This document shows, piece by piece, positions 1 through 64,000 of a stretch of DNA of 64,000 bases. The notes under the pieces are model-generated. The model saw nothing but the letters and a program-made list of their open reading frames with translations. It ran no database searches and was not told where the DNA came from. Source of the DNA: Tardibacter chloracetimidivorans (lineage in GTDB: Bacteria; Pseudomonadota; Alphaproteobacteria; Sphingomonadales; Sphingomonadaceae); assembly GCF_001890385.1 (NCBI RefSeq), contig NZ_CP018221.1, positions 372,001-436,000 of the forward strand, given 5' to 3'. Each line of letters begins with the position of its first letter. Position 1 is the first letter of the stretch. A program made the position numbers and the translations under genes.

Positions 1-530
1 ACGCCTTGCGCAACCGACTCCATCCGCTGGAAAAGCTGCTCCGTTTCCGGCGCGCCGCCGACGATCGTGATGCGCGCCAGTGTCGGCTTGCGCTTTTCAG
101 GCAGCTTGGTGCGATATTCGTCGTGCCGCCAGCTTCGGAGCACCGCGCCCAGCGCGATCGACGCGGCCGGGTTGAGCTCGGCGGAGCTTTCGGTCCCCGT
201 CACGTCCACCACCAGATGCGTCTCGCCCGAGCTGAGCAGCCGGGCGGCCAGCGCGCCGCCGATCTTTTCGTAAAGCCCGCGATCGGCCTTGCCGGGCGCT
301 CCGGTGCCGACAGCCAGCAGCCGGGACGCGGTCATCCCATAAGGGGCAAGCACCTCCGCCAGCTGGGCAGCATCGCCGTCGAAGCGGGAGGCCGCAAGCG
401 CGCGCCGCAGCTGTCCGCCGGTCGCCTGATCGGCCGCTTCGGCCGGAGGCGTGAGGGCGCGATCCTTGCCCACCAGCACCGCAAGCGCATGGACATCCTC
501 CGGGCCACTGGACGCAAAGCCGATCTTCAT
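1..530 (-). CDS. pepA: Leucyl aminopeptidase (M17), N-terminal part, cut by window edge
   Basis: The minus strand opens with ATG at 530 and reads without a stop to the left edge, giving about 176 residues. The product begins MKIGFASSGPED and contains LLAVGTGAPGK, THLVVDVTGT and a final LPEKRKPTLARITIVGG stretch. This pattern matches the non-catalytic N-terminal domain and linker of M17 leucyl aminopeptidases, cytosolic Zn/Mn exopeptidases that trim N-terminal residues from peptides. The catalytic domain lies outside the window, so the active-site residues cannot be checked. The gene is divergent from lptD, an arrangement I recall from other sphingomonads. The 531-677 interval between them should carry both promoters; I see no distinctive operator there. 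Confidence 0.85.
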   Translation of the reverse strand, partial: MKIGFASSGPEDVHALAVLVGKDRALTPPAEAADQATGGQLRRALAASRFDGDAAQLAEVLAPYGMTASRLLAVGTGAPGKADRGLYEKIGGALAARLLSSGETHLVVDVTGTESSAELNPAASIALGAVLRSWRHDEYRTKLPEKRKPTLARITIVGGAPETEQLFQRMESVAQG

Positions 531-677
531 GAAACGCACCTCTGACGCTGAAACACCCAATATCCATAAACGGATAGATCGGCGCGTCAAAGAGGGCGGC
601 TGCGCCGAGAGGCATTGCAGCGGCAGCCAAGCCGGTGCATTAGCCGGTTCGACCCGTTGACGACTGGAGCCCGAGGT

Positions 678-2897
678 TTGCGGCTGACCCGTTCCCTGCT
701 TTTCAGCCTGCTTGCAACCTCTGCCCTGGCTCCGTCCGCCATGGCGCAGACGGCGACCGGCGACAATCCCGCCCCGGCTCCGGCGGAAGGCGAGTCGCGG
801 GTGATCGATTTCAAGGCCGACAAGCTCGATTATGATTCCGAGGCCGAGACGGTCGTCGCATCGGGCAATGTCCGGATGATGAGCGAGGGCAATCGCGTCC
901 GCGCCGATCAGGTAAGCTGGGACAGGACGACCGGCCGCGTCATCGCCACGGGCAACGTCGCCGCCACCACGGCGGAAGGCGACACCGCCTATGGCGACCG
1001 GGTCGAGCTGACCGATACGCTGAGGGACGCCGTCGTCGACAACATCCTCCTGGTGCTGGAACGCGGCGGCCGCATCGCCGCGCGCTCCGGCAGCCGGACG
1101 GACGGCCGCACCGTGCTGAGCCATGCCGTCTATTCGCCCTGCGACGTCGTTAACTCCGATGGCTGTCCCACGACGCCGCTGTGGCAGGTGAAGGCTGTCG
1201 AGGTCGTCCACGACCCCAGCCGGCACCGCATCTTCTATCGCGATGCGCGGATGGAGATATTGGGCGTTCCGCTGATCTGGCTTCCGCGCATGTCGCACCC
1301 GGATGGCAGCGGGGCGAGCGGAAGCGGCCTTCTGGTGCCGGACGTGCGGATCAGCCGCGTCAACGGCGTTGAGCTTTCATTTCCCTATTATCTGTCGCTT
1401 TCGCAGTCGCATGACCTGACGGTCACGCCCCATGTCTACACCGAAGTGCTGCCTGCGCTGGAGGTGGAATATCGGCGCATGACGTCGATGGGGCCGTTCA
1501 AGATCGGCGGCATCGGCACCTATGGCTCGCGCGTTCCCGCGTCGGAACTGCCGCTGCCCGGCGCAAGCGAGCGCGACCTGCGCGGCTATGTATACGGCAA
1601 CGGCCGGTTCCAGTTCGATCCATTGTGGCGGATGAGCTTTTCGGGCCGGGTGACGACCGACGACACCTTCCTGCGCCGCTATGACATTTCGCGCGACGAC
1701 CGGCTGCGCAGCTTCGCCGAGGTCGAGCGGATCGGCCTGGAAAGCTATCTGTCCATCGCCGGATGGGCCGTGCAGTCGCTGCGGACCAATGACGATCAGG
1801 GGCAGCAGCCCTTCGCCCTTCCCGCCATCGACTATCGCTGGCAGCCGTCCAGCCCGGTTGCTGGCGGTCGCCTGGAAGTCCATGCCAACAGCCTCTCGCT
1901 GGTGCGGACCGACGGGCAGGACACGCGCCGCGCGCTCGCCAGCGTACAATGGGACATGCGGAAATATACGCCGATGGGCCAGGTGGTGACGCTTACCGGC
2001 TTCGCCCGTGGCGACGTGTATCAGACCGAGCAATCGGCGCTGACGGCCAATGCGCTCTATCGCGGCGAGGAGGGCTGGCAGACGCGCGGCATAGCGGCGG
2101 CGGCGGTCGACATAAGCTGGCCGCTTGCCGGTCCGGCGCTTGGCGGCATCCAGACGCTCACGCCGCGAATCCAGTTCGTCGGGTCGCCCGGCACCAGCAA
2201 CCTGTCGATCCCGAACGAGGATTCGCGGGCGGTGGACCTGGAGGATTCCAACCTGTTCGCGCTCAACCGTTTCCCCGGATATGACCGGTGGGAAGACGGC
2301 TCGCGCGTCACCTGGGGCGCGGAATGGTCGCTCAACGTGCCCGGATTTTCGGTGCGAAGCGTCGTCGGGCAAAGCTATCGTCTGACGGACAAGCCCTCGC
2401 TGTTCCCGCAGGGCACCGGTCTGACCGATCGCTTCTCCGATTTCGTGGGCCGCACCACCTTTCGCTGGCGCGACTATGTATCGATCATCCACCGCTTCCG
2501 GCTGGACAAGGACAATCTCGCCCTCCGCCGCAACGAGATCAACGCCACGGTCGGCACCAGGCAGACCTATGTCACCGTCGGTTATCTGAGACTTGATCGC
2601 AACATCCTCCTTGAAGACCTTGGAGACAGGGAGGAAATCCGGCTGGGCGCGCGCTGGAGATTTGCTCGCTACTGGTCGGTCTATGGTTCCACCATCGTCG
2701 ATCTCACCTCCCGGCGCGAAGACCCGCTCACCATCGCCGACGGTTTCGAGCCGATCCGCCACCGGGTCGGCCTTGCCTATGAGGACGAATGCTTTGAGTT
2801 CGGCGTCACCTGGCGGCGCGACTATGTGACCACCGGCGACGCCCGCCGGGCGAACACCTATCTCTTCCGCATAGCGCTCAAGAATCTTGGTTATTGA
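678..2897 (+). CDS. lptD: LPS-assembly protein LptD
   Basis: LptD is the outer-membrane beta-barrel that, with LptE, inserts lipopolysaccharide into the outer leaflet. The product shows a signal peptide (MRLTRSLLFSLLATSALAPSAMAQ), then an OstA/LptA-like beta-jellyroll near residues 40-180 (FKADKLDYDSEAETVVASGNV) and a long C-terminal barrel. It ends in a C-terminal beta strand (YLFRIALKNLGY). I chose the TTG at 678 because GGAG lies 8 nt upstream and the signal peptide starts cleanly there. In-frame TTGs at 615 and 657 would add residues without a good ribosome site. At 739 aa it is a normal alphaproteobacterial length. It heads the lptD-surA-pdxA-rsmA cluster, matching the order known in E. 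coli. Confidence 0.93.
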   Translation: MRLTRSLLFSLLATSALAPSAMAQTATGDNPAPAPAEGESRVIDFKADKLDYDSEAETVVASGNVRMMSEGNRVRADQVSWDRTTGRVIATGNVAATTAEGDTAYGDRVELTDTLRDAVVDNILLVLERGGRIAARSGSRTDGRTVLSHAVYSPCDVVNSDGCPTTPLWQVKAVEVVHDPSRHRIFYRDARMEILGVPLIWLPRMSHPDGSGASGSGLLVPDVRISRVNGVELSFPYYLSLSQSHDLTVTPHVYTEVLPALEVEYRRMTSMGPFKIGGIGTYGSRVPASELPLPGASERDLRGYVYGNGRFQFDPLWRMSFSGRVTTDDTFLRRYDISRDDRLRSFAEVERIGLESYLSIAGWAVQSLRTNDDQGQQPFALPAIDYRWQPSSPVAGGRLEVHANSLSLVRTDGQDTRRALASVQWDMRKYTPMGQVVTLTGFARGDVYQTEQSALTANALYRGEEGWQTRGIAAAAVDISWPLAGPALGGIQTLTPRIQFVGSPGTSNLSIPNEDSRAVDLEDSNLFALNRFPGYDRWEDGSRVTWGAEWSLNVPGFSVRSVVGQSYRLTDKPSLFPQGTGLTDRFSDFVGRTTFRWRDYVSIIHRFRLDKDNLALRRNEINATVGTRQTYVTVGYLRLDRNILLEDLGDREEIRLGARWRFARYWSVYGSTIVDLTSRREDPLTIADGFEPIRHRVGLAYEDECFEFGVTWRRDYVTTGDARRANTYLFRIALKNLGY

Positions 2898-3036
2898 TCT
2901 GATCCGGTATAACCCCGCTCAGCCGGTGTTCAGGCGCGCGCGTATAGGCGGTTGCCGGATGGAATCGCCGCGGGGGTTGTCCGCGCGTAACGATGGTGTA
3001 AGTCCGCTGTTCAATTTTTTCTGGAGAATCTGGCCG

Positions 3037-4347
3037 ATGCGGGTGGCTCCCTGGCTCTTAACCTCGATGATTCTGGCAGCGACGCCATTTCCGATCGGAG
3101 CCCAATCAGCGCCTGAAGGCGATTTCAACCTGCCGCCCGAGCTGACCATATTGGGTCCGACCGATCCGAGCGTGCGCAAGGCGACCGCGATCGTGAACGG
3201 GGAGATCATCACCGACACCGATATCGAACACCGGCTCAACCTTGTTCTGACCGCCAATCGCGGACAGGTCGATGCGGCGGAACGCGAGCGCCTGCGCATG
3301 CAGGTTTTGCGTAACCTCATCGACGAAAAGCTTCAGATTCAGGAAGCGCGCAGCAACGAGATCACCATCCCCGAGGCCGAGGTGGAGCAGACCTTCGCCC
3401 GCGTGGCTCAAAACTTCAAGCGCGAGCCCAAGGACTTCGCCGAGTTCCTGAAGGCCAGCGGATCGTCCGACACCGCGCTCAAACAGCAGATCAGGGGCGA
3501 GTTGGCGTGGAGCCGCCTCCTCCGCCGCCGTGTCGAACCCTTCGTCAATGTCGGCGACGAGGAGGTCGAAGGCATTATCGAACGGCTCAAGGAGGCACAG
3601 GGCAGCGAGGAATATCGCGTCGGCGAAATCTTCCTCAGCGCCACGCCGGAGAACAAAGCCGAGGTGATGGCCAACGCCGAGCGGATCGCCGAGCAGATCC
3701 GCGGCGGCGCGTCGTTCATCGCCTATGCGCGGCAATTTTCCCAGGCGTCCAGCGCGGCCGTGGGCGGCGATCTCGGCTGGATGCGCGCCGAGCAGCTTCC
3801 GGAATCGATCGCCGCAACCATACGTTCCATGAATCCGGGCAGCCTTGGCGGTCCTGTCGAGGTTCCGGGCGGCATCATGCTCGTTGCACTGATCGACAAG
3901 CGCCAGATCGGAAGCGATCCGCGCCAGGCTGTTCTCAACATGAAGCAGATCGCTATTTCCTTCCCGCCGGGCACGACAGAGGCGCAGACCGCGTCCCGTG
4001 TGGAAGCGTTCAACGCCGCCACCCGGCGCGGCGGTTGCGGTACCGCCGAAGCGGTGGCCCAAAAGTTCGATGCCGAGGTTGTGGCCAATGACTCGCTGAG
4101 GCTGGGCGAGCTTCCGGAGCAGTTGCAGGAGATCGTCGGTCGCCTGCAGGTGGGCGAGGCGACACCGCCGTTCGGTTCGCTTGCCGATGGCGTGCGCGTT
4201 CTGATCCTGTGCGGACGCGATGAGGGTAGCGTCAGCACGCCCTCGTTCGATCAGGTCTATGCACAGCTCAACGAGCAGCGGGTGAGCATGCGCGCCCAGC
4301 GCTATCTGCGCGACCTTCGCCGCGACGCGATTATCGACTATCGGTAG
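3037..4347 (+). CDS. surA: Periplasmic chaperone / peptidyl-prolyl isomerase SurA
   Basis: SurA escorts unfolded outer-membrane proteins, LptD among them, through the periplasm to the Bam complex. The 436-aa product has a signal peptide ending near PIGAQS. A SurA N-terminal chaperone domain follows (about 45-170, with ATAIVNGEIITDTDIEHR), then a parvulin-type PPIase domain (about 185-290, with FSQASSAAVGGDLGWM and LGGPVEVPGGIMLV) and a weaker second parvulin-like region. The ATG at 3037 has GGAG 10 nt upstream; the frame is open further upstream to 2887 but that part has no signal-peptide character. It lies 139 nt after lptD and 4 nt before pdxA. Confidence 0.92.
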   Translation: MRVAPWLLTSMILAATPFPIGAQSAPEGDFNLPPELTILGPTDPSVRKATAIVNGEIITDTDIEHRLNLVLTANRGQVDAAERERLRMQVLRNLIDEKLQIQEARSNEITIPEAEVEQTFARVAQNFKREPKDFAEFLKASGSSDTALKQQIRGELAWSRLLRRRVEPFVNVGDEEVEGIIERLKEAQGSEEYRVGEIFLSATPENKAEVMANAERIAEQIRGGASFIAYARQFSQASSAAVGGDLGWMRAEQLPESIAATIRSMNPGSLGGPVEVPGGIMLVALIDKRQIGSDPRQAVLNMKQIAISFPPGTTEAQTASRVEAFNAATRRGGCGTAEAVAQKFDAEVVANDSLRLGELPEQLQEIVGRLQVGEATPPFGSLADGVRVLILCGRDEGSVSTPSFDQVYAQLNEQRVSMRAQRYLRDLRRDAIIDYR

Positions 4348-4351
4348 GACG

Positions 4352-5359
4352 GTGGACGCGCGTGCCCTTCCTCCTCTGGCCGTCGCGCTCGGCGATCCGG
4401 CGGGCGTGGGGCCGGAGGTTGTCGCCAAAAGCTGGGAGGCGCGCGAACGCCGCCGCCTGCCCTGCTTTTTCGCGGTGGGCGATGAACGCGCCCTTTCGGT
4501 GATTTGGCGCGGGCCGATCGTTCGCATCGGCACGCCGGCCGAAGCGACGGCGATTTTCCCCAACGCCCTTCCGCTCATCCAGGTGGACGATCCCGGCGAC
4601 ATCATTCCGGGCGAGCCGAACACCCCCGGGGCGCGCTGCGCACTCGATTCGCTGGAACTGGCGGCCGGGCTCGCCCGCTCGGGCGCGGCGGGAGCCGTCG
4701 TGACCGCACCCGTTTCCAAGGCGCAACTCTATTCCATCGGCTTCACCCATGACGGCCAGACCGAGTTCGTGGCCGAGCGCTGCGGCATCGCAGGAGGAAA
4801 TGTGGCGATGATGATGGTCGGCCCCAGCCTCAGGACGGTGCCGCTCACGATCCACACGCCGATCGCGCAGGTGCCGGGCCTGCTCACGATCGAACTGATC
4901 GTCAGCCGGGTCCGCACCGTAAACCGAGGTTTGCAACGCGATTTCGGCATCACCTGTCCCCGGCTTGCGATTGCAGGCCTGAACCCCCATGCCGGGGAAA
5001 ACGGCAATATGGGAACCGAAGAGGTGGAGATCATCCGCCCTGCCATTGAGATGCTGCGCGCCGAAGGCATCGACGCAAACGGGCCTTTTTCGGCCGACAC
5101 GCTTTTCGATCCCTATGCGCGCAAGGGCTATGATGCTGCGATCTGCATGTATCACGACCAGGCGTTGATACCGCTCAAGACGCTTCACTTCGACGACGGG
5201 GTCAACATGACCCTGGGCCTGCCGATCGTCCGCACCGCGCCCGACCATGGCACCGCGTTCGCGCTGGCCGGACGCAATGCGGCGCGCGGCGACGCGATGA
5301 TCGCCGCGATCGCGCTTGCCGGGGAATGCGCCAGCCGCCGTCTTCAGGCATGTGTCTGA
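4352..5359 (+). CDS. pdxA: 4-hydroxythreonine-4-phosphate dehydrogenase
   Basis: PdxA oxidises 4-phosphohydroxy-L-threonine with NAD in the DXP-dependent pyridoxal phosphate pathway. The 335-aa protein contains the family opening [20 protein letters not shown]. The three metal-binding histidines are visible in THDGQTE, NPHAGE and [10 protein letters not shown]. The start is a GTG at 4352, five nt after the surA stop codon begins to close, so translation is probably coupled. The 3' end overlaps rsmA by about 10 nt if rsmA starts at 5350. Family length and motifs are all normal. Confidence 0.95.
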
Positions 5360-6183
5360 GCGACCTCCCGCCGCTGCGCGACGTGATCGCGCGGCATGGC
5401 CTGTCCGCCAAAAAGAGCCTGGGCCAGAACTTTCTCACCGACGGCAATCTTCTGGACCGCATCGCGCGCGTGCCCGGCCCGCTGGAAGGGCGGACGGTAT
5501 ATGAGGTCGGCCCCGGCCCCGGCGGCCTCACCCGCGCGCTTTTGAAGGCGGGCGCCAATGTCATCGCAGTGGAGCGGGACTCGCGCGCGCTCCCTGCGCT
5601 GGCGGAGCTTGCCGCCGCCGCCGGCGAGGGACGGCTGCGGGTGGTCGATGCCGACGCGCTCGGGATCGACGAGGAAGAGCTTGTCGGCCGGGGCGCGCAT
5701 GTGGTTTCAAACCTGCCGTACAATATCGGCACCGCATTGCTGACCCGCTGGCTTGCAAGCCCCGTCTGGCCGCCATGGTGGGCGTCCCTGACGCTGATGC
5801 TCCAGAAGGAAGTCGCGGAACGGGTCGTCGCCCGTCCCGACACTTCGGCCTATGGCCGCCTTGCGGTGCTGTGCCAGTGGCGTTCGAGCGCCCGCATCGC
5901 CTTCGAGGTCAACCGAAACGCCTTTGTCCCGCCGCCAAAGGTCACTTCGGCCGTGGTCCATCTGACGCCGGGAGACATGCCTCCGGATGTGGATGTGAAA
6001 CAGCTTGAACGGTTGACCGCCGCCGCCTTCGGCCAACGTCGCAAGATGCTGCGGGCAAGCCTGAAGGCGATGCCCGGCGCGCTTGCCGCGCTCGAATCAT
6101 GCGGTATCGATTCCGCCCGCCGCGCCGAAACGCTGAGCGTCGCGGAGTTCACCTCCGTCGCCCGGCTCCTGAGCGCGAAATAG
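5350..6183 (+). CDS. rsmA: 16S rRNA (adenine1518/1519-N6)-dimethyltransferase RsmA (KsgA)
   Basis: This SAM-dependent enzyme dimethylates two adjacent adenines in the 3' hairpin of 16S rRNA as a late 30S check. Visible motifs are KKSLGQNFL, the SAM-binding [15 protein letters not shown], an acidic residue after AVERD, and the catalytic NLPYNI. The C-terminal small helical domain runs from about residue 195 to 277. I use the ATG at 5350 (MCLSDLPPL), which overlaps the pdxA end; an ATG at 5326 is also in frame and neither has a strong ribosome site. It closes the lptD operon and converges with the TPR gene that ends at 6188. Confidence 0.93.
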
Positions 6184-6187
6184 CCGA

Positions 6188-6715
6188 TCAGTTCTTGACC
6201 GGCTTCGCCCCGTTTTCCGGAGGCGGCGCGACGGTGGAACTCTGCGCCGTCACCACGGCGGGCGGCGGCCCCTTGGCGATCACGGCTGCAAGCCCCTGAG
6301 CTTCGGCGCAGGCCCGCTTGCACAGGGTCCGGATACGCTCAAGATTGGCTTCCGCCCGCTTCACCGCGCCGCGCTGAACCATCGCCCCGCCCTGCGCCTC
6401 CAGCGCCGCCAGATCGTTCGGCTCCAGCGCCAGCGCCTGTCCGTATAGCCCGATGGCCTTGCCGGGCAGTTCCTGCGCCTGCGCCACCTTGCCCAGCAGT
6501 ATATAGGCCCTGCGGTTTCGCGGATCGGCCGCAAGCGCGCTTTCAAGCCTGTCGATCGCGCCCTGATAATTCTTCGCCGCAAGCGCCGCCTCGCCGGCGC
6601 GGGCGAGCGACACGGACAACGGATTGATCTGGCTGTCCGGCTTCTGAGCCAGCACGCCGCTCGATACACAGGCGAACCCCAGGGCAAGGGCCATCGCAAC
6701 TGGAGAATAACGCAT
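6188..6715 (-). CDS. Exported TPR protein
   Basis: This 175-aa protein begins with a signal peptide (MRYSPVAMALALGFACVSSGVLAQ). It then carries about three tetratricopeptide units (LARAGEAALAAKNYQGAIDRL, ADPRNRRAYILLGKVAQAQ, LEPNDLAALEAQGG) and a Pro-rich tail. TPR proteins mediate protein contacts, and this one is probably periplasmic. ATG 6715 has GGAG 6 nt upstream and starts a clean signal peptide. An in-frame GTG at 6754 overlaps the rsmB stop and would add 13 residues. It lies downstream of rsmB on the same strand, so co-transcription is likely. No specific partner can be named. Confidence 0.75.
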   Translation of the reverse strand: MRYSPVAMALALGFACVSSGVLAQKPDSQINPLSVSLARAGEAALAAKNYQGAIDRLESALAADPRNRRAYILLGKVAQAQELPGKAIGLYGQALALEPNDLAALEAQGGAMVQRGAVKRAEANLERIRTLCKRACAEAQGLAAVIAKGPPPAVVTAQSSTVAPPPENGAKPVKN

Positions 6716-6750
6716 CAACAGCTCCACAAACCGGTTTCGCACCAAGGCTA

Positions 6751-7929
6751 TCACGCGCGCGCCAATCTCGCGACGAAAAAGCCGTCCGTGCCGTCATTCG
6801 ACGGGGTAAGCAGCCGCCCCGGTCCCGCCGCTGTTCCCGCAGCGAACGGCAGAGGCGCAGGAGTCCAGCCCTGATGGCGGTTCAGGAAATCGGCCAGCTG
6901 CATCTCGCCCTCTTCGCGAAGAAGCGAGCACACCGCATAGACCATATGGCCGCCCGGCCGCACCAGTTCGCTCCCGATCTCCAGCAGCCGTGCCTGTAGC
7001 GCGATCAACCGCTCCAGCCGCTCGGGCGTCAGCCGCCAGCGGGCTTCCGGGTTGCGCCGCCAGGTGCCCGTTCCCGAACACGGCGCGTCGATCAGCACCA
7101 CATCGGCGGAGTCTTTTGTCGCCGCCAGCGCCTCGGCCTCTTTGCCGGGGTCCAGCAGCATCGTCTCGATGATCGTCGCCCCGGCCCGCGCGGCGCGCGG
7201 CGACAGTCGGGACAGGCGGCTGCGATCGGTGTCGCAGCCAAGGATGCGCCCCTGATTCGCCATGGCCGACGCAAGCGCAAGCGCCTTTCCGCCCGCTCCG
7301 GCGCACAGATCCACCGCAAGCATGCCCGGCGTCGCTTCGCAGGCAAGCGCCACAAGCTGGCTGCCCAGGTCCTGCACCTCCACCGATCCGTCCAGAAACA
7401 GCGGATGGGCGTCGATCGCCACCGCTTCCGCCAGCCGCACGCCGTCGGGCGCATGGGCGGTGGGCGCCGATCCCGGGTAAGCGGCGAGAACGGCGTCCTG
7501 ATCCGCCTTCAGACGGTTCACCCGCAGGTCCAGCGCCGCGCGCCCGGCTGCAAGCGTTCGGTCCGGCACGGGAAGATGGGAGAGCCTGTCCACCAGCCAC
7601 TGGGGAGCAATGCCAGCGGGCGCGGCTTTCTCAGCGGCATCGACCGGCGGGGGGCCATGAGCCGATCCGTCGAAGGATGCGCGCAGTTCGGGCTGTTCCT
7701 CGGCCAGTCCCAGCATCGCCGCGCGGCCCGAATCCGGCCGCTCGCCCGCCCGGCGGATCGCGGCATAGGCAAGCTCCCGCACCGCCCGCCGGTCCTTTGC
7801 CCCGGCATAGCGGCGATCCCGAAAATAGCGGGCGATCAGCGTATCGGCGGCGGCACCATTGTCCCGCGCCGCCGCGATGACCTGATCCAGTATCTCGATC
7901 GCGGCCTGAACACGTGCGGCTGGGGTCAT
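6751..7929 (-). CDS. rsmB: 16S rRNA (cytosine967-C5)-methyltransferase RsmB-type
   Basis: The 392-aa product is a NOL1/NOP2/Sun family SAM-dependent RNA m5C methyltransferase. An N-terminal NusB-like helical domain (about 1-130) is followed by the methyltransferase fold. SAM site VDLCAGAGGKALALA, motif IV DAPCSGTGTWRRNPE and the nucleophile region VYAVCSLLREEGE are all present. The two cysteines in PCSG and CSL are the catalytic pair. The two-domain layout fits RsmB, but a related NSUN-type RNA substrate cannot be excluded. It lies 7 nt downstream of the guaB stop on the same strand, suggesting read-through from guaB. Confidence 0.85.
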   Translation of the reverse strand: MTPAARVQAAIEILDQVIAAARDNGAAADTLIARYFRDRRYAGAKDRRAVRELAYAAIRRAGERPDSGRAAMLGLAEEQPELRASFDGSAHGPPPVDAAEKAAPAGIAPQWLVDRLSHLPVPDRTLAAGRAALDLRVNRLKADQDAVLAAYPGSAPTAHAPDGVRLAEAVAIDAHPLFLDGSVEVQDLGSQLVALACEATPGMLAVDLCAGAGGKALALASAMANQGRILGCDTDRSRLSRLSPRAARAGATIIETMLLDPGKEAEALAATKDSADVVLIDAPCSGTGTWRRNPEARWRLTPERLERLIALQARLLEIGSELVRPGGHMVYAVCSLLREEGEMQLADFLNRHQGWTPAPLPFAAGTAAGPGRLLTPSNDGTDGFFVARLARA

Positions 7930-7936
7930 TGGCGTC

Positions 7937-9460
<1,524 letters not shown>

Positions 9461-11074
9461 CTAGGGTGCTGACGGCCCGCCGCCACGCTGATAGGGCGAA
9501 TTCGGCAGCCATCGGGGCGGGACATCGGCATTCGCCATCCACCGCACGACCGCAAGCGCCGCCTCCACGTCTTCGGCCGCCCCGTCGAACGAAGGCACCG
9601 CCTCCAGTTCATCGCCCGGCTGATGATAGTCGCGCTCGAAATAACGGTCGATGGCGTCGTCCTTTTCCCGCTCGCGCGAGAATATGCCGGTCAGCATCAC
9701 CATCGGCACACCGCGCTTTACCAGCGCGAAATGATCCGACCGGCGGAAATATTGCTGCACGGACGAATCGTCGAGCAGTTCCCGACCCTGCGCCCTGGCG
9801 ACATCGCGGATGATCGGGTCAAGCGTGGTCAGGCCCCTGCCGATGACGCCCAGCTTGGCCCCGCGTCCGCGCAGGGCGATGGTGTCCAGGTTGACGCCGC
9901 CGACGGTCGCGCGCAGCGGCACGGCGGGATGGGAGGCGTAATATTCCGCCCCCAGCAGGCCATGTTCTTCCGCCGTGGTCGCGACGAAGAGGACGCTGCG
10001 CCTGGGTGCAGGCCCCGCCTTCAGCGCGCGGGCAAGCTCGATCATGCCTGCTATGCCGCTCGCATTGTCGATCGCGCCATTGCAGATCCGGTCCGGCGAC
10101 CCGGCGGGCAGGCAGACGCCATAGCCGTCCCAATGGGCGGTGACGATCACCGCTTCATCGGGCCTTCCCCTGCCCTCCAGCCTGCCGACGACATTGGCGG
10201 ACCGGAACCGCCGAATCCCGGTCTCGACATGGGCCGTGATCCGCAGGGGAATCGTCGCCGCCCGGAAATCGGGCATCGCAGCCTGCGTCCGCATCGTCTT
10301 GAGGTCGAGACCGGCCGCCGCAAGCACAGGCGCGGCCGCCGCCGCCTTCACATGGCCCGTAACGCCGATGCCCGGCCCGGTCTCCCCAAGCCGCATCAGC
10401 CCCAGCCTGTAGCCCCTCTGGAGCCGGATGAACTCGGCATCTTCGGAGTCGTTGATCGCAATGTCCGCCACCGCGCCCCGGCTTCGGTAAAGCGCACGTC
10501 GCAACCGCAGGTCCGGTACTGGCCTGTTTCCGGCGGCATATTCGGGCGGCGGCTCCGCAAATCTCAGCACCACCGCGCCTTTCAGGTCGGCGCTTCCGAT
10601 GTCATCCCGCCCGCTCGCCGGGTCCACGATCCCGTGGCCGATGAAGACGACAGGCGCATTGGCGATGCGCTCAACCTTCCCCTCGCCGATCAGGACCAAC
10701 GCTTCCGGCGAAATCTCTATCGCCTCCCCGCTCGCTTGCCCCGACAGACGCCATTCCACGGCCGACCGCCGGATGAACGGCGCCGGCTGCAGCCACTTTC
10801 CGCGCCATCCCGGCTCGATCCCCGCGTTTGCGAGCGCCTTGGCGATGTAATTCGTGGTCTTGCGATCGGCAGGCCCACCCGCCTCCCTGCCCTGAAATGC
10901 GTCGTCGGCGAGGACTTCCACATGCTGGCGCAAGCGCACGGCGTCGATCGGGGACAGGTCCGGCAGCCCGCCATGTACAGGCCCCGCTCCGAGAAGAGCG
11001 GCGGCGATGCCCGCGCCAAGGGCAAAGGAAAAGCCCCGCCTCCCTTTTAGAAGGCGGGGCCTTGTTCCAGCCAC
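9461..11074 (-). CDS. Exported M28-family metallopeptidase
   Basis: This is a di-zinc aminopeptidase-like enzyme of family M28 with a PA-type insert. A hydrophobic N-terminus (RRGFSFALGAGIAAALLGAG) suggests export. Predicted zinc ligands are visible in TAHWDGYG (His, Asp), GAIDNASGIAG (Asp), the catalytic TTAEEHGLLG (Glu-Glu), VNLDTI and RSDHFAL (His). I place the start at GTG 11074, just past the upstream TPR gene stop at 11092-11094; an ATG at 11122 would sit inside that gene. A terminator-like hairpin covers codons of about 5-14, which is unusual (see findings). The substrate is unknown. Confidence 0.8.
   Translation of the reverse strand: MAGTRPRLLKGRRGFSFALGAGIAAALLGAGPVHGGLPDLSPIDAVRLRQHVEVLADDAFQGREAGGPADRKTTNYIAKALANAGIEPGWRGKWLQPAPFIRRSAVEWRLSGQASGEAIEISPEALVLIGEGKVERIANAPVVFIGHGIVDPASGRDDIGSADLKGAVVLRFAEPPPEYAAGNRPVPDLRLRRALYRSRGAVADIAINDSEDAEFIRLQRGYRLGLMRLGETGPGIGVTGHVKAAAAAPVLAAAGLDLKTMRTQAAMPDFRAATIPLRITAHVETGIRRFRSANVVGRLEGRGRPDEAVIVTAHWDGYGVCLPAGSPDRICNGAIDNASGIAGMIELARALKAGPAPRRSVLFVATTAEEHGLLGAEYYASHPAVPLRATVGGVNLDTIALRGRGAKLGVIGRGLTTLDPIIRDVARAQGRELLDDSSVQQYFRRSDHFALVKRGVPMVMLTGIFSREREKDDAIDRYFERDYHQPGDELEAVPSFDGAAEDVEAALAVVRWMANADVPPRWLPNSPYQRGGGPSAP
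11021..11060 (-). terminator. Hairpin terminator overlapping the start of the M28 peptidase gene
   Basis: On the minus strand GCCCCGCCT and AGGCGGGGC form a perfect 9-bp stem (11033-11041 with 11052-11060) around a 10-nt loop. TTTTCCTTTG follows. It lies 32 nt past the stop of the upstream TPR gene, so it fits a Rho-independent terminator for that gene. Because the next reading frame already runs through it, it may attenuate transcription of the peptidase gene. Confidence 0.65.
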
Positions 11075-11091
11075 TGAAGCGGAAACGCCGA

Positions 11092-12336
11092 TCAAGCGCC
11101 CTGATTCAGCCAGGCTTGCCAAAACTTGGCGATGGTGGCCCGGGGTTCGCCGGACACCTTGGCGAAGGCGGCAGCGGCCGCGTCTTTCTGGCCCGATCGC
11201 GCAAGTGCGATGCCAAGCCGCGTATTCACGACATTGGCCTCCACGCCACCCTTCTGAAGCGCGACCTGATAGAGTTCAGCCGCCTTGGCGTAATCGGCAT
11301 AGCCGAGATAGGCGTCGGCCGTGCCCAGCGCGAGCTTGCCGTTCGCGGCGGATTTGGCCTGTGTCGCCAGCTTGGGGAGCGACGCCTTGTCGGCCGAGAC
11401 CTTGCCTGCCGACAGTCTCGAAAGTTCGGCGAAGGTCTGCTTGCCGGGGTTCAGCATCTTCTTAGCGATGCCTTCGTCGATCACTGCCTTCGCCTCGCCA
11501 GGCAGACCCTTCATATAGGCCGAATTGGCGTATTCATAATAATCCGCCTCGCCCTTCATCGCGCCGGCGGCGCGCATCAGGCGCATCAGGTCGAGCGTCG
11601 CCTGGTCGTCCAGCTTCCCGGTATCACGGAAGATGATAAGCGAATCGCGCCAGTTGTCGGCGCTCGGATAGGCCGAGACCAGATCGAGCGATGCCGGCAC
11701 CGCAAGGTCCATCCGCTTTGCGTCATAGGCGATCGCAAGCATCCGCTTGTACCAGGTCTCCGGCACTGCTTCGTTCGTGGCCTTCTTGGTCTGAATGGCT
11801 TTTTGCAGCGTCGTCACGGCCTCGGCCGGCTGCTTGTTCGCGTGATAGAGTTCGGCAAGCGAAACGACGATCTCGGCATCATCCGGATAGGCGGCGGCCA
11901 GTGCCTTGAACTGGGTGAGAGCGCCCGCATAATCCTTGCGCTGAAGGCTGAATGCCGCGAGGTTCCGCATCAGCGGCTTTTTCATATCCTCGGGCGCGCT
12001 GCCGCTTTCAAGCATGGCCCGCGTCGCCTTTTCCAAAAGCGCGTCGTCCTTCTTGGCCGCCGCGATATTGTAGGTGAACTGGCCGATAACGAATTTCTCG
12101 TCGGGGGTCTCCGCCTTGGCCGCCGCCTCATTGATCTTCGCAAGAGCGGCGTCGAGGTTGCCCGCCTCCTGAAGCTTTTGCGCTTCGGCGAGCGGAGACT
12201 GCACCGCCCTGCCCAGCTTCAGAGACTTTTGCTTCTGCGCTTTCTGCGCGGCGGCAGGCGTCGCGACGACGGCGGCCCCGCCGGCCGCGCCCATTGCGAG
12301 CGCCAGACCAAGGGCCAGAGACGAAATCTTCCTCAT
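11092..12336 (-). CDS. Exported TPR-repeat protein
   Basis: A 414-aa protein with a signal peptide (MRKISSLALGLALAMGAAGG to ATPAAAQ) followed by TPR-like helical repeats across its length. Examples are GNLDAALAKINEAAAKA, KDYAGALTQFKALAAAYPDD, KQPAEAVTTLQKAI and YAKAAELYQVALQKGG. It is probably a periplasmic scaffold, and I recognise the type as common in sphingomonads without a defined function. ATG 12336 is preceded by GGGAGTAGGATTGA. A terminator-like hairpin follows the stop, so it is likely a single-gene transcript with limited read-through into the peptidase. Confidence 0.75.
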   Translation of the reverse strand: MRKISSLALGLALAMGAAGGAAVVATPAAAQKAQKQKSLKLGRAVQSPLAEAQKLQEAGNLDAALAKINEAAAKAETPDEKFVIGQFTYNIAAAKKDDALLEKATRAMLESGSAPEDMKKPLMRNLAAFSLQRKDYAGALTQFKALAAAYPDDAEIVVSLAELYHANKQPAEAVTTLQKAIQTKKATNEAVPETWYKRMLAIAYDAKRMDLAVPASLDLVSAYPSADNWRDSLIIFRDTGKLDDQATLDLMRLMRAAGAMKGEADYYEYANSAYMKGLPGEAKAVIDEGIAKKMLNPGKQTFAELSRLSAGKVSADKASLPKLATQAKSAANGKLALGTADAYLGYADYAKAAELYQVALQKGGVEANVVNTRLGIALARSGQKDAAAAAFAKVSGEPRATIAKFWQAWLNQGA

Positions 12337-12511
12337 TCAATCCTACTCCCGATTTCCCGCGCCGAACCTGTCCATTCGGGACGGATGAAAAACCATTCTG
12401 CTACCGGCGCCATGGCCTCACGACAAGCACAACCGACATCACCGGCATTGGCTGCCATGCCGCGGCTTAACCGTCGTTGAACCCGGCGGGTTTAGTCGCT
12501 AGAGCCTCAAC

Positions 12512-13297
12512 ATGCTCGCCGTCATCTCTCCCGCAAAAACGCTGGATCTCAACACTCCCGTGCCGCCTGTGGCGGTGACGCAACCAACCTTTCTCCAGCA
12601 GGCGGAACCACTGGCCCACGCGGCGGCCAGGCTGTCCAAGGCCCGGCTCACTAAACTCATGCATATATCGGACAAGCTTGCTCAACTGACGGCGGAGCGG
12701 TTCGCCGCATTCGAGGTGCCGTTCACCGCAGATAACGCTCGTCCGGCCATCTACACCTTCGCCGGTGACGTCTACACCGGCTTTGAAGTGAAGACGCTGG
12801 ACGAAGCCGCGGTGGATTTTGCGCAGGACCATGTCCGCATTCTGTCAGGCCTTTACGGCCTGCTCCGTCCGCTGGATCTGATGCAGCCCTATCGGCTTGA
12901 AATGGGCACGTCCTGGGCGCCGGGCAGAAAGAAGGATCTCTATGCCTGGTGGGGCAAATCGCTGGCGGATGCGCTTGTCGCCGACCTTAGCGACGATCCC
13001 GAGCCGGTGATCGTCAACCTTGCCAGCCAGGAATATTGGAAGGCGGTCGACCGCAAGGCGCTGGGCAACCGGCGCGTGATCGACATCGCCTTCAAGGAAC
13101 AGCGTGGCGGCAAGCTGGTCTTCAACAGCTTCGGGGCGAAGAAAGCGCGAGGCATGATGGCCCGCTTCATCTGCGAACACCGACTGCAGAAGGCCGAGGC
13201 GCTGAAGGGCTTCGACACCGACGGCTATGCCTTTTCGGCTGATGGTTCGACCGAGAACCACTGGCTGTTCGTCAGAAACGTTGCGGCCGCTGACTGA
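12512..13297 (+). CDS. yaaA: Peroxide stress protein YaaA
   Basis: The 261-aa product belongs to the YaaA/DUF328 family. In E. coli this protein limits intracellular unincorporated iron during hydrogen peroxide stress and binds DNA. Family hallmarks include the opening MLAVISPAKTLD, IYTFAGDVYTGF, RILSGLYGLLRPLDLMQPYRLEMG and NLASQEYWKAV. Length is normal. It is transcribed divergently from the TPR gene at 12336, with a 175-nt intergenic interval that holds no motif I can identify. It precedes the alcohol dehydrogenase on the same strand by about 100 nt. Confidence 0.92.
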   Translation: MLAVISPAKTLDLNTPVPPVAVTQPTFLQQAEPLAHAAARLSKARLTKLMHISDKLAQLTAERFAAFEVPFTADNARPAIYTFAGDVYTGFEVKTLDEAAVDFAQDHVRILSGLYGLLRPLDLMQPYRLEMGTSWAPGRKKDLYAWWGKSLADALVADLSDDPEPVIVNLASQEYWKAVDRKALGNRRVIDIAFKEQRGGKLVFNSFGAKKARGMMARFICEHRLQKAEALKGFDTDGYAFSADGSTENHWLFVRNVAAAD

Positions 13298-13399
13298 AGC
13301 CGGTGAAAACTTTTGCGTCCGGCCCTTGTGGTTCGGCGTTACCAACCCAGCTTGGCTACTCACACTTCATCATTTGCATCATTTGCGGGGCAGATCGAC

Positions 13400-14458
13400 A
13401 TGACGACAGCAAATGCCTGGGCCGCCCATTCAGCTCAATCGCCGTTCGCGCACTTCTCCTTTCAGCGGCGGGCGCTTGAGCCGCAGGATGTCAGGATCGA
13501 CATTCTCTATTGCGGCATCTGCCATTCGGATGTGCATTTCGCGCGGGGGGAATGGGGCGACCCGCGTTATCCCTGCGTGCCCGGCCATGAGATCGTCGGC
13601 CGGGTCAGTGCGGTCGGTGAGAGCGTTACCCGTTTCCAGCCGGGCGATCTGGTCGGGGTCGGTTGCATGGTGGACAGCTGCGGGCATTGCCCGTCTTGCG
13701 GCGAAGGGCTTGAGCAATACTGCGAGAACGGGTTGACGGGCACCTATATGGGCGTGGAGGCTCAGACGGGCCTTCCAACCTACGGCGGCTATTCGGACCA
13801 TATCGTTGTCCGCGAGAACTTCGTCCTTCGCATCAATCACAAGCCGGAAGACCTGCCTGCCGTTGCGCCGCTTTTGTGCGCGGGCATCACCATGTGGTCT
13901 CCGCTCCGTCACTGGCACGCCGGACCCGGCAAGAAAGTGGGGATCGTGGGGATCGGCGGCCTGGGCCATATGGGGCTCAAGCTTGCCCACGCGCTTGGAG
14001 CGCATGTCGCGGCGTTCACCAGGTCCGAGGGCAAGGCGGGCGAGGCGCGCAAGCTTGGCGCGGATGAAGTCATCCTCTCAAGCGATGAAGCCCGGATGGC
14101 GGAACACCGGAGCAGCTTCGACCTGATCGTCAGCACAGTCTCGGCTCCGCAGGACCTTGACCTCTACAGCCGCTTGCTGAAACGCGACGGGACTCTCGTT
14201 CTTGTAGGGGCCGGTCCCGAAAGGCATGTCGCGCCGGCTGCGGGGACGCTTATCGGGAGGCGGCGCAGCATTGCCGGTTCTGCCATTGGCGGCATCGCCG
14301 AAACCCAGGAGATGCTCGATTTCTGCGCCGAACACGGAATTACCGCCGATATCGAACTGATCCCGGTGCAACAGGTGGACGACGCCTATACGCGCATGCT
14401 GGCCAGCGACGTCAAATATCGCTTCGTCATCGACAACGCGTCTCTGCCCACCACCTAG
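13400..14458 (+). CDS. Zinc-dependent NAD(P)-linked alcohol dehydrogenase (CAD/YahK-like)
   Basis: A 352-aa medium-chain dehydrogenase. The catalytic zinc ligands appear in YCGICHSDVHFARGEW (Cys) and PGHEIVG (His-Glu). The structural zinc loop is CGHCPSCGEGLEQYC, and the nucleotide-binding motif is GIGGLGHMGLKLA. The family reduces aldehydes or oxidises primary alcohols, and cinnamyl-alcohol-dehydrogenase-like members prefer NADPH; the substrate here is not known. I place the start at ATG 13400 (MTTANAWAAH); the open frame to 13313 lacks similarity to the family. It converges with the PEP-CTERM gene over a perfect hairpin. Confidence 0.88.
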   Translation: MTTANAWAAHSAQSPFAHFSFQRRALEPQDVRIDILYCGICHSDVHFARGEWGDPRYPCVPGHEIVGRVSAVGESVTRFQPGDLVGVGCMVDSCGHCPSCGEGLEQYCENGLTGTYMGVEAQTGLPTYGGYSDHIVVRENFVLRINHKPEDLPAVAPLLCAGITMWSPLRHWHAGPGKKVGIVGIGGLGHMGLKLAHALGAHVAAFTRSEGKAGEARKLGADEVILSSDEARMAEHRSSFDLIVSTVSAPQDLDLYSRLLKRDGTLVLVGAGPERHVAPAAGTLIGRRRSIAGSAIGGIAETQEMLDFCAEHGITADIELIPVQQVDDAYTRMLASDVKYRFVIDNASLPTT

Positions 14459-14481
14459 GGTCAGGCCCTGGGGCTGGACGC

Positions 14482-14505
14482 TCCGGCGGCGCGGACGCCG
14501 CCGGA
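14482..14505. terminator. Perfect hairpin between convergent genes
   Basis: TCCGGCGGCG (14482-14491) and CGCCGCCGGA (14496-14505) form a perfect 10-bp stem with a CGGA loop. It sits midway between the alcohol dehydrogenase stop at 14458 and the PEP-CTERM stop at 14525. There is no T tract on either side, so it may act as a bidirectional, factor-assisted terminator or as an mRNA 3'-end stabiliser. Confidence 0.5.
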
Positions 14506-14524
14506 ACATCGCTTAGGCTCTGGG

Positions 14525-15121
14525 TCAGGCCAGAGCTTCGGTGCGGACCTTGCGCCGACGAAGCTGCCAGCCCACCAGGCCGAACCCGCCGATCATCATC
14601 AGCCATGTCTCCGGCTCCGGCACGCCGGGAACGCCCACATAGCCCTGGGTGTAGAGGTCAGTTCCTTCCGCACCCAGGCCCTCATTCTTCACCGTGAGGG
14701 TAGAGAAACCATCGGTGAAGATCTGCCCATAGGTGGAAACCGCCGTAAGGCCGGAGAAGTCGATATCGCTGAAAGGACCGCCGGACGTCTGGAAATCGTC
14801 GCCCGTCCAGGTGAAGACCAGGTTCACGAGTCCGGGGTCGTCCGTCACTCCGGGAGCCAGCGTGATGCCGGGATTGGAGAATTCGACGCTCGCCGCGACG
14901 TCGTCATATGGGCTGAAGACCGAGCCATCGACATAGCCCGCGAAATCAAAGATCACGAGTTGCGATCCGTTGCGCAGCCCCTCAGTGTCGTCCAGCGTGC
15001 CCGCATAGCTGAACTCATAGCCATCCGACACGGACGTCACGCTGTCCAGAAGGACCGTCGCGGCGTGCGCCGGGATTGACAGAAAAGCCGCCGCTGCGAC
15101 CGATGTGATGAGCTTCCTCAT
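14525..15121 (-). CDS. Exported protein with PEPxxWA-CTERM sorting signal
   Basis: The 198-aa product has a signal peptide (MRKLITSVAAAAFLSIPAHA), a beta-rich middle and a C-terminal tripartite sorting signal. That signal is VPEPETWLMMIGGFGLVGWQ followed by a basic LRRRK tail. PEP-CTERM signals are processed by exosortases in bacteria that make extracellular polysaccharide; the PEPxxWA variant is common in sphingomonads. No exosortase gene is visible in the window. The mature domain is not one I recognise. Confidence 0.85.
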   Translation of the reverse strand: MRKLITSVAAAAFLSIPAHAATVLLDSVTSVSDGYEFSYAGTLDDTEGLRNGSQLVIFDFAGYVDGSVFSPYDDVAASVEFSNPGITLAPGVTDDPGLVNLVFTWTGDDFQTSGGPFSDIDFSGLTAVSTYGQIFTDGFSTLTVKNEGLGAEGTDLYTQGYVGVPGVPEPETWLMMIGGFGLVGWQLRRRKVRTEALA

Positions 15122-15298
15122 TAAGCCACCTCTACTGTTCGGCTACCCCCTCCAGCCAAAGACCCCGCTCGACCCTGCGGATTTTCACGCAAGCTCCATG
15201 CCACCGACCGTTTCATGGCGGTCGGGACGCTCTCGGAATAAAAATGTTGTAAAAAATATCGACAGAAAATCAGCGATATAGCGTTAACCTTCCTTAAT

Positions 15299-15319
15299 GG
15301 CTGCCCTGCCCGGGCAGCC
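15299..15319 (-). terminator. GC-rich hairpin after gyrA
   Basis: GGCTGCC and GGCAGCC form a 7-bp stem around CTGCCCG, 8 nt beyond the gyrA stop. There is no U tract on the minus side (ATTAAGG follows), so intrinsic termination is doubtful, but the position suits a transcript end. Confidence 0.35.
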
Positions 15320-15326
15320 ACTCAGG

Positions 15327-18071
<2,745 letters not shown>

Positions 18072-18269
18072 GGCGACACTTTCGGTTTGGTGTTGTTGGG
18101 AATGCTCTAGCGGCTAATCCCGCGCCACGCCACCCCTTGCGCATACGTGCGCGCGCCCGCGCGAGGATGGTGTCCCTGCCCTATTTCCGCCTGGTTGGAA
18201 CCCGATCGTTACGCCGCTCGTACTCATTTCCGGACAGGGGATTCACGAATGGGAATCGGAGGGGAAATC

Positions 18270-18578
18270 ATGCGCCTTGGCATATTCGGAATTGGACTGG
18301 CGGCCGCGCTCGCCGTCGGCGGCTGCGCAACCGGGGCCGAGTCCGGGCCCGACCGCTATTACGCCTGCTCGGACGGGTCGCGCATCGGCGTTTCATTCCT
18401 CAGCCAGGACGCCGTCCGTGTCAGGCTGCCCTCGCGCAAGAACCTCATCCTGCCGCTGGTCAGCGAGGATGCGGGCAATCGCTATGCCGATGAACGGCAT
18501 GAGCTGGTGGACAGGGGCGACCAGCTGACCTGGAAAGCCGGACAGGCGGCGGCCGTCACCTGCCGGCCGGATCGCTGA
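18270..18578 (+). CDS. MliC-like lysozyme inhibitor lipoprotein
   Basis: A 102-aa lipoprotein. ATG 18270 follows GGAGGGG at a good distance, giving MRLGIFGIGLAAALAVGGC with lipobox AVGGC. The mature part resembles the MliC/PliC fold: YYACSDGSRIGVSFLSQDAVRVRL followed by a second Cys near the end in AAVTCRP. The two cysteines fit the conserved disulfide. MliC proteins bind c-type lysozyme at the cell surface. The similarity is by pattern only, so a generic small lipoprotein remains possible. Confidence 0.7.
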   Translation: MRLGIFGIGLAAALAVGGCATGAESGPDRYYACSDGSRIGVSFLSQDAVRVRLPSRKNLILPLVSEDAGNRYADERHELVDRGDQLTWKAGQAAAVTCRPDR

Positions 18579-18628
18579 GGCGGCCCAACCCCCTCGCCTT
18601 TCGCGCGCACCCGCGCTAACCCGCCGCC

Positions 18629-19972
18629 ATGACCGATGCAGTCCATATCGTCGGCGGCGGCCTTGCGGGGTCGGAAGCCGCCTGGCAGCTTGCCGAGGCG
18701 GGCGTCCCCGTCGTCCTCCACGAAATGCGCGGGGTGGAGCCGACGCCTGCCCACCACACGGCCGATTTCGCCGAACTCGTCTGTTCCAACAGCTTTCGTT
18801 CGGACGAGGCGGAAAAGAGCGCCATCGGCCTCCTTCATGAGGAAATGCGGCGGCTCGGTTCGCTGATCCTAGCATCGGCCGACACGCATCGCGTGCCTGC
18901 GGGCGCCGCGCTGGCGGTGGACCGGGACGGCTTTTCCGCCGCCGTCACCGCCGCCATCTCAGGCCATCCGCTGGTCGAGGTCAGGCGCGAGCTGGTGGAC
19001 GGCCTTCCGCCCGAAGACTGGGGCCGCACCATCATCGCCACCGGCCCGCTCACCGCCGCTCCGCTGGCAGAGGCGATCCGCGCCCTGACCGGAGAAGACA
19101 GCCTCGCCTTCTTCGATGCGATCGCGCCGATCGTCCATCGCGAGGCGATCGACATGGACACGGCCTGGTTCCAGTCCCGCTGGAATAAGGGTGACGGCAA
19201 GGACTACATCAACTGCCCGATGACGAAGGACGAATACAACGCCTTCATCGACGCGCTGCTCGCGGGCGATAAGACCGAGTTCAAGCAGTGGGAGCAGGAC
19301 ACCCCCTATTTCGAAGGCTGCATGCCGGTGGAGGTGATGGCCTCGCGCGGGCGGGAAACGCTGCGCTATGGCCCGATGAAGCCGGTGGGGCTGGATGATC
19401 CGCGCACCGGGCGCTGGCCTTATGCCGTTGTCCAGCTTCGGCAGGACAATGCGCTCGGCACGCTGTGGAACATCGTCGGCTTCCAGACCAAGTTGAAACA
19501 TGCCGAGCAGGTGCGTATCTTCCGCACCATTCCCGGCCTTCAGGACGCGCAGTTCGCCCGGCTTGGCGGGCTGCATCGCAACACCTTCATCAACTCGCCC
19601 CGGCTGCTGGACGACCGGCTCAGGCTGAAGGAGCTTCCGCGCATTTCCTTTGCCGGGCAGATCACCGGCTGCGAGGGCTATGTCGAAAGCGCGGCGGTGG
19701 GGCTGATAGCCGGGCGTTTCGCCGCAGCTGAAGTTCTGGGGCGCAGCATTGAGCCGCCGCCCGTCACCACCGCGCTCGGCGCGCTGCTCCACCATATCAC
19801 CGGCGGGGCCGACGACACCACATTCCAGCCGATGAACGTCAATTTCGGACTGTTCCCGCCGCTCGACGGACGCACCCGCAAGAATGAACGCAAGGTGGCG
19901 ATGGTCGCCCGTGCCCGGACCGCGCTCGGCGAATGGGTGGAGGAAGCGCAGGCGGTCGAACCGGCGGCGTAA
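18629..19972 (+). CDS. trmFO: tRNA (uracil-54-C5)-methyltransferase, folate/FAD-dependent TrmFO
   Basis: TrmFO makes ribothymidine-54 in tRNA using methylenetetrahydrofolate and FADH2. The 447-aa product has the N-terminal FAD-binding [21 protein letters not shown], then [14 protein letters not shown] and [10 protein letters not shown], which holds a conserved Cys. [15 protein letters not shown] and [19 protein letters not shown] follow. All are typical of the family, as is the length. The start ATG is 50 nt after the MliC-like gene. It converges with the EF-hand gene at 19995. Confidence 0.95.
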
Positions 19973-19994
19973 GCGCGCCCTCCCGGCCTTTCCG

Positions 19995-20468
19995 TCAGCT
20001 CTCCTCGTCTCCAGCGGCTGCCGCGACCGGGGCGCACTCCGGCCTTGCCGGGGCCTTGCGCTTCACCCGCGTCGTCGCGAACTCGGCGCGTGTCAGCACT
20101 TTCGATCCATCGGCGTCCGCCTTGGCGAACTTGTCCGTCGTCCTGATCGCCCATTCCTCGAAGGAAAGCCTGCCGTCGCCATTGACATCGAGCTTGGCGA
20201 ACGCCTTGCGGCGGCTCGCAAGATATTCCTCGCGGGTGATCGCCTCGTCGCGGTCTTTGTCATAGCGGTTGAAGCGGCGCTCCTCGCGCTTCTGCTCGCT
20301 CGCCTCAGGCGCGGCGGGAGGCGGAGCGGCGATCCCTTGGCTGAGTACGGCCGCCGGCCTTGGCGGAATTACGCTGTCGCTCGCGCGCGCGCTTTCGTCC
20401 CGCCAGAACAGCACCGCAAGCACTCCAAGGGCCAGCGCAAGCCCGCCCGCTACCCAACGCCAGATCAT
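19995..20468 (-). CDS. Membrane-anchored EF-hand protein
   Basis: A 157-aa protein with one N-terminal membrane segment (WRWVAGGLALALGVLAVLFW), a Pro/Ala linker and three EF-hand-like loops. The loops are DKDRDEAITREE, DVNGDGRLSFEE and DADGSKVLTRAE. The second loop keeps the full DxNxDG pattern and should bind calcium; the first and third are less canonical. It is probably a periplasm-facing calcium sensor or buffer. It lies downstream of the squalene/phytoene synthase-like gene on the same strand by about 18 nt, so they may be co-transcribed. Confidence 0.75.
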   Translation of the reverse strand: MIWRWVAGGLALALGVLAVLFWRDESARASDSVIPPRPAAVLSQGIAAPPPAAPEASEQKREERRFNRYDKDRDEAITREEYLASRRKAFAKLDVNGDGRLSFEEWAIRTTDKFAKADADGSKVLTRAEFATTRVKRKAPARPECAPVAAAAGDEES

Positions 20469-20486
20469 CTGTCCCCCTTCAAACGC

Positions 20487-21209
20487 TCATCGTCCGGTAA
20501 GCAACGCCCGCAACATGCGAAGCTGCCGTCCGGGCGACCCTATCCGCCGGTCCTTCAACTGCGACAGCGCATCGCGGCGGGCAAGCGCCCCCAGTGCAAG
20601 CAACGGACGCGCCCCGCGCACTCGCGGCGGGGCTTCTGCAAATATGTCGGCCGCCATCGCCACCGCCTCGGCCCGTTCCTTCTGGAGCGAAAGCCGGCTC
20701 GCGAGATCCACCAGCGCCCAGCCCCGCCCCATCTGCCGCAGCGATCCTTCGGTATCGTCCGCGCCAAGCAACTCGGCGGCAAGCGCGAACAGCCGCGCGC
20801 CGCGCTGCTCCGCATGCGCCTCCAGCGTCGGCGCATCCACCGTCTCCGCTTCGATCAGCGTAAGCCAGCCATCCGTCAGCGCTGCCAGCGCAGCGCATTT
20901 CGCCGCGTCTCCGCCCGTCACCTCATGGGCCAGCGCCTGCAACACCGGCTCGCCCGGGACCGGCGGCTGGTGCAGTTTTTCCAGCGCCTCCCGCCACCAG
21001 GCGATGCGGATCGCGCCGATCATCGGTTCGTTGGTTGAGGCGACGAGCCGTCCCAGCGATATGTCGAGCGCGAACAGCGCCGCCAGGCCGGGGCGCGCCT
21101 GCCTGCGCGCATAGGTTGCGGCCAGCCAGCGTTCCGGATCGCCCGCCGCCACGAGATCGGCGATCACCTGCCGATTGCGGGACTCTGATCCTTGGGCCGG
21201 CCGATCCAT
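20487..21209 (-). CDS. Squalene/phytoene synthase-like protein
   Basis: The 240-aa product has the all-alpha fold signature of the squalene/phytoene synthase family (ARRQARPGLAALFALDISLG, IRIAWWREALEKL). The aspartate-rich DxxxD motifs needed for prenyl transfer are not evident. It therefore resembles the NDUFAF6-like non-catalytic branch rather than a carotenoid enzyme. Function is not known. The ATG at 21209 follows a 133-nt gap from the TadE gene ending at 21343. Confidence 0.65.
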   Translation of the reverse strand: MDRPAQGSESRNRQVIADLVAAGDPERWLAATYARRQARPGLAALFALDISLGRLVASTNEPMIGAIRIAWWREALEKLHQPPVPGEPVLQALAHEVTGGDAAKCAALAALTDGWLTLIEAETVDAPTLEAHAEQRGARLFALAAELLGADDTEGSLRQMGRGWALVDLASRLSLQKERAEAVAMAADIFAEAPPRVRGARPLLALGALARRDALSQLKDRRIGSPGRQLRMLRALLTGR

Positions 21210-21342
21210 ATGCGCCGCAAATTCTGTTCAGGAACGATCAGGGCCGGACTATACCGGCGGGTGGATCGGCAATTACCTACAAATATACGCTGTCGGGTCA
21301 AGCGTTTGCGGCTGAAATCTGCCGCCGGATGGCCGGTCGCGC

Positions 21343-21780
21343 CTATTGGGGCACGTAGAACATCCGGCTTTCGCTGAGCGTGAGGGCACTCGTCTTCCAG
21401 AAGGGGATCACCAGCTCGACGTCATAGTCGAGATCGATCTGTATCTTCTTGGCGAGCAGCACATTGTCATCGGTGATCGTTACATCCACCGTCAGGTCAT
21501 CGGCCCTCAGCCTGTGTCCCGCGGCGGATGCGCGGGTCTTTATCATGTCCTCCACCTGGGTTTCGGTCATGACGCCATCGCTCTTGTCCTGATAGGCTAC
21601 CATCGCCGCGCGCCCGCCGGAGCCGATCACCTCGCGCAGCGCGCTATAGGCCTGCATCGTCATGCCGATCTGCATGACCGCAAGGATGAACATTATGAGT
21701 ATCGGGCTTGCGAGCGCAAACTCCACCAGCGTGGTGCCGCGCGTATCACGCCACAGTTTCAGGATCTGTGCGTTCCTCAC
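21343..21780 (-). CDS. TadE-like pilus assembly protein (last of the tad-like run)
   Basis: A 145-aa TadE-family protein. It has a short basic N-terminus, then DTRGTTLVEFALASPILIMFILAVMQIG, the processing-site-plus-transmembrane segment with the Glu at position +5 typical of type IVb pseudopilins. The rest is an extracytoplasmic beta-rich domain. In Flp/Tad systems such minor pilins are cleaved by a prepilin peptidase. Its ATG overlaps the stop of the preceding TadE gene by 4 nt, so the two are translationally coupled. Confidence 0.82.
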   Translation of the reverse strand: MRNAQILKLWRDTRGTTLVEFALASPILIMFILAVMQIGMTMQAYSALREVIGSGGRAAMVAYQDKSDGVMTETQVEDMIKTRASAAGHRLRADDLTVDVTITDDNVLLAKKIQIDLDYDVELVIPFWKTSALTLSESRMFYVPQ

Positions 21781-22226
21781 TGGTAACGCACCTTGCGGAC
21801 GACATCGAGATTGATCGTCTGGCTGACACCGAAATGAGTCCAGAGCGGCGCATATTGCCCGTTCAACGTGACGATCACATAGCGTGCCTGCTCCTGCCCC
21901 GATGCGCAGCTGCTGTTCGATGCGGTCCCGTTGCAGGTCAGCGATGTGGCGACCGTTACCTTGTCTTCGGTCAGGCCGGACGCGGACATCGCCGCCTGCT
22001 TCAGATAAGCGGTGTCGCTCTGCGGCGGCCGTGCCAGCGCCAGGCTCGCCACTTCGGCGGCCGCCTGCTGATAATCGATCTGTGCCGACAGCATGCGCGC
22101 GACGTCGAACGCGCCAAGCGACAGGAAAGTCAGCACCGGCAGCGTGAAGGCAAGCTCGATCGCCGCAACGCCGCGTCGGTCGGGCAGCGCGCCGGAGAGC
22201 GACCGGATGATGTTCCTAGCTGACAA
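21777..22226 (-). CDS. TadE-like pilus assembly protein
   Basis: A minor-pseudopilin-like protein of about 149 aa with PDRRGVAAIELAFTLPVLTFLSLGAFDVARM, the TadE membrane and processing region. Two cysteines in CNGTASNSSCASG could pair. I choose the TTG at 22226, which overlaps the end of the TadG gene by 11 nt and follows AAAGGTGG. The longer open frame to 22313 is out-of-frame TadG sequence. The start is the least certain in this run. Confidence 0.75.
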   Translation of the reverse strand: MSARNIIRSLSGALPDRRGVAAIELAFTLPVLTFLSLGAFDVARMLSAQIDYQQAAAEVASLALARPPQSDTAYLKQAAMSASGLTEDKVTVATSLTCNGTASNSSCASGQEQARYVIVTLNGQYAPLWTHFGVSQTINLDVVRKVRYQ

Positions 22227-23487
22227 GACGCACCACCTTTGCACCGAAATTGCCGGGAGGGGACGAACCCGGCGGACAGGAGTTGGGGATGATGGGATTG
22301 CCGCTGATGCCAATGGTATTGGCGATCAGGAGCAGGCACTGGGTGCTGGGCGAAGCATTGCCGGTCATTTCCATGTCCTGATTGGGCATGTAGATCGCCC
22401 CGCCCAGGTGCAGCGTCGCATTGCCGTTGATGCGACTGTCCTTGCCTGCGACGGATGTCGCCTTGTCCTCGAAGATCAGCACGCCGCCAAACTCTGACGA
22501 GATGTTGTTGTATGTCCCCGGAGAAGCCGTGATCTGGTCTGACGTGGGCGCGGTAAAGCTGATATTCGAACCGCCGTTGATGTCGATCGTGGCGCCGTTT
22601 TTCAGCACAAAGATCACGCCGGAGCCCGACAGATTATATTGGGCGGCCACTTTCAGCGAGCCGCCGTCGATCGTGTAGACGCCGGGCGCCAGAGTGTGGC
22701 TGCCCTTGATTTGCATGTCGGAATAGGTCCCCGGCTGCAAAGTCGCGTTGTTCTTGTCATAGGTCCGCGACGTGCCGGCGGGCGGCGTGGTGAGATGCGC
22801 CAGCGGATCGGTCTGCTTCACCGAATAGGGCCGCGTTGTCGTATCGCCGATCAGGTTGTTCGATCCGGCGGTTATGCCGCCCATCGCAGTCAGCGGATCT
22901 GCGTCCACCTGCGATGAACCGAAGATCTTGATCGCCTCGGAGTGGTTCGAATTGGTCGCGATCCCGCAGCCGAGTTGAAGCAGCGCATTGCCGCCGATGC
23001 TGACGGCCGCCTGTGCAGTCTCGTTGGTCGCAAGCATGCAGAACTCGCCGGAATCGATCACCGCCGCAGTCGCGGTGGCGGTGATGGTGGGGCCGGCAGG
23101 CAGGAATAGGCTGGAGAACGGCAGGTCGCGCTGGGTCTGCGCCGACACGCGGACTGCATTGTTGGTGCCGCCGCTCCAACTCACCACCGTCACGCTTGGC
23201 GTGCCGAGATAGTCCAGAACCTGCTTGTTGTCGGTCAGCGCGGCATTGGCGCTGACGTTGTAATCCTTGCCCTGTACCTTTGAATAGGCCCCTGCAAGCG
23301 CGGCCGTATCGACGGACATCTGCAATTCGCGCTGCCAGAGATACCACTGGGTGACGTCCACCCCCAGCCCGGCCCCCCCGATCATCACCGGAAGGGCGGC
23401 GGCGGTCAGCACCAGCACATTGCCGCGCCTGTCTTTACCGACAGAGCGGAGCGGATGACGTGCCTTGTTCAGGATGCGCGCGAACAT
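22216..23487 (-). CDS. TadG-like protein with Tad N-terminal domain
   Basis: A 423-aa protein with RRGNVLVLTAAALPVMIGGAGLGVDVTQWY, the putative Flp pilus-assembly TadG N-terminal membrane segment. A large exported region follows. Its second half (LAPGVYTIDGGSLKVAAQYN, GGVLIFEDKA, GNATLHLGGAIYMPNQ) looks like a repetitive beta-solenoid. Start ATG 23487 has GGTGGGA just upstream; 13 codons further up another ATG has no such site. The C-terminal pattern 'LLLIANTIGISG' recurs in the larger TadG at 24519-26324 ('FMLVADTISMKG'), so the two are paralogues. Confidence 0.78.
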   Translation of the reverse strand: MFARILNKARHPLRSVGKDRRGNVLVLTAAALPVMIGGAGLGVDVTQWYLWQRELQMSVDTAALAGAYSKVQGKDYNVSANAALTDNKQVLDYLGTPSVTVVSWSGGTNNAVRVSAQTQRDLPFSSLFLPAGPTITATATAAVIDSGEFCMLATNETAQAAVSIGGNALLQLGCGIATNSNHSEAIKIFGSSQVDADPLTAMGGITAGSNNLIGDTTTRPYSVKQTDPLAHLTTPPAGTSRTYDKNNATLQPGTYSDMQIKGSHTLAPGVYTIDGGSLKVAAQYNLSGSGVIFVLKNGATIDINGGSNISFTAPTSDQITASPGTYNNISSEFGGVLIFEDKATSVAGKDSRINGNATLHLGGAIYMPNQDMEMTGNASPSTQCLLLIANTIGISGNPIIPNSCPPGSSPPGNFGAKVVRLVS

Positions 23488-23576
23488 CTGTTGTCCCACC
23501 AAGATGGTTGTCCCCATCTGCGGCATAGCGAAACGGGCTTAATACGGGCTTCAGGAACAGGGTTAACCGCGTGTTA

Positions 23577-24008
23577 TCAGCTTGAAGGCGGCACCGGCAT
23601 GCATGCGGTGACGGTCAGATTGCTGATATCCATATTGAGGAAGCTGCCGATCACCACTTCATAGGGCATGACGATCTGCACCCGCCCCTGCCCGCCCAGC
23701 CCGTCGCAGGTGGCTGCGGCCTCGGCGGTCACTCCGTCAAGCGGCACGGTGATGTTTGATTGACCTGCAATCGCGACTGCATAGTTTCGCGCATCATCGG
23801 TGCTTTCGCACGGCGTGCGGCCGATCACCATGCAGCGCGCCGCTTTGAACGCGGTCTCCTGCAGCGTCTGGAACGTCCAGATCGCGCGCGCACCTTCGAT
23901 CAGGCCGAAGATGAACATGATCACCATCGGCAGCACCAGCGCCAGTTCGATGACCGCCGCGCCCCGCTGGTCGATACGCAGGCGGCTCCAGCTTCGCCGC
24001 GCCATCAT
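23577..24008 (-). CDS. TadE-like pilus assembly protein
   Basis: A 143-aa TadE-family protein. DQRGAAVIELALVLPMVIMFIFGLIEGARAIW is the processing and transmembrane segment, followed by an exported domain with four cysteines. Its ATG overlaps the stop of the next-upstream TadE gene by 4 nt, indicating coupled translation. The 89-nt gap down to TadG at 23487 could contain a second start for transcription, though no clear promoter stands out. Confidence 0.82.
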   Translation of the reverse strand: MMARRSWSRLRIDQRGAAVIELALVLPMVIMFIFGLIEGARAIWTFQTLQETAFKAARCMVIGRTPCESTDDARNYAVAIAGQSNITVPLDGVTAEAAATCDGLGGQGRVQIVMPYEVVIGSFLNMDISNLTVTACMPVPPSS

Positions 24009-24514
24009 TGCAGCCTCACCATCGCGGTCTGGCGGATGTTCGTCCCTTCAAGATATTTGTTGGGAACGACCACAGCCGAATAGGGATAGCTCGCATCAAT
24101 GCTTAGGTAAAAGCCCGAGGTGGAACCGCCTGTGCATTCCTTTCCGCAGGAGTCGGCGGCGGTGAAGCTCTGTCCGTCTGGGGAAAGGCAGACGCACTGA
24201 CCGATTGCGCCGGTACAGTCGCTCGATCCGTTGCATTCCACATCCACCGTTACCGTCCCGCCGGGCAGGCGGCTTGCGGCCGCGACATAATTTTCAATCT
24301 GCTGTTTATCGAAAGCCTTGCGGTTGTTGAAGGCCAGCATGCTGCCCTGCTCCACTGCCGCATTGAGGCGAAGCTGGTAGGTCAGGTACATGCCGAAATC
24401 GAGCGCAACCATCATCACCATGAAGAACATCGAGGCAAAGACCGCGAACTCGATGGTGGCGCTGCCTTTGTCGTCCGACTTCAGCCGCTTTATGAAAAGC
24501 TTCTTCATCTTCAT
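24005..24514 (-). CDS. TadE-like protein with cysteine-rich insert
   Basis: A 169-aa product with a basic N-terminus and DDKGSATIEFAVFASMFFMVMMVALDFGMYLTYQ, a TadE-type segment. The exported part has an unusual cysteine cluster: CNGSSDC, CVC and CGKEC, seven cysteines within about 45 residues. This suggests a disulfide-stabilised loop in a surface pilin-like protein. It starts 5 nt after the TadG gene and is coupled to the next TadE gene. Confidence 0.78.
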   Translation of the reverse strand: MKMKKLFIKRLKSDDKGSATIEFAVFASMFFMVMMVALDFGMYLTYQLRLNAAVEQGSMLAFNNRKAFDKQQIENYVAAASRLPGGTVTVDVECNGSSDCTGAIGQCVCLSPDGQSFTAADSCGKECTGGSTSGFYLSIDASYPYSAVVVPNKYLEGTNIRQTAMVRLQ

Positions 24515-24518
24515 CGCC

Positions 24519-26324
24519 CTATTGGAGCAGCATCACTTCGGCGCTGCTGCCGCCGCCCATGCCGGGGCAGATCGTCGCTCCGGCGCTGCCACCCTTCATC
24601 GAGATCGTATCCGCAACCAGCATGAAACAGCCCCCGCCAGAACTTAATGTCGCTCCGCCGCTCATGGTCATCGTTGAGTTGGGCGCATAGAGCATGCCGG
24701 ACATGATGCTGGCCGAACCACCACCGAAACTGAACGCGTCACCATCCGTATTTGCCACCAGCACGTTGCTGATGCCTCCAGATGAAGAATCGCCGGGCGC
24801 TGTCAGATAGACTTTTGCTCCGCCTCCAAGATCAAGCTTGCCGGAAATCACCAGGGTCACGTTGATGCCGGCTACGTCATAGCCACCGACATCCTTTCCT
24901 CCCAGCATGGTTCCAGTTGGCCAAGTCGTACCGCCGGTACCATCGGTGAAATCTCCATTCACCGTGTACCGTCCCTCACCCAGCTTGGCCGCGCCTTTGA
25001 TATCAAGATTCCCGTTGATGTAGTGGTTCGACGTCTTGCCGAATGTAATCTTGCTGCCACCTTGGGTGGTGATGCTACCCTCGGCGCTGAATGTGCCGTC
25101 GCCGAAGCTGAGTGTGCTGGTGCCCGACATGAAGATCGACTTATCCTTGGTCGATCCACTGCCAGTGCCGATAGCGACATTCCCGTCTCCGAACGTGAGT
25201 GTCGAACCGCCCGCAAGGTCGATCGCGCCGTCGATGTCGACGTCGCCTGCGCCCACTGTCATGATCGAGCCCCCACCGACAGTGATCTGCCCGAAATAGT
25301 GACGCCCAGCGCCGATGGTAAGGGTCGTGCCGCCACCTATCTTGGTTTCACCCACGACAGTAAGGGGTCCATCTCCAAAGGTCAGCGATGCACCACCGTG
25401 ATCGATGCCTCCGCTAATGGTTATCGTGCTGTAGCCTTGGAACACGGCCTTGATGCCGCCGCTCAGCTTGAGCTTTTTGATCGTGTAGATGCCCGCCGGG
25501 AAAGTGTAAGTGCTCGTCCCGCTATTCCAAAATGGCTTCAAGGAGTTAGGTGGATTGTAGTCGAGCGTATAGTCAGAGCCGGTGGCGGCCACGCCGCTCA
25601 GAACATTTGTGTAGGTTCCGATTTGCGCGATGGCGCTCGATACATCCGAGCTTCCCGCAAGCGGATCGACAGCGGCGTTTGCTACATTCTGCGTGATCTT
25701 GTTGGGTGTTGGAGCCGTGGTGACACTGCTCCCGCCTGAAGAACTGACGCTGCCACCTGTCCGTACGGTTTTAGCAATCAGTTTTGCGCTGCCGACCGTA
25801 TTGATGTTCATATTGGCCGCCATACCGCATTCAGTGGCTGTCACGCTGGTTCCACCATTGGCCGAAATGCCGTTCGATGCGGTGTTGGACAATGCAAGAA
25901 TACAGGCCGGTCCGCCGCCTGAGAGCGAGGCGATGGAACGCGCCGAAATGTTCATGGATGCGGTGCTGGTGAATACCCGGGCCAGCCGCAGCGCCAGCGG
26001 AGTCGTGACCGTCACCTGCACGGCCTGGCTGCCGTCACCGGTCGGCGAGGCGATCAGCGCGGCCGCCACCTGCGAGGCGAGGATGCCCTGCGCGGCTGCG
26101 ATCGACTGCGCCGTTGCGGTCAGCACCGCCACGTCCTCACTGCCGCTATAGGCGAGCGCCGCGCCCAGCGCCGCGGTATCGGCGACGCGCTGGTTTTCCA
26201 CGCGCGCGGAATAGCCCTGCCCCAGCTCCACGGCAAAGGCTGCAAGCCCGACGATGGCGATGAGGCTTGCTGCGCCCAGCAGGCTCACATTGCCGCGTTC
26301 GTCCTGTGCGAGTTTTCTGAACAA
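24519..26324 (-). CDS. Large TadG-like protein with glycine-rich beta-solenoid repeats
   Basis: A 601-aa protein that opens the tad-like run. The N-terminus DERGNVSLLGAASLIAIVGLAAFAVELGQGYS is the TadG membrane segment. From about residue 270 to 480 it carries tandem units of the form GGxxLTFGDG / GGxxITVGxG, for example GGSTLTFGDGNVAIG, TSTLSFGDGTFS and GGSKITFGKTS. These should stack as a right-handed beta-solenoid, as in bactofilin-like or adhesin folds. I start at TTG 26324 because GGAGGAAGG lies just upstream; a TTG at 26345 overlaps that site. TadG is thought to sit in the outer envelope as an anchor or adhesin for Flp pili. Confidence 0.75.
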   Translation of the reverse strand: MFRKLAQDERGNVSLLGAASLIAIVGLAAFAVELGQGYSARVENQRVADTAALGAALAYSGSEDVAVLTATAQSIAAAQGILASQVAAALIASPTGDGSQAVQVTVTTPLALRLARVFTSTASMNISARSIASLSGGGPACILALSNTASNGISANGGTSVTATECGMAANMNINTVGSAKLIAKTVRTGGSVSSSGGSSVTTAPTPNKITQNVANAAVDPLAGSSDVSSAIAQIGTYTNVLSGVAATGSDYTLDYNPPNSLKPFWNSGTSTYTFPAGIYTIKKLKLSGGIKAVFQGYSTITISGGIDHGGASLTFGDGPLTVVGETKIGGGTTLTIGAGRHYFGQITVGGGSIMTVGAGDVDIDGAIDLAGGSTLTFGDGNVAIGTGSGSTKDKSIFMSGTSTLSFGDGTFSAEGSITTQGGSKITFGKTSNHYINGNLDIKGAAKLGEGRYTVNGDFTDGTGGTTWPTGTMLGGKDVGGYDVAGINVTLVISGKLDLGGGAKVYLTAPGDSSSGGISNVLVANTDGDAFSFGGGSASIMSGMLYAPNSTMTMSGGATLSSGGGCFMLVADTISMKGGSAGATICPGMGGGSSAEVMLLQ

Positions 26325-26413
26325 TGGGTCCCCTTCCTCCGCCAAGGGAGTTGGGGACCATATCTCACGACAATCTTAACGGATCGTATAACTGCGAACG
26401 GCTATCAACATCC

Positions 26414-28096
26414 TTAACGCGTCAATTTCTTGTACGTCATCCGGTGCGGCCGGTCGGCCTCGTCGCCCAGGCGGCGGCGCTTGTCTTCCTCATAGGATTC
26501 GAAATTGCCTTCGAACCATTCGACATGGCTGTTGCCCTCAAACGCCAGGATGTGCGTCGCCAGCCGGTCCAGGAAGAAGCGGTCGTGGCTGATCACCACC
26601 GCGCAGCCCGCGAAGTTCTCAAGCGCCTCCTCCAGCGCGCGCAGCGTCTCCACATCAAGGTCGTTGGTCGGCTCGTCCAGCAGCAGCACATTGCCGCCCT
26701 CCGCCAGCATCTTGGCCATGTGGACGCGGTTGCGCTCACCGCCTGAAAGCTGGCCGACTTTCTTCTGCTGATCGCCGCCCTTGAAGTTGAACGCGCCGAC
26801 ATAGGCCCGCGTCGCCACCTCGTTCTTGCCGAAGTAGAAGCGCTCGTTGCCGCCCGACACTTCCTCCCAGACATTTTTGTTGGGGTCCAGCGCGTCGCGG
26901 CTCTGGTCGACATAGCCCAGCTTCACCGTCTCGCCGACGCGGATTTCGCCGCTGTCCGGCTTTTCCGCCCCGGTGATGAGCTTGAACAGCGTGGTCTTGC
27001 CCGCGCCGTTCGGCCCGATCACGCCGACGATGCCGCCCGGCGGAAGGCTGAAGCTCAGGTTCTCGAACAGCAGCTTGTCGCCATAGGCCTTGCTGAGGTT
27101 CTTCGCCTCGATCACCGTCCCGCCAAGCCGCTCGGGCACCTGGATGAGGATCTGTGCGCTGCCGGGGCGACGGTCGTTCTGCCGGTCGACCAGCTCGTCG
27201 AACGCCTTGATACGCGCCTTTGATTTGGACTGCCGGGCCTTGGGGCTCTGCCGGATCCACTCCAGCTCCTCCTTGATCGCCTTCTGGCGGCCCTCTTCCT
27301 CGCGCTCTTCCTGCTCCATGCGCTTGGCCTTGCCTTCAAGCCATTTGGAGTAGTTGCCCTCGAAGGGAATGCCCCGGCCGCGGTCCAGCTCCAGCACCCA
27401 GCCCACCACATTGTCCAGGAAGTAGCGGTCGTGGGTGACGAGAATGACGTTGCCGGCATAATCGATCAGATGCTTTTCAAGCCATTGCACGCTTTCGGCG
27501 TCCAGATGGTTGGTCGGCTCGTCCAGCAGCAGCACTTCCGGCTTTTCCAGCAGCAGGCGGCACAGCGCGATGCGGCGCTTTTCACCGCCGGACAGGCTTT
27601 CGACCGACCAGTCGCCCGGCGGGCAGCGCAGCGCGTCCATCGCCTGTTCCAGCTGGCTGTCCAGCGACCAGCCGTCAGCCGCGTCGATCTTTTCCTGCAG
27701 TTCGCCCATTTCGGCAAGCAGCGCGTCGAAATCGGTGTCGTCCTTCGGGTCGCCCATTTCGGCGGAAATCGCGTTGAACCGCTCGATCATGTCGGCGACG
27801 GGCCGCACGCCGTCCATGACGTTTTCGCGCACCGTCTTTTTCGGGTCGAGCTGCGGCTCCTGCGCCAGATAGCCGACGCGCACGCCCTCGGCCGCCCAGG
27901 CTTCGCCGCTGTAATCCTTGTCGAAACCGGCCATGATCTTCATCAGGGTCGATTTGCCCGCGCCGTTCACGCCGATGATCGCGATCTTGGTTCCGGGCAG
28001 GAACTGGAGGTGGATGTTGTTCAGCACCGGCTTGGGCGCGCCGGGGAAGGTCTTTGTCAGCCCCTTCATCACATAAGAATATTGATAGCCGGCCAT
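26414..28096 (-). CDS. ettA: Energy-dependent translational throttle protein EttA (ABC-F)
   Basis: EttA binds the ribosomal E site and gates the first elongation step according to ATP/ADP. The 560-aa protein has two ABC domains with Walker A GVNGAGKST and GPNGAGKTT, signatures SLSGGEKRR and LSGGERNR, and Walker B LLLDEPTNHLDAE and LLLDEPTNDLDVE. The interdomain linker is charged. It has no membrane segments. I start at ATG 28096 (MAGYQYSYVMKGLTKTF), the usual family N-terminus; the upstream open frame to 28165 is not conserved-looking. Confidence 0.94.
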   Translation of the reverse strand: MAGYQYSYVMKGLTKTFPGAPKPVLNNIHLQFLPGTKIAIIGVNGAGKSTLMKIMAGFDKDYSGEAWAAEGVRVGYLAQEPQLDPKKTVRENVMDGVRPVADMIERFNAISAEMGDPKDDTDFDALLAEMGELQEKIDAADGWSLDSQLEQAMDALRCPPGDWSVESLSGGEKRRIALCRLLLEKPEVLLLDEPTNHLDAESVQWLEKHLIDYAGNVILVTHDRYFLDNVVGWVLELDRGRGIPFEGNYSKWLEGKAKRMEQEEREEEGRQKAIKEELEWIRQSPKARQSKSKARIKAFDELVDRQNDRRPGSAQILIQVPERLGGTVIEAKNLSKAYGDKLLFENLSFSLPPGGIVGVIGPNGAGKTTLFKLITGAEKPDSGEIRVGETVKLGYVDQSRDALDPNKNVWEEVSGGNERFYFGKNEVATRAYVGAFNFKGGDQQKKVGQLSGGERNRVHMAKMLAEGGNVLLLDEPTNDLDVETLRALEEALENFAGCAVVISHDRFFLDRLATHILAFEGNSHVEWFEGNFESYEEDKRRRLGDEADRPHRMTYKKLTR

Positions 28097-28181
28097 GCGT
28101 GCTCCGTCGGAATTCTGGTCTGTGGAATTGCCCGGGGCTTTAGCGAAGCCCGCCCGCATTGGCAAACATGTTGGAGGGGGC

Positions 28182-28946
28182 TCAGCCGTGCCCCGCCGTC
28201 ATCCAGATCGCCATGGCGATCATCATCAGGTTTTCGGTCAGCGAGACGAAGCCGAGCGGGACATTGCTCGATCCGCCCACGCACGCGCATTTCAGCTCCC
28301 GCCTGTCGATATAGACGGCCTTGAAGACGGATGCCGCCCCCACCGTGCCTATGAACAGCGCCACCGGCACGGAAATCCAGTTCATCGCGCCCGCCACCAT
28401 CAGCACGCCCGCCAGTCCTTCGGCAAAGGGATAAACATAGCTGTAAGGCGGCCAGCGCCGAGCGAGCAGGTCATAGTTCAGGAACATGGTCGCGAAGCTC
28501 CCGACGTTCTGGAGCTTCAGAAGTGACAGCACCACCATCGAAAAGGCGATCAACCATTCGGCGGCGCGAACGGTGAGCGCGCTCCCATATTCGGCGTGGC
28601 TCGCCGCCATCGCCATCAGCGCGGTCATGGCGAACAGCGCGATCACCGGGCGATAGCTCGTCGCCTCGGGATCGATGACCCGCTTGCCCAGGAAGCGGCG
28701 CAGATCGTCATGCCCGCCGATCCTTTTGCCGCCGATGAACACCTGCGGCGTGGTCCGGACACCGTGCTCGGCCTTGAAGGCGTCGGTCGCCTCGCGCGTG
28801 GCGAGGTGATGATCCTCCACCTCATAGCCTGCACGCTTCAGCAGATGTTTCGCCTTCAGCCCATAAGGGCAGACATGGTCCGGCATGACCATGCGGTAGA
28901 GAACTGCCTTTTTCGTGCCTGCCGGCTGGTTCGCCATGTCCGCCAT
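28182..28946 (-). CDS. Glutaredoxin-MauE fusion membrane protein
   Basis: A 254-aa protein with an N-terminal glutaredoxin-like domain (about 10-85) containing the redox motif CPYG and the cis-Pro GSH-site TTPQVFIGGKRIGG. A MauE/DoxX-like membrane domain of four helices follows, ending with an ECxCxGG-type pair (ELKCACVGGSS). MauE-type proteins support disulfide or redox maturation in the envelope. I prefer ATG 28946 because GGAG is 6 nt upstream; ATG 28958 lies four codons earlier. A MerR-type promoter sits directly upstream, so expression is probably induced by a thiol-reactive metal or oxidant. No other mer genes are present. Confidence 0.8.
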   Translation of the reverse strand: MADMANQPAGTKKAVLYRMVMPDHVCPYGLKAKHLLKRAGYEVEDHHLATREATDAFKAEHGVRTTPQVFIGGKRIGGHDDLRRFLGKRVIDPEATSYRPVIALFAMTALMAMAASHAEYGSALTVRAAEWLIAFSMVVLSLLKLQNVGSFATMFLNYDLLARRWPPYSYVYPFAEGLAGVLMVAGAMNWISVPVALFIGTVGAASVFKAVYIDRRELKCACVGGSSNVPLGFVSLTENLMMIAMAIWMTAGHG

Positions 28947-28977
28947 CTCAGTCTCCATTGTGTTCGGTCCGCTGCCG

Positions 28978-29008
28978 ATATAGGTTCCGTACCATGGTAC
29001 GGAATCAA
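28978..29008 (-). promoter_or_regulatory. MerR-type promoter with 19-bp spacer and mer-like operator
   Basis: Reading the minus strand, TTGATT (29008-29003) and CTATAT (28983-28978) are separated by 19 bp. This overlong spacing is the hallmark of MerR-activated promoters. The spacer holds a perfect 20-bp palindrome, TTCCGTACCATGGTACGGAA (28985-29004), matching the Tn501/Tn21-type mer dyad TCCGTAC-N4-GTACGGA. It drives the glutaredoxin-MauE gene and overlaps the merR-like start codon. Confidence 0.85.
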
Positions 29009-29398
29009 GAGGGCCGGTCGCTCACGATCGGAAAACTTGCCCAGGCGGGCGATGTGGGCGTGGAAACCGTGCGCTTCTACCAGCGCCGGGGCCTTCTCGA
29101 CACACCAACGCGCGCCCATGGCGTTCGGCGCTATGGGTCTGAAGATTTGCGCCGCCTGCGGTTCATCCGCCAGGCGCAGGCGTCCGGCTTCACCCTTGAG
29201 CAGATCCGCGAGCTTCTGGAGCTTGATGCAGGCGCGGATCGTGCCCGTGCGCGCACACTGGCGGAAACGCGCATCGCCGCGCTGGATGAGAAGATCGCGG
29301 AGCTTGAGCGCGCGCGCGACGCGCTCCGGCGGCTGGCGGCGCGCTGCCGGGTCGAGGATGGCCAGCCCTGCCCGATCCTCGCTTCATTCGACATGTGA
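28994..29398 (+). CDS. MerR-family metal/thiol-responsive regulator
   Basis: A 134-aa regulator with the MerR winged helix (LTIGKLAQAGDVGVETVRFYQRRGLL, RRYGSEDLRRLRFI), a dimerisation helix and a C-terminal cysteine loop. Aligned by eye to Tn501 MerR, the positions of Cys117 and Cys126 are kept in RCRVEDGQPC, but the Cys82 position is Arg. The loop is C-x7-C, as in CueR. DNA-binding residues and the operator look mercury-type, while the sensing site does not. ATG 28994 lies in the centre of the operator palindrome. A GTG at 28958 would be an alternative start. Confidence 0.85.
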   Translation: MVRNQEGRSLTIGKLAQAGDVGVETVRFYQRRGLLDTPTRAHGVRRYGSEDLRRLRFIRQAQASGFTLEQIRELLELDAGADRARARTLAETRIAALDEKIAELERARDALRRLAARCRVEDGQPCPILASFDM

Positions 29399-29432
29399 GG
29401 GGACGGACCCGGCCGTTTGCCGCTCCGCCGCT

Positions 29433-29630
29433 CTAGCTTTCGTCGTTCGCTCCCGCCGCCGTCGGGCCGGAGAAGGAGATATACTTGCCCGCCAGCTTCA
29501 TCAGCGCGCGCGGATTTTCGAACTCCACGACGCTTGAGCCGTCATGGGCGCGATGGATCACCTTGCACTCGGTCCCGCTTTCAAAGCAGGCAAGACAGTC
29601 GGTCAGTCTGGCAACTTCGACTTTGTTCAC
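29433..29630 (-). CDS. Small uncharacterised protein with CxxC
   Basis: A 65-aa product, MNKVEVARLTDCLACFESGT at the N-terminus, then a predicted beta-rich middle. It is supported as real by a near-perfect AGGAGG five nt before its GTG start at 29630. It has a CxxC pair (CLAC) and a third Cys in ECKV, but no membrane segment. I do not recognise the family. It lies 175 nt downstream of the GH130 stop on the same strand, so it may have its own promoter in 29640-29800. Confidence 0.6.
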   Translation of the reverse strand: MNKVEVARLTDCLACFESGTECKVIHRAHDGSSVVEFENPRALMKLAGKYISFSGPTAAGANDES

Positions 29631-29804
29631 CGCAACCTCCTAAACACAACATGAGGGTACGACCGTGAAGTCCGGCTTGGTCCTTCTACCGGATTCTTGC
29701 GCGCGGATAATAGAAGGTGCATCGGAGGGGGAAAGGCGGATTCAAAGTTCACATATTGTTAACCGCCAAATAGCGGCAAATCGTTCCTGAAGAGCGGTCG
29801 GGCG

Positions 29805-31088
29805 TTATCCCAGGTCGGCCAGCAGATCGGCGATTTCCACAAAGGCGAAGGTCACCGAACTGTCGGCCACGCCATAGGGCAGGAAAAGCTGCTTGCCGTG
29901 CTTCAGCGCCCCGCAGGTGTAGACCACGTTGGGAACATAGCCTTCGCGGTCCTCGTCGGCGGCGGAGAGCAGCGGCTGCACGCTTCGCCCCAGCACCTTG
30001 GACGGATTGTTCTTGTCCAGCAGCACCGCGCCGATCGAATATTTGCGCATCGCGCCCACGCCATGGGTAAGCAGCAGCCAGCCTTCGTCCAGCTCGATCG
30101 GCGCGCCGCAATTGCCGATCTGCACCATTTCCCAGGGATATTTCGGGGCCAGCAAAAGCTCGCCCTCATCCCAATGGTCGATCCGGTCGGAGCGGATGAG
30201 GAAAAGATTCTCGCCGTCCTGGCGCCCGATCATCGCATAGCGGCCGCCCACCATCCGGGGAAACAGCGCCATGCCCTTGTTGCGCGCGGCCGTGCCGGTC
30301 ATCGGCGCAAGCATGAACGCCCGGAAATCCCTGGTGCGCAGCATCTCCGACTGGATTTCCCGGCCGCTATAGGCGGTATAGGTGCCCAGCCATTCCAGTT
30401 CGCCGTCCTCGTGCTCGAACCGGACGAGCCGCAGGTCTTCCAGCCCGTTCCGTTGCGCAGGCGTCATCGGAAAGATGACCGTGCCCGACAGATTGGCCTC
30501 GACATGGCGGAACACCTCCACCGGCCCATCGGTGCTGGTCGCTTCGTCGTCGATCGAATTGACGGCCGTCGCGAACGGGGGCTCGGGCGCAAGGTCGAAT
30601 CCGCCGCGGGGCGTCAGAATCGCCTCGCGGAACGCGATGGAGGAGATATGCCCCTCTCCCACCGCCCGCAGCGAGATGATGATTCGCTGGCAGCCGGGGC
30701 GCAGGCCGCTCTGGTCGGGATGCGGCACGACGCTGGGGTTCATCAGGGCGGCGGCCGCATAGCTGTATTCATGGCAGAAATAGGCGCCGATCAGTTCCTT
30801 CTTCTCGTCGCTCGTCTGCGACGGGTCCAGCCCAAGCAACTGTTCGATTTCGGCATAGCGCTGGCGAAAGATGCTTCGCGTCTGCCAGTGACGGGTTTCG
30901 AAATCGCGAAACACCAGCTCCAGCTCGGCGAGCATGGTGGCCCTGTCCATGTCCATGACCGCTCGCACGATCCGCTCCATGCGGCTCGGCGCGGCGCCGA
31001 CCGGCTCCGTCCCGACATGGAAAGGGCGCACCACGACACGCGAAGGATCCGCCTGCAAGCGCAGCGGATGATGCCGGACTTCAAGCAA
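29805..31088 (-). CDS. Glycoside hydrolase family 130 protein (mannoside phosphorylase/hydrolase-like)
   Basis: A 427-aa five-bladed beta-propeller-type protein. Features such as NPSVVPHPDQSG, GLEDLRLVRFEHE, RNKGMALFPRMVGGRYAMIGR, the EMVQIGNCGAPIELDEGWLLLTHGVG blade and PNVVYTCGALKHG are typical of GH130. Members phosphorolyse or hydrolyse beta-mannosides. The start is taken as TTG 31088, 24 nt after the glycosyltransferase stop; the next in-frame ATG is about 36 codons in, so the N-terminus is uncertain. Pairing with the glycosyltransferase suggests turnover of an oligosaccharide or mannan-like storage glycan. Confidence 0.82.
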   Translation of the reverse strand: MLEVRHHPLRLQADPSRVVVRPFHVGTEPVGAAPSRMERIVRAVMDMDRATMLAELELVFRDFETRHWQTRSIFRQRYAEIEQLLGLDPSQTSDEKKELIGAYFCHEYSYAAAALMNPSVVPHPDQSGLRPGCQRIIISLRAVGEGHISSIAFREAILTPRGGFDLAPEPPFATAVNSIDDEATSTDGPVEVFRHVEANLSGTVIFPMTPAQRNGLEDLRLVRFEHEDGELEWLGTYTAYSGREIQSEMLRTRDFRAFMLAPMTGTAARNKGMALFPRMVGGRYAMIGRQDGENLFLIRSDRIDHWDEGELLLAPKYPWEMVQIGNCGAPIELDEGWLLLTHGVGAMRKYSIGAVLLDKNNPSKVLGRSVQPLLSAADEDREGYVPNVVYTCGALKHGKQLFLPYGVADSSVTFAFVEIADLLADLG

Positions 31089-31112
31089 TGACGACCCCCG
31101 CGATTATCCCAG

Positions 31113-33392
31113 TTATTCCGCTGCCAGCCTTTCGGCAGGCACAGCGCGGAACCCTGCCTTGAGACGCTGCATCGCGCAACAGGCAAGCTGGAAGGAAATC
31201 ACGGATTCCGCGCCCTGGTTCAGGTTCACCCTGTCGGGCATCAGTCCGTCATAGCAGCCGCCGTCGTCACGGGTGCAGATCGGCAGGCGAAGGTCGTTCT
31301 CGCCAAGATACCAGGCATAGACATGCGCCGCCTCGTCCACCCACCGTTTTTCCCCGGTGGCTTCGAACGCGGCAGATGCGGCGTCGATCATCGCTGCGGC
31401 TTCAAGCGGCTGCTGGTCGAACGGCATCGGCTTGCGCATAGTCCGGCCGAAGCTCGCAGTGCCCACCGCACGGAAATGACCCGCGGGCGCGGTCTGCATC
31501 TCCTTCAGCCATTCCAGCGTGGCCAGCCCATCGGCGATCATGCCGTCACTGCCGAGCGCCATTCCGGCGCGAAGCAGCGCCTCGGGCAGCCGGGCGTTGT
31601 CATAGGACAGATTGTCCTCGAACCAGTACCAGCCCTCGCGGCGGTTCTGGACCAGAAGCCCCCGCAGATAATCCCCGAACTCGCGCAGGATTCTGAGCGA
31701 AAGCTCATGGTCGGGGTGCGCAGCCAGCATCGACGCCGCGCCCAGCATCGCAAAGCCCCGCGCGCGGGGATAGTTCAGTTCCAGCGCCATGCCGGCCGCC
31801 TGGTCGTAGAGCGACGACGCCCAGATGCGGAGGTCAAGCTGCCGCGCCTGCGCCGCCGTGACGCCGATCGCCCACAGGGCGCGCCCGCCACTGTCCTCGG
31901 ACCCGACCTCCTCGCACCACAGGCGATCGAACCCCATGAAGTTGCGGAAGCGCTGCGTCTCGCCGTTCCAGGCATATTGGACAAAGCTGGCATAGGTGGT
32001 GGCAAGCGCATCGGCTTCGGCCGCCATCTCACCGCTTATCTGGTGCATCAGGATCAGCGCGCGCGCATTGTCGTCCACGCAATAGCCATGGTCACGGTTC
32101 GGCACGCGATACAGGCCGTGCTGCAATATGCCGCAGCCGTCGCTCAGGCGACGGACGGCCGCCAGATTCGGCGGCAGCACCTCTTCGCGTTCCATTGGCG
32201 GAAACGGCCGAAGCTGCGCGGGCTTTTCCCCGGCCGCATGGTCCAGCTCCACCATCACCCGTTCGGAAACGCGCGGCCAGATCATCGTCCTCCCGCGCGC
32301 ATAGGCCCGGCTTCTGAGGATTTCACGAAGCGAGGGATGGTCGAACAGGCTGGTGATCGCCGCCGCAAAACCAGCGGTGTCGCCAAACGGCACGAGCCGG
32401 CCATGGTCGTCGGCGAGCAGTTCCGCCGCGTGCCAATAAGGCGTGGAGATCACCGGCTTGCCGACGCCCATCGCGTAGGACAGCGTGCCGGAGGTGATCT
32501 GCGCCTCGTTCAGATAAGGCGTCACATAGACATCGGCCGCCGCCAGATAGTCCAGCAGCGTCCCGGTCTCGACAAAGGCGTTGATGAAGCAGACGTTCTC
32601 CGACACGCCAAGCTCGGCAGCGCGCGCCGCCAGCCGGTCGCGATAGGATTCGCCCTCATTCGCCACAAGGTGCGGGTGGGTTGCGCCCAAGATCACATAC
32701 AGCACATCCGGATGGCGCTCGGCGACCGCGGGCAGCGCCTCGATCACCGTCTCGATGCCCTTGTTGGGCGACAGCAGGCCGAAGGTGAGCAGCACCTTGC
32801 GCCCGGCAAAGCCGAATCGCGCCTTGTACTCTTCCGGGTCGGTGAGCGGGCGGTCCGGGATTCCGTGCGGGATCACCGCCACCCGCGACGGATTGACGCC
32901 ATGCACCTGCTCCAGCAGCGTCCGGCCCTTCTCCGTCATCACGATGATGCGCGACGCGCGGCGCAGGATCGCTTCCATGACCCGGCGCTGGTCGGCGTCC
33001 GGATGCGACAATATGGTGTGAAGCGTCACCACCAGCGGGGCGGCCACCCGGTCCAGCATCTGGAGAATCATCCCACCTGCCGAACCGCCGAAGATTCCAT
33101 ACTCATGCTGGAGCCAGACGACATCCGCGCCGCTGTCGTTGATCTGCTGTGCGGCTGCGAAATAATCGGAGATTTCGTTCTGCCGGATCACGCCCGCCAC
33201 CTCCGGCGGATAGTCGCGCCGCTCGCCCAGGTCCTCCATCGCATAGACGTCGACGTCAACCGCCGGAAAACGCTCGATAAGGCCGTTCCGGGTGTCGGTG
33301 GTGAAGGTGGCGATACCGCACTTGCGCGGCAGGTAATTACCGATCAGGGCTATTTTTGACGTCTGCGGGACGCGGTTGTCCGATCGGGTCAT
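31113..33392 (-). CDS. Family 4 glycosyltransferase with C-terminal alpha-toroid domain
   Basis: A 759-aa bifunctional-looking protein. Residues about 10-400 are a GT-B fold glycosyltransferase of family 4 (LIGNYLPRKCGIATFTTD, PNKGIETVIEALP, NEAQITSGTLSYAMGVGKPVISTPYWHA). From about 420 to the end it has a helical repeat region (GYCVDDNARALILMHQ, DNARLPEALLRAGMALGSDGM) resembling an (alpha/alpha)6-toroid. I start at ATG 33392 (MTRSDNRVPQTSKIAL) with AGGGGAG just upstream. The same frame stays open to 34217 but that segment is antisense to the riboswitch and lipoprotein gene. It is co-directional with GH130. Confidence 0.82.
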   Translation of the reverse strand: MTRSDNRVPQTSKIALIGNYLPRKCGIATFTTDTRNGLIERFPAVDVDVYAMEDLGERRDYPPEVAGVIRQNEISDYFAAAQQINDSGADVVWLQHEYGIFGGSAGGMILQMLDRVAAPLVVTLHTILSHPDADQRRVMEAILRRASRIIVMTEKGRTLLEQVHGVNPSRVAVIPHGIPDRPLTDPEEYKARFGFAGRKVLLTFGLLSPNKGIETVIEALPAVAERHPDVLYVILGATHPHLVANEGESYRDRLAARAAELGVSENVCFINAFVETGTLLDYLAAADVYVTPYLNEAQITSGTLSYAMGVGKPVISTPYWHAAELLADDHGRLVPFGDTAGFAAAITSLFDHPSLREILRSRAYARGRTMIWPRVSERVMVELDHAAGEKPAQLRPFPPMEREEVLPPNLAAVRRLSDGCGILQHGLYRVPNRDHGYCVDDNARALILMHQISGEMAAEADALATTYASFVQYAWNGETQRFRNFMGFDRLWCEEVGSEDSGGRALWAIGVTAAQARQLDLRIWASSLYDQAAGMALELNYPRARGFAMLGAASMLAAHPDHELSLRILREFGDYLRGLLVQNRREGWYWFEDNLSYDNARLPEALLRAGMALGSDGMIADGLATLEWLKEMQTAPAGHFRAVGTASFGRTMRKPMPFDQQPLEAAAMIDAASAAFEATGEKRWVDEAAHVYAWYLGENDLRLPICTRDDGGCYDGLMPDRVNLNQGAESVISFQLACCAMQRLKAGFRAVPAERLAAE

Positions 33393-33556
33393 GGAGCTCC
33401 CCTCGTGGCGACATGAGTTGCAAACGGATGCAGGTCGCATCCAAGCCATAACAACACCTGACGGATAAAGTTGCTCCATTTTGTGCAATGCAGCAACAAA
33501 AATCGCCCGAACGACCGTATAGGCGCGGCGAACCGAACGCCAAAGCGAAAGACCTG

Positions 33557-33584
33557 TTGACTGGTGGACAATTCCGGCTAGGTT
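33557..33584 (+). promoter_or_regulatory. Candidate sigma70-type promoter for the Ala-rich lipoprotein
   Basis: TTGACT (33557-33562) and TAGGTT (33579-33584) are spaced 16 bp, about 50 nt before the GTG start at 33637. The 33393-33636 interval is a divergent promoter region shared with the glycosyltransferase gene. I found no GGAAC-type EcfG stress promoter in it. Confidence 0.4.
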
Positions 33585-33636
33585 CTGCCGCTGAAGGTGG
33601 CAACCGCCATCTTGCCAACAAGGTTGGGAGGTTTGG

Positions 33637-33873
33637 GTGAAGAAGCTGACGTTCGTAATTGCTGCGGCTGGCCTGATGACGCTCGCGGCTTGCGGTGGAT
33701 CGCAGGAAGCTGCCACCGAGAATACCGTCGAAGATACGGCTATGGCCGTTGAAAACGCAACCGACGCTGTCGACATGGCTGCAGACAATCTGGCTGCCGC
33801 TGCCGACAACGCCGTTGACGCTGCCGATGCAGCCGCCGCCAACGCGGTGGAAGCTGCCGACAACGCCATGTAA
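33637..33873 (+). CDS. Small alanine-rich lipoprotein
   Basis: A 78-aa product starting at GTG 33637 with GGGAGG upstream. The signal MKKLTFVIAAAGLMTLAACG ends in lipobox LAAC. The mature peptide is made almost only of Ala, Asp, Asn, Glu and Val in a heptad-like pattern (AVDMAADNLAAAADNAVDAA), so it should form a long amphipathic helix or coiled coil, similar in style to Lpp or entericidin-type small lipoproteins. A strong terminator follows. Function is unknown. Confidence 0.75.
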   Translation: MKKLTFVIAAAGLMTLAACGGSQEAATENTVEDTAMAVENATDAVDMAADNLAAAADNAVDAADAAAANAVEAADNAM

Positions 33874-33920
33874 TCGGCTTTCGCCGCCGGTTCTTCCGGT
33901 TGCGAAAACGTTTCGGAATA

Positions 33921-33949
33921 GGGCGTCCTTCGGGACGCTCTATTTTTTT
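33921..33949 (+). terminator. Rho-independent terminator after the lipoprotein gene
   Basis: GCGTCC-TTCG-GGACGC forms a stable UUCG-capped stem extended by G-U, G-C and A-T pairs, followed directly by TATTTTTTT. It is a textbook intrinsic terminator that isolates the lipoprotein gene from the thiC riboswitch downstream. Confidence 0.9.
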
Positions 33950-33986
33950 GTGCGCCCCACTGGAAATCACTGGCGTTCGGTTCCAT

Positions 33987-36075
<2,089 letters not shown>

Positions 36076-36592
36076 TTGAATTCCGTGAGCTCGTGCCCTA
36101 GCGTTCCTAAAATGTTCCAATGTGAGCGTGGGCATGAGCGTGCAGTCTTTTGGCGATAGACATACGGTAAGCAAGTTGGAGACTGTGGAGAGATATCTCC
36201 AAATGTATGTAACTGCGCTAAAAAACCAGCCGTTTGAGTTACTCTATGTCGATGCTTGTGCTGGGTCAGGATCATCTGTTCCAAGAGCGGCATTCAGGGC
36301 GGCAGAAGATGAGAAGCAGCACGCCCTTTCCGGTTTTGCCACTCCCGTTGCTGATACTGACGAAATTATTGTTGGGTCAGCAGTACGTGCGCTAGGTGTC
36401 GACCCTCCTTTCCACCGGTACCTTTTCAACGACGTGAAACCCTCGAACGTAAAGGCCTTACGACAGTCAATCGAAGGTAGATTTTCACATCTGGCTGATC
36501 GGGTCGAAATCACTCGTTTAGATGCTAATTCAATGCTTCGCCAACTATGTTCCTCCTATAACTGGAGGAAGACCAGAGCAGTCGTATTCTTA

Positions 36593-37444
36593 GGGTCCAA
36601 ACTCAATCAGCCTCTTGAAAATCGTTGGTCTCATTGATTCAAGGCGTTTTCGCTGAAGAGGAGGCCTTGGGGATGTCGCGTTCGTTGTTCTGGCTATCGG
36701 ATGAAGCGTGGACAGCAATCGAGCTCCACTTGCCCAAGAACCAGCCAGGAGCACGACGTGTTGATGACCGGCGGGTGATCTCCGGCATCGTTCACATGCT
36801 CAAGTGCGGCGGTCGCTGGGCAGATTGCCCCGCCGAATACGGGCCGGCGACGACGGTCTACAACCGATGGAACAGGTGGAGCCGGCGGGGCATCTGGACA
36901 CGCATCCTGGCTGCACTGACCGAAGAAGGCTGGATCGCCGAGACCGGGCAGATCGATAGCAGCTACATCAAGGCTCACCGTAGCGCCGGTGGGGCAAAGG
37001 GGGGGCGCGAGCCAATGCCATTGGGATCTCGCGTGGCGGCCGGACAACAAAGATCCACGCCCTTGTCGACGTCCTCGGACGGCCGCTTCGTCTCGTCCTG
37101 ACGCCCGGCAACACATCGGACGTGAAGGGCGCCGACCTGCTCATCAACGAAACAGCGGGAATGAAGCGGGTGATCGCCGACCGCGGCTACGACGCCAATC
37201 GCATTAGGACCATCCTGCGCGAACAGGGCACGACCCCGGTGATCCCCGGCCGCCGCAACCGCAAGCGCCCGATCCAATATGACAAACGCCGCTACAAAGA
37301 TCGCTGGCGGGTCGAGGCTATGTTCTGCCGCCTCAAGGATTTCCGCCGGATCGCTACTCGCTACGACAAGCTTGCACGAAACTTCCTCTCAGCCGTAAGC
37401 CTCGCTGCCGCTGTGGCTTTCTGGCTCTGATTGAGTCTCAACCC
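36593..37444 (+). mobile_element. IS5-family (IS427-like) insertion sequence, copy 1, 852 bp
   Basis: The ends are imperfect inverted repeats: GGGTCCAAACTCAATCAG on the left and GGGTTGAGACTCAATCAG read inward from the right. It is flanked by a TA duplication within a TTAG target, which fits the YTAR preference of the IS427 group. It interrupts tcmP. An inverted copy of the same length and same encoded proteins lies at 42187-43038. Confidence 0.9.
36673..37430 (+). CDS. IS5-family transposase (copy 1), two frames joined by -1 frameshift
   Basis: The first frame (36673-37101) encodes the N-terminal part with LSDEAWTAIELHLPKNQPGARRVDDRRVISG and the DDE Asp in GQIDSSYIKAH. The second frame reaches 37430 with VIADRGYDANRIR, the Glu region RWRVEAMFCRLKDFRRIATRYDKLA and a final AVAFWL. 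They meet at CAAAGGGGGGG near 36995-37005, where a -1 slip joins AGGAKGG to ARANAIGISRGG. Both copies have the same layout, so this is a programmed frameshift rather than decay. It catalyses cut-and-paste-like transposition of this IS. Confidence 0.85.
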
Positions 37445-37886
37445 TAGATCCTTTCGGACTTCAGATTAATTACGATACTTTGAAGGCGCTGGCAGAAACA
37501 CAAGCGGTGGACGTTTGGTACTTGGTTCCAGTTTTTGCGATGTACAGACAAGTTTCAGGCGACGGTCAAATCAATGAAGATGGGGGCCCCCGCGTTGATG
37601 CTGCGCTTGGAACGACTTCGTGGCGTGACGTTGCCGTAATTGAAGAACCTCAGCCTTCAGACCTGTTTGACCAACCTCGGCATCGATCGAAAAGAGCTGT
37701 TGATGTCGCATGGTTCGAGAAAATCGCCAAAGAACGCATAGGTGAGGCATTTGGCGGCCGCATCCTAGATGAAACGCTACCACTCGGCCGAAACGGCATT
37801 CAAGAGTTTTCGCTCATGTTTGCTTGGGCCAATCCGAGTGAGAAGGCAAAACTAGCGCCAAAACTGGCAAAGGCGGTGCTTGAATA

Positions 37887-38651
37887 GTGGCCGGACCTTC
37901 CGAAATTGAATGGACAGATGTCACTTGGAATCCGGTGGCTGGATGCACACTCGCGTCAAGTGGCTGCTCTAATTGCTATGCGATGCGGATGGCGGCCCGT
38001 TTACAGGCGATGGGCCACCTAAAATACTTGGGCACGACGCGAAAGAGCGGTGATCGATACGTCTGGACGGGCAAGGTCAACATCGACGAGGCCAGCCTTT
38101 CTGCACCCTTGGAGTGGCGCAAACCAAAACGGATTTTCGTTAACTCAATGTCGGACCTTTTTCACCCTGACGTGCCTTCGGATTTTATCCGTCGGGTTTG
38201 GGAAGTAATGCTGCAAAGCACGCATCACCATTTCCAAATACTTACGAAACGACCAGAGCGTATGTCTACAATGTTCGATTCAGGTATACTGAAAACGAGT
38301 GCCAACATCTGGCTTGGAACGTCGGTTGAGAATGCAGATGTCGCTGATCGGGTGAAGCATCTCAGCAGAATAAAGAATTCGACATTGTTTATTTCATTCG
38401 AACCTCTGGTCGGACCGATCACTGATCTAAATTTGCGCGGCATTCATTGGGCCATCGTCGGGGGAGAGTCCGGCCCGCGCGCGCGGCCCATGGAGGAGGC
38501 TTGGGTTGAAAGGCTCTTTGAAATGTGCCGCCGCGATGACGTAGCGTTCTTTTTCAAGCAATGGGGTGGGCGCAACAAGAAAGCAACAGGCCGACACCTA
38601 CACGGGCGCACCTACGATGAGTTTCCGCTGACGCTAGAGACGTGTGCTTAA
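37887..38651 (+). CDS. DUF5131 / phage Gp37-Gp68-like three-Cys-motif protein
   Basis: A 254-aa protein with the N-terminal cluster CTLASSGCSNCYA (C-x6-C-x2-C), IEWTDVTWNPVAGC, RIFVNSMSDLFHPDVP, FQILTKRPER and NIWLGTSVENADVADRV. These are typical of the DUF5131 (Gp37/Gp68) family, a radical-SAM-like group without a settled reaction. The GTG start overlaps the tcmP stop by one base (TAGTG), so translation was probably coupled. With tcmP broken upstream, expression of this gene may now depend on read-through from the IS. Confidence 0.85.
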   Translation: MAGPSEIEWTDVTWNPVAGCTLASSGCSNCYAMRMAARLQAMGHLKYLGTTRKSGDRYVWTGKVNIDEASLSAPLEWRKPKRIFVNSMSDLFHPDVPSDFIRRVWEVMLQSTHHHFQILTKRPERMSTMFDSGILKTSANIWLGTSVENADVADRVKHLSRIKNSTLFISFEPLVGPITDLNLRGIHWAIVGGESGPRARPMEEAWVERLFEMCRRDDVAFFFKQWGGRNKKATGRHLHGRTYDEFPLTLETCA

Positions 38652-38712
38652 GGCAGTCGGCATAGACCCGTTCAGCGTCAATACCAGCCACCGCCGGAAA
38701 ATTTGAAAGACA

Positions 38713-38922
38713 TCACCGATACACCTCCCGCCGGTGCACCACGCGGACGATCAGGATGGTGATCCGCACATCCTCTATTTTCGCAACCACGCGACAGTCG
38801 CCGATCCGCCACCGCCAATATCCTGCGTGGTCGCCCACCAGCGCCCCGCCCAGCGCGCGTGGCTCGTAGCGCCGGGCGCCCGTGTTCAAGATTTGTCTTG
38901 CCCCTGTCCTACAACTAACCAT
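38713..38922 (-). pseudogene. RelE/ParE toxin fragment, N-terminus missing
   Basis: The 69-residue reading frame ends RALGGALVGDHAGYWRWRIGDCRVVAKIEDVRITILIVRVVHRREVYR in outline. This is the C-terminal half of a RelE/ParE mRNA-interferase or gyrase toxin (YWRWRIGDCRVVAKIED and HRREVYR are diagnostic). The first 30-40 residues expected of the family are absent, and no antitoxin gene lies upstream. The ATG at 38922 sits in a dyad CTAACC-ATATC-GGTTAG (38915-38931). It is most likely a decayed module. Confidence 0.65.
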
Positions 38923-38940
38923 ATCGGTTAGGCTCACCGT

Positions 38941-39471
38941 ATGACCAGGCACAATCCCACTCCCCAGCCGCCGCTCGTGGGCGATGATCACGGGCATGAT
39001 CCTCGGCACCCGCATGACCGCCATTTCCTGCCCGTTCCGCGTCAGCAGCGCGCCGATGGCTGGACGGCGGACGCGCAGCGCCGCTTCATAGAGGCGCTGG
39101 CCGACAGCGGCTCCGTCACCCATGCCGCGCGGGCGGCGGGCAAATCCACCGCAAGCTGCTATCGCCTGCGCCGCGCGGCGGGCGCGGAAGATTTCGCCGC
39201 CGCATGGGATTCCGCCGTGGACGAAGCGTCGAAGCGCCTTATCGACATCGCGTTTGATCGGGCGGTGAACGGCACGGAATCGATCGAGCTTGACGGCGAC
39301 GGCCAGGTCGTCCGCACCCGCCGCAGCCATAACGACCGGCTCCTGATGTTCCTGCTCCGCGCCCATTATCCGCTGCGCTATGCGCGGGTGGATCGGTATC
39401 GCGGCATGGACGACGATCCGCCCCCTACCCTTCCCATATTGGACGCGCTGGACGGGATTGATCCGGAATAG
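38941..39471 (+). CDS. Uncharacterised HTH-containing protein
   Basis: A 176-aa basic protein. The middle WTADAQRRFIEALADSGSVTHAARAAGKSTASCYRLRR looks like a helix-turn-helix, as in small terminase subunits or phage-type regulators. SHNDRLLMFLLRAHYPLRYARVDRY follows near the end. I recognise the type as frequent in sphingomonads, usually as an orphan, but not a function. It is not AT-rich like the preceding tcmP pair and ends 117 nt before the convergent transporter gene. Confidence 0.6.
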   Translation: MTRHNPTPQPPLVGDDHGHDPRHPHDRHFLPVPRQQRADGWTADAQRRFIEALADSGSVTHAARAAGKSTASCYRLRRAAGAEDFAAAWDSAVDEASKRLIDIAFDRAVNGTESIELDGDGQVVRTRRSHNDRLLMFLLRAHYPLRYARVDRYRGMDDDPPPTLPILDALDGIDPE

Positions 39472-39587
39472 GAACGCGCGCGCGTCCGGCCGGTGACGAA
39501 AAACGCCATTGGCGCAACTTTCGTCACTTTCGCTCCATATCGGGACAGTGTCCGGCAATGTGGGTTAGGTGCGGACGACCGCCTGTG

Positions 39588-40886
39588 TCATGCGCGGCGA
39601 AACCTCCGCCAGCCGAGCAGCAGGATCAGCGCTGATAATAAGGACGACATCCCGAAGAAGAAGCACACCTCGTTTCGTCCAAAGCCGCTCGCGAACAGCC
39701 CGCCCGCCACTGCCGGCGCGATCGCGCTGATGATGCGGCCCGTGCCGATAACGAAACCCGAACCGGCGGCGCGAGCCTCGTCGCCAAAGGTGCCGGCGAG
39801 CGTAACGTAGATACCCGTCCCGGTGCCGAACAGAAAGAATCCGCAGACCCCGGCGGCAGCGATGAGGAGCGGCAGCGAGGGCGGCGCCACCCCGAAGGCA
39901 ATTGTCGAGACGCCAAGGCCAAGGATCGTGAAACCGACAAGCCACCGCAGCCCGCCCCGCTGGGCAAGCCAGCCCAAGAGCAGCCCGCCGACGACGCCCA
40001 TGAGACTCGCCGTTGCCGAGACGGTGCTGGCGACAGAGGGCGGGAAGCCGGCATCGGCCACCATCTGGGGCAACCAGCTCAGCACATAATAGATCGTGGC
40101 GACGGCAAACCCGTTGATCGCGACCATCCAGAAGGTGGCGCCGATCTGTCGCGGCGCGAACACCGCCGCATAACCTCGACGCGTCTCTACCGGCGAGTCC
40201 GGCAGGGCATCGACCGGCGCATGGCCGCAGCGGATCAGAAACGCATTGACTCGGGCCAGGCGATCAGGCCCCCGGCGACTGAGCAGCCAGGCAGGCGACT
40301 CCGGCAACAACCACGCGACGACCGGCAGCAGGATCGCCGCCGCCACAAAGCCTGCAAAGAATACCGAGGGCCATCCATGGTGCTGAAGCAGAAAGGCGGC
40401 GAGCAGGCCGCCCCCGACGCCGCCGACCGGGTAACCGATCGCCATGATCGCGACTGTCAGCGGCCGCCGACGCGCATTGGCGAACTCGGCCGATATCGGG
40501 TTGATGATTGCGACGCACGCACCGATGCCAAGTCCGGTGATCAGGCGCCAGAACGCGAGGCTTTGGATAGACCCGGCGAAACCGCAGGCGAGCATGCCAA
40601 TCGCCATCAACCCAAGGCTGACGAGAATCATTTTCCGGCGCCCGACAACGTCGGCAATCGGTGCGAGCAGGAAGGAGCCAAGCGCCATGCCCATGAGCCC
40701 AGCCGAGAGCACGACGCCTATCATCGCCTTGCCGATGCCCCAGTCCGTCACGATCGCCGGGGCGACGAAGGTAACCGAAAGGACATCATAGCCATCGAGC
40801 GCGGAAAGAATGGCCGCCAACGCGACCGCGATGATCTGGGTGGAGCCCATTGGAGAGGCGTCGAGGCGCGCGCGGACGGGGTTCAT
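39588..40886 (-). CDS. MFS transporter, aromatic acid:H+ symporter (AAHS) type
   Basis: A 432-aa protein with twelve predicted membrane helices. It has the AAHS signature ALDGYDVLSVTFVAPAI in helix 1, the MFS loop motif LAPIADVVGRRKMI and RRRPLTVAIMAIGYPVGG. Such carriers take up benzoate- or hydroxybenzoate-like acids with protons. ATG 40886 is the family start; the same frame extends to 40979, but that extension is a remnant of a VOC dioxygenase gene. The TetR-module promoter at 41104-41132 points at this gene, linking it to the catabolic operon at 45-58 kb. Confidence 0.85.
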   Translation of the reverse strand: MNPVRARLDASPMGSTQIIAVALAAILSALDGYDVLSVTFVAPAIVTDWGIGKAMIGVVLSAGLMGMALGSFLLAPIADVVGRRKMILVSLGLMAIGMLACGFAGSIQSLAFWRLITGLGIGACVAIINPISAEFANARRRPLTVAIMAIGYPVGGVGGGLLAAFLLQHHGWPSVFFAGFVAAAILLPVVAWLLPESPAWLLSRRGPDRLARVNAFLIRCGHAPVDALPDSPVETRRGYAAVFAPRQIGATFWMVAINGFAVATIYYVLSWLPQMVADAGFPPSVASTVSATASLMGVVGGLLLGWLAQRGGLRWLVGFTILGLGVSTIAFGVAPPSLPLLIAAAGVCGFFLFGTGTGIYVTLAGTFGDEARAAGSGFVIGTGRIISAIAPAVAGGLFASGFGRNEVCFFFGMSSLLSALILLLGWRRFRRA

Positions 40887-40893
40887 ACGGTCA

Positions 40894-41006
40894 CCATGGA
40901 TCCTGAACATAGTGGAAAAAATTGGAGCCGATGATATGTAGGCCAAACCCCAATCGCCTCGTTCCGACTTGGTGACCACCTCATCAGGATTGTCGACATG
41001 GAAATC
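40894..41006 (-). pseudogene. Fragment of a VOC/extradiol dioxygenase gene
   Basis: This stretch is closely similar to about 48530-48660 inside the intact VOC gene: both contain CCATGGATCCTGAA, a run of A, TTGGAGCCGA and CCCCAATCGCCTCG. The fragment lacks about 22 bases between GACCA and CTCATCAGGA and carries other changes, so it cannot encode the enzyme. It abuts the start of the TetR direct repeat and marks an old recombination join. Confidence 0.75.
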
Positions 41007-41103
41007 GGCGCAGGCGGGCCTGGGCCTGTGGAGATTGATTGCTGATCACGGTGTCGCGCTATCGGCGCGTGTGGCTCTCTCTCCATATTGCTTGTTGATC
41101 CCG

Positions 41104-41132
41104 ACATAAACTCGAATCACCATATATGTCAA
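41104..41132 (-). promoter_or_regulatory. Outward promoter of the left TetR module, with palindromic operator
   Basis: On the minus strand TTGACA (41132-41127) and TTATGT (41109-41104) are 17 bp apart, pointing at the AAHS transporter. The -35 box overlaps the palindrome GTCAAGTTGAC (41128-41138), a plausible TetR site that also offers TTGAC in the other direction toward tetR. The same elements are kept in the right copy. Confidence 0.6.
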
Positions 41133-41240
41133 GTTGACTATCGTGACGATTTGATGTTTGTCGCAAATTGCCTGAACAGGGCTGCATCAGCTACAGATGC
41201 TGTCGCCTGCCAGAATGGGAACAGGGATTTGAGTCGTTAG

Positions 41241-41966
41241 ATGGCGAAGATGCTGACCGGGGCAGGAAAAGCCGCAAGCCCAAAGCGCCGCGGAGAAGAA
41301 AATCACAGGGTACGGGTGGGCCGGGAACGGAGCGCACGCACGCGGCGGCAACTGCTCGATTCCGTCCTCGTCATGTACTCCAGCGAAACTTCGAGCGCCC
41401 CGACGATGATCGATGACATCGTCAAACATGCCGGAGTGTCACGCGGTACGTTCTACACACATTTCGATACCGTTGAGCAGATCGTCGCCGAAGCCGGATC
41501 AATGCTCGCCGACGAAATGGTCGGCGACGCCAGGCTGGTGTTCGAAGGACTGGAAAGCGCCATGGCGCGCACCGCGACCGGCATATTGCTTTTCCTTACG
41601 CGCGCGCTCTTCGATGAGCACTGGGGCGGGTTCATCGTTCGGGCAGGCTTGCTGCGCGAGGAAAACCCCCTGAGCCAGGACATCCGCGCCGATATCGCGC
41701 GAGGGGTCGAAGCCGGACAATATTCCGTCCGAAACGCGCTCGCTGCCAGCGACATGATCTTCGGAACCGTGGTCGAAGCCATCCTCCGGATCAACCAGGG
41801 ACATCGATCAACCCGCTATATCCGCGATATCACCGAGATGGTGCTTCATGCCCTTGGCGTCGACAGCGCCGAGGCCGACCATGTCGTCGCACAAAGTTTC
41901 GAACGGCTGACCAGGATCGCTCCGACCCAGCTCAACTGGTGGAAGAATCCGGACGGCGCAAGTTAG
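41241..41966 (+). CDS. TetR-family regulator, copy 1
   Basis: A 241-aa regulator. A basic N-terminal extension (KAASPKRRGEENHRVRVGRER) precedes the TetR helix-turn-helix (RTRRQLLDSVLVMYSS to SAPTMIDDIVKHAGVSRGTFYTHFDTVEQIVAEAG). The ligand domain has a mixed helical pattern. It differs from the second copy at few residues, for example DITEMV versus DIAEMV and KNPDGAS versus KNLHGAS. TetR proteins usually repress adjacent genes until a small ligand binds. It is placed divergently from the aromatic acid transporter, so the ligand is probably an aromatic substrate or intermediate. Confidence 0.88.
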   Translation: MAKMLTGAGKAASPKRRGEENHRVRVGRERSARTRRQLLDSVLVMYSSETSSAPTMIDDIVKHAGVSRGTFYTHFDTVEQIVAEAGSMLADEMVGDARLVFEGLESAMARTATGILLFLTRALFDEHWGGFIVRAGLLREENPLSQDIRADIARGVEAGQYSVRNALAASDMIFGTVVEAILRINQGHRSTRYIRDITEMVLHALGVDSAEADHVVAQSFERLTRIAPTQLNWWKNPDGAS

Positions 41967-42077
41967 GATCTTGTCTTTCGAGCGCCCGGCCGCCGGCTTG
42001 TCGTAGCGAAGGACGAGCGGCGGAGACAATGATCTGCGCCTCCGCCTCAATGCCGCGTGACACCCCTCTATCCATTC

Positions 42078-42186
42078 TCAAAACTTTACTCCCGCAGTCA
42101 GACCGTAGGTTCGCGGCTGCCCATAAAGAAAAGCCTGCGTGCCGACAGACGGGACGTTAGTTGCCGAAGAAATGATGCGCTTATTA
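42078..42186 (-). pseudogene. C-terminal remnant of a TonB-dependent receptor
   Basis: Read on the minus strand up to the IS border, the frame gives NKRIISSATNVPSVGTQAFL then YGQPRTYGLTAGVKF and a stop. A strand ending in an aromatic residue after 'GLTAGVKF' is the usual end of outer-membrane TonB receptors. Everything upstream of these ~36 residues has been replaced by the IS copy, so the remainder was lost by deletion. Confidence 0.75.
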
Positions 42187-43038
42187 GGGTTGAGACTCAA
42201 TCAGAGCCAGAAAGCCACAGCGGCAGCGAGGCTTACGGCTGAGAGGAAGTTTCGTGCAAGCTTGTCGTAGCGAGTAGCGATCCGGCGGAAATCCTTGAGG
42301 CGGCAGAACATAGCCTCGACCCGCCAGCGATCTTTGTAGCGGCGTTTGTCATATTGGATCGGGCGCTTGCGGTTGCGGCGGCCGGGGATCACCGGGGTCG
42401 TGCCCTGTTCGCGCAGGATGGTCCTAATGCGATTGGCGTCGTAGCCGCGGTCGGCGATCACCCGCTTCATTCCCGCTGTTTCGTTGATGAGCAGGTCGGC
42501 GCCCTTCACGTCCGATGTGTTGCCGGGCGTCAGGACGAGACGAAGCGGCCGTCCGAGGACGTCGACAAGGGCGTGGATCTTTGTTGTCCGGCCGCCACGC
42601 GAGATCCCAATGGCATTGGCTCGCGCCCCCCCTTTGCCCCACCGGCGCTACGGTGAGCCTTGATGTAGCTGCTATCGATCTGCCCGGTCTCGGCGATCCA
42701 GCCTTCTTCGGTCAGTGCAGCCAGGATGCGTGTCCAGATGCCCCGCCGGCTCCACCTGTTCCATCGGTTGTAGACCGTCGTCGCCGGCCCGTATTCGGCG
42801 GGGCAATCTGCCCAGCGACCGCCGCACTTGAGCATGTGAACGATGCCGGAGATCACCCGCCGGTCATCAACACGTCGTGCTCCTGGCTGGTTCTTGGGCA
42901 AGTGGAGCTCGATTGCTGTCCACGCTTCATCCGATAGCCAGAACAACGAACGCGACATCCCCAAGGCCTCCTCTTCAGCGAAAACGCCTTGAATCAATGA
43001 GACCAACGATTTTCAAGAGGCTGATTGAGTTTGGACCC
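42187..43038 (-). mobile_element. IS5-family (IS427-like) insertion sequence, copy 2, 852 bp, inverted
   Basis: It has the same length, terminal repeats and encoded proteins as copy 1 but the opposite orientation. Both borders have TA, yet they belong to unrelated genes: a Rieske oxygenase on the right and a TonB-receptor tail on the left. This indicates a deletion between two former copies rather than simple insertion. Confidence 0.9.
42201..42958 (-). CDS. IS5-family transposase (copy 2), two frames joined by -1 frameshift
   Basis: It is the mirror image of copy 1, with the N-terminal frame from 42958 to 42530 and the C-terminal frame ending at 42201. The same poly-G slip site lies near 42626-42636. 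Both translated frames are identical to those of copy 1, so the element moved recently and is likely still active. Confidence 0.85.
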
Positions 43039-43542
43039 TAACGAAGTCGGATGCAAGTAATCCGCGTGGCCCAGATCCAGGATGTTGTCGCTCAGAAGTT
43101 CATAGTTGGCCTCGGTGTGAAGGTATCCATGGACGCCGACGGAGCGAGCGTCTGTAAGAAACGACAGGTCGGGTATAGCTGAGGGATCAGCCAAAGAAGG
43201 ATCGCCAGGCCAGTACCATATAGCGCCAAAACGTTCGTTCACGGGGTAACGATGAAGCCGTGCCGCAGCCGGGGTTGCGCGATTGCCTTGGGGATTGGCG
43301 ATGCAACTGCCATCACTTGCGTACTGCAGGCCATGATAGGGGCACTGGATGGCATCACCAACACGCTTGCCGAGATGAAGTGGAGCAAATCGATGCGGGC
43401 ATCGATTGGACAGCGCCGCGACGGAGCCATCGGAAAGCCGGTACATCAAGACGGAATCGCCGAGCAAGCGGCGCTCCAGAAATTCGTCGCCGACTTCGTC
43501 ACTCCACGCGGCAAGATACCAGCAGTTCCTCAGGTACGGCAT
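43039..43542 (-). pseudogene. Rieske aromatic oxygenase, truncated by IS copy 2
   Basis: The 168 native residues begin MPYLRNCWYLAAWSDEV. They contain the Rieske [2Fe-2S] ligands CPHRFAPL and CPYHGL and the mononuclear iron region DNILDLGHADYLH (Asp, His, His). The reading frame then runs into IS sequence, and the C-terminal half, about 170 residues, is missing. It resembles the intact Rieske enzyme at 51252-52271 in layout. It would have been an O-demethylase of the vanillate/dicamba type. It is transcribed away from the AraC-family gene that begins at 43692. Confidence 0.85.
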
Positions 43543-44017
43543 TCGGAGATCCCCTTTGATCTTCTTGACGGGCTCAGGCCGAACTTATGTGCTAAAGTGT
43601 GCAATAATCCTGCAATAAACAGTGGATTCGCATGCACATTTGCGACCTACTGGGCCGTCGGCAACGAGACCGAACACGGAGGGTCTGAAAGATGATGGAA
43701 CCAACCTGCAGAGAGCAAATGCGCTGCTCGACAAATGCCCGCGACGTAGTGGCGCTCAACGAAACTCACCGGCTCTACGAGTGTGGGCATGTTTTGCGCG
43801 CCGATAGCCGGCTGAAGGGATGGCGGCATCTGTTAATGCTTGATTATCACTCCCCATCATTTTCAGCTACATTCGCACCAGCACGAGATCATCTGCTGTT
43901 GTTCATGCAACGCGGCTCCGCTCGAATGACCTGCACTGTCGGCGGTCGCCGGATCAGTAAAACGGTGTATCCCGGACATATGAACTTCATTCCCGCCGGA
44001 ACTGGAGTGGAAACGAA

Positions 44018-45167
44018 GCGTGCCTATCCGCTTGACGCATACACCCACTACATCTAGTGGCTGCCTTGTGGCGCGCGCCTGACTTTTCCTGCGGCTTGGT
44101 GCCACCCAAAGCGGTTGTAAAGGGTGGGGATTGTGGACGTTCTTGACCGCGACAAGCTGCCGTTCCCGAAATCCCTCCCCGAGTTCCAGCGGCTTTTCCC
44201 GGATGATGGCGCTTGCGCGTCCTGGCTTGAAAAAGCTCGCTGGCCTGATGGATTTGCGTGCCCACGCTGTGGCGTCGTCGGCGATCCGTTTCGTTTCACC
44301 ACTCGGCCTGTCATCCTGATGTGCCGCTCGTGTCGCCGTCAGACCGGCCTGATGGTCGGCACGGCCATGGAACGAAGCCACATCCCGCTCAGCGTGTGGT
44401 TCTGGGCCGCTTACCTGGTTGCGAGTCAGACGACCGGCATATCTGCCGTCCAGTTGCAGCGCCAGCTTGGCCTGACCCGGTACGAGACGGCCTTTGGCCT
44501 GCTCCATAAACTGCGCGCCGCGATGGTGCGCCCCGATCAGGATCGGATCGGCGGGCAGAGCGGTCAGCATGTCGAGGTCGATGAGACCTGGATCGGCGGG
44601 CGAACGCGCGGCGAAGGCCGGGGAACCCACCACAAAACGCTGGTGGTCGCCGCCGTCGAAGTTCGTCACCGGGAGCCTGGCACTGGCCAGGACCGCCGCC
44701 GGAACGGACGCTATGCCGGAAGGGTTCGATTGGCCATCGGTGCAGACCGCAGTGCCGGTGCCCTTGGTGGCTTTGTACAGAGCGCGGTCGAGCCGGGAAC
44801 GCTGGTCATCACCGATGATTGGAGCGGCTATAGCGGGTTGCAGGGCGGCGGTTACGACCATCACGCCATCGCCCAGTGTGGCGACCCGGAGGTGTCCGAA
44901 GAGTTCCTGCCCATCGTCCATCTGGTGTTCTCAAACCTCAAAGCGTGGCTCAACGGCATCCACCACGGCGTCAGCACCAAGCATCTGCAAGCCTACCTCA
45001 ACGAGTTCACTTTCCGCTTCAATCGCCGCTTCTACCCGTTCAACGCCTTCCGATCCCTCCTCGGGATCGCCAGTGATATCGAGGCGCCGACCTTTGCCGA
45101 ACTCTACTCAGGCCAATGGACCCACCATACCATATCTAGTGGGTGTATGCCTTAAGCGGATAGGCAC
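44018..45167 (+). mobile_element. IS1595-type (ISXO2-like) insertion sequence, about 1150 bp
   Basis: The ends are long imperfect inverted repeats: GTGCCTATCCGCTTGACGCA on the left and, reading inward from the right, GTGCCTATCCGCTTAAGGCA. It is flanked by an 8-bp direct repeat GAAACGAA (44010-44017 and 45168-45175). The family usually makes 8-bp duplications. The left terminal base or two are uncertain. Confidence 0.85.
44133..45155 (+). CDS. IS1595-family transposase
   Basis: A 340-aa product. The N-terminal zinc ribbon (CPRCGVVG and CRSCRRQTG) is followed by the ISXO2-type DDE domain: EVDETWIGGRTRG, ITDDWSGYSGL, HLVFSNLKAWLNGIHHGVSTKHLQAYLNEFTFRFNRRFYPF. It appears intact. Two GTG codons (44124, 44133) can start the protein; I list the second. 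The gene runs the same way as the AraC gene it disrupts. Confidence 0.85.
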   Translation: MDVLDRDKLPFPKSLPEFQRLFPDDGACASWLEKARWPDGFACPRCGVVGDPFRFTTRPVILMCRSCRRQTGLMVGTAMERSHIPLSVWFWAAYLVASQTTGISAVQLQRQLGLTRYETAFGLLHKLRAAMVRPDQDRIGGQSGQHVEVDETWIGGRTRGEGRGTHHKTLVVAAVEVRHREPGTGQDRRRNGRYAGRVRLAIGADRSAGALGGFVQSAVEPGTLVITDDWSGYSGLQGGGYDHHAIAQCGDPEVSEEFLPIVHLVFSNLKAWLNGIHHGVSTKHLQAYLNEFTFRFNRRFYPFNAFRSLLGIASDIEAPTFAELYSGQWTHHTISSGCMP

Positions 45168-45806
45168 GAAACGAAGATCGAAGGGTCTCTCGATACCTAC
45201 CAGCTTTACGCAAGCGCGAGCATGATAGACGACGTACTCGAAGAGTACCGGTGCGATCATGACTTGATTCTTGAACCGCAGTTAGTGCTGCATGATCAGC
45301 TGCTGGCAGGTTTGGTACAGGCGTGTGCGGCAGCGATGCACGAAACTGAAATGCCTGCCCAGGCATATATCGATCATCTTTCCTGGGCCCTCGCCGCGCA
45401 CCTTGTCAGGATCTGTTGTAAAAAGCAGGTTTCACAGAACAGTGTTTCCGGAAAGATACCTGCCGAGAGGCTCCGAGCAATCGACGACTATATCGACGCC
45501 CACCTTGCCTTTGATATTGGCGTAAGGGATCTCGCGAAAGCGGCTGGTTATAGCCCCATCTATTTCAGCCGTTTGTTCCGGGAAACCATGGGAATTCCGC
45601 CCTATCAATATCTTCTTGAAAAGCGCGTCGCAGCGGTGCGCAATGCATTGTTTTCATCGGCACAGCTGGCCGACATCGCACTCGTAACCGGGTTCTGCAA
45701 TCAGGAGCACATGACGCGGGCATTTCGCAAACATCATAAGATCACGCCCGGTCGCTACCGGCGAGAACAAGCTGGACTTGTGGCGCCAAAGGATTAGCGA
45801 CTTCAG

Positions 45807-46664
45807 TTAGGTCGCGCATTTGAGCGCAAACGCCAACTGCTCTAACTGAAATTCCGGGCCAAGATCATGGAAATCGATGGCGTGGCCACTGTTTTTTAAC
45901 AAGCACGCATCAATCATCGCAGCGGATTTGCAGGCTTGGGCAAATCTTCTGATTTCCTGGTCATTGACCGTCCACAACGCATCCGCTTCTCCCTGCCGAT
46001 AATGTATCGGAGCATCTATTCGCGTGAGAATGTCCGGCGCGGCAGACGGCCAGGACATGACGATATCGATCAACTCTTGGCGTGGGGCCGGTACGGATGC
46101 CAGCGCAATGCTGCGCTGCCCCTCCTCGCTATAGGTGCCGCCTTCGCCGAACATCTTGATATTACGGAGAGCAACCGGAAGGTCGATGAAGAGGTCAGGC
46201 GGAAGCGCTTGCCAGGCTTCGATGTCTTCATCGTGAGGCCGCAGGCCAACGCCCGAGACCGCTACACCGAGCAACGGCCATGCCGGCTTGCCCCCGGCAA
46301 TCATCAATGCGATTGCTCCGCCGATTGAATGGCCGATCAAGACCACTCCACGATTTCTTTGCCCCAATTTCGCAAGGATTTGTCCAATGGCAGCGTCCAG
46401 GATTGCGGCGTTGGCACTATGAGAAAGTTCGGCTTCATCGCGAAATTCACTGTCGCCATAGCCGGGCCGGTCCAATGCAATGGCCAAGATACCGAGTGCG
46501 GCGGCGCGTTCCAGAAGTGAAAAGCCCTTAATATCGAAATATGCCGAGGAATGGGCGCCGCCGTGGAGCGCCACGATCATAGGAATATCGGATCTGGTGG
46601 AAAATGCCCGGTTTGCACGAAATGAAAATTTCCTGCCGTTCAACAATGCTGTCTGCGACATCAT
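45807..46664 (-). CDS. Alpha/beta hydrolase
   Basis: A protein of about 285 aa with the oxyanion region MIVALHGGAHSSAYFD, nucleophile elbow GHSIGG (Ser), an acidic residue near YRQGEADALWTV and catalytic His in NSGHAIDFHD. The family includes esterases and C-C hydrolases that act on ring-cleavage products; the sequence does not decide between them. ATG 46664 or 46661 follows GAGAAGAA. It is the last gene of the ten-gene same-strand cluster and converges with the disrupted AraC gene. Confidence 0.8.
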   Translation of the reverse strand: MMSQTALLNGRKFSFRANRAFSTRSDIPMIVALHGGAHSSAYFDIKGFSLLERAAALGILAIALDRPGYGDSEFRDEAELSHSANAAILDAAIGQILAKLGQRNRGVVLIGHSIGGAIALMIAGGKPAWPLLGVAVSGVGLRPHDEDIEAWQALPPDLFIDLPVALRNIKMFGEGGTYSEEGQRSIALASVPAPRQELIDIVMSWPSAAPDILTRIDAPIHYRQGEADALWTVNDQEIRRFAQACKSAAMIDACLLKNSGHAIDFHDLGPEFQLEQLAFALKCAT

Positions 46665-46851
46665 TTCTTCTCTATATCGTTCCACCTGACATCGGCACCC
46701 GGTTATTGAAGGGACCAATATTCTTGGGACCGACGTAACCTAAATATGGCGGTGGCTTCTGTCCTGCACGAATAGCAAGGCTGATCGGTATATTTTGCGT
46801 CAAATGCACTAGCGATTGGGGCGGTTGCAGCGACGGAGGTGCATCCGTCGA

Positions 46852-48285
46852 TCATTTGCGAGGCAACGGATCAAGCGCTTCCAAGGCTTCAATAATTGAA
46901 GGCCGATGACTCGGCAGGTTCTTCATCATCGATGCCGACCATGTATCCGCTTCCGTCTTCAGCTGCGCAAACATATCGGAATTGCGGAGCTTGTAATTGG
47001 CGTGCTCAGTGGGATCTTCCTCGATGTTGTAGAGAAAATCCCTTCGATCGATCCTCAAATATTTCCAAGGGTAGGTCAATGCTGACAGCATGTCAGCCGG
47101 GGTTTTCCAAAACACGGTACGCTCTACGGGATCAGCGCCATATAGCTGAGGAGAGAGATCGATGCCATCTGGCATATACTCTGGATCAGTCTTGGCGCCA
47201 GCCATCGACGCAAAGGTCGGAAGAAAATCCATCGACATTGCGACCTGAATTGATTTCGAACCGGCTGGTATTCGGCCCGGCCAACTCGCGATAAGGGGAA
47301 CGCGGGTTCCGCCCTCCCAGAGATCACCTTTCCCTCCTCGCAATGGCCACATCTTCGAAAATCGCTCTCCGCCATTGTCGCTGGTGAAAACGACAAGGGT
47401 GTCTCGCGTGAGATCAAGCTTTCGTAATGTATCGAGCACCTTTCCAACGCCCTCATCCATCGCCAAGACCATGTCGCGATAGATTGCCGGCGACCCGCCA
47501 CTAAAATGAAGGTCCGTCATGCGAGATAACCCACGGTCAGTGCGGGTTTGCCACGGCCAGTGCGGAGCGTTGTAATGCAGGGACAGCAAAAACGGGTGGG
47601 CTGCATTTCGCGCTATGAAGTTGCATGCGCGATCGGAAAACAAGTCGGTAGCATATCCTTCAACCTGAATAGGCTGGTCGTTTTCATAAAAGGTAGCCAA
47701 TCGCCGCGACGGATTGTTCAAATCCTGCATATCGTGCGTCCAGTAATCGAATGCTCCACCCATGAGGCCGAAGAATTCGTCATAGCCGCTTAGATTCGGG
47801 CTGAAGGTGGGCAACTCCCCGAGATCCCATTTGCCAACGAGCGCCGTGCGATATCCGGCCGTTTTCAGTATGCTCGGTAACGAAGGCAATCCTGCCGGAT
47901 ATCCGATGACGTCGCTGGTATAGCCGCCGCCAAGGCCCGAACCAACAAGCAACCGATTCTGATAGCGACCAGAAATCAGGGCTGTACGCGTTGGTGTACA
48001 GGTGCTGGAATTCGCATAACCAAAATCGAACTTCATTCCATCGCGCGCAAGACTGTCGATATTCGGCGTTTTGTAATCAAGGCGGCCATAGCATGATAAA
48101 TCGAATGCCCCCATGTCATCAGCCATGATGAAGACGAAATTCGGCCGGCGCTTGCTCACGCCGCTACGTTGCGCAACCGCCGAAATCGAATGGCCTGACA
48201 TTGCCGCAGTCGACAGTATGGCGCTGCCGATAAATGTTCGACGAGAAATGCCTCTTCCTGAATCATCCATTGCATTTTTCGTCAT
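46852..48285 (-). CDS. Exported arylsulfatase-like sulfatase
   Basis: A 477-aa sulfatase with a Tat-type signal (SRRTFIGSAILSTAAMSG). The metal site RPNFVFIMADDMGAFDLSCYG is followed by the formylglycine motif CTPTRTALISGR, where the Cys becomes the catalytic aldehyde, and by FTSDNGGERF. It should hydrolyse a sulfate ester in the periplasm. No formylglycine-generating enzyme gene is in the window. Its position inside an aromatic catabolic cluster suggests that the natural substrate is a sulfated phenolic. A 187-nt gap separates it from the next gene. Confidence 0.87.
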   Translation of the reverse strand: MTKNAMDDSGRGISRRTFIGSAILSTAAMSGHSISAVAQRSGVSKRRPNFVFIMADDMGAFDLSCYGRLDYKTPNIDSLARDGMKFDFGYANSSTCTPTRTALISGRYQNRLLVGSGLGGGYTSDVIGYPAGLPSLPSILKTAGYRTALVGKWDLGELPTFSPNLSGYDEFFGLMGGAFDYWTHDMQDLNNPSRRLATFYENDQPIQVEGYATDLFSDRACNFIARNAAHPFLLSLHYNAPHWPWQTRTDRGLSRMTDLHFSGGSPAIYRDMVLAMDEGVGKVLDTLRKLDLTRDTLVVFTSDNGGERFSKMWPLRGGKGDLWEGGTRVPLIASWPGRIPAGSKSIQVAMSMDFLPTFASMAGAKTDPEYMPDGIDLSPQLYGADPVERTVFWKTPADMLSALTYPWKYLRIDRRDFLYNIEEDPTEHANYKLRNSDMFAQLKTEADTWSASMMKNLPSHRPSIIEALEALDPLPRK

Positions 48286-48370
48286 ATCTCAGGCTACTCA
48301 ACACAATGATGCATTATGGCTCGTCGATCAGATAACGCCGTCCGCCTTTGATGAATGCGGTCTTCGTCAA

Positions 48371-49300
48371 TTAGCAGCCGGGATCGACCTCATAATTATG
48401 AATGAAGTCGGGCGGCAGCTTCGGGCCCCAGTTGGCCATGCTGTCCTCTGGCCCGTAATTGGTAGGGCTCCAGAGTGCATAGTCGTCGATATAGTCCATG
48501 TCGGCATAATATTCGAACCAGCTTCCCCATGGATCCTGAATATAGTGAAAAAAATTGGAGCCGACGGTATGTCGCCCAAAACCCCAATCGCCTCGCCCCG
48601 ACTTGGCGACCAACGCGGCGCCACCCCGCCCAACCTCATCAGGATCGTTGACCTGGAAGCTGGCATGGTGAAAGCCGGAACCTGCGGATTTGGCGAAGGC
48701 GATAACATGATGATCGCTGTCTTTTCGCGCACAGGTGAAGGCAACGACATCCTGTGCGTGATCGGTCAGGCCCATCCCGAGGGCTTCAGTGACGAAGCGG
48801 ACGCTGGCCATCACGTCCGGCGTGAAAAGCAGAACATGGCCAAGCTTGATGGGCCGTACCGGGGGATATTGGCCTGACGGCTTTATGGCCGACCGGCGCG
48901 TGCGGATTATCCGACAGGGGCCATTAATCTCAAATGATTCGCCCGCCGCGGGCGCGGCATCCGCCGGACGTTCGACAAGATGATAGACGACGCCGTGGGG
49001 ATCGCGCACCCAGAGACCGTCCTCCTCGAAGCCGTCCGGAGCGGTGATCACACTGCCGCCGGCAGTCGCCGTGTCCGCTGCAATCTTGTCGAGCCCATTT
49101 GCACGCAGGGCTACATGGTGAAGCCGTTTCTTACTTGCACCACTGATCAATATAATGGAATCGCGCTCTTGACCGGTGCAACGGAAGCGGGCGACCTTGC
49201 CATCACTTTCTGCCTCCAGCCCGGCATCGGTATAAAACCGGATACCATCGTCCAATGAGGGCACTTCAAGGGTGTAGGACAATGGTCCGAGTACGGGCAT
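48371..49300 (-). CDS. VOC-superfamily protein, type I extradiol dioxygenase-like
   Basis: A 309-aa protein of two tandem VOC modules. The metal triad expected of extradiol ring-cleavage enzymes is suggested by GHVLLFTP (His), GFHHASFQV (His) and WFEYYADMDYID (Glu). Such enzymes cleave catechols next to the diol using Fe(II). I start at ATG 49300 (MPVLGPLSYTLEV). It lies 11 nt after the FAH-family gene, implying one transcript. A small part of this gene is also present as a broken fragment at 40894-41006. Confidence 0.8.
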   Translation of the reverse strand: MPVLGPLSYTLEVPSLDDGIRFYTDAGLEAESDGKVARFRCTGQERDSIILISGASKKRLHHVALRANGLDKIAADTATAGGSVITAPDGFEEDGLWVRDPHGVVYHLVERPADAAPAAGESFEINGPCRIIRTRRSAIKPSGQYPPVRPIKLGHVLLFTPDVMASVRFVTEALGMGLTDHAQDVVAFTCARKDSDHHVIAFAKSAGSGFHHASFQVNDPDEVGRGGAALVAKSGRGDWGFGRHTVGSNFFHYIQDPWGSWFEYYADMDYIDDYALWSPTNYGPEDSMANWGPKLPPDFIHNYEVDPGC

Positions 49301-49310
49301 GTCGCGTCTC

Positions 49311-50189
49311 CTATTCGGTCGCAACTGATGTCGCAGATTCGATTACGGTATTCTCAATCGCACCAATCTTGTCGATTTCGCAGCGAACGATATCGCCTGG
49401 CTTCATGAAGACCGGCGGATTGCGCGCTACACCCACGCCCTCAGGCGTGCCGGTCGCAAGCAGATCGCCAGATTCCAGGGTGAAGGCGGTCGAAAGATAG
49501 GCTATTTGCGCCCAGATATTGTGGATCAGTTCGCTGGTGTCGCTCTGCTGACGCACTTCGCCGTTGATGAAGCAGCGAATACCAAGTGCGTGCGGATTTT
49601 CGATCTCATCAGCGGTGACGATCCACGGTCCGATCGGTCCATGGGTGTCGAACGACTTGCCGATGGTGAAGGTCGGGGAATGCTGCTGCCAGTCGCGCGC
49701 GGACACGTCGTTGCTGACCAGATAACCGAAGACATGATTGTGCGCGTCCGCTTCGCTTACGCCTTTAGCAGGCTTTCCGATAACCACGCCCAGCTCGACT
49801 TCATAATCAAGTTTCTCCGTAACGCCGGGATTGATGTCGTCATAAGGACCGGTGATGCAACTGGTCTGTTTGTTGAACCAGAACTGTTGCTCGGGAACCT
49901 TAATGCCTAGCTTTTTAGCTTCCTCTGCGTGCTTTCTGTAGTTCATCCCGATCGCCAGGAACTTGCCGGGACGCTCGATCGGCGCGAGAAGGTGGACTGA
50001 ACTTAGCGAAATGCGCTCATCACATTGAGAAGCGGCGGACCGCACATCGGCCAAGGCAGCCTCGCCTCCGGCGATGACCGACAACATAGTAGGGTATCTG
50101 TCCTGGATCATGTCGAGTGGGACGATGTCATCACCATCCATCACGCCCAGCCGGACCAGGTCGCCCTGTCTGAAACGCAGTAGCTTCAT
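49311..50189 (-). CDS. Fumarylacetoacetate hydrolase (FAH) family protein
   Basis: A 292-aa protein with MKLLRFRQGDLVRLGVMDGDD at the N-terminus. The FAH core is AIGMNYRKHAEE, the metal-binding DYEVELGVVIGKPAKGV (E-x-E), YLVSNDVSARDWQ and LLATGTPEGVGV. Family members hydrolyse C-C bonds in beta-diketones or decarboxylate/hydrate ring-cleavage products. Following an extradiol-type enzyme, a role on the meta-cleavage product is reasonable. The ATG at 50189 is preceded by GGAGATATTTTT. Confidence 0.88.
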   Translation of the reverse strand: MKLLRFRQGDLVRLGVMDGDDIVPLDMIQDRYPTMLSVIAGGEAALADVRSAASQCDERISLSSVHLLAPIERPGKFLAIGMNYRKHAEEAKKLGIKVPEQQFWFNKQTSCITGPYDDINPGVTEKLDYEVELGVVIGKPAKGVSEADAHNHVFGYLVSNDVSARDWQQHSPTFTIGKSFDTHGPIGPWIVTADEIENPHALGIRCFINGEVRQQSDTSELIHNIWAQIAYLSTAFTLESGDLLATGTPEGVGVARNPPVFMKPGDIVRCEIDKIGAIENTVIESATSVATE

Positions 50190-50246
50190 AAAAATATCTC
50201 CATAAATTCTTGCGTTGAGCGCGAGAGGCGTCCTTCAGCCGCGAAC

Positions 50247-51176
50247 TTAAAACCCAACTTTGTCACCGCCCTTGAGCATCAATATTTCGCGTGCATCTAC
50301 CGCGCTCGCCACTTCGAGCCCCAGCCCCTCGATGATCTTACGAACCTGAAGCACCTGCTGCGCGTTCGACTGCGCCAGCTGCCCGGGACCTATCCAGAGG
50401 GAGTCCTCCAGCCCAACCCGCACATTGCCGCCTATCGCGGCTGCCATAGCCGCGATTTTCATCTGGGCGGAGCCGGCACCCAACACCGACCACACGTAAT
50501 TGTCCCCAAACAAGCGATCGGCGGTGCGTTTCATGTGCATCACTTCATCGGGATGAGATCCGATGCCACCCAGCAAACCAAAGATGGTCTGAATAAACAA
50601 CGGCCCTTCCACCAACCCCTCGCGCCAGAAATAATGGAGGTTGTGGAGGTGCGAAGTGTCATAACATTCAAATTCATAACGGGTGCCGGAACGGCGGAGC
50701 GTTTCAATGACAAACTGGATGTCTTGATAGGTGTTTCGGAAAACCACGTTGCGGCTCGCTTCAAGCGCTGCCGGTTCCCAGTCATGCTTGAAGCGCTTGA
50801 ATCGCTTGAGCATGGGGAACAGCCCGAAATTCATCGATCCCATATTGAGGCTCGCCAGCTCAGGCCCGTATGTAGCCGCAGGCGCGACCCTTTCTTCTAT
50901 CGACATGAAGGGTGAGCCTCCCGTCGTTAGATTCACGACGACATCACTGCGCTGTTTGATGGACTGGAGGATCGGCGCAAATGCTTCGGGTGACTGGTCA
51001 GGTCGCCCGTCATAGGGGCGTCGCGCATGCAGGTGAACCACGGCGGCTCCGGCCTCTGCTGCGCCAACCGCAGCGTCGGCGATTTCGCGAGATGTCACCG
51101 GCAGATGGTCGGACATGGATGGCGTATGGATCGAGCCGGTCACCGCGCAGGTAATGATGATCTTTCTCGAAGCCAT
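50247..51176 (-). CDS. Beta-keto acid cleavage enzyme (BKACE, DUF849)
   Basis: A 309-aa TIM-barrel protein of the 3-keto-5-aminohexanoate cleavage enzyme family. Visible are KIIITCAVTGSIHTPSMSDHLPVT, the zinc-binding VVHLHARRP, VVNLTTGGSP, the GLLGGIGSHPDEV loop and VRVGLEDSLWIG. BKACEs condense a beta-keto acid with acetyl-CoA and release acetoacetate plus a new CoA thioester. Here it could process a side chain or a ring-fission fragment. ATG 51176 is used; a GTG four codons earlier is also possible. Confidence 0.9.
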   Translation of the reverse strand: MASRKIIITCAVTGSIHTPSMSDHLPVTSREIADAAVGAAEAGAAVVHLHARRPYDGRPDQSPEAFAPILQSIKQRSDVVVNLTTGGSPFMSIEERVAPAATYGPELASLNMGSMNFGLFPMLKRFKRFKHDWEPAALEASRNVVFRNTYQDIQFVIETLRRSGTRYEFECYDTSHLHNLHYFWREGLVEGPLFIQTIFGLLGGIGSHPDEVMHMKRTADRLFGDNYVWSVLGAGSAQMKIAAMAAAIGGNVRVGLEDSLWIGPGQLAQSNAQQVLQVRKIIEGLGLEVASAVDAREILMLKGGDKVGF

Positions 51177-51251
51177 TTTTCGTTCCACTTGAATGTTTTG
51201 ACGCCGCTCGGCCTAACTGGAAGTTTCGTTGGGTTCGCCAAATGGAAACCG

Positions 51252-52271
51252 CTATTTCGCTTCGGCCTGAATGAGCGCATCCATACGGCGGCGTACAAGC
51301 GCCGCTCCTTTGTCGATCTTGAGCAATGCGGGTGACAGCGACCAGAAGTCCTGATCCCCAATGCGTTTTTGCTGCCCAGCGATCATTGGCTCGTCTTCGG
51401 TCGAGAAGATTTGCTCACGCAGCTTTCGCGTGGCTTCGTTCAGCTTGGCGTCGTCCATCGCATAGTCCCGCGTAGACGCGAAGAAATAATGAGAGGTGGA
51501 CGACGTCTCGGGGGTAAGAATATGGAGGTTGAAAACATTTCCGCCGTTTGAACGCGGTGTGCCTGCGGGAACCGCGCCGTTTACCAGCGTCATCACACCG
51601 GGGGCGCTCCACTCCACCTCGGTCCAGCTGTCCACCCAATCCACGCCGGGTGGAAGGCGATCGGCCATCAGCGGCATCGGTACTTCGTTTTTCGGCCGCC
51701 AGGCAATCGCGATGATTCCGTCGATGCGCTCCTCGATCTCCGCTGGTGTCCGGGTGACCGCTCCGCCGCCCAATGTATCGGGATGGAGATAATCAGCATG
51801 AGACAGATCTAGGATGTTGTCGACAAACAACTGATAGTTGCCGGTGCCGTTGAGATAACCTTTGTTAAAGGCCGTATCGGGCGCATCATCGACAAAAGAG
51901 AGATCACGTATCAAAGCCGGATCGGCACGGCCGGCATCGCCCATCCAGATCCATATTGCACGATGAGCTTCGACCACTGGGTAGCTTGTGACGCGCAATG
52001 CCTTTGTGATCGGTCCATGGGGATTGCGAGCGCATGCGCCATCGCCGCCAAAGCCCAGACCGTGATAGCCGCACAGCAATATGCCGTTTTCAACCCTGCC
52101 GGCGCTCAAAGGTGCAAATCGATGAGGGCAACGATCGAACAATGCATGTGGCTCACCCTCCGCGTCCCTGTATAGGACCACGGGCTCATCGAGTAACGTT
52201 CGGGCAAGTGGCTGGTTGCTGACTTCGTCGCTCCAGGCCGCCATGTACCAGCAGTTGCGCAGATATGTCAT
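51252..52271 (-). CDS. Rieske non-heme iron oxygenase, vanillate/dicamba O-demethylase type
   Basis: A 339-aa oxygenase component. The Rieske cluster ligands are CPHRFAPL and CGYHGL, and the mononuclear Fe site is DNILDLSHADYLHPD (Asp-x2-His-x4-His). The C-terminal pattern HILTPETSSTSHYFFASTRDY is like dicamba monooxygenase and LigX/VanA-type O-demethylases. It likely removes a methyl group from an aryl methyl ether, releasing formaldehyde. The partner ferredoxin and reductase are not encoded nearby. It follows the P450 gene by 27 nt. Confidence 0.9.
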   Translation of the reverse strand: MTYLRNCWYMAAWSDEVSNQPLARTLLDEPVVLYRDAEGEPHALFDRCPHRFAPLSAGRVENGILLCGYHGLGFGGDGACARNPHGPITKALRVTSYPVVEAHRAIWIWMGDAGRADPALIRDLSFVDDAPDTAFNKGYLNGTGNYQLFVDNILDLSHADYLHPDTLGGGAVTRTPAEIEERIDGIIAIAWRPKNEVPMPLMADRLPPGVDWVDSWTEVEWSAPGVMTLVNGAVPAGTPRSNGGNVFNLHILTPETSSTSHYFFASTRDYAMDDAKLNEATRKLREQIFSTEDEPMIAGQQKRIGDQDFWSLSPALLKIDKGAALVRRRMDALIQAEAK

Positions 52272-52298
52272 TTCGCGTCTCTCATATCCTCGCTCAGA

Positions 52299-53501
52299 TC
52301 ATCCATTGCGTATCAAGCGCAGCGGAAGCTCCGCGAAGCCGTACAGCCCCGCATTGGCTGCTAATACCGGCTCCCCTGCCTCGAGACGCACGTCCGCTTC
52401 TACGAGCGCTTCCAAAAGAACTTCCATCTCCATCCGCGCCAAATGCATTCCAGCGCACATATGGGGTCCCGTTCCCCATCCCAGATGATCGCGAGCGTCG
52501 CGGGTCACGTCAAATCTGTCCGGGTTTTCGAACCGGCGTTCATCGCGATTGGCGCATCCGTACAGGATCATGACCCGCGCGCCTTTAGGGATGGACATCC
52601 CGTCGACCGCATATTCTTTCGCGGCCACACGGGAGAACCATCTCGCAGGAGCGCTATGACGCATGTTTTCAAGCACAGCGGAAGGTATCAGGTCGGGATT
52701 TTCGCGCACCATGTCCCATTGGTCACCATGGGTAGCGAGATTATAAAGCAGATGCCCGGACGCGAGAATTGTGGTGTCAAGACTAGGCACCACATAGGCG
52801 CTCATCGCTGCCACCGCTTCCTGCCGCGAGATTTTTCCCTTGTCCGCGGCGGCAAAAAGACCGGCAGACCAGCTCCCTTCAGCAACCTTGTTCTCGTCCA
52901 TGGAAGAAATAAACGCGAACGCTTCGCGCAATAGCGCTGCGTCATCGGCATCCGGCGTGGGTCCGATGGCGTTGAACGCAGCAGCAGCCCATTCAAGCAT
53001 GCGCTCACGTCCCTCATCGGGAATGCCGACAAGGTGAGATATCGCTCCTACCGGTAAGACAGGTGCGATATCCTTCATCGCGTCAAATGACACGTCCTTT
53101 GAAAAACGTTGGAGCTGGTCGACAATCATTGCTTTCAGTCGCGGGCGAACCTCCCTTAATGCAGCCGGAGTCAGTGGCTTCATGACTGTATTGCGCATTC
53201 GGTTGTGGATATCGCCGTCAGATTGAATGACATTCATTCCCTTGGGCGCATTGAATACGTCGTTGAAGCCAACCCCTTCCCCGCTGATCAGTTCGTCGCT
53301 TGCCCGCAGAGCCTTTTGAGCATCGGCAAATCGTCCGATGGCATAGATGCCGATCTTGCTGAGCCAGACCACCGGACCCGTGTCACGTAGCCTTCTGTAG
53401 TCATCGAACGGATTCCGGAGACTCGCTTCGGAAAACAGGTCGATATCGAGCGAAGGCGCGCCGCTGTCAGTCACGACCTTATGAGTTTGTCCAGCTGTCA
53501 T
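52299..53501 (-). CDS. Cytochrome P450 (bacterial class I, CYP199-like)
   Basis: A 400-aa soluble P450. The ExxR motif is in LENMRHSAPARW and the I-helix reads VVPSLDTTILASG. The heme loop GWGTGPHMCAGMHLARME has the proximal Cys but Trp where most P450s have Phe. The SLDTT I-helix and overall pattern resemble CYP199-type enzymes, which O-demethylate para-methoxybenzoates; that assignment is tentative. It needs a ferredoxin and reductase that are not in the window. It lies between the TonB receptor and the Rieske gene on the same strand. Confidence 0.88.
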   Translation of the reverse strand: MTAGQTHKVVTDSGAPSLDIDLFSEASLRNPFDDYRRLRDTGPVVWLSKIGIYAIGRFADAQKALRASDELISGEGVGFNDVFNAPKGMNVIQSDGDIHNRMRNTVMKPLTPAALREVRPRLKAMIVDQLQRFSKDVSFDAMKDIAPVLPVGAISHLVGIPDEGRERMLEWAAAAFNAIGPTPDADDAALLREAFAFISSMDENKVAEGSWSAGLFAAADKGKISRQEAVAAMSAYVVPSLDTTILASGHLLYNLATHGDQWDMVRENPDLIPSAVLENMRHSAPARWFSRVAAKEYAVDGMSIPKGARVMILYGCANRDERRFENPDRFDVTRDARDHLGWGTGPHMCAGMHLARMEMEVLLEALVEADVRLEAGEPVLAANAGLYGFAELPLRLIRNG

Positions 53502-53603
53502 AAAGCGCTTGGCCTTCCACTGTCCGAATGGTCGTTCCCAAATATAATTTATCGGTAGGCCGGACGTCGTTTCAGAAACGACGTCCGGCCCCCAACGGCC
53601 TTT

Positions 53604-55934
53604 TCACCACTTGAAACCGATCCGCGCCCCAAGCGTGCGAGGGTTTCCGTGGAAACAGGTTGTCGCAGCGTTCTGTCCCGCAACGTCGATCGCCCCGAGT
53701 TGAGGAGCCAGAACCTGATAGCCATTCGCGACACAATAATGCTTGTCAGTCAGGTTTTGGCCGAAAAAGGCGAGCCACCAGCGATCTCCGGGACTGAAGA
53801 GCGTCAGTCGTGCCGAAAGCAGTGCATAGGCCGGCCGATCGGTCGTAGGGCTGGCGTCGTTGATCGAATTGCGATTCTGCTTGCCCGTCGTGCTGATATC
53901 GGCGCGCAGCGTCGCACTATATCCTCCACCGATCCCCGTCTGAGCTTCGGCACCGAAATTGGTCGTCCATTTCGGGGCAAAGGTTGGACGTTTGCCGCTC
54001 AGATCTTGAACGCCAGTTTGCCAAGGCAGGGCCGGCGCATTGGGATAGCTCGTGAACTTTGCATCCAGATAGGCGACCGAACCATTGAACTGGAGCCAGG
54101 ATGTGGGCCGTACCAAGGCGTTTGCCTCGACTCCTTGGCTGCGAATATTGCCCACATTCTGAACGACCGACACTGCATTGATGAGCGCACGCTCTTGGAA
54201 GCCCGATACATCCATACGATAGGCAGTCACGTTAAAGGTAAGGCGCCTGTCCAAAAATTGCGATTTCAGACCGACTTCATAACTTTTGACTGTTTCAGGC
54301 CCAAATTCACGACTTTGGCCCAGAACGCTGCTGCTCGCACCGTTGTTGAAACCCCCCGCCTTGAAACCAGTTGAGTAAGTTGCAAAGAGCAGCAGATCGC
54401 GGTTTGGTGTCCAGCTGAGATTGACGCGCGAGGTGAAGCGTTCATCGGAGTAGCTGAGATCTGTGTTTTCGTCGGTGCCGAATACGGCGGCCGGATTGAC
54501 ACGAACGGCCGTATAGTTGGCTTCCTTGTCCTCATGCGTATAGCGGCCGCCCAGCGTAAGGGCCAGGGTCGGCACGATCTTGAACGTAAGCTGCCCATAT
54601 CCCGCGTAACTTTCAGTGGTCTGCGGGAACAGGTTGTAAAAGCCTGGAGTTGCCTGACCTGCATTACAGGCTGGCAGGGCGGGTGGCGCGACAGCGGCTA
54701 TGACTGTCGAGCACCATTCAGAACCGAGATTGTAATCATAGTTGATGTCGAGATCTTCATGCAGATAATACAGGCCCGCTACAAAGCTGAGCCTTCCATC
54801 TAACAGGCTGTCTTTTGGCGATACGATCTGAAATTCGTGGTTTTGGCTGCGGCTTTCGAACAGATATTTGCGGTTGAAGAGCGAAACAGGTGTGAAGGAC
54901 ACCTCTCCATCCTGTTCCTCTGCGCGCCAATGGCGATACCCATTTATCAGTTTGAAAGAAAAATCTGAATCGGTGGTGAAGGTCAGCGTGCTGGATGCGC
55001 CCCAATGGTAATCATCCACGTTTGCAGTCGCAGGATCGTTCAGCGAACTGTTACTGGTGATGCCGACGACGGGAAGCCGACCGCCGAGTCTGGCGCCAAA
55101 ATTCGCCAGAATTGCAGGTGTCAGCGATTCTGGAAGCAACGAGACGTTGGTGTATCCGTCACCTGTCTGGCTCTGGTAATCGCCACGCACGATCCAGCTG
55201 ATATTCTCGCTCAGGTCGAAGCGGCCTGACAGTCGGAAACTCATTGTGTCAACGCCGCCGAAGCGTTCGCCTGTCGGGCGATAATGCCAATAGCCGCCAA
55301 ATTGCTCGGCCAAACCAACGAACCGGATTGCGACCTTTTCAGAAAATGGTAGATTGGCAATAAATTCACCACGGTAGCGTTCGCCCGTGCCGCCCTCGAT
55401 CGCCGCGCTTCCTTCTATCCTGTCCGTGGGCACGTTGGTGGTGATGTTTATCGCGCCCACCGATGCGTTGCGGCCGAACAAGGTGCCTTGTGGGCCCGAC
55501 AGGACTTCAAGTGACTGGATATCCAAAAGGCCGGAATTAAGGCTTCCTGGCCGTGGGATGTACACTCCATCAAGAAAAGTCGCTACCGAAGGTTCGACCG
55601 CGCTGTTGCCGTACGTTCCGAGCCCACGGATAGTATAGCGCGCGCTGACCGAGCCAGGGCCTGACCCGAAATTAAACGTCGGTACCAGCCGCGTAAGATC
55701 AGAAATCTGCGTGACATTCGCCTTGGCGAGTGCTTCGCCTCCAAAAGCAGAAATCGATATCGGAACATCTTGCGCTCGCTCCGCACGCTTCTGTGCAGTC
55801 ACGATAATTTCGCCTATGTTGCTGGCATCGGCCGCCGATTCCGGACTATCCGCCGTCTGGTCTTGTTGTGCCATTGCCGCGCTGGCGCTGCCGAGCGTTG
55901 CTATCGACGCTCCCAAAAGAAGTATATGTTTCAT
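53604..55934 (-). CDS. TonB-dependent outer-membrane receptor
   Basis: A 776-aa receptor with a signal peptide (MKHILLLGASIATLGSASAAMAQ), the TonB box region GEIIVTAQKRAERAQDVPIS and a plug domain (YTIRGLGTYG, LEVLSGPQGTLFGRNASVGAI). A long beta-barrel follows, ending in GARIGFKW with a terminal aromatic. In sphingomonads such receptors often import hydrophobic or large aromatic substrates rather than iron. Placement within the catabolic operon suggests uptake of the pathway substrate. Confidence 0.93.
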   Translation of the reverse strand: MKHILLLGASIATLGSASAAMAQQDQTADSPESAADASNIGEIIVTAQKRAERAQDVPISISAFGGEALAKANVTQISDLTRLVPTFNFGSGPGSVSARYTIRGLGTYGNSAVEPSVATFLDGVYIPRPGSLNSGLLDIQSLEVLSGPQGTLFGRNASVGAINITTNVPTDRIEGSAAIEGGTGERYRGEFIANLPFSEKVAIRFVGLAEQFGGYWHYRPTGERFGGVDTMSFRLSGRFDLSENISWIVRGDYQSQTGDGYTNVSLLPESLTPAILANFGARLGGRLPVVGITSNSSLNDPATANVDDYHWGASSTLTFTTDSDFSFKLINGYRHWRAEEQDGEVSFTPVSLFNRKYLFESRSQNHEFQIVSPKDSLLDGRLSFVAGLYYLHEDLDINYDYNLGSEWCSTVIAAVAPPALPACNAGQATPGFYNLFPQTTESYAGYGQLTFKIVPTLALTLGGRYTHEDKEANYTAVRVNPAAVFGTDENTDLSYSDERFTSRVNLSWTPNRDLLLFATYSTGFKAGGFNNGASSSVLGQSREFGPETVKSYEVGLKSQFLDRRLTFNVTAYRMDVSGFQERALINAVSVVQNVGNIRSQGVEANALVRPTSWLQFNGSVAYLDAKFTSYPNAPALPWQTGVQDLSGKRPTFAPKWTTNFGAEAQTGIGGGYSATLRADISTTGKQNRNSINDASPTTDRPAYALLSARLTLFSPGDRWWLAFFGQNLTDKHYCVANGYQVLAPQLGAIDVAGQNAATTCFHGNPRTLGARIGFKW

Positions 55935-56044
55935 TTATCCCTCCCAAATTGGAGTCATTGCTCCGTTAGAGATCTTCGCAAAATCCTATTCACGCGAGCA
56001 TCTTGCCGCTTGCTGGCATTGACGCGCGTATTTCTGACGCAAAT

Positions 56045-56665
56045 TCATTGCTGCGTTTCGCCAAGCCATGCTTCTTCTTTGAACCTCAGCAGCCGTTCGG
56101 TTTCCGGATCGTCAACTCCCGGCAGATCGTCAGGAAACGCGTGGCCCAGCCGACCCATGACATAGGAAAGATGCCGGTATGATGGCCGCAGTCGCTGCAG
56201 TTCCGCTTCGTCGAGATCCGGTACGCGGGAAGGCCTCACGGGCATCAGCGTGTCCCACACATAAAGCGTGCGGAAGCCCGACAGCCGCCATAGCTCGTTG
56301 CGCCGTTCGACGCGCGACAGAAGACGGGCCTGACTTGAGACGATCATATCGACCCCATCCAGCGCGGCGAGGACGTGAATCTCGCACCCGGTGTCGGAAA
56401 GGGCACGGTTTCCCCGGACAGTGATCACCGAAGGTGCCATCTGATGGATCGACCGGGTCCCGGCTGCAGCTATTCTTTTGCTCCCCTCCACAAAGTCAGC
56501 GGCGCTGCCGCGAAACCAGGAAATTTCGACTTCTGCATCCGGATGATAACAGTCGGCCATCTCGTCCCAGGCTTGGAAATCGCGCGCCCTGCGTTCGCGC
56601 TGCACGAGATTCTGGATCGCGACGGACTGCTCCGCGTTAATCGCGTGATCCTTTATGTTCGCCAT
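56045..56665 (-). CDS. SnoaL/NTF2-like protein
   Basis: A 206-aa protein with a cone-shaped NTF2-like fold pattern: AIQNLVQRERRARDFQAWDEMADCYHPDAEVEISWFRG, then SIHQMAPSVITVRGNRALSDTGCEIHV and LWRLSGFRTLYVWDTLMP. Such proteins serve as isomerases, dehydratases or hydrolases in polyketide and aromatic pathways, so the reaction is open. ATG 56665 has AGGAG about 9 nt upstream. It lies between the epoxide-hydrolase-like gene and the TonB receptor. Confidence 0.78.
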   Translation of the reverse strand: MANIKDHAINAEQSVAIQNLVQRERRARDFQAWDEMADCYHPDAEVEISWFRGSAADFVEGSKRIAAAGTRSIHQMAPSVITVRGNRALSDTGCEIHVLAALDGVDMIVSSQARLLSRVERRNELWRLSGFRTLYVWDTLMPVRPSRVPDLDEAELQRLRPSYRHLSYVMGRLGHAFPDDLPGVDDPETERLLRFKEEAWLGETQQ

Positions 56666-56771
56666 GCTGACTGCTCCTTCACCCGATACTACCGCGACAC
56701 TCCGGCTTGCCTCCGGTTTTGACGTATGGACAAAACGGTGCTCGACCCACATCCTCTACCTCGCAGCCATC

Positions 56772-57770
56772 CTACATCTTCAGCAACTCGCGGATGGCCT
56801 CAATCGACTCCTTCGGGCTTTCCTTCGTCCAGAAATGGCCGCCGGGAATGTATCGAACCTCTACCGACCGGGCATTGGGGATATGCTGCTCAACACCCTC
56901 ATAGAATTCGCGCGGCTGGGTCTTGCTGTCATACCCTTGCAAGATCATCACGGGGCACTTCCAAGCGCCAAGCAATCGGTTCCGGCGCGCAAGCCATTCC
57001 TGGCGGAAAGTAGACGAGCTGAAATAGCGAGGCACGGCCTTTCGAATTCCTTCATAGGAGAATTCTTGGATGACTCGCTCCATCTCGGCGTCGGGGATCG
57101 GCCGAACAGTCAGCCAGGTGTAACCCCAAAGAACAGTGTATTTAGGGTCATCGAGCATCCCGTTATACGGAGCGTCCATGAATAGATCGCCTTGAGGAGC
57201 GAGTGCTGGATGGAAGTTGTAGAGGTGCTGTTCTCCCCGGCCATAGCGAAGAACACTTTCGGGATGGTTTGCGGCAATGAAATCGGCCTGCACCGTACCG
57301 CGGTCATGAGTGATGACGTTGAACTGCTTAACGCCAATTTGCTGGAGCATGGCCCATAGCTGTTCAGAAACGGCTTCGTGCTGATAATTGCCGCCCTTCT
57401 TGTCGGACTGGCCGTATCCCTTCAGATCGACGCCGATGCAGTGATATTCACGTGCGAAGGCCGCCATTTGGTGGCACCACTCATACCAGGAGTCCGGGAT
57501 GCCGTGCAGGAACACGATCTTCTCCGCGTCTTTATTTCCGCATTCGACATAGTGCCAGCGCACAGTCTCGTAATCGCCCGGCGCGTCAACGAAATGATGT
57601 GTGAATGTGACGCCGTCGATAATTTCAGTATCGCCCTCTTGATCGCCCGCGCGCGGCTGAACATGAGCGAAATACTGCATGCGCTCTCCAATCTTTTCGT
57701 CGGGAGGCAGGAAATTCTCGAGTATCTTGGCAGCACGCTCGGGTAGCTCCGTGTATTCAGGGCCGCTCAT
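56772..57770 (-). CDS. Epoxide hydrolase / haloalkane dehalogenase-like alpha/beta hydrolase
   Basis: A 332-aa enzyme with HGIPDSWYEW (HGxP oxyanion motif), GVDLKGYGQSDKK and nucleophile elbow ITHDRGTVQADF, in which Asp replaces Ser. Catalytic His is in YIPGGHFWTKE. An Asp nucleophile points to epoxide hydrolase or dehalogenase chemistry. It is the first gene of the ten-gene cluster; its upstream region is the right TetR module with a strong outward promoter, so it is probably TetR-controlled. Confidence 0.85.
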   Translation of the reverse strand: MSGPEYTELPERAAKILENFLPPDEKIGERMQYFAHVQPRAGDQEGDTEIIDGVTFTHHFVDAPGDYETVRWHYVECGNKDAEKIVFLHGIPDSWYEWCHQMAAFAREYHCIGVDLKGYGQSDKKGGNYQHEAVSEQLWAMLQQIGVKQFNVITHDRGTVQADFIAANHPESVLRYGRGEQHLYNFHPALAPQGDLFMDAPYNGMLDDPKYTVLWGYTWLTVRPIPDAEMERVIQEFSYEGIRKAVPRYFSSSTFRQEWLARRNRLLGAWKCPVMILQGYDSKTQPREFYEGVEQHIPNARSVEVRYIPGGHFWTKESPKESIEAIRELLKM

Positions 57771-57939
57771 CTCGTCACTCTCCTCAAAATCATCGGAATT
57801 ACGTGGCCCGTCGGTTTATCGCTCGGGCGCGCTCCACTTCTCTGGCGCAGGCGCGCCTGGGAGTGTGGAGATTGATTGGTGATCACGGTGTCACGCTATC
57901 GAAGCGTGCGGCTCTCTCTCCATATTGCTTGTTGATCCC

Positions 57940-57968
57940 ACATAATCTCGAATCACCATGTATGTCAA
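57940..57968 (-). promoter_or_regulatory. Outward promoter of the right TetR module, probable catabolic operon promoter
   Basis: TTGACA (57968-57963) and TTATGT (57945-57940) with 17-bp spacing point at the epoxide-hydrolase-like gene that starts at 57770. GTCAAGTTGAC (57964-57974) overlaps the -35 box as in the left copy and is the best candidate TetR operator. Confidence 0.6.
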
Positions 57969-58107
57969 GTTGACTGTCGTGATGATTTGATGTTTGTCTC
58001 AAATTGCCTGATCAGGGCCGCATCAGCTACAGATGCTGTCGCTGGAGCCTGATCAGGCTATGGTGGTCGCCTGCGCCAGGACGGGAAACAGGGATTTGAG
58101 TCGTTAG

Positions 58108-58833
58108 ATGGCGAAGATGCTGACCGGGGCAGGAAAAGCCGCAAGCCCAAAGCGCCGCGGAGAAGAAAATCACAGGGTACGGGTGGGCCGGGAACGGAGC
58201 GCACGCACGCGGCGGCAACTGCTCGATTCCGTCCTCGTCATGTACTCCAGCGAAACTTCGAGCGCCCCGACGATGATCGATGACATCGTCAAACATGCCG
58301 GAGTGTCACGCGGTACGTTCTACACACATTTCGATACCGTTGAGCAGATCGTCGCCGAAGCCGGATCAATGCTCGCCGACGAAATGGTCGGCGACGCCAG
58401 GCTGGTGTTCGAAGGACTGGAAAGCGCCATGGCGCGCACCGCGACCGGCATATTGCTTTTCCTTACGCGCGCGCTCTTCGATGAGCACTGGGGCGGGTTC
58501 ATCGTTCGGGCAGGCTTGCTGCGCGAGGAAAACCCCCTGAGCCAGGACATCCGCGCCGATATCGCGCGAGGGGTCGAAGCCGGACAATATTCCGTCCGAA
58601 ACGCGCTCGCTGCCAGCGACATGATCTTCGGAACCGTGGTCGAAGCCATCCTCCGGATCAACCAGGGACATCGATCAACCCGCTATATCCGCGATATCGC
58701 CGAGATGGTGCTTCATGCCCTGGGCGTCGACAGCGCCGAGGCCGACCATGTCGTCGCACAAAGTTTCGAACGGCTGACCAGGATCGCCCCGACCCAGCTC
58801 AACTGGTGGAAGAATCTGCACGGCGCAAGTTAG
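58108..58833 (+). CDS. TetR-family regulator, copy 2
   Basis: A 241-aa near-duplicate of the protein at 41241-41966. Only three differences stand out near the C-terminus (Ala for Thr in RDIAEMV, and Leu-His for Pro-Asp in KNLHGAS). The helix-turn-helix is identical, so both proteins should bind the same operator. It is divergent from the ten-gene catabolic cluster and is its most likely local regulator. Retention of two intact copies suggests selection or recent exchange between the repeats. Confidence 0.88.
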   Translation: MAKMLTGAGKAASPKRRGEENHRVRVGRERSARTRRQLLDSVLVMYSSETSSAPTMIDDIVKHAGVSRGTFYTHFDTVEQIVAEAGSMLADEMVGDARLVFEGLESAMARTATGILLFLTRALFDEHWGGFIVRAGLLREENPLSQDIRADIARGVEAGQYSVRNALAASDMIFGTVVEAILRINQGHRSTRYIRDIAEMVLHALGVDSAEADHVVAQSFERLTRIAPTQLNWWKNLHGAS

Positions 58834-58839
58834 GATCTT

Positions 58840-59010
58840 GTCTTTCGAGCGCCCGGGCCGCCAGCTCGTCGTAGCGAAGGACCGCGCGGCCGAAACGCTC
58901 GAGCTTCAGAAGAAGCGCTCGATCAGGTCGCGCTCGCCTGGACTTAGTCGTGAAGCCGCCTCGGGCGGGACGTTGGCCGCAGTATCCTGGTCCGCAATCC
59001 GACGGTGACC
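58840..59010 (-). pseudogene. Remnant of an IS5-like transposase C-terminus
   Basis: In the minus strand ANVPPEAASRLSPGERDLIERFF continues in the next frame as LKLERFGRAVLRYDELAARAL. This is a degenerate match to the IS5-type ending (ECFFNRIKQFRRIATRYDKLA). The left repeat keeps only the last part (VLRYDKPAAG). The rest of 58834-59114 holds no other gene I can see. The remnant suggests an IS helped spread the TetR module. Confidence 0.5.
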
Positions 59011-59114
59011 ACAATGGGCCGTGGGTGGAAAATGAAGGATGGTAGCGGAGGCAGGACTCAAGCAATCCCCCCGACCAATTCCGTGGGCAATGCGGCTGAC
59101 GGCCTGACGCCGCT

Positions 59115-59462
59115 CTAGCGCCGCCGCTCTTCCACCGCACCCTTGAACAGCCGCTTCGATTTCCGGCTGAAGAACCACGCGTGAACGACATTCGACCAGG
59201 TGATTTCCCGATCGGGCTTCGGCCGCGTCGCTGCCACCAGCAGCACGTCACGCGATGATCGGCACCGCTTGCATTTGAACCGCCGGCGCGCCTGGTCCAC
59301 CTCGATCGGCCAGCCCTTGGCGACGAACGCCTCCCAGATGATGCTGTCGATCAGCCCTTCCCGCTCGCACGCATAGCACCAGAGCCGGAGATCGTGCCCG
59401 GCGTCGTCCAGATCCTTGATTGTGCGAATCGGCGGTGGTCCCATGCCGCCAGCATCTGCCAT
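59115..59462 (-). CDS. Uncharacterised zinc-ribbon-like protein
   Basis: A 115-aa protein with two CxxC pairs, RLWCYACEREG and FKCKRCRS, which may bind one zinc. LDDAGHDLRLWCYACEREGLID and the basic C-terminal tail (FFSRKSKRLFKGAVEERRR) are visible. It is at the end of the phage-like late cluster and may be a cargo or morphon gene. Function is unknown. Confidence 0.55.
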   Translation of the reverse strand: MADAGGMGPPPIRTIKDLDDAGHDLRLWCYACEREGLIDSIIWEAFVAKGWPIEVDQARRRFKCKRCRSSRDVLLVAATRPKPDREITWSNVVHAWFFSRKSKRLFKGAVEERRR

Positions 59463-59516
59463 GGATACGGAACATCAAGGGAACAAAACGCTTGTGAAAT
59501 GTTGCGCTCGCCGCAG

Positions 59517-59825
59517 TCAGTCCGCCTGCGCCTTCCGCACCTCGCCGATTAGCGCGTCATTGCGTTTGGCGCAGATGCCGTAAAGCCGCACCACCTCCGT
59601 CGCGGGCGGCAGCGTCATTCCCCCGGTCTTCTCGCCCGGCGGCAGCATCTCCAGCTCCGGGCACGGCCGCAGGAACGATTCCTGGACGGTCGTTCGCAAG
59701 TTCGACCGCTTGGTTATAGGCCCGCACGCCGTCGCCATCCCAGCACACATTGCGATAGACAGTAGGGCCAGGCTGGGTGACGATCCGCTCGATCGTGCGG
59801 GTGATGGTGTTGCTGGCGGTTTCAT
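59517..59825 (-). CDS. Rz1-like outer-membrane spanin lipoprotein, nested with Rz
   Basis: A 102-aa product in a different frame from the Rz-like gene, starting inside it and ending 40 nt beyond its stop. The N-terminus has basic residues, a hydrophobic stretch (SLALLSIAMCAGMATAC) with a possible lipobox Cys at 34, then PCPELEMLPPG and VVRLYGICAKRNDALIGEV. Pro and Cys placement like this is usual in Rz1-type o-spanins. ATG 59825 follows AGGGAAG. O-spanins join with Rz to fuse the membranes at lysis. The assignment rests on layout plus pattern. Confidence 0.6.
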   Translation of the reverse strand: MKPPATPSPARSSGSSPSLALLSIAMCAGMATACGPITKRSNLRTTVQESFLRPCPELEMLPPGEKTGGMTLPPATEVVRLYGICAKRNDALIGEVRKAQAD

Positions 59826-60021
59826 CGCGCGCTTCCCTTTCCAATTCCTGTCGCGCCCGATCGGCGCTGGCGCGCTGGTATTTCGCCTCGGCCGCAGCCT
59901 CGGCGCGATCGACGGCCGCCTGCTTGCCCGCCTCGATCTTGTGGGCGTCGCACCGGCCCGCGCCATAGGCGGAGACCAGCGCAAGCACGCCGCCCAGCGC
60001 AAGATACGGTTGGCCGATCAA
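59557..60021 (-). CDS. Rz-like inner-membrane spanin
   Basis: A 154-aa protein with an N-terminal membrane segment (PYLALGGVLALVSAYGAG) and a long charged helix (HKIEAGKQAAVDRAEAAAEAKYQRASADRARQELEREARDE) expected to form a coiled coil, as in i-spanins. The TTG start at 60021 overlaps the endolysin stop (TTGA) and has GGGAGG 5 nt upstream. The gene overlaps Rz1 in another frame. Confidence 0.68.
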   Translation of the reverse strand: MIGQPYLALGGVLALVSAYGAGRCDAHKIEAGKQAAVDRAEAAAEAKYQRASADRARQELEREARDETASNTITRTIERIVTQPGPTVYRNVCWDGDGVRAYNQAVELANDRPGIVPAAVPGAGDAAAGREDRGNDAAARDGGGAALRHLRQTQ

Positions 60022-60569
60022 TCCACCCTCCCGTTCATCCAGCCGAACAGAAAGGCTTCGTTCGCCGGCCGCGCTTCGGCCAGTTCCAGATAGCGATGGC
60101 CTTGCGAACAATTGAGCCCGCGCAGTAGCACCACCTCGCCCAGGTCACCGCGAATTTGAAGGAAGGTCTGCAGGCAAGACAGCGTCATCGGCCCGATCGC
60201 GCCGTCGATCGCCATGTCGCGATAGTCGCGCCCGCCGCGATTGAGCACATTAAGCCAGCGCTGCAGCCATGCCGAAGGCACCGATGGCCCCATGTTGACC
60301 CCGGTGTCGAACAGCTCGGCCGCGATCGTCGGCGAAAGGCGCGCCACCGCATCGAAGTTTGGCCGGGTCCAATAGCGCTTGCGATAGATCGCCTTCGCCC
60401 GCTCGCGCGGCAGGTCGCGCATCGGCCCGGAATATCCGTCGGCGCGCGCCACCCCGATGGTGATTCCCCAGTGCGTCTCGCCGCCGGCATCGCGCGGATC
60501 GTCGACATAGCCGCCCTCGCGCCGCAGCAGTTCGTCCAGCAGCTGCTCGACGTCAGTCACGCTTGTCAT
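60018..60569 (-). CDS. Endolysin, glycoside hydrolase family 108
   Basis: A 183-aa muramidase-like enzyme. The family motif LLRREGGYVDDPRDAGGETHWGIT carries the catalytic Glu. A region IAAELFDTGVNMGPSVPSAWLQRWLNVLN and a peptidoglycan-binding-like C-terminal part (AIDGAIGPMTLSCLQ) follow. It cleaves the sugar backbone of peptidoglycan at phage release. No signal peptide is seen, so it should need the holin. ATG 60569 overlaps the end of the 42-aa membrane protein gene. Confidence 0.9.
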   Translation of the reverse strand: MTSVTDVEQLLDELLRREGGYVDDPRDAGGETHWGITIGVARADGYSGPMRDLPRERAKAIYRKRYWTRPNFDAVARLSPTIAAELFDTGVNMGPSVPSAWLQRWLNVLNRGGRDYRDMAIDGAIGPMTLSCLQTFLQIRGDLGEVVLLRGLNCSQGHRYLELAEARPANEAFLFGWMNGRVD

Positions 60570-60681
60570 TGCACACCCCCTTCGCCCGATCGCATTCGGC
60601 CCCATGTTTCCACGCCTTGCCAAGCGCGCCCGCCGACACCAGGCCGAAGCCCACCACCAGCACGATCAGCAGCTCAACCAT
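60553..60681 (-). CDS. 42-residue single-pass membrane protein in the lysis cassette
   Basis: A very short gene, MVELLIVLVVGFGLVSAGAL then GKAWKHGAECDRAKGVCNDKRD. One N-terminal membrane helix is followed by a polar tail with two cysteines. GGGAGG lies five nt before ATG 60681. It overlaps the holin-like gene by 8 nt on one side and the endolysin by 17 nt on the other, a typical tightly packed lysis cassette. It may be a pinholin, antiholin or other lysis accessory. Confidence 0.6.
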   Translation of the reverse strand: MVELLIVLVVGFGLVSAGALGKAWKHGAECDRAKGVCNDKRD

Positions 60682-61033
60682 TCGCGCCTCCCTGCCCCTG
60701 GTTCAGCCCAAGGCGGCGGCTCACCAATGTGCGCAGCGCGTCCAGGAAGAAGGCAAAGCCCAGCGCGCCGAGCAGCATGGAGAACAGCACCACGCCTTCC
60801 AACGGCCAGGCGCGCAGCTTGCCGATGATGACGGCGATCGAGGCGAAGGCGGGCAGCGCCGCCAGCTCGCTGATCACCAACCATTTGCGCTTGCGCACCC
60901 ATGCGCGAAGCGCGGTCGGATCGTCGGGCGGCTCCGATGATATGCCGAACAGCATATAGGCGAGCTTCGCCCCGCAGATCGCCAGCCCGCCGCCCCAGGC
61001 CAGCAGCCAGAGCACAACATCTTTCCAGTCCAC
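60674..61033 (-). CDS. Holin-like membrane protein
   Basis: A 119-aa protein with three predicted membrane helices: VVLWLLAWGGGLAICGAKLAYMLFG, LVISELAALPAFASIAVIIG and GVVLFSMLLGALGFAFFLDAL. A charged tail follows. GTG 61033 is used, with AAAGGGGG upstream; another GTG at 61042 is possible. Its position just before the endolysin supports a holin role, which would make pores in the inner membrane. The name is inferred from context, not from a family motif. Confidence 0.6.
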   Translation of the reverse strand: MDWKDVVLWLLAWGGGLAICGAKLAYMLFGISSEPPDDPTALRAWVRKRKWLVISELAALPAFASIAVIIGKLRAWPLEGVVLFSMLLGALGFAFFLDALRTLVSRRLGLNQGQGGANG

Positions 61034-61059
61034 CGATGACACCCCCTTTTCCCGGAAAC

Positions 61060-62448
61060 TCACTGCACCGCGGCGCGAACGGCCGCGATCACCTGCCCCT
61101 GCCGGTCCACCTCCGCCTTCAACACGGCGATCGTCGCATCCAGCGCCGAGGTGTCGGGCAGCGCCGCGCCATTGCCGCCGCCGCCGACCCCGACGTAAGC
61201 AGCTGGCTTGCGGCACGGGATCGTCACCCGGCCGCTCTCGACAAGGCGCGTCACATTGTTGCGCGCATGGCTGCAGGCGATGGTGTCGCGGATCTCCGCC
61301 CCATCGACATTATCGAGCGTCAGCATCGAGAAATGCACGGCGTTGATCGGCGTCGTCAGCACCACGTCGCTGATCTTCACATCATCGGCGTTCATCACCG
61401 TGAGGCCGCGATAGAAATAGCCCAGCATGCGCACGCCGCTGATCGTCCAGTTGCGCCCGCGCGCGGTCGGATTGTTGACCAGGAACACGCCTTGGGTGGA
61501 CATCCAGCCATCGATGGCGACATTGCGGATGGTGAGGTTGTTCACCGGCCCGCCGGTCGACGCGATCTGGATGCAGTCCGGGTGCGCGCCGGCATAGGTC
61601 GCCACCCGCGCGCCGCAGGTGAAATTCTCGATCAGCACATTGTCCGCGCCGCCGAACTGGATTCCATCGGTCGATAAGTCGCGAACCGTCACGTTGCGCA
61701 CCGTCACGCCCATCGGCTGCTCCAGCCAGCCAAGGCCCTGGTCCAGATTATGCAGCACGCCATTCTCGACGGTGATCTGGCCATTGGCCCCGGCCCGGCC
61801 GTCGAACATCAGGCCCACGCCTTTTCGCGGCTGCGCAGGGTCATAAGCCGTCGCCGAGATCTCAAAATTGCGGATCGTGGCATGGCCGCCATAAAGCTGC
61901 ACCGCGCGCTGATAGGCGGGCGTCGCGGCCGTTGCGGGCATCTTCACCCGCAAGCCGTCGAAGATCGGCCCAGCGGGCTTGTCGAGCGTGATCTGGTCGA
62001 ACACGCCGCCCTTGATCGTGACGGCCTTCAACCCGCCCCAGCGCACCACACCCATCGGCGCGTCGCCCAGCTCCACCACATCGCCGTCGGCAAGCTTCGG
62101 CAGCAGCGCCTTCACTTCGACGGACGTCGCCGCCTGATAGCTGGCCGCATGGGCGGACGCGGGCAGCAGCGCCAGCACCAGCCACACGGCCGCGACCGGA
62201 AACGCCAAGTCTAGCCGATCGTCTTTCTTCCAGCGCGGGCCGAACGGGTTCAGGTCGGACACCACGGCGCGCCAGCCTTCCGGGCGGCCGTCGAGCTGCT
62301 TGGACTTCTCGCCCGCCTCCCTTGCCCAGAAAATGGCGGTCGCGATCACCGCGCCGGCCACGGCCGATCCGAAGATGAGGCCGAACACCAGCATGATGAT
62401 GAGCGCAAGCGCGGCGTGTATCAGCCAGTTTTTGAGCGATCCGTTCAC
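61060..62448 (-). CDS. Membrane-anchored right-handed beta-helix protein
   Basis: A 462-aa protein of two parts. The first ~100 residues hold membrane helices (LIHAALALIIMLVFGLIFGSAVAGAVIATAIFW and FPVAAVWLVLALLPASAHAA) around a polar loop. The rest is a beta-helix of pectate-lyase style repeats (ATIRNFEISA, VTVRNVTVRDLSTDGIQFGGADNVLIENF, LTIRNVAIDGW). A short coiled-coil-like tail ends it. It sits between the tail fibre and lysis genes. GTG 62448 follows AGGAGATTTTACC. It could be a receptor-binding or host-surface-modifying protein. Confidence 0.65.
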   Translation of the reverse strand: MNGSLKNWLIHAALALIIMLVFGLIFGSAVAGAVIATAIFWAREAGEKSKQLDGRPEGWRAVVSDLNPFGPRWKKDDRLDLAFPVAAVWLVLALLPASAHAASYQAATSVEVKALLPKLADGDVVELGDAPMGVVRWGGLKAVTIKGGVFDQITLDKPAGPIFDGLRVKMPATAATPAYQRAVQLYGGHATIRNFEISATAYDPAQPRKGVGLMFDGRAGANGQITVENGVLHNLDQGLGWLEQPMGVTVRNVTVRDLSTDGIQFGGADNVLIENFTCGARVATYAGAHPDCIQIASTGGPVNNLTIRNVAIDGWMSTQGVFLVNNPTARGRNWTISGVRMLGYFYRGLTVMNADDVKISDVVLTTPINAVHFSMLTLDNVDGAEIRDTIACSHARNNVTRLVESGRVTIPCRKPAAYVGVGGGGNGAALPDTSALDATIAVLKAEVDRQGQVIAAVRAAVQ

Positions 62449-62470
62449 GGTAAAATCTCCTGCGGGCATG

Positions 62471-62491
62471 AAAAAAGCCGCGCGAGGCGGC
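62471..62491 (-). terminator. Rho-independent terminator after the tail fibre gene
   Basis: On the minus strand GCCGC-CTCGC-GCGGC is followed by TTTTTT. It lies about 27 nt past the tail fibre stop and just ahead of the beta-helix gene, separating tail from lysis transcription. Confidence 0.8.
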
Positions 62492-62517
62492 CCGGACGAA
62501 TGATGGAATGTGATCGG

Positions 62518-63765
62518 TCAGCCGACCTTGACGGCCACCCAGGCGCGCCCATCGTCGAGGATCTTCCACACCTTGCCGACGGCGGCGGCGTATTGAGCCA
62601 TGCTCATATCGGCGAGCGCCCAGGCTTCCGTACCGATCGAGCCGTCAGGGTTGCGGATGGCCACGATATAATCGCCAACGATCGCGCCAATGTGATTGAC
62701 CGGCACCTGGCCGGAAAAGGCAATCCGGTCATATTTCACCCGCTCGGCTTCCAGCGCCGCTTCCCATGCAGCAAGGTCCGCATTGTAGGCGTCCATCAGA
62801 TCGGCATGTTCGACCAGCTTCAGGTCATAGAGCGGATGGTTTTCCGGCGGCGGCAACGGTGCGACCGGGCGCGCGCCGATCAGTTCCTCGCTGCCCCAGG
62901 TGTCGCCGCCGACATAGGCGGGATCGGTCGATTTGATGACGAAGCTGTGCGCCAGGTCGAACTGGTCGACCAGCTCGCCATCGGCGTTGATGCCGCAGAC
63001 CTGCCCGGCCATTATGGTGCCGCAGCCAAGCGCCTTTTTCACATATTCGGCATAGTCCGCGCCCGATGCGTTGATAGTACCACCGGCATTGATTGATCTT
63101 GATGTGACAGAGTTTCTGCCGATGGCGAGAGCGGTGGCGGCCGATGACTGGCCGCCGGAGGTATGCGAGAAGAAGAACGCGCCACTGACGCCATTATCTA
63201 CGTCTAGAACGCCCACACCCTGAGCGACATTTTTGTGGACGCGGTGGTTCGGTCCAGCCGAAGTTCCGAGGATGACGTTGCCGCCATAGGGATTGAGCAT
63301 CAGGTCATAGGCGGTGATTCCCGCACCGTTCACCCGCTGGATATAGCCATGTCCGCTGGAAAATCCGCCGATGCTGGTGACCTGGGTGTTTGTCTTGTGC
63401 GTTTTGAACAGCGCGGTTGCGTTGTTGATCGTGTCGGCGAGCGCACCTGCCGACACCTCGCCCGGATGAGCGACCTGAAATGGCGCGCCGGGCGCGGTCC
63501 CCAGCCCAAAGCCTCCGGTCGACCGATTGAAGTACCACACCACCGGCCAATTGGCGGTGTCGCTCACCGTCCCGCCGACATAGACCCTGAGCGCCCAGAC
63601 CGGGTCGGCGCTGTCATCGAGCCACTTCCAGCCCGCCGCATCGGCATAGGTGGGTGGCGTCGGCCCCTTGTGAACGGTCGCGTTCGCCTTGTCGTTCTCA
63701 TTCATCGCTGCGCGCACCACTGCGCCGCCGCCATTGCCCCTTGGCCAGTTTGCCGATTGCGTCAT
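62518..63765 (-). CDS. Phage tail fibre protein with Peptidase_G2-like autoprotease region
   Basis: A 415-aa protein. The N-terminal part has an ADAAGWKWLDDSADPVW-type segment seen in tail-tip proteins, then Gly/Ala/Asn-rich fibre sequence. The motif SGADYAEYVKKALGCGTIMAGQVCGINADGEL is typical of Peptidase_G2/IMC-type intramolecular chaperones that self-cleave after folding trimeric fibres. A C-terminal helical region (DLMDAYNADLAAWEAALEAERVKYD) is present. ATG 63765 overlaps the previous stop as ATGA. Confidence 0.75.
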   Translation of the reverse strand: MTQSANWPRGNGGGAVVRAAMNENDKANATVHKGPTPPTYADAAGWKWLDDSADPVWALRVYVGGTVSDTANWPVVWYFNRSTGGFGLGTAPGAPFQVAHPGEVSAGALADTINNATALFKTHKTNTQVTSIGGFSSGHGYIQRVNGAGITAYDLMLNPYGGNVILGTSAGPNHRVHKNVAQGVGVLDVDNGVSGAFFFSHTSGGQSSAATALAIGRNSVTSRSINAGGTINASGADYAEYVKKALGCGTIMAGQVCGINADGELVDQFDLAHSFVIKSTDPAYVGGDTWGSEELIGARPVAPLPPPENHPLYDLKLVEHADLMDAYNADLAAWEAALEAERVKYDRIAFSGQVPVNHIGAIVGDYIVAIRNPDGSIGTEAWALADMSMAQYAAAVGKVWKILDDGRAWVAVKVG

Positions 63766-64000
63766 GCCTCTACTCCATAGCCCTTGGCGAGCCAGTCGAA
63801 GGTGCGGCTCACCCCCGACCCGGCTGCATTGAAAAACCTGATGAAAAAGCCCGATGCCGTCTTGCTGGTGACGCTTGCATAATCGCCGGTCGCCAAATTC
63901 TGACCGGTGATCGCTACCGCCGGCACGGCGCGGAACGGCGTCGCAAAGCTCACCGTCATGCCGCCCGCCGGGCAGACGATGTCGTTGCCGCCAAGCGTCC
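63762..64000 (-). CDS. Phage tail protein, C-terminal part, cut by window edge
   Basis: The frame is open to the right edge (TLGGNDIVCPAGGMTVSFA) and ends FFNAAGSGVSRTFDWLAKGYGVEA. The segment FATPFRAVPAVAITGQNLATGDYASVTSKTASGFFIRFFNAAG is a small beta-sandwich like the gp53-type or H-type-lectin tail C-terminal domains. The visible ATG at 63959 is probably internal. Its stop overlaps the fibre start by four bases. Confidence 0.65.
   Translation of the reverse strand, partial: TLGGNDIVCPAGGMTVSFATPFRAVPAVAITGQNLATGDYASVTSKTASGFFIRFFNAAGSGVSRTFDWLAKGYGVEA

Follow-up and report, generated by a model that had tools for sequence, protein, structure and literature searches.

An arginine-type MerR variant paired with a glutaredoxin–MauE membrane protein is a candidate sensor of copper-type ions

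Two divergent genes in the window, the 64-kb stretch that we analysed (positions 372001–436000 of contig 1 of a 3.79-Mb genome), may form a two-gene module in which a sensor derived from MerR, responding to ions of the Cu(I)/Ag(I) type, serves one target, grx-mauE, the gene of a glutaredoxin–MauE (Grx-MauE) membrane protein. We infer the ligand, and we give the reading as a whole about an even chance. By the tests made, the regulator is a new, well-bounded MerR variant, neither a mercury MerR nor a CueR. The anatomy of the locus, its conservation, its one exact operator, the descent of the regulator and the copper neighbourhood were all read from sequence.

Regulator residues, conservation and descent

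The regulator (28994..29398, forward strand, 134 amino acids) has the Pfam domains MerR_1 and MerR-DNA-bind and, with a DNA-binding domain and a long dimer helix, belongs to the MerR superfamily. Aligned to Tn501 MerR (PDB 5crl), our residue reference, it has Arg83 (codon 29240..29242) at the place of Cys82, whereas Cys is kept at 117 and 126, as Cys118 (29345..29347) and Cys126 (29369..29371). Cys126 stands seven residues past Cys118 and is followed by Pro, in a C-x7-C loop one residue shorter than that of Tn501 MerR. Realigning a Cys onto position 82 was considered and rejected: these two are the only cysteines of the regulator, which leaves none for that position in any alignment. In the predicted monomer (pLDDT 88.1), a long helix spans residues 83–119 and begins at Arg83. 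The model matched 5crl and 1q05 alike (Z 12.1), so a MerR and a CueR cannot be told apart by fold, and because the ligand site sits between two chains it lies beyond what a predicted monomer can show.

Class assignment gave a mixed picture. The best NCBIfam model was mercury MerR (TIGR02051), at 110 bits against a cut-off of 150.85, followed by ZntR and CueR (TIGR02044, 84.8 bits against 147.4); no NCBIfam cut-off was passed. Of the marks of a mercury MerR, the mer-type dyad in the target promoter is present, but Arg at 82 breaks the set of three Cys ligands (82/117/126) and linked mer transport genes were absent (MerT/MerP in 0/40 regions and none in the window). Of the marks of CueR, the C-x7-C loop is present in the window and in 96/96 relatives with an intact C-terminus, but Arg or His takes the place of the Ser at CueR position 77 (MerR 82) in 98/98, and the regulator does not branch with CueR proteins.

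These counts come from two sets of related loci, which may overlap in species. The genome_contigs set comprises the best 80 of at least 541 Grx-MauE loci, some near-identical; the family set comprises 40 places in 39 genomes (one used twice) of the window's own family, taken as the best-scoring listed ones that allowed a control 300 kb away rather than as a random draw. A homologous regulator lies on the opposite strand in 70/80 genome_contigs loci (in L064 it is displaced by 1.4 kb) and a divergent one in 28/40 family places. Pooled, and with the window not counted, the two sets gave 98 regulator loci. Position 82 is Arg in 91/98 and His in 7/98, and both Cys with seven residues between them are found in 96/98, the exceptions being L013, whose reading frame is broken, and L026, which a contig end truncates. 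Seven other MerR-type proteins recovered by the same search in those loci all have Cys at position 82. The earlier note had described a MerR with Arg in place of Cys82 and a CueR-like C-x7-C loop, and had named an alignment placing Cys at position 82 as one of two possible refutations; the alignment to Tn501 MerR put Arg83 there, and the description holds for the window. Judged from these sequences, the lack of Cys82 is a trait of the whole group and not a quirk of one genome. The His-type loci (L024, L032, L046, L050, L062, L065 and L070) include Paracoccus, Hyphomonas and Rhodobacter records and offer a natural comparison for ligand choice.

Descent was examined in a maximum-likelihood tree of 52 proteins that took every third divergent regulator and was rooted at its midpoint, with some long branches. 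The Arg/His-type regulators formed one clade (34 rows, support 99/94) that joined the mercury MerR of Tn501 and pRA2 on a joint branch of 98/91; the Tn501/pRA2 pair itself had 96/57. CueR proteins, together with a CueR-like protein of the window's own genome, formed a separate clade (100/99). By this tree the regulator is sister to mercury MerR and apart from CueR, which assigns the CueR-like loop and the missing Cys to a mercury-side branch. The CueR-like regulator of the same genome (L086) has Ser at the position in question. A further MerR-type protein of that genome (L083, C5:71655-72023) has Ala at position 82 and a C-x8-C loop, and groups with Bacillus megaterium MerR; its contig also holds a CueR-like protein.

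Operator, promoter and start codons

Between the two genes lies a putative operator, the perfect 20-bp palindrome TTCCGTACCATGGTACGGAA (28985..29004), whose mer-type label rests on comparison with the Tn501 operator sequence. The dyad was found in 98/98 loci with a divergent regulator, with 0–2 mismatches in the 12 half-site bases (0 in 60 loci, 1 in 31 and 2 in 7), which bears out the classical mer-type operator reported in the earlier note. A pattern search of the own genome (3.79 Mb) returned a single exact CCGTAC-N4-GTACGG and one further place at 1 mismatch, so the regulator most likely serves one promoter. The backwards control pattern had 15 matches at ≤1 mismatch in the same genome, so rarity of the dyad alone is no argument; its placement and conservation are. 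In the 40 control regions (800 kb), no dyad site was found at ≤1 mismatch. No second operators were found at the copper genes of the same loci, again at ≤1 mismatch. Extra sites at that threshold turned up at L064, where the regulator is displaced but the dyad still lies at grx, and at L123, where the site is unconvincing; the four plasmid sites were all at grx-mauE.

Across the 98 loci, the promoter consensus reads TTGACT before the dyad and TATATt after it. We compared spacers in these 98 related loci, the window excluded, scoring the −10 element for its fit to TATAAT, the sigma-70 consensus. The best −10 lay 20 bp from the −35 as the only best choice in 64/98 and as a tied best in 26/98; the other 8/98 favoured 21 or 22 bp, or a 17/22 tie. 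A 19-bp spacer was never best alone and was tied in 2. The grx-mauE promoter of the window, on the reverse strand, has a −35 element TTGATT (29008–29003) and a −10 element TATATC (28982–28977), likewise separated by 20 bp. The 19-bp spacer that the earlier note had read here was therefore rejected in favour of 20 bp.

The regulator start codon in the window, ATG 28994, coincides with the dyad centre, and a second open start (TTG 28958) lies upstream. Across the loci, an in-frame regulator start codon marks the dyad centre in 61/98 (window counted, L064 not), and in 17 of those 61 no alternative regulator start is open. A start codon at the dyad centre fits the conserved CATG centre, and the arrangement suggests that operator binding may also limit the regulator's own synthesis. 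On the other strand, the Grx-MauE reading frame runs to 258 amino acids from its first possible ATG (28958), but the likelier start is ATG 28946, as the earlier note implied, because GGAG stands six bases upstream of it.

Operator and regulator were also compared in the 22 Grx-MauE loci without a divergent regulator. In 19 of them no dyad was found (≤3 mismatches, 260 bases upstream), and the other 3 had weaker ones. With the dyad in 98/98 loci that have the regulator and absent in 19/22 that do not, regulator and dyad go together. The weak operators of L055, L067 and L074 are perhaps decayed, the divergent regulator missing as if lost; L004 holds a regulator remnant where the divergent regulator is missing, likewise as if lost.

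The Grx-MauE target and its neighbourhood

The target (28182..28946, reverse strand) has Pfam Glutaredoxin and MauE domains and shares 73–81% identity with 34 relatives aligned from among the 80. Its CPYG glutaredoxin active site (28860..28871) and the CACVGG motif of its MauE part (28272..28289), both on the reverse strand, are invariant in the 35 aligned proteins. The earlier view of the target as a redox membrane protein rather than merT/merA is thus confirmed. In the predicted structure (mean pLDDT 74), the membrane part is weak and residues 221–233, which hold CACVGG, fall below 50; the better matches in a PDB search were glutaredoxins.

An N-terminal CPYG glutaredoxin followed by a C-terminal MauE domain is also what defines the SmGrx3 type (excerpt of PMC6315971), and the target has both. 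A copy on pSymA of Sinorhizobium meliloti 1021 is 80% identical over 241 amino acids and has the same divergent regulator, of the Arg type. By its match to the review's description (a pSymA-type gene name, CPYG and MauE), this copy is SMa0280 (SmGrx3; PMC6315971). As described there, recombinant SmGrx3 has low deglutathionylation activity, the Smgrx3 mutant had no phenotype under the conditions tried, the gene is tabulated with the stress 'HS' (which we read as heat shock) and not with copper, and its function 'remains to be elucidated'. An open-licence literature search, made by title, returned nothing on the Arg-type regulator and nothing that linked Grx-MauE to copper; the Cupriavidus copper and Gig systems, in the excerpt of PMC10304878, have no bearing on either protein.

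Grx-MauE occurred in 150/298 genomes of the family sample and in 8/142 of the class sample (own genome counted in both), a patchy distribution. In some family genomes (L111 and similar loci), the module occupies a constant chromosomal position next to genes that by eye resemble ychF/pth, so there it is more than an island gene.

We compared 40 family regions of 20 kb each with 40 same-genome controls 300 kb away. Strict copper markers were found in 12/40 Grx-MauE regions and 0/40 controls (P = 1.9e-4), in 6/28 regions with the regulator (P = 0.0034) and in 6/12 without it; 22/28 regions with the regulator had none. The strict count leaves out DUF305, which matched in one control region; with DUF305 counted, the comparison is 13 vs 1. 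MerT/MerP were found in 0/40 family regions and 0/40 controls, and the 64-kb window contained neither copper markers nor MerT/MerP. Marker-free clustering of neighbours, in which a crude gene filter dropped part of the genes and kept the regulator in 19/40 regions, ranked a CopA-like oxidase (named by eye and by the marker search) first among the families other than the pair, at 10 family vs 0 control regions; the next families reflect fixed chromosomal neighbourhoods.

Among the 80 genome_contigs loci, whose neighbour clusters include shadow ORFs, the recurrent neighbours included multicopper oxidase, plastocyanin-type cupredoxin, CusF, DUF411, P-type ATPase, RND efflux and DUF305. Others had no metal link, for example an MFS-like transporter (by eye). 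Strict copper markers lay within 4 kb in 18/70 of these loci with the regulator, a count without a control set. The 80 loci gave a single MerP-like match, a weak one (L061). Plasmids gave a similar picture. In 13 annotated plasmid regions, hand-picked for variety from 294 records (PLSDB), copper genes surrounded Grx-MauE in 8/13, 5/13 had no copper resistance gene and mer genes were annotated in 0/13, as far as the incomplete PLSDB gene tables go. On three plasmids the module is surrounded by copper islands, and in one of these the regulator looks broken: pAt3 of Agrobacterium tumefaciens (L088) has the copper island, an exact operator and grx-mauE, while the regulator match does not extend beyond residue 82. 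Altogether, the neighbourhood suggests copper-type metals.

Loci without the Arg-type regulator were also informative. CsoR-type genes occurred in 7/12 family loci without the regulator vs 0/28 with it and 0/40 controls. Five of the seven lie 5' of grx-mauE on the same strand (L121, L131, L132, L136 and L140), three of these within about 40 bases of it; those of L126 and L129 are near grx-mauE on the other strand. A motif scan found Cys, His and Cys at +0, +25 and +29, the spacing of Cu(I) CsoR, in the proteins of these five 5' genes. The closest solved structures to the L140 protein, the one tested, were CsoR, and the best model for the three CsoR-type proteins tested was the copper repressor RicR, under its cut-off. 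The 10 genome_contigs loci without the regulator yielded no CsoR-type gene; among those with it, L042 has one weak CsoR relative, 3 kb away. Two plasmids carry an annotated CueR gene on the same strand as grx-mauE, one gene upstream. With CsoR-type and annotated CueR genes beside the target, known Cu(I)-sensing kinds take the regulator's place in part of the loci.

Ligand, mechanism and known systems

The dimer, DNA binding and untwisting, activation, the ligand, the charge argument and the work of Grx-MauE are what we infer beyond the sequence. A homodimer of the regulator would sit on the mer-type dyad in the overlong 20-bp spacer of grx-mauE and hold the promoter off; ligand bound through Cys118 and Cys126 would then untwist the promoter and turn grx-mauE on. 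Control through a spacer of 19–20 bp is established for MerR proteins (excerpt of PMC10028694). By descent the regulator stands on the mercury-sensor side, with Arg or His replacing the third Cys ligand to leave a two-thiolate site with CueR spacing. Its most likely ligand would be Cu(I), with Ag(I)/Au(I). In a bis-thiolate site with a monovalent ion, the charge would be balanced by the Arg, which would also disfavour Hg(II). As a glutathione-linked membrane thiol protein, Grx-MauE would help thiol/copper handling at the membrane.

Published work on MerR-family sensors, as far as the excerpts go, bears on this choice of ion. The rule at position 82 is Cys for divalent and Ser for monovalent ions; the Ser of CueR is held to exclude divalent ions, and a Ser-to-Cys change admits them (PMC11591864). 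The two-cysteine site of CueR takes up Hg(II) but does not activate transcription (PMC6899792), and a chimera of MerR DNA-binding and CueR sensor parts, acting on a mer promoter, answers to Cu and Ag and not to Hg (PMC10028694). Together, these data suggest that a two-Cys site with Arg should favour a monovalent ion. The earlier note had left the choice between a monovalent metal, an electrophile and disulfide stress. A monovalent metal gains from the copper neighbours, the CsoR-type genes 5' of the target in 5/12 family loci without the regulator, CueR on two plasmids and the CueR loop length; electrophile or disulfide stress is kept as a rival.

Several observations speak against copper. The own genome already has a separate CueR-like regulator (L086), next to which another Cu(I) sensor would seem superfluous. 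The copper linkage is at least as strong for Grx-MauE without the regulator (6/12), the window and most regulator regions (22/28) lack a copper marker, and 5/13 plasmid regions lack a copper resistance gene. Known monovalent sensors are said to have Ser, not Arg, at the position (excerpt of PMC11591864), and the review associates Smgrx3 with 'HS' and with a mutant free of phenotype (excerpt of PMC6315971).

Thiol stress is the main rival to a copper-type ligand, although we consider it unlikely. A Cys118–Cys126 disulfide or a modification (for example, glutathionylation) would be the signal, Arg83 would lower the Cys pKa, and the glutathione-linked target would restore thiol balance. A target that joins a CPYG glutaredoxin to a MauE membrane domain would suit such a response, as would a regulator whose only two Cys are close together, and Arg is not a usual metal ligand. 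The 'HS' entry for Smgrx3 (excerpt of PMC6315971) points the same way. However, the loop aligns with the metal-binding loop of MerR metal sensors, copper genes are among the recurrent neighbours, and CsoR-type and annotated CueR genes stand beside the target elsewhere, while the part of the neighbour clusters that was identified held no glutathione or electrophile genes.

Mercury is disfavoured as the ligand because there is no Cys82, MerT/MerP were found in 0/40 regions and mer genes in 0/13 plasmid regions. A sensor of mercury, or of thiophilic metals broadly, that used two Cys only would explain the grouping with Tn501/pRA2 MerR (98/91), the mer-type operator and the best NCBIfam model, and two thiolates can bind Hg(II); yet the third ligand is missing in 98/98, the 80 loci held a single weak MerP-like match, and the CueR two-Cys site binds Hg(II) without activation (excerpt of PMC6899792), which leaves such a sensor highly doubtful. 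The many loci without a metal gene nearby, and those with a constant chromosomal position next to ychF/pth-like genes (named from sequence), would accommodate another ligand (Au complexes only, a persulfide or a metal–glutathione complex) or a role outside metal and redox stress. Nothing specific was found in favour of this possibility, and we think it distinctly unlikely. A copper-type metal is our best guess for the ligand of the regulator, with about as much for it as against it.

More tentatively, and leaning slightly towards doubt, we propose that a change of ligand evolved naturally within the lineage of mercury sensors. A clade sister to MerR, which kept the mer operator and has a conserved Arg/His for the third Cys, may have come to sense Cu(I)/Ag(I) (or thiols) on behalf of a single target, SmGrx3-type Grx-MauE. 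With Arg/His in every copy examined and a mer-type operator, this wide clade offers nature's own test of the way MerR proteins evolve their choice of metal. It ties SmGrx3-type Grx-MauE, present in half of the family-sample genomes, to one regulator, one operator and a testable copper context. If the copper reading is true, this protein gains its first candidate role, in glutathione-linked copper handling at the membrane.

With MerR of Tn501 and pRA2 the regulator shares descent, fold, the mer-type dyad and two of three Hg ligands; it differs in the Arg/His for Cys82 and in a loop of 7 rather than 8 residues (Tn501), and its module differs in the 20-bp spacer, in its grx-mauE target and in having no mer genes seen nearby. 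With CueR and its kin, sensors of Cu(I)/Ag(I)/Au(I), it shares the C-x7-C-P loop, a third position without Cys and, in part of the module's loci, a copper neighbourhood; it differs in its separate clade, in Arg/His instead of Ser77, in its mer-type operator and in scoring under the CueR cut-off. The target shares with SmGrx3 (SMa0280) the CPYG glutaredoxin and MauE parts, and the pSymA copy has the same divergent Arg-type regulator; the literature searched held no regulator or metal link for SmGrx3. The closest parallel in design is the engineered MerR–CueR chimera (excerpt of PMC10028694), which likewise combines MerR-type DNA reading with a CueR-type two-cysteine sensor; that chimera is man-made, whereas the entire regulator described here falls on the MerR side of the tree, with Arg at 82.
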